NCBI GenBank assembly: GCA_022925895.1
Contig: JAKSYS010000818.1
Location: forward strand, 1 to 22,249
DNA from: Fragilaria crotonensis
Taxonomy: Eukaryota; Bacillariophyta; Fragilariophyceae; Fragilariales; Fragilariaceae
Length of the DNA stretch: 22,249 bases
Direction of reading: 5' to 3'
Part shown: in pieces, positions 1 to 22,249 of the stretch
Layout: every line of letters begins with the position of its first letter
Numbering within the stretch: position 1 is the first letter of the stretch
The notes under the pieces: model-generated
Databases searched by the model: none
The model's input: only the letters and a program-made list of their open reading frames with translations
What the model was told of the DNA's origin: nothing
Translations under genes and position numbers: made by a program

Positions 1-641
1 GAAGTCTACGCTATGAATCATATGAACAGGAGCACGCCGACGTGAACATCAGAATTGCGTCCAAATGAAGGGGAAAGCACGGATCGTTCGACGGAATTCG
101 GTCAAAATGACCTGCGTCCTTCGGCATGCGGCTGACAATTTCTTGGTAACGGTCGTTACGTACTCAGAGACTCAGAGTATCGTCAAGTAAGGAGAACGTA
201 GGAACTACGTTCTGATACTACTCCTGCGTACTTTCAAACTCCAACCTCCAACAACTTGATCGTCCCTTCGCGTTGGTATGGCCGTACTTGCATCCCGCTG
301 CTTTCGGTGTCGTTGGATGTCACAGCAAGGAAAAGGCGAAAGTCGCCAACAATAGAACAAGAGGTTGATCATTTCTCCATTGACTCCTCCCTAAACTCTT
401 ACTCTAGTACTGACGCATGACGTGTGCCAAGTACAAATTGAAAGGTATTATACTCGTTGTTTAGGTGAAGGGACAACACAACACCGTTGCATTTCTTTCG
501 CGCTGCAAGCAAAGCAAATTAGGTTGTTGAAACTAAACAGCCGACTGCAAGACCACATCCCTACTCACTTTACAACAAGATTCTCTTTCCGAGGACCGAT
601 TCACTTCTAACGTTTGATACGAAACTGCCTCAAGTTGAATT
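1..641. other. 5' flank of the R3H-SUZ gene, no gene seen
   Basis: No convincing protein is seen on either strand. A 62-codon frame on the + strand around 422-610 has no recognisable features; its first ATG would lie in the probable 5' leader of the downstream gene, so at best it is an upstream ORF. The stretch probably holds the promoter and 5' UTR of the R3H-SUZ gene, but I see no TATA box or initiator that I can defend. Confidence 0.4.
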
Positions 642-2129
642 ATGATGACTGCATCGTTGGAACCCTGTGGTGCTCGCGATGATTCGCATTTTGATACTGC
701 GAATGATGCTGATCGTCATGATGATGTTGTGAATGGAGCGAAGCCGACTGCACCAGCATCGCAGATATCGACCCTGAATGGAGCCAAACCATTTGATTCT
801 TCAACTGTCGATCGTCAACAAACTGATGATCAGCATCAGCACCGAATCACCAATCAAGATAAAGTTTGCAATCAATCCCAACATCGACGACCTGCTGCTG
901 CTGCTGCTGCTGCTGCTATTGATTCGGCGTTGTGTTCCGCCTTGTCCGATCCACGCGAACGATTGGCCTTGTTACGGTGTGAACAACAATTCGTCCTTTT
1001 CATGCAAGCGTCAAATGTTGCCGAAATTACAATTGGTGGTGCCTACATCTCCATTATCGTGGGATTGACAAATGCACCTGCTATGAATTCCGATGCCGGG
1101 CTCAGCTTGTACAACAACAATGGAAGTCGATCCACGAGCTTTCAACGATGTTGGCTGCATCGATTGGCTGACCGATTTGGTATCGTGCGCGACATGGTGA
1201 ATAACGAATGGATTCGATGCAAGAAGACACCAGATTCGGCCATTCCAGCTCTCCTTTTGAGTCAATTGGGACCCGAGTTCTATGAATCTGAGCAAACAGC
1301 GGCTCGAAGCATGTCACAGTTGTCACTGGGTGCTCCTGCTGCCGTGGCCACCAAGGGGAGCTTCTCATCTAACAACAAGGCGACCGCTCCAAAACGTTCC
1401 AACAAGATGAAAATTATGAAGCGCGACTCGTCATCCTCATTGGGAGCGTCCAGCATTGATGGGAAAAGGGGCAATGGTTCTTCAAGAACAGCACTGTCCG
1501 ATTCCGACAAGAGTCATCTCAAGCGAGGCACCCTTCCAGAGAAAGAAAGGGCCTATGCGGAAGCTCGTGCTCGCATCTTCAGCGAAGGGGCTGCTGCCGT
1601 CTCTGCGGCAACGAATGGAGACTCTCTGGAGCCAAACATGATTGCAAGTGCTGGTGACCTGCCGAAAGCGTCTTCGTATCAATCGTTGCCGTCGACCTCG
1701 TCAACTGGAGATCAAGAGAGTTTTGATCAAAACGAACCACCCCACCAACGTCCTCGACCAGCTGCCGCAGCCATTGGTGGCATTTCCAAAGTCACATGGC
1801 GGAATCGACAACAAGAAGTCAATGATCCGGATTTTCAGAGGGGCGTCGTGTACAACAATGCTGCTAGTGTTGCTGATGTGTCGTATTATTATGCTGCGTC
1901 GGCTGGAGTACAACATCATGTTCCGAATGCATATTACTATCAACATGCGCAGTATCAACATCAAGAGCGGCAACAACCGCAACGGCTGCACCACTCCGAT
2001 CCTCATAATAGCAACGCGTATGCATCGCAACATCAACAGCAACCGGATCAGTACCAGCAGCAGTACATGGTTGGCGGGGAAGCACAAAGGACAACTACAG
2101 GGCAACCGTCTCCCAGTTCAGGGGTGTAA
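642..2129 (+). CDS. R3H and SUZ domain RNA-binding protein (encore/R3HDM-like)
   Basis: A 495-residue, single-exon protein. Seen: a low-complexity, acidic N-terminus with an 8-Ala run at residues 85-92; a segment starting near residue 101 (RERLALLRCEQQFVLFM) leading to the defining R-x3-H motif RCWLH (R169, H173), followed by RLADRFGI; a SUZ signature with KIMKRD at 257-262 and, after a spacer, TLPEKERAYAEARARIF at 297-313; then NDPDFQRG and a His/Gln/Tyr-rich, disordered C-terminus. Known: R3H domains bind single-stranded nucleic acid and SUZ motifs contact RNA. The pair is typical of cytoplasmic RNA regulators such as Drosophila encore and animal R3HDM/ARPP21 proteins, and related plant proteins exist. 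Inferred: a cytoplasmic mRNA-binding regulator with a prion-like tail. The start is the first of two adjacent ATGs. A 34-residue Gly/Asn-rich insert just before RCWLH is unusual. Confidence 0.85.
   Translation: MMTASLEPCGARDDSHFDTANDADRHDDVVNGAKPTAPASQISTLNGAKPFDSSTVDRQQTDDQHQHRITNQDKVCNQSQHRRPAAAAAAAAIDSALCSALSDPRERLALLRCEQQFVLFMQASNVAEITIGGAYISIIVGLTNAPAMNSDAGLSLYNNNGSRSTSFQRCWLHRLADRFGIVRDMVNNEWIRCKKTPDSAIPALLLSQLGPEFYESEQTAARSMSQLSLGAPAAVATKGSFSSNNKATAPKRSNKMKIMKRDSSSSLGASSIDGKRGNGSSRTALSDSDKSHLKRGTLPEKERAYAEARARIFSEGAAAVSAATNGDSLEPNMIASAGDLPKASSYQSLPSTSSTGDQESFDQNEPPHQRPRPAAAAIGGISKVTWRNRQQEVNDPDFQRGVVYNNAASVADVSYYYAASAGVQHHVPNAYYYQHAQYQHQERQQPQRLHHSDPHNSNAYASQHQQQPDQYQQQYMVGGEAQRTTTGQPSPSSGV
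891..917 (+). repeat. Trinucleotide microsatellite (GCT)8 coding polyalanine
   Basis: One CCT followed by eight GCT codons encodes P84 and A85-A92 of the R3H-SUZ protein. The run is a pure CTG/GCT tract and therefore prone to slippage. It sits in the disordered N-terminal region and not in either domain. Confidence 0.9.
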
Positions 2130-3460
2130 GAGTGGTTTAATTATGTAGGGTTCAGTATATAGAATGTTCTTTCTTGCAGTGACTGTCACCCACCAATTTA
2201 CTTTTCAATACAGCTTCGTCAACTCAAGGGCAGCTTCCCAAGACCGTGATACGTGCATTGCTGGAGAATTCATGCATGTCAACCAGACTTAATGAGCGAC
2301 TACAAAAATGTTTTTGGAGGCCATAATGATGAATGATGTCTGCGTGTCTGTCTATGGTTTTTTGCACACGGAGTACAGCTGTACGTACGCTACTTGTACT
2401 GTACATACGAGATACTTCACTTGGGCAGGATGTAGTACACGTGCTACTGTACTACACTTTACATGTATTAGGAGGACCACCCTACTCGAGTACTCGAGTA
2501 TGGTATGCGTACTATTGTAAGATACTGTACTGAGTAGTCCAGGTACACTGTTGTACTCCGCGTCAGAGGCTACTGGTACGAGTTCAAAGAACGACCCTAC
2601 ATAAATGGCAGCGATTACAAGTGCCATTACTCTGACAAAGTAGTCTAGTAGTCGTACGTACAGTCCATAAAATACTACCTGGTACTACTCCATGTCTAAT
2701 AGCATCTCATCAGTCATCGAGTCGAATCTCGGGGGCTCGTTCCGCCCCAAGACCCAAGATAAAATCTGCTTATACGACGTTTTAAATGGCAAACGAGAGG
2801 AATCCCGGTAGTCATCGGACAATGCAAGCACTTATTTAAGACGGTACCATCAGATTTGTCCATCGTAAAATGTACTCTAGCCAGTAGTATTCGAACGTAG
2901 GGAACTCAGATTGCCATTCATTTCACTTAAACAGGTTATTCGATGAGATTCATTGTATTTGCCGAACTTCTGGAATACCTGGTTGTTAGTACATCGGAAT
3001 TCGGGAAATCCACGTTCAGCCCTGTCCTTCATACCGAGGCAGAGACGATGGAATGCACGAATGTCCACCACATAGCACCTAGTACGAGGACCTACCATCG
3101 AAGGTGCTGATTCCTATTACTCGGAGTGCTTTTCAGACCATAATCGAAACTGCGATTTTGTTCCTTTGTTCCATTTGATCATGTCGTATCTCAATAATCT
3201 AATCGTAGCTGCTACTTGTACGACATACTTCCATGTTCCATACGATCGAAGCACTAGCGAGCAACGTGACCGACATTTAAAGAGAGCGACATAATGTCGT
3301 ATGCATTTTGCGATGCATCTTCTGTCTTGTCGTCGGTGGACATGGTATGCAGTGTATGTGATTGATGGAGTTTGTGACGAGGTAACACCGAAATCACGGA
3401 TAGAATCTATAAGCGTCATCGAGGGGAGTGAGCTTGACCTTTTTCCATTACAGCTGCCCC
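2130..3460. other. Intergenic region, no confident gene
   Basis: This lies between the R3H-SUZ stop and the next gene. Frames here are short and have no family features. A 154-codon minus-strand frame (3117-3581) is basic, low in information and overlaps the better-supported + strand gene at 3461. The segment 2372-2685 is a GTAC cluster (listed separately). Just before 3461 there is a pyrimidine tract ending in TTACAG (3437-3452), which looks like a 3' splice site, so a 5' exon of the next gene may lie in this region. Confidence 0.4.
2372..2685. repeat. GTAC-dense intergenic cluster 1
   Basis: I count 16 GTAC tetramers in about 314 bp, where a random sequence would give one or two. Many are embedded in TACTGTAC, GTACGTAC or AGTACT contexts. 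The cluster includes a perfect 18-bp palindrome at 2483-2500 made of two tandem ACTCGAGT octamers flanked by T and A. It follows the R3H-SUZ gene. Function is unknown. Confidence 0.7.
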
Positions 3461-4009
3461 ATGATGTTGTCGAGAAAAGTGTCGTTTCCTGATGATGACC
3501 ATCTGGCTGTTTGCCTCTCGGGCATTCATTTCTCATCCGAGTTTGACGAGATGCAACAGGAAGGACTGTGGTACTCGGCAAACGATTTTGGGGCTTTCAG
3601 ATGTAATTCGCGAATAGTTGCGAGTGAATGCAAGATGCGAGGAATCGGAAACTTTCTGGCGTCCGCCAATGCAGGTTCTGGAGAATCATTTGAATTGTTG
3701 GTACAATGGTCAAAATACCACCATTCTACTCGAGGGCTGGAGCGACTTTGCAACCCACGTCACGGATCCAATCGAGCGAGACAGCGAAGGGATTGCATCC
3801 GCAGCGTTCTTATGGCCCAAGAGGTTCTACGTCAGCACACTGGAATCCACGAGGACATCAAGTGCTTAATTGTTGCAAAGGTGTCGGCGAAATACTCGGA
3901 AAACGCACGCTGGTTTGCCTCAAGGATGGGGCTTGCGGATGCATGTGCCGTTCCAACACCCCGTTCTCCGACTTCGCAAAATTTCCTGGTCACATTCCGG
4001 GATGAGTAG
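3461..4009 (+). CDS. Small diatom-type hypothetical protein (RKVSF...LWYS type)
   Basis: 182 residues from the ATG at 3461; the frame is open upstream but contains no earlier ATG after the last stop. Seen: RKVSF at residues 5-9, an acidic DDD stretch, GLWYSANDF at 35-43, RGLERL at 91-96, a basic-helical region RARQRRDCIRSVLMAQEVL (105-123), then a helical, Ala/Ser-rich tail ending in FLVTFRDE. Known from memory: diatom genomes encode many uncharacterised proteins with an N-terminal 'RVSF', a W-Y-[ST] motif followed by an acidic/aromatic stretch, then RGLE and an Arg/Gln-rich helix. This protein matches that plan. No function is assigned to the family. A splice-acceptor-like tract ends nine bases before the ATG, so an extra 5' exon is possible. 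Confidence 0.55.
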   Translation: MMLSRKVSFPDDDHLAVCLSGIHFSSEFDEMQQEGLWYSANDFGAFRCNSRIVASECKMRGIGNFLASANAGSGESFELLVQWSKYHHSTRGLERLCNPRHGSNRARQRRDCIRSVLMAQEVLRQHTGIHEDIKCLIVAKVSAKYSENARWFASRMGLADACAVPTPRSPTSQNFLVTFRDE

Positions 4010-4798
4010 AAGGCCAGCGTATTAGCTGGTCGTGTTTATTTCAGGGTCTCGTCTAAGCGACTGCCCGCACGCATATAATTAATGCTGGATCCGATTTGGG
4101 ATGGGTTCGGCAGCAGAGGTCTTGAATTACAAGTAACCCTATGATCCATCGGAGATGCTTGTTGAATCATTTGATACAGTAATACCCACGCGTTTTACAT
4201 CTAGATTCAAGGCCACCAAATCGTGCTTTCTTATATCTGAAATATATTGTTGACGCATTCAACGAGTCCAAACAAGGGCAGTCTACGTTGGTGCGTCCGA
4301 TGCGCGAGTTTTCGGTCATTTGTTGACACAATCAGCTGATTCTGGGGACAGATGCGCCAAAGATGCCCCCCTCAGGCCTCACTCAGGGATGAATCTCAGA
4401 GCTCGACAATCACTGTCTGTGATAATTATAAAGTTATAGGGTAGGAAGATTACTGCATGTTGCTTCGTCGTTCCAATACTGAACAAGGTAGTACTGTAGT
4501 ACTCGTTACTGGTACAGGTTCTGCTATCTGCCAGCAGGGTCCGTCCAATCTTCACGACTAATTCACGCAAGTAGCAAGTACAATGTACTGGTACGTAGTG
4601 AGTAGTGAGTAGTAGACGGTACTTCTCTACCGGTACTTTTGCCGTTTGTCAGTACTGGAAGTGGTACAAGTACTGTACTCGGGACTCGGGACTCAGGAGT
4701 GAGGGGTGCGGGAGGTGGGAGAGGAGCTTCGAGAAACGCGTTTTACAGTTTTCTGGGCTTTCTTGCCAAACCAAGCTTCGACACGACGACCCTCGTTT
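4010..4798. other. Intergenic region upstream of the methyltransferase-like gene
   Basis: No protein-like frame is seen. The right half contains a GTAC cluster (4489-4682) with a short GTAGTGA tandem near 4596-4616. A pyrimidine-rich stretch ending in TTTTACAG at 4741-4748 resembles a splice acceptor and could serve the following gene. The frame of that gene is open back to about 4706 but its first ATG is at 4799. Confidence 0.4.
4489..4682. repeat. GTAC-dense intergenic cluster 2
   Basis: About 12 GTAC tetramers occur in 190 bp, mostly as AGTACT, GGTAC or GTACTGTAC. The cluster lies just upstream of the methyltransferase-like gene and could overlap its promoter or 5' UTR. Confidence 0.65.
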
Positions 4799-5995
4799 AT
4801 GATTCGACGACACAATTCCGATCTACATGCGAACTATGCATATATTCCCGATCCTTTCATGCGGACAAGGCACCGCCGCTTGTGGCTGTCGAGAATCATG
4901 ATGATGCTGGACTCATGTCTTATCTACCAAGCACGAGCGTTCTTCCCTGTCGTAGCACAACATGCAAGCAATGGCGGTTCGTTTCGGTCGTCGTTGCGGC
5001 GCAACATGACCCCGTTCACCCCCGTACTCGCCCACCAACGACGTCGACTGCTGTCCAGCAGCAGGAGCATTACCAGCAGCATAAGTGCTCATGCGAACGA
5101 AGACAACGGTGATACATCAATCCGGAAGAATGAGAACATTATCGACAAACAGAATGCAAAACGAAATCATGTGATGAGTCGTCAGCTAAAACGCGAAGAT
5201 CGCATCTCGTTCCTTGAATATTCACGGAAAAACGGCGTTGAGTTGTCAATTCCAGAGCAAAAGGAGTTACAAGGACTCCTGTCTACCAACAGTGATGATA
5301 GTTCTGATACAGACATCAGTAACTTTGTGGAACAGTATTCATCCCTCGGCTTTTCAGAAGAGCACGTAGCCTTCAAGGCAACCCACAATCAAGTTTTTGC
5401 ACGCCTCATTTCATACTGTCAATCCAAACATGCTGATCGAACCATCAACGTCTTTTACCTCGACGGTCCTTGCGGTGGAACAACTGAGGCACTGTTGATG
5501 AGTTCCAATTCTTCTCCCTCCACAACAGCACGGTTCATTGAGCCCTATCAGTGCTATACTGCCAACCGACATGCATCAACGTGTCGCGCACTGCAACAAC
5601 GGTTCCCAGCCGTTCACGTCCAACATGCATCAGCTGAGGATGCACTGCTACAGACAAGCGTACCATTTCATGCGTTCTACTTTGATGCATGTGGTGGTCA
5701 CGTGCCGATGATTGTCGATATGATGCGGGCGGCACTCGTGCGGAAACAAGGTGAAACTGTCTTGTCATGGCAACCGCCTGTGGCCATGGGATTCTCTATT
5801 CTTGGTGGTGGTCGAGATTGTGTCGACAAGGAACAAGAGGTAATACAGGCGTTGGTGCAAATGGTGAAGCCCATGAAATGTAGAGTTGCTCGAGTTGGTG
5901 ACGATCCAGAAATGTATGGGATAGACGATGTAGGTACCCTAGTCAAGGTTGAGTCCTTGACCATGACCACGTGGGTAATGATAGAACGCGACTAG
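4799..5995 (+). CDS. SAM-dependent methyltransferase-like (Rossmann fold) protein with organelle leader
   Basis: 398 residues from the first in-frame ATG. The second ATG at 4859 gives 378 residues and a leader MRTRHRR + hydrophobic stretch + QARA|FFP, which resembles a diatom plastid signal-peptide cleavage site with Phe at +1. A mitochondrial presequence is the alternative, as Arg/Ser-rich residues follow. Numbered from 4799, the C-terminal half alternates beta strands and helices: INVFYLDGPCGG (about 216-227) resembles motif I; RFIEPYQ gives strand 2 with an acidic end; VHVQHASAEDAL strand 3; FHAFYFDACGG strand 4 (motif IV position); ETVLSWQPP strand 5. Inferred: a class I methyltransferase fold; the substrate is unknown and no specific family was recognised. 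The gene converges on the proteasome gene with a 108-bp gap. Confidence 0.6.
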   Translation: MIRRHNSDLHANYAYIPDPFMRTRHRRLWLSRIMMMLDSCLIYQARAFFPVVAQHASNGGSFRSSLRRNMTPFTPVLAHQRRRLLSSSRSITSSISAHANEDNGDTSIRKNENIIDKQNAKRNHVMSRQLKREDRISFLEYSRKNGVELSIPEQKELQGLLSTNSDDSSDTDISNFVEQYSSLGFSEEHVAFKATHNQVFARLISYCQSKHADRTINVFYLDGPCGGTTEALLMSSNSSPSTTARFIEPYQCYTANRHASTCRALQQRFPAVHVQHASAEDALLQTSVPFHAFYFDACGGHVPMIVDMMRAALVRKQGETVLSWQPPVAMGFSILGGGRDCVDKEQEVIQALVQMVKPMKCRVARVGDDPEMYGIDDVGTLVKVESLTMTTWVMIERD

Positions 5996-6103
5996 GGACA
6001 CCACAATGCCAGTCACAGAGGGCTGCAGAACAATTACATGCATGATACTCTCAAACTATTGATCGGCAGACACATCTCATCCCTGCTGATTGTCTAGCCT
6101 ATT

Positions 6104-7014
6104 CTATTCCTCTCCGGAAGCGCCAGCACGTTTCTCCTCCTGTTCCTGTTCAATTTCCTTGACGACAGTCTCGATTTCGCTTTCTTCGAGCATTGCTTTC
6201 TTTCCTCCACGTCGCACTACACAAATTTCCATTGTCTTGGCACCACTGTCCACAACTTCCAAAAGAGCCTGAATGGCCAATCGTACGCATTGCGACTCCT
6301 CCATTCCCTCGGAATACTGCTTTTCCAAAAACTCCCTTAACGACTTGGCATTCCGCCCAGCAATGACTTGCGCCTTCCATCTGGAATGCGTTCCCGCCGG
6401 ATCTGTCTGATACAATTCCGGAACTCCATTTTCTTCATTCGTCCCGCAGAAAAGAGATGCAATTCCAAATGGTCGGACACCTCCGCGTTGGGTGTACTGT
6501 TGCTGCGTCCTGGCCAAGTATCGTGCCAGGTAGTCAATCGATGGAGCATCCTCCATGGTGAGACGGTAGGATTGGGCCTCCCAGACGGATCTTTTGGATC
6601 AACACACGAGCGTCAGCCGTCAGACCCGCAAAGGCCAAGACGGAACGATCGTCAATCGAAACAATCTTGCGGATCGTACGGGCTTCTTGGAGTCTTTAAT
6701 TTTTTAAATTGTAAAAATGTGTATTGGATAGACATGTTAGGAATTGTGTCCTGATTAACAACATGAAGACAAGATGGAAATCCAGACCTCTACAATGACA
6801 TGACAAACAAATGCCACAACAGAGGACTGGTAGAAAAAACACATGTCTGTCATACTTACTTGGCAAGAGCGCGACGCTCCACAGCAAGGACAACGCAGTC
6901 CTTTCCTTTAATCCCAACGGCAGTACTCCCCCGTCGGACCGCCTCCATGGCGTATTCTACTTGAAACAAGTGACCATCAGGAGAAAAGACGGTGATGGCA
7001 CGATCGTACGACAT
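6104..7014 (-). CDS. PSMA7: 20S proteasome subunit alpha type-7 (alpha4), two exons, with one-base frameshift
   Basis: Exon 1 is 7014-6860 (51 codons plus 2 nt) and exon 2 is 6693-6104, separated by a 166-bp intron (GTAAGT donor, ...AAAG acceptor). Seen: the alpha-subunit signature [20 protein letters not shown] at residues 2-21, then [11 protein letters not shown], and in exon 2 [35 protein letters not shown] and [10 protein letters not shown], ending in a Glu/Lys-rich tail. Known: alpha4 is one of seven subunits forming the outer ring of the 20S core; it has no catalytic role and its tail helps dock activators. Odd: the frame breaks at the GGG of 6580-6582 (minus strand). With one G removed the frame runs ...[19 protein letters not shown] and the CDS becomes exactly 744 nt, 247 residues, the normal length. 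Human alpha4 has 248. The frameshift is probably an assembly indel in an essential gene. Confidence 0.93.
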
Positions 7015-7850
7015 GGTTACAATCAATGGCTTCGTCCAGATTAAATTTGTACGATGCTGAAGGGTGCAGGATCTTTCCATGCGGTTCGACCTGATTCATC
7101 GCGAGAGCAACTGGAGTGCTACGAGCAACGTATTGTACCAACGTACAAGTACCCGTACTCCAGTAGTACTACCAGGACTGTACCAGTAGTATAGTCCTAC
7201 AAGTACAGTTCGATTTGTGTTGATTGGAATTCGCTACTGTATGACATACATCCTGTATCATAGTTCCACTACTGTAGTCAGAAGCACTCCGTACATACTC
7301 GTATTCCAGTACTCTACAGCTCTACAGTACTCCCTGCTACTGCTATACAAGGACTACTACTACCAAGTAACAGTCCTCGAGCGCAGTATAGTTGTAGTGG
7401 CCGAGCAGTCATGGGACGAAAACGCAAACCTCTCTATCCATTCCTATTTCATACTCCAGTCTATCCTTCTAAGTTCACTGTGACCCGCATGCAAATTTAG
7501 CAAGTTAGCACAGTACCCCTATGGCACCTCAGTCTTCATGACATTTTGGTCAACCATTCGTCTTGAACTCTGGACGTTCATACCGGAGTTGGCCAGTCAT
7601 GTTAACGTGCTTTTAAATACCAAGGCGAACCGCCCGGCGAACGCCAGCGATCAATGCCGAGGCGTACTGTTAGAACCCTTGATCACCAAAAGGAATGTTG
7701 GGTCGATGTCGCGTCAACATCCTTACTTGCATTGGCACACACGCGTACGTTGTCTGTCGAGGTTCTAGTCGCAGAGAAAAAAGCTTGTTTCCAAGCGTGA
7801 TGTGCGACCAGATCCAGCAGCAATGAATCTCAAGCTACCAGTAGTCGGTA
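7015..7850. other. Intergenic region upstream of PSMA7, no gene seen
   Basis: It lies between the PSMA7 start and the end of the isochorismatase-TTL gene, both on the minus strand. It should hold the PSMA7 promoter. The only structure seen is the GTAC cluster at 7137-7332. Frames on either strand are short and show no family features. Confidence 0.4.
7137..7332. repeat. GTAC-dense intergenic cluster 3
   Basis: Ten GTAC tetramers occur in about 195 bp, six of them within 7137-7195. It lies about 120 to 320 bp upstream of the PSMA7 start codon, in the presumed promoter. Confidence 0.65.
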
Positions 7851-9607
7851 TCACTTGGTCAATGAGCCGGAGTAAGAAAAGGTACTTAGCGCGTCCCAGC
7901 CATCATCCTTGGAAGGCTTTTGGTTGATAGCGAGCGAGAGGGCACCCCGAATCATGTCATGGTCATTAATGATTCTAGCATCATTTTTGTCGAATTCTCG
8001 ATAGCGTCGATGGTATTCTACCAGCCCCTTGATTGTCAAGTCCTGGTTGTGAAGAGGATCAAACAGGACAGGAGTGAAGTTGAATTCTAGCAACCAGGCC
8101 CGTCCCGACTCGTCGATCATAAAGTCAGCTGAAAACAGCTCAAACTGCTTTTGATTCGGTCGAGGCAGTAGTTTCCTTTGTTCTACAGCACGGCCGACGA
8201 CGGCTACCATGATTTGTTGGCAAGATTCATAGGCAGTCGGCCATCCAGACCAAACGTCGCAGTGCTCCCGGTGCTTTAATTGCAAATCACGGAGAATAGT
8301 AACTTGTGTGTCTCGGCTTGTATCGGTGGGGCTCCAGGGGTGAGGCGCAATGGAGAGAAAAGGGTGTCGATGGGTAAACAGATCCCACGTGGCGTTTTCA
8401 CCTCCAGCAGAACACTGCAAGTAGGCGTATTGCTTCAAATGACACTTGTGGCCATCAACAGTCAACAGCGGATTTGACACATGGGGCTGAACCACATATC
8501 GTCCATCAGGAAGAGCAGCCTCTAGGCATTCTGCTGCTGAAAGGAACGCTTGAACGGCACGCCCTCCATTTTTATCCGTCTCCTTGAGGAACCACAAACG
8601 CGGTGTGGCATCTGAGTTTGGCTCGTCATCCACCCATTTCCCAAATTCCAAGCGATACGTTTTTGGCATGAATTCGTTGGAAAGTTGGACAACCTTTTCT
8701 TTTTCATCCAGCCACTCCCTACCTTTAGAAACATGCTAATGCGACTGAACTGCGGTTCGTCGCTCAAATCCACGATGCGTTTGCCCAATGGACACGAATA
8801 CCGTTTCCCGGTTAGAGGTTCGTCGTACCATGGTTGCGTCGGAAACTGTTGCCAGTTCTCCGTCAAGTGTCCGAGATATAGAGACGCATGTCCGCCACGA
8901 CCACAGAAGCTATACAGTTGCAGAGACTTCTTGCGGCCATCGTTGGAACCGTCCTCATCGTTCTGGTATTTGTATTGGTCCAAACCGACCGCGACGTCAA
9001 TGAGTTCAGCAAGTGTGACTACAGAACCATAAACAGGAATCAAATGGTCCATGACGGCATCGCATCGTTTCTCGTCATCATCTTGAACACAATCTCTAAC
9101 GACATAAACTGCTATCCCCGCATCGCTCAAGCTTTGCGTGACAGCTTGTACTGCATACCCCGCCTTGATGCCGACTACTGTGGCTTGGACCGGAGTACTT
9201 GCCGCAACTTGGTCGTTCGTCTTACAACCAAGGACTTGGTCAATCAATTCTTGTGTTGGTAAATGTTGTGGTCGCCATACCGCAGTGTCGCCTTCTTCAT
9301 ACAGCATCATTTCGGATCCAGGATATCCCTCAAGGAACCAATGAGCTGCATCGTTGCCTAATTTGGCGTTGAGTCGCTGAAAGCCACCATAGATTTTGTG
9401 ATGCGGCGGAACGCCTTGATACGATGATGGGAATCGAACCCCCATGTGTACAATCTTCCAACCAGCTCGCCGGGCAACGTCCATGCCAATTTGAATCCTA
9501 TCGATTAGCGCATCTCGTTTCGATGCTGGAACGATGGATCCCAGCAAATCAGGTTGCATGTCGCAGACAACGAGGACCTGGAGGGATGCCGTTGCTACGG
9601 AAGACAT
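7851..9607 (-). CDS. Isochorismatase-like / tubulin-tyrosine-ligase-like fusion protein, with one-base frameshift
   Basis: From ATG 9607 the N-terminal 200 residues form an isochorismatase-like cysteine hydrolase fold: VLVVCDMQPDLLG with the first triad Asp at D16, and VVGIKAGYAVQAVTQSLSDAG at 144-164, where the family's 'GvatdvCV' nucleophile loop has Ala152 at the Cys position. The C-terminal part is a TTL (ATP-grasp) domain: FMPKTYRL, LWFLKETDKNGG (ATP-binding lysine loop), VVQPHVSNPLLTVDGHK, FSADFMID and WLLEFNFTP with the metal-binding E-x-N. The two halves are in different frames. They join at 8717-8719: GGG read as GGGG gives ...MFLKVGEWLDEKEKVVQL... leading directly into FMPKTY, for 585 residues in all. 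Inferred: one gene with a one-base deletion in the assembly. The TTL half looks catalytically complete (it ligates amino acids to protein tails in known members); the hydrolase half is probably inactive or binding-only. Confidence 0.75.
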
Positions 9608-10032
9608 TGTCTCGATTTATGGTCTGTGAGTTAGGAGTCAGGAGAGACGGAGATGATCTGGCGTCGTGCTTTCAATGGTATTTCTCCATTTATCGTGCAG
9701 TTTTGGGCAGGCGTTGCTAGTATCTCATAGCAGTTGCCGCTTGTCATAGGCTATCTGATGTGAGATGTGAGAATGACACGAACGAGGATTCGAGTGAGCT
9801 GCAGTGCAAGTACCATCTAGCTGGTACTCAGTGTATGTATGTGCCTTATGCCAGTACAAGTACTGTGTCGTTTATACGCAGGGTCAGAACAGTACTGGTA
9901 CTTGTACTAGACTGTGTCAATAATGTACTCGATGATGCGTAATAAGCGTACAGTACATCATACATCGAAGGTGGAATAAATAATATACCCGCATTACTAC
10001 AGTGAGCATGCTACACTGCAACTATCGAGGGC
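9608..10032. other. Intergenic region between PGK and the isochorismatase-TTL gene
   Basis: No gene is seen. It should hold the 3' end of the PGK transcript and the promoter of the isochorismatase-TTL gene, as both are on the minus strand. Its right half is a GTAC cluster (9809-9955). Confidence 0.4.
9809..9955. repeat. GTAC-dense intergenic cluster 4
   Basis: Ten GTAC tetramers occur in about 147 bp, several as AGTACAAGTACTG or AGTACTGGTAC. It lies 200 to 350 bp upstream of the isochorismatase-TTL start codon and within about 80 bp of the PGK stop codon. Confidence 0.65.
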
Positions 10033-11340
10033 TTAAGCATCCGACAATGCTGCAACTCCCGGAAGCACCTTACCCTCCAGCAACTCCAAAGAAGCTCCAC
10101 CTCCAGTGGAAATGTGGGAAACCTTGTCGCCCAAACCAGCCTGGTTAATTGCAGCCACGGAATCTCCTCCACCGACAATTGTAATGGCACCCTTCTCCAA
10201 AGTAACTTTTGCGAGCATTTCCGCAACCGTGTTTGTTCCAGCGGCGAAGTTGGACATTTCAAAGACACCCATGGGGCCGTTCCACACAATAGTGTTGCTC
10301 TTTTCAATCTCATCGCTAAACGTCTTGATCGTATCGGGACCAATGTCAAGTCCCATCCAAGCACCCGAGATCTCGTTCACCTTGGCAATCGCTGTGTTGG
10401 CGTCATTGGCAAACTTGTCGGCTAGGACCACATCGGTGGGGAGCAGAAGCTTGACTCCCTTGGCCTCTGCCTTCTTCATCAATTCACCAGCCAACTCGAC
10501 CATGTCTTCCTCTAACATGGAAGCGCCAATATCATACCCTTGAGCCTTGTAGAAAGTAAAGATCATACCTCCACCCAACAAGATAGTATCACACTTCTCC
10601 AAAAGTGACTCAATGACGGGAAGCTTGGTCGAAACCTTAGCTCCACCAATAATGGCCATCATTGGTCGTACTGGATTGTCGACTGCGCCCTTGAGGTACT
10701 TGAGTTCCTTGTCCAACAAGAAACCCGCCGCACTGTATGTCATGTGTTCCGTGACACCAGCCGTCGACGAATGCGCGCGATGAGCAGTTCCAAAGGCGTC
10801 CATGACAAAGTAGTCGGCGAGCTTTCCGAGGCCAGCCGACAGGACTGGGTCGTTCTTGGTTTCGCCAGCGTAGAAGCGAGTATTTTCGAGCAGGAGGACT
10901 TGTCCCGAAGTAGGGGCTGAGGCAGCCGCCTCAACTTCTGGTCCCATGCAGTCGTTGACTTTGGTGATGTCGACGCCCAACAGAACCTTGAGAGGTTCGA
11001 CGACAGGGGTCAAGCGACCGTTCTTTCCAGTTTCAATGATTTCTCCCTTTGGACGTCCGAAATGGGAGCAGAGGATGACATTGGCACCCTTCTCGAGGAG
11101 AAACTTGGCGGTAGGAACGATAGCTCTCAATCTAGTGTCATCAGTGACTGTTACATCGTCCTTCTTGTCGAGCGGAACGTTGAGATCGACTCGCATGAGA
11201 ACATTTTGGCCGCTGAGGTTGACTTTGGCAGCAAGACCTTCAACATTCAGCTTTTCAAGAGTGAGGGGAGACGCGTGGAAGAAACGCACACCGCGGGGGA
11301 CGGCGAAGCGGGTAGTGGAACGGGCGATGGTTGACAACAT
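10033..11340 (-). CDS. PGK: Phosphoglycerate kinase, mitochondrial isoform
   Basis: 435 residues from the ATG at 11340; an ATG at 11397 would add 19 residues that do not improve the leader. Reaction: 1,3-bisphosphoglycerate + ADP to 3-phosphoglycerate + ATP. Seen: a basic, Ser/Arg-rich presequence [20 protein letters not shown] ending in FHASP, with no signal peptide or plastid motif; RVDLNVPLD near residue 50; [32 protein letters not shown] (substrate-binding Arg/His region); [32 protein letters not shown] (nucleotide binding); [23 protein letters not shown] at the C-terminus. It is full length with no intron. Known: diatoms run the lower half of glycolysis in mitochondria as well as in cytosol and plastid, so a mitochondrial PGK is expected. 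It is divergent from the ATP synthase gamma gene, 442 bp away. Confidence 0.95.
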
Positions 11341-11782
11341 GATGGGGATTCGAAGAGTACAGCGATCGTCAATGTCACACCGCAAATTATGTATCATATA
11401 TGATACACGGGATGATGATTTCAGTATGATTTCAAGTATTTCTCGCTTCGCAGATCACAAATCGAGTGATGCAGGCTGCGGGCGATAGCAAACCGACCAG
11501 TGGTATTGTGCAGGAAGTAAGTCGTCACTTGCATACGTCAGCAGTCAGCATGGGAAGTCCTGAAATTTAACGGCGAGCTGGCAACAACCACTGCCGAATC
11601 TTGTGCCGACATGACCAAAATCGGATACTGATAATACGAACTCTCAGACAGAAAAGCATACAGATAAATCTGGCATCCCGTTTTACACCCGACCGCATGT
11701 CGTCGCTTCCCGACCAAAAGATGCACATCTTGCATCTTGAACGTATCGTGCTCGTGTAACACTCCCCTTCATCTCAATTAAA
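11341..11782. promoter_or_regulatory. Shared intergenic region between divergent PGK and ATP synthase gamma genes
   Basis: The start codons of two mitochondrial energy genes point away from each other across 442 bp, so both promoters must lie here or in the 5' UTRs. No TATA box is convincing. An AT-rich stretch with TATCATATATGATA (around 11392-11405) is a near-palindrome close to the PGK side. A 74-codon minus-strand frame across 11538-11762 shows no family features and is treated as chance. Confidence 0.5.
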
Positions 11783-12948
11783 ATGTCTTCTCTTCGAGTA
11801 ATTGCGGCGAAAACCGCCCCTCGTGTTACACCAATGTATGTGAACTGCGATGCAGTCGTTGTTGCTGCGTTCAAATTCGGGAAGAGATGCATCATCGCCA
11901 CAACACGTTGATCGGCGATTTTCACAATGATATGGTTTCTGATTGGTAGGATTCCAGATTCCGAATCGAAATTACATCCCTGTACCGTGTACTGACTACT
12001 GGCATACCAGAGCTCGTCTCACTTTATCTCCTCATTCATAATTCATACCATCACAGGATGCCCACATTATCATTCCAATCGCAACAGACTCGTAACATGG
12101 CCACTGAGAAGCAAATTGCCATGCAAATCAACTCTACCAAGAATATTAGAAAGATTACCGCTTCCATGAAGATGGTATCTGCTGCCAAGTTGAAGGGTGA
12201 TGAGAAAAGAATGAACGTTGCTCGCCCTTTTAACGCTTGGTCGTCGGCACTTGTCCCAGAGCCTCAAACAATTGAGTTCGCCACCTTTGAGGAGTTGCCT
12301 CAGAGATGCCTCATTGTTCCGTTCACGTCTGAGAGAGGACTTTGTGGAGGTATCAACGGTTTTATCTCACGCGGTGTCAAGGTTTGCGTCAATGCTCTCA
12401 CCAAACAGGGCAAAGAAAGCGATATTGTCGTGATTGGCGAGAAGGGTCGCAGTCAGTTGCGCCGACTCTTTGCGGACAAGATTGTCCGTTCTGCCACCGA
12501 TGTTGTTGCCCCAGGAACGTTCGCCCTTGCTGCCGGACTTGCCAACGAAGTTATGACCGCCTACAAGGCCAAGGAGTATGATGCCATTGTCTTGATTTAC
12601 AACCACTACGTCAACCCCGCTGTTTACCAGCAATATTACAAAGTCATCGGCGAACTCGCCGATGAAGGCGAGGAGGGAGAGCCATTGATGGAGTACGAAT
12701 TTGAAGACAAGAAGGAGGTCATGTCAGACATTTTCGAGTACATGATTGCGACACAAATTTATGCCACTTTCATGGATGCTGCAGCCGCCGAGCAGGCTGC
12801 CCGCATGGCTGCCATGGAGAACGCCACCAAGAACGCCGGCGAGATGATTGATGCCTTGACCCTCAAGTACAATCGAGCTCGTCAAACCCGTATTACCACG
12901 GAGCTCATTGAGATTATCTCCGGAGCGTCTGCTCTTGAAGACAAGTAA
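11783..12948 (+). CDS. ATP5F1C: Mitochondrial F1 ATP synthase gamma subunit, two exons
   Basis: Exon 1 is 11783-11835 (17 codons plus AT) and exon 2 is 12057-12948; the 221-bp intron runs GTATGT...CACAG, with TACTGAC near 11987 as a possible branch site. Exon 1 was found by reading upstream: it supplies a presequence MSSLRVIAAKTAPRVTPM that joins in frame to MPTLSFQSQQTRNMATEKQI, giving 314 residues. Exon 2 alone would lack most of the leader. Seen: INSTKNIRKITASMKMVSAA (the N-terminal helix of the central stalk), FTSERGLCGGINGF (conserved gamma signature), and the C-terminal helix RQTRITTELIEIISGASAL. Known: gamma is the rotor shaft of F1, turning inside the alpha3beta3 head in the mitochondrial matrix. 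The mitochondrial type and not plastid ATPC is indicated by the leader and by RNMATEKQ; no plastid cysteine-switch insert is seen. Confidence 0.94.
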
Positions 12949-13308
12949 TTTTTATGAAAATACTGGAACTAAGGAAATTATTGTGATATTCCAGATAGCT
13001 TTTTCCTGCAGATTCTTGCTTTGCCATGCTAGAGTTTGCTGGCGAGAAATGGTTCGTTTATGTTGTGCCCTTGCTATTGAAATCATCGCTTTCCCCTATA
13101 AAAAAACAGAAAAAACAAACATAAACTTGATATCCTTATTAGATGCGGTGTCGTATGTAAGTGTGTCCCTTTTAAATTTCACATCGTTCCTGATTGCTGC
13201 GTAGCAAACACATCGCAGCCTAAAGAGTGCTGAAAAACCGCGTCGTCTACTATAGTAGCACTCGTCAAGATACACGGCGCTGCTCCGCCGCGTTTGGATA
13301 CGTTAGAT
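12949..13308. other. Convergent 3' region between ATP synthase gamma and HDR
   Basis: The two genes end facing each other with a 360-bp gap that holds both 3' UTRs. It is AT-rich with an A-rich run (about 13099-13120). No gene or repeat is seen. Confidence 0.5.
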
Positions 13309-14940
13309 TTATGCACTCAACTTCTTCAGCATGAATATGCTGCTCAACGAATCCTGCACTGCCGCATCCGGGGTGGACGCACCCGACGTGACTCCCATGA
13401 CCACATCCTTGGACATGTCCAGGATGAAGGGTTCCGTCACGATTTGGCCATCCACGGTTCGGTGCGTGATGGTGTTGTCGGCTTTAATGCAGTCACCTCG
13501 GTTAATGTGAAAGGCACGAATTCCCGCGTGGACGGGGATCTCTAGCAAATGGGCCGTGTTTGAGGAATCCCATCCGCCAATCACAAGGATAAAGTCCAAT
13601 CCCAAGGTTGACGCGTTTTCTACCAATTCGTGAATTGCGTCTTGTCGTTCCTGATCGGCAAGTAGAGACAAGTATGAGTTGGCGATGCTGATGTGTGCAA
13701 CAGAGACGCTCACCGTGTTTGTCCTCGTATTTACAAAGGTTGGGTACGGTACATACCTGGGTCGCATCACAGATGGTATCGAACTCAACATAATGGCTTT
13801 GGGCATCCACAGGTCCATACTTTTTCATCATAGTCTTTTGAAGCAACTGCCCGATCGCACGGGTCTCCTTCTTATACATGGTGGTTTGATTGGCAAGACC
13901 TAGCTTTTGAAGGTGAATATCGGGATCAAACCCAGCACTGTGAGCACCAGCAAAGTGTTTCATGAAGGCCTCCTTATCACCTCCATTCAAAATATAATCA
14001 GCAACCATTTCTGCTTCCTTCATGTTCTTGACACAAATGTAATCCTCACAGAAGGATGTTGTCGCGACAGTCTCTTCGTGACTGTATTTTCCGTGAATAA
14101 TGCTGGTGAGTCCCTTCTTTTGGTGCATGTCTACGGTATTCCAGACTTTGGATACCCAGGGGCAGGTGGTGTCGACGACTTCGACGTTCTTTTATTGAGT
14201 TGAGAAACATACGTTAGCTCTTATATTGGGGAGGGACACATACATTCGAGTTTCTTACCTTCTTATCCAACATATCCATTTCTTCAAAGGATGCTCCAAA
14301 CGCAGGAAGAATGACGACATCGCCTTCACCGATGGTGGAGAAGTCTTTTCCGCTTCCTGTCTTTTGAATGAAATTGACATTCATGGCCAAGAGATTGTCA
14401 TTGACTTCTGGATTGTGAATGAGTTCGTTTGTAATATGAACCTTCTTGCCAGGAAAGTGTTCGACGGCCTCATAGGCCAACGCGATGGATCGTTCAACAC
14501 CCCAACAGAAACCAAAATCCTAACAATGGGTCAGGGCAATCTGTGGTGCGCGACAAATGCTTTCTCGCACACCTTTTCTATCTTACCTTGGCCAAATGAA
14601 CTTTAACTCCATCGCGTTCGACAACATAATTGCTGGATTTGAGATCCTTGACGAGTGTCGATTCGAATTGTTCTCCCATGGTCGTTTCAACTTTTTCGCG
14701 AACTTCCTTGAATCCCTGACGATGGAATTGTTCAGATTTCATGAATCGCAATCGTTCCGCCTTTTTCGATGTTTTCGTAATTTCATCTTGAGAAGCAGCA
14801 GACGTGGATGCCGACGATTGTTGCAAAACAAGGGCCGAGGAGGACGATGGAGCGCGACCGACAAAGGCGCAAGGCATAAAAGCCTCAGTAGTCGTCACGG
14901 AGGAACCGATGAGGATCGAAAGGGCAAGAGAGAGCTTCAT
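13309..14940 (-). CDS. ispH: Plastid 4-hydroxy-3-methylbut-2-enyl diphosphate reductase (HDR/IspH), four exons
   Basis: Exons 14940-14587, 14519-14259, 14188-13757 and 13650-13309, with introns of 67, 70 and 106 bp (all GT-AG) at codon boundaries; 462 residues. Reaction: HMBPP is reduced to IPP and DMAPP, the last step of the plastid MEP isoprenoid pathway, using a [4Fe-4S] cluster. Seen: a signal peptide ([20 protein letters not shown]) followed by FMPCAFVGR, that is A|F at 20/21, the diatom plastid bipartite signal; then a Ser-rich transit peptide; cluster cysteines in [11 protein letters not shown] (C123), [11 protein letters not shown] (C214) and [11 protein letters not shown] (C345); [10 protein letters not shown] and [10 protein letters not shown] near the C-terminus. 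The wide C214-C345 spacing compared with the E. coli enzyme fits the plant/cyanobacterial type, which has an insertion there. The gene is intact. Confidence 0.96.
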
Positions 14941-15412
14941 TGCGACACTTTATTGAGCTGCTTTTGGTGGCAGTGGACGAACGAATCTTATTCTGGAGTC
15001 TGGAGCTCTGCTGGAGGACTGTAAAGATAGTAGGTGATGTGAGCTTCCACTCGGCCGATTGTTCAGGAGTTCACAGCTTCAACTGGCGAACACATGAGTG
15101 ACGATATATTCACGTAACAGGGATCTTCAAGTCCGGGTGGCCCGATCCAATCATCTTGCGGCGCCACGCGGGCACGGACGACGGTCGGACCCAGTTTGTA
15201 CCAAGAGGTCAGTGCACAGTGCACAGTACTACACAGTACCGACCGGTAGTACTCCTATCATAATACAAGTACACTCTATCTACTAGAATACTGCAGTACA
15301 AAAAGCAAACGTTTCGGTGGCTCGTAGAGATTATATGATGACACGTGTAACTTGTCACAGAGCGTTTCGATCAAAATCACCTCTTATGAAACGATTCGTC
15401 GTAGCGTCTCAT
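14941..15412. other. Upstream region of the HDR gene, no gene seen
   Basis: It should contain the HDR promoter. Frames are short and unconvincing. A GTAC cluster lies at 15198-15299, and there is a tandem AGTGCAC-type repeat near 15211-15225. Confidence 0.4.
15198..15299. repeat. GTAC-dense intergenic cluster 5
   Basis: Six GTAC tetramers occur in about 100 bp, with CAGTGCACAGTGCACAGTAC at its left side. It lies about 260 to 360 bp upstream of the HDR start codon. Confidence 0.55.
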
Positions 15413-16151
15413 TTAAATACACCTTAAGTACTCGAACAGAGCAGAATAACGATGATACGTAGCTCTGCTGATGCCAATCGTATCATCAAACGTAATCACA
15501 ACTATACCAACTTGGCTGTCAATTGAGATTTCCTGGCTGTGTTCGTGTCCTTGAGAGTGCTTGCTGTTGCAGGACAGATCACTGATGGAGCATGGTACAG
15601 GTATTCCTAGCTCTCCAACTGGCAGTAGTGCGACTATTTTCTGCCGAAAGGAACACAGTGTCTTGAGTTGAGTCTCCGATAGGCACCATGGTTGCGGTAT
15701 AGGAGTGGTGCTATTGCCAGCAAAGCCCATTGACTCCACCCACCATTCCGCTGGACATACTACATCCCAAACATGGCAGCCAGATTATATTGGGATGAAC
15801 CCGACAATCCCAGTGATCATCTTTCCAAAGGATGCTCCCTGCCATCAACAAAACAGTTTCCGCCGCCCTGCCAATTATGCCATTGCTCATGTAGTATGGT
15901 TTCAATCTCACGAGCAGCTCTTGCGAAAACAAAACTGATGCTGACACTCCTGATGCGTCATTTTCCACTGCATGACAAGTCATCTTCTTGGGGGTGGCAA
16001 TCTCTCAAAAGTGGCACAAATCCTCGTGGTACGATTCAGATTGTTTCCCTTGCTCCCTTGTCATGTTGCCACAATTAAAAAAGTTCTTCGTTTCCAGGTC
16101 CACCATCCCAAACTCTTGGAACTCCCCCCTGATTCTAATGGCATCTGCCAT
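15413..16151 (-). pseudogene. Broken ORF of unknown function
   Basis: Three protein-like segments follow each other on the minus strand. The first starts at ATG 16151 (MADAIRIRGEFQEFGMVDLE, later SESYHEDLCHF) and ends at an in-frame TGA at 16005-16007. The same frame then continues (EIATPKKMTCHAVE ... RLKPYYMSNGIIGRAAETVL ... KDDHWDCRVHPNIIWLPCLGC) until about 15740. A one-base change at the GGG of 15739-15741 moves it into a further frame (ESMGFAGNSTTPIPQPWCL ... FEYLRCI) that ends at 15413. Removing that base and ignoring the TGA would give about 245 residues. The segments are rich in conserved-looking Trp, Cys and His, unlike chance frames, but I recognise no family. It may be a decayed gene, a gene with assembly indels, or a relic of a mobile element. 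Confidence 0.35.
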
Positions 16152-18749
16152 GGAATTGCATCGAGATCAGCACTGTTGTTGTTGTTATTGTTCTGTGTTG
16201 TTCTGTGTTTTGCTGCACCTACTAGCTACATAGTTGATGACTCAACACCTGTGAGAAATGAGGAACAATGTTTTTCATGCATCTCATGACATTGAGGATC
16301 TCAGCTATTCCTCGTCGATAAAAGAATGAACTTGTTGAGATTTGAGATTCATGCACACCCAGAACAGCTTCAGGTGGGAGACTCCTGACACTACTGTGAT
16401 AGACAACTTGCCTTTATTCTTCAGTACGCACTGGCATCTAGACAAAGGAATATGCATATGTCAAGAGCAACAATAACTGGGGGGAATGCCAAGTGTTGGT
16501 GCATCTTTCTACCATTCATCAGCAAACTCCGACGAGTAGCTAGCTACAACCTGGAGATTCTAGGTCTACGATTCGATTACTGTCACTGACCTGTAGTATG
16601 GTGGTAGATTGGATACACGGTGACAACCGGATAATCCGTTCCTGTTATTGGTCTTGTTGTCTTGAATTGTGAGGCTATCATGCAGAATCCAAAACCAGTC
16701 AATTTGCACCAGCAGCCAAGTAATATTTCTTCCAATTCCATGAGTCAAGGTTTTTGGATGACAGGATTGCATTGCATAGAATCCAATCCTTACTATTTGT
16801 TCTCCATCGTTCGTTTTGACTCTTCACAATGCTCCCCTTTCTCATTGATGGTGTTGTCTGAATACATGGAGTTAACACTTGCATTCGTGGGACTCAATCT
16901 CGTCACATTCGTCTGGCCATTCTCCGATTTTATGTAGTACTCCAGTACAGTACAGTACAGTACAGTACAGTACAGTAGACGCATTCCGAATTGCGAGTAC
17001 ATTAAAGTTCTTTGAACCCGGTGTGATATACAGCTGTTTTCACAATCAAATAGCCCAGCATACAACGTCGTATTATTTCTACTGGAGATCAATAATCTCT
17101 ATAGTAGACGTCAGCAAAAACAGACGACTCCGTCCGACCAAAATTCACGGACGCATCCAATTATGTATCTTGCAGCGCCGAAACCGTTTTGTTGGCCTTT
17201 GCTTATTGAGTGACTTACGCTGATCCTGATCCATGTCGCCTCGCGAAGTAGGAGGACTCTTTGCCTTCTGGTGGTACTGGTAGTACTGGAATTGTTGGAG
17301 TAGAGGTAATGTAGGCTGAACTTGTGTCCTAATGGGTCCTGTTGAACAAGGTTGCTCCATCTCCTCGGATTCAGTTGTTCTGTCTTTCTCCTCACGTATT
17401 GGGTACTACAGTAGACCGCAAAGAAACAATGCGATGGTCGCTGATGAGGAGGCGTCGCTTTTTGAGGTTTGGAATACAGTCGGCATATTGTGTTCCGATC
17501 CTGCTCTTCTGACACTGCTTTCTTTCACTGTGATTGCGACATCATGGATGCTAACGACCTCTATGAAGATATTGTGTGTGATTTCACATGTTGAGTGGAA
17601 AATAAACAGTGTTGTCACACTCCAACATAACAACGAAGCGACGAAGGAAATGTGAGCAGAATTGTGTACAGTTGTTAGAACAAAGCCCCACTTCAAGTAT
17701 TTTCAAGGCCATTTTGAACGCATTGTGACTACTACTCGTTCCCGGTGGAAACGACAACAAGGAAGAGTGGGAGTCAACTGCTCCTGGGCAAAGAACAGTG
17801 AGACGTGTCCCAAGAAAGGACGGTGGTACTGCTGACAGGAGTGTGGTGGTTACCTTAAGAATGGCAGTCAAAATGACGCAAAGATCCTCTTCATTAGAAT
17901 TCTTTTTGTATTATGAATGCCTCGGGAAGATAACGACACTTGTTTTGAGGATAATGGATACAAGATCCACCAAGCAAGGTGCCTAAGATGCGGCTACATT
18001 CTTCTTGCTGATGAACCTGGAGTTCTCATCGCTTACCTTGTTGGTCTGGAGCAATCGGATGTGCAAGATGCGATTTGTATTTTTGTTGCTTGGGTCAAAA
18101 CAGCGGCAGAAATTTTGAAAGGAGAGAGGGGTGATGAATGATACCGAGCAGCTGTTTAAGCGACCGGATCATGGAGTCCATCTTTGCAAGGATATTGTCA
18201 AATCCACGTTCGATTTGTCGTGGGGAGGCTTGATGATTGATACTCTGTCGCGGACTTTTGATTGTTCTCGCTGAGTTTCAATGGATTCTGTACGCTGCGA
18301 GAATTGTACCACACAGCAAAACATTGTGAGCTTGAGATACCTTCGTAAAACCTGATGCTAAATTTACCTGTCGGGATTGATAATGGAAAAGCGCCGAACA
18401 ACCTGAGCAAAGAATTAATAAACACTCTGGCCTGGCTATTCTGATTCATCGACTGCTTGAAAAGGGCTTGCATCAGCCAGCTCAACGGTCATTACTATGA
18501 AGACGATGTCGTTGATGACAAGCAAAAGCCTTGACAGCAATGACAGGGAACTCATCATGCTTGCGACACAACAGCACTGTAATTCAATGTCGTCAATTTT
18601 GTTAGCTCCTGCAGAGTATCGCTGCCCTTTTGTTGAGACAGACTACTACAGCACAACTCGACCATAAAGCAAACGTAAGTAGAAATTGCAATTTAGAATT
18701 ACAACCGTAGAAACAACACTCTCACAACTTTAAACAAGTATGCATTCCG
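16152..18749. other. Gene-poor region, no confident gene
   Basis: About 2.6 kb without a recognisable protein. Weak candidates: a Gln/Pro/Lys-rich minus-strand frame ending at 17145, starting at ATG 17360 or after an acceptor-like CTACTGTAG at 17403-17411, with PLLQQFQYYQYHQK and a basic end TKRFRRCK, which could be one exon of a spliced gene; and a + strand frame 17917-18141 (74 codons, with a Cys-x2-Cys). Neither has a known domain. The stretch contains a (CAGTA)7 microsatellite and may be old transposon-associated DNA next to the transposase. Confidence 0.35.
16943..16977 (+). repeat. Pentanucleotide microsatellite (CAGTA)7
   Basis: Seven perfect tandem copies of CAGTA cover 35 bp and create GTAC at each junction. 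It is the only long perfect array of this unit in the window and gives a possible source for the GTAC clusters seen elsewhere. Confidence 0.95.
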
Positions 18750-21700
18750 TTAGGCAGCATTATCTTCATTCCCTTCCTTCAATGTTGCAAGGACAAAGCG
18801 AATGTCGAAGTCCAAAGCACAGCGATGTGTTTTAAATCGTTTCATGAGTTGTTCAATCTTCTTATAAAGGAGCTGCTGTTTTGCAGCTGCGGCAATTCCA
18901 GGCACATTTTCAGCAATCTCATCAATGTTGTTTGTCTCTCGTTCAAGGTAATAATATGTGCATATGTAGGCTCGTGCTCTTGCGGCATATTTTCTAACCC
19001 TTTCTTTTGTCAAGACTGTTGTTGGGCAAAGACACCTTGTCACAAGATTGATGAAGTTGGCTCGACCCTTTTTCTCTCGCATTGGTGTTCTCCTCATTAG
19101 TGCCTTTGCCTGTGCCCATGTGTACTCAATCCCTTCACCTGCGAATTCGCAATGAAACTTTGGCGTTAACATCACACGCAAACCAAGTTGGGAGCCCAAA
19201 AATTGCAGAGCTGTTTCTTCCGTCTTGAAGTCATAACAGTTGCCCATCAACCCTTTAAGCGAAGACGATTCGATAATATGACCAGTCAAGATATCTTTCC
19301 GTCCGCCAAGCGTATAAAATGATGTGTTGATCAATTTGTTTCCTTGTTTGTCCACATGTTCTTTGCAGTTGGACGGATCAATCCACCCTCGCTCCCATAA
19401 GACTTGGAGTAGTCCTTTTGCTTTGCCAAGCCAACCTTCGTTGACATAGACTTTCTCGTGCATCAGACTGATGCCATGGATAGCGGCAAGTTCCTTCAGC
19501 TCATTCAATGGGCGATTGGACTCTACCGTGATGCCTGATTCCTCGAGCAATGCAAATGCCAACTCATTCCGTGTTCGTGGTACATTTTTGGGGGGGCGCC
19601 CACGGTTGTCGTGATTGTCATACTTCCGTCTCGCTTGTTCTGCTGTAGCCAACCACCATGGACCCTGGTCATCGGCTTCAAAGACCATGCTCTGTTGATC
19701 GCCTACCTGCAGTATAGAATCAAATGGGCCAAGGCAGTTACTCGTTATCACAGATGAGTGCATTTTTGGTTGCTTGCCTCCAAAACTCCGCGACATACTG
19801 TCTGCATCAAGAGCCCCATCTTTTTTCCTAGCATGACCTTGACTGTGATCGAACATAAAAACAAAGTCAAATTGCGGTCGGAAAATTTTCAGGCAATCAA
19901 CAACATCTTCAAGTTGAATTGCCATATGGTAGCTATTCCAATAGCCACCTTCGAGGCCTGATCAGCAAGTGCCGGACAAAGGAGACTCCGTCAACGGCTG
20001 CTTCCGAGTATGCTTGTTGACTTCGAGTGCAGCAGTTTGGTCAATGTAGTGTGTTCCTCGTCGCAAAGCATTGACTATGGTCAGGTCTTCATCCGTCATT
20101 GGCATTCCGAATCCAGTGTCGCGAGACACAAACGCAGATACCATGAGTCCTTCACCAAGCGATTTGGGAAACAATCCTCGCTCTTGATTCGGGCCAACCC
20201 AACTCTTTGAGGGAAACAGAAATTGGGAGAAACTGATTCGTCCTGACCATAAATTTCAATCGGCCTTGAATTAGGAGGAGCACGTACACTCATCGACGCA
20301 ATTTTCCATGCATGGCATCAAACGTCTCGTTTCCACGACAACTGTAACAGTAGTCAATATGAAACTCATAGTAAACGCTGTTGCAATCTTCGTTGATATA
20401 CTTGTAGCCAAACTCAGGATTGAGATTTGCCGTTTCAAGTTCACTTAAAGCATATTGCACCCATCGTAAACATTTTGGTTCAAGCTCAGTGAGGTACTGC
20501 TGACAAAATTGCTTGCGAGATAAAACAACGTCATCACGTTCATGACCGTCAACATAATACGATTTTTGTTGTATACTATATGCGAAGCCAATTAGTTGCA
20601 TCCATCGCCAGCATGTCGGAATTCCAAATTTGTAATTCCGTGTACCTTCAGAAAAGTTCTTGTGTCAGCGATGATGCTGCTTGGTGACCTTCGTGATCGT
20701 TACACCACTGCTGGTATATACTTGGGAAGAGCTCTTCAATGCAGAATACTCGCACTAATTCAACTGTCAGAATTGACAGGTTACCTAAGCCGAATGCTGC
20801 TATTTGATCTTTTGTATCGGGATACTTCATGAAGAGAAGTGGAAAAGGGCGTTTCCCACATCTCACAATATGATCAGGGTGAAGGAATGTCCTGCACTTA
20901 CGAAACTCCAAATTCCAATCTTGAACGCTTCTAGGTTTCGTAGCTTGCACCACACCAAGTTCATTGAGCTGTCGGCAGGCTTCCCTGCAGCACTGCTTCC
21001 ACGTCCATGAATTCATGTGCCGCATGGCAGTGCGGTATGCCAAGCACAGAATGATTGCCCTGCTCTTCAAGACAAAAATGTCAGATTTAGAACAAACATT
21101 TTCAGCATCACGCCCTTGCACCACATCTCGCCAGCCATTCAGAGTTTTGCTTGCGGATTGTAGAGCGACAACATGACCCTCCAAAATGTCTAGAACATTA
21201 TTGCCACCGCCAAGAATGTCGGCTGAAAATTCCTCAAAAGATGTGCTCCCTCCACCCGCAAATAAATTCCATGCATCTCGACTATTCCAAAAACACAATG
21301 TACTGGCTTGGATGTGAAATGCTGATGCATCGTCTCGTACAAAATTGCATGGCATTCCTTCGTGGCGTTCCTCTTCTTTGTCTTGTTGCTGATGGCAATC
21401 GGAAGAACTTGTACTATTCGGAGACGAAGCCCCTGCAGGCCGCATCGTTGTGATTGATTCCAGGACACTTCTAGTGGAAGCAGAAGTCTCATAGAAATGC
21501 AGTATAGTGTCTCCTTTGCTTGGTTGTGATGACTTGTCCTGAGTGACTGCAGTCGTCGGAAGTTTATCCTTGAGCGTCATCACAGAGAAAAGTGATGAAA
21601 CGGAACTTCTTGTTATGACGATTGCTGACATCACCTCCATGGCAACCGAAATGACACTGTCTTTCCACTTGATGTCAAGAGGACAGGGATAGTCTGCCTG

Positions 21701-22072
21701 CTCAAATGGATCAGTGAGCATGTAGTAAAACTTTTTTTGGAATCTGACACGGAATATTCCAGTAGGGTTTGTCCCATCAAATCGGTCCATTGCGGGCCCA
21801 TCAAAGAATTGTTTGCTTCGAATCATTGCTGCATTTAGCATGGTAGCATCAACTCTACACACACTTTCATCAACAAGACCTGATAAAGTCAATATTTCAG
21901 CCCATGTCTCGGCTGGCAACCATTTTCTCCACACTTGCTGTCGATGATTTTTGTCATCACGAAGCCGCATGAAGGCATTTGTTATAATCACATTTTTGGG
22001 AGTTGGGAGCTTCATCCCCGAGGCCTCACTCATTTTGCTCAATCCCCAAGGCATCAAAGTAGAATATGCCAT
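18750..22072 (-). pseudogene. DDE-type transposase-like gene, disrupted (about 1107 codons)
   Basis: Consecutive minus-strand frames form one protein: 22072-20648, about 20650-20290, about 20300-20240, about 20230-19965 and 19961-18750. Seen: an N-terminal part of unknown function with a Gln/Glu-rich linker; a likely DNA-binding helical region (WTWKQCCREACRQLNELG ... GKRPFPLLFMKYPDTKDQI); KSYYVDGHERDDVV; then three acidic sites, D in YGQDES (20240-20242), D in FMFDHSQGH (19848-19850) and E in GEGIEYTWAQAK (19125-19127). The last resembles the NPIE-x-W site of Tc1/mariner-like enzymes. PKGLLQVLWERGWID and RKYAARARAYICTYY follow the pattern of a widespread, uncharacterised eukaryotic DDE endonuclease family as I remember it. 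Breaks: an extra T at 20652-20655, a missing base near 20294-20305, a missing T at 20230-20232 and an in-frame TGA at 19962-19964. After the three shifts the length is exactly 1108 codons. No terminal inverted repeats or target duplication were found. Confidence 0.7.
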
Positions 22073-22091
22073 GAGGCAGGCCTCGGGGATG
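22013..22091. repeat. 14-bp perfect inverted repeat across the transposase start
   Basis: CATCCCCGAGGCCT at 22013-22026 is repeated exactly in inverted orientation at 22078-22091, with a 51-bp loop that contains the transposase start codon (22070-22072). A transcript could form a GC-rich hairpin over the start. It might also be part of the element's terminal structure. Confidence 0.7.
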
Positions 22092-22249
22092 CAAACATTT
22101 GAGCTTCATTGACCCGTTCATTCCCCCATGAGTGAAGCGTTGATGTTATCGCATTAATTTTTCTTCGTTTACTTAGGCTAAAAATATTTACGTTGATACA
22201 CTACCAAGGCCTACGTCGGGTCTTCAGAATATGAAAACAGCTGTACATA

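Follow-up and report, generated by a model that had tools for sequence, protein, structure and literature searches.

Organization of the locus

The window, by which we mean the whole 22,249-nucleotide stretch of Fragilaria crotonensis DNA analyzed here, comes from a genome assembly of 62.1 Mb in 881 contigs. Pfam supports genes for a PGK, an ATP synthase subunit, LytB, a SUZ-domain protein and a proteasome subunit as neighbors of the locus under study. Long open frames lacking a Pfam match lie at 4706-5995 (+), 18750-19925 (-) and 20648-22072 (-), encoding 429, 391 and 474 amino acids, respectively, and scans of the window with Rfam and for tRNAs found nothing. Elsewhere in the genome, a light-harvesting protein matched solved chains 6ly5 and 6l4u, both presumably diatom proteins, at 270 bits and a third chain at 186 bits, in keeping with a diatom source.

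The locus itself occupies positions 7851 to 9607 on the minus strand; read on the plus strand, the same interval is crowded with stops. It had been predicted from the sequence as one feature pairing an isochorismatase-like domain with a tubulin-tyrosine-ligase-like (TTL-like) domain. The domains do lie where they were placed, but on the minus strand and in two frames, with a break at 8735-8694, and no single open frame runs over both halves in the sequence as given. The break went unmentioned in the original prediction. The upstream open reading frame (frame A, 9607..8522) comprises 361 codons from an ATG at 9607, but below approximately 8735 its codons no longer share a frame with the coding signal further downstream. 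Frame B, open between 8735 and 7851 (294 codons plus a stop at 7851-7853), includes the ORF 8669..7851 and carries the TTL-like ATP-grasp domain. Residues 11-200 of frame A (9577..9008) matched PF00857 at 42 bits against a cut-off of 27 (41.3 bits in the whole-genome search), and frame B matched PF03133 at 60.8 bits against a cut-off of 20.1, so that the two domains, their names and their pairing are all borne out.

The isochorismatase-like domain

The first domain had been described as a cysteine-hydrolase fold, but the cysteine that this name implies is absent. Biuret hydrolase, RutB and maleamate amidase are PF00857 enzymes that we take to share an Asp-Lys-Cys triad. In our alignments Asp16 of frame A is kept, whereas the Lys position is occupied by Arg112 and the Cys position by Ala152. 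Each of the 19 bacterial relatives aligned retains all three residues, and the Lys and Cys are present in each of the five rows from the diatom's own genome in the isochorismatase-family alignment (A1). Because the family Lys and Cys are missing, the first domain is probably not an ordinary cysteine hydrolase and, judged by its triad, would fall outside the cysteine hydrolases of PF00857. The predicted model of frame A is weak (pLDDT 49.7); its structure matches agree with an isochorismatase fold, with Foldseek TM values to the query of 0.37-0.42 over the 50 matches listed.

Loss of the Cys alone is no proof of inactivity, since EntB, which we take to be enzymatically active, has a Gly at the Cys position when aligned by eye. 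This weakens the notion, which we considered and set aside, that the first domain is dead for want of its Cys. A further alternative is a bifunctional enzyme, in which a Cys-free enol-ether hydrolase like EntB or PhzD would pass its product carboxylate to the ligase, an arrangement compatible with any reading in which the two halves are fused. However, the Lys is replaced as well, the structural ranks of the frame A model are tied across the isochorismatase family, and the sequence search yielded no more than weak matches to other branches (E 0.72 and 1.5). We therefore regard such an enzyme as improbable; a binding or regulatory role, one of those first suggested for it, would fit the residues of the first domain better than cysteine hydrolysis.

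The TTL-like domain

The PF03133 match falls into two stretches, one at 8687..8415 (profile 38-126; lysine loop, LWFLKETDKNGG) and one at 8237..8064 (profile 203-261; FSADFMID and the LLEFN metal site). The lysine loop (FLKETDKNGG), FSADFMID and LLEFN are thus all present in frame B, as had been noticed from the sequence. Among solved structures, the TTL-like half matched 5vlq, presumably TTLL3 (E 4.1e-6), 3tig (E 1.3e-5) and the Pby1 chain 6y3z (E 0.0024). A single-sequence model of frame B was unusable (pLDDT 35).

Frame B shares an ATP-grasp core with TTL, TTLL3 and TTLL5. K51, D204, E217 and N219 of frame B are kept at the ATP/Mg site and correspond in type to Lys150, Asp318, Glu331 and Asn333, the first of which we take to be an ATP-site residue of TTL; the Pro336-type residue is likewise kept. 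Binding of ATP and Mg by this half is therefore predicted from conserved residues. A table in PMC10335831 lists D318, E331, N333, P336, R202 and R222 of TTL, and it marks R202 and R222 as critical residues of TTL that TTLL5 conserves. In the alignments of frame B, by contrast, Arg202 is replaced by Lys101 and Arg222 by Ser128, and the Asn of the HxTN stretch is an Ile. The change at Arg222 is not unique to this protein, because that position also varies in other TTL paralogs of the same genome. With both arginines replaced, the domain does not look like a tubulin tyrosine ligase or glutamylase proper, and its residues lend no support to tubulin as its substrate. The original prediction, in which amino acids are added to protein tails by this half, is likewise unsupported given the replacement of R202 and R222, although the latter is variable in the genome's own paralogs. 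Within alignment A2, one of six TTL members showed weak TPR matches (E 0.0018); its assignment to locus L003 (G000:C109) is a guess.

The N-terminal part of the TTL-like domain would be expected in the stretch between the two domains, read in frame A (9007..8736). A sequence match to that part was sought there and none was found, and the coding score of the stretch is partly weak. Joining the frame A tail to the TTL-like half neither raised nor extended the match: two joined versions reached 59.9 and 59.0 bits, compared with 61.2 bits for a shuffled tail and 60.8 bits without a tail. As the joined tail did no better than a shuffled one, a start of the TTL-like domain in frame A is unproven by sequence; the tail as TTL N-terminus was unsupported both by Pfam and by eight TTL proteins of the same genome.

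The break between the two frames

We scored codon usage along the locus after training on 6652 codons from other open frames of the same genome, some of them without a Pfam match. The coding signal switches from frame A to frame B around 8735-8694 with no gap, frame A being supported down to approximately 8750 and frame B from approximately 8700. The edge is not sharp, since frame A scores are weak between about 8900 and 8750. Together with two family matches above their curated cut-offs, this course of the signal from one frame to the next exceeds what chance would give.

One explanation is that the halves belong to two adjacent separate genes, or to a decayed gene, and are not made as one protein, as their different frames in the sequence as given might suggest. 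We consider this unlikely. Both halves carry codon signal and abut without a gap, whereas the distances from the locus to the neighboring genes are hundreds of bases; frame B is too short for a complete TTL; and ordinary genes can also show broken frames. The lack of a gap, together with the first ATG of frame B falling inside the motif where the TTL match starts, makes two separate genes unlikely. Either cause of the break, an indel or an unrecognized intron, would give a single fused protein.

A real intron joining the two frames of one fused gene deserves some weight, although we rate it well below an indel. One open frame can be restored in 30 ways by choosing a GT..AG pair (donors at 8960-8695, lengths of 18-319 bases), including one of 29 bases at 8722-8694 and others of approximately 80-110 bases ending at 8719, and the weak frame A score at 8900-8750 is compatible with an intron there. 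Introns are visible in two neighboring genes of the window, of approximately 166 bases (proteasome subunit) and 106 bases (LytB), with donors GTAAGT and GTATGT. In the LytB gene (13309-14128, minus strand) the GTATGT donor lies at 13756. Against these donors, none of the 30 choices agrees at more than 4 of 6 bases. The donor of the 29-base choice is weak and its acceptor rich in purines, the codon score treats its sequence as coding in frame B, and it is shorter than all of 15 exon-to-exon gaps, which measured 43 to 224 bases in a rough estimate made by eye from profile edges.

Similar breaks were seen in two ordinary genes. In the proteasome-subunit gene of the window (minus strand), the frame breaks between matched pieces at 6583-6585, the first match ending at 6585 and the second starting at 6583 (profile 65 to 66), which is too small an interval for an intron and suggests that indels occur within this contig. 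A like break occurs on a different contig, at about 24803-24810 of C71, in a light-harvesting gene (L166, G000:C71:24300-25200). Because of these two cases, we favor an indel in the assembly as the most likely cause of the break in the putative fusion gene, an unrecognized intron being less likely. The predicted product would have about 585 residues if the break is an indel, and 487-577 residues for the intron choices listed.

Relatives and comparable fusions

The putative fusion gene is single-copy in its own genome at the DNA level, and protein searches of that genome gave no convincing second copy; the TTL-like half had a further weak match on contig C875 (E 0.079, 33% over a part). Contig C800 is the only one with both PF00857 and PF03133 among the matches listed for this genome. 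Viral contigs yielded no relative with either half and nothing useful with two own-genome paralogs. The TTL-like half found no relative in phages or among its 60 pattern matches in prokaryote genome contigs, and the isochorismatase-like half found one weak partial match in plasmids (37% of the query, E 0.09). NCBIfam had no match for either half. That these viral, prokaryote, phage, plasmid and own-genome scans, in which the half used varied, returned no homologous fusion does count toward separate or decayed genes.

In 398 genomes of the phylum to which genome G002 belongs, PF03133 was matched in 47 at E 0.001 and in 42 over the cut-off, mostly by short pieces. A pairing of neighboring genes in these bacteria was tried and rejected: within up to 1.5 kb either side of each PF03133 locus, the isochorismatase profile came up empty in all 30 that were given as loci, out of 54 listed matches. 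That profile did recover four positive controls, although three of them had served to train it and the fourth was the window gene itself.

The pairing had been noted as not known from a described enzyme, and the listings from our literature searches showed no publication describing an isochorismatase-like domain joined to a TTL-like one. Fusions of a hydrolase fold to a TTL-like domain are nevertheless in print. Pby1 of yeast, whose chain matches the TTL-like half as noted above, likewise has a hydrolase fold at its N-terminus and a TTL-like ATP-grasp domain after it, but its N-terminal fold is SurE-like rather than isochorismatase-like. Pby1 is a decapping activator whose ATP-grasp catalysis is dispensable in vivo (PMC8984151). 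The animal C7orf58 subfamily also combines a TTL-like ATP-grasp with a hydrolase-type domain; this is a PC-esterase with a GDSL/SGNH-like fold that differs in being C-terminal, with a further domain in between, and the C7orf58 protein is described as secreted (PMC2824669). Given Pby1 and C7orf58, the diatom fusion is not a new kind of protein and appears instead to be a new combination of known parts.

The same genome encodes another TTL-like protein of interest, L005 (G000:C252:33056-36724, match 34556-35224, minus strand), which joins a TTL-like domain to a class-V aminotransferase/cysteine-desulfurase-like domain in one 895-codon frame (PF03133, 79 bits; PF00266, 127 bits) and whose best solved chains were FGM3 and UstD. 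Like the fusion protein, it couples a TTL-like domain to a small-molecule-enzyme domain, although its PLP-enzyme partner is at the C-terminus. Of eight other TTL loci compared with the window's TTL-like half, L005 matches it best (26% identity over 211 residues, with E 9.3e-6 at an assumed database size), and L005 may represent a second case in this genome of a TTL-like domain fused to a metabolic enzyme. Since the similarity between the TTL halves is weak, the comparison is only a hint.

Proposed function

We propose that one minus-strand gene running from 9607 to 7851, interrupted by an assembly indel and presumably read as one transcript, encodes a protein of some 585 residues in which an isochorismatase fold precedes a divergent TTL-like domain acting as a non-tubulin ligase; we put the probability of this reading at roughly 0.55. 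The C-terminal domain would bind ATP and Mg and activate a carboxylate so that it can be joined to an amino group. Such ligation would not take place on tubulin in the manner of TTL, and an acceptor other than tubulin is proposed because the two TTL-critical arginines are Lys and Ser. The N-terminal domain, probably no longer a cysteine hydrolase, may bind a small ligand, or may oligomerize and regulate the ligase. A broader and quite speculative extension, which we would not expect to hold, is that diatom TTL-like ligases were recruited from tubulin to fused metabolic enzymes, the former hydrolase domain here having retained its pocket, though not the complete triad, and presenting a small carboxylic acid for joining to an amino acid, with L005 as a second case.

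TTL-like enzymes are usually viewed as modifiers of tubulin or other proteins. If the diatom protein does combine an ATP/Mg site that is intact with acceptor residues that are altered and a hydrolase domain that looks inactive, members of the TTL family may also make or tag small molecules, and the fusion protein would provide a defined test case for such a role.
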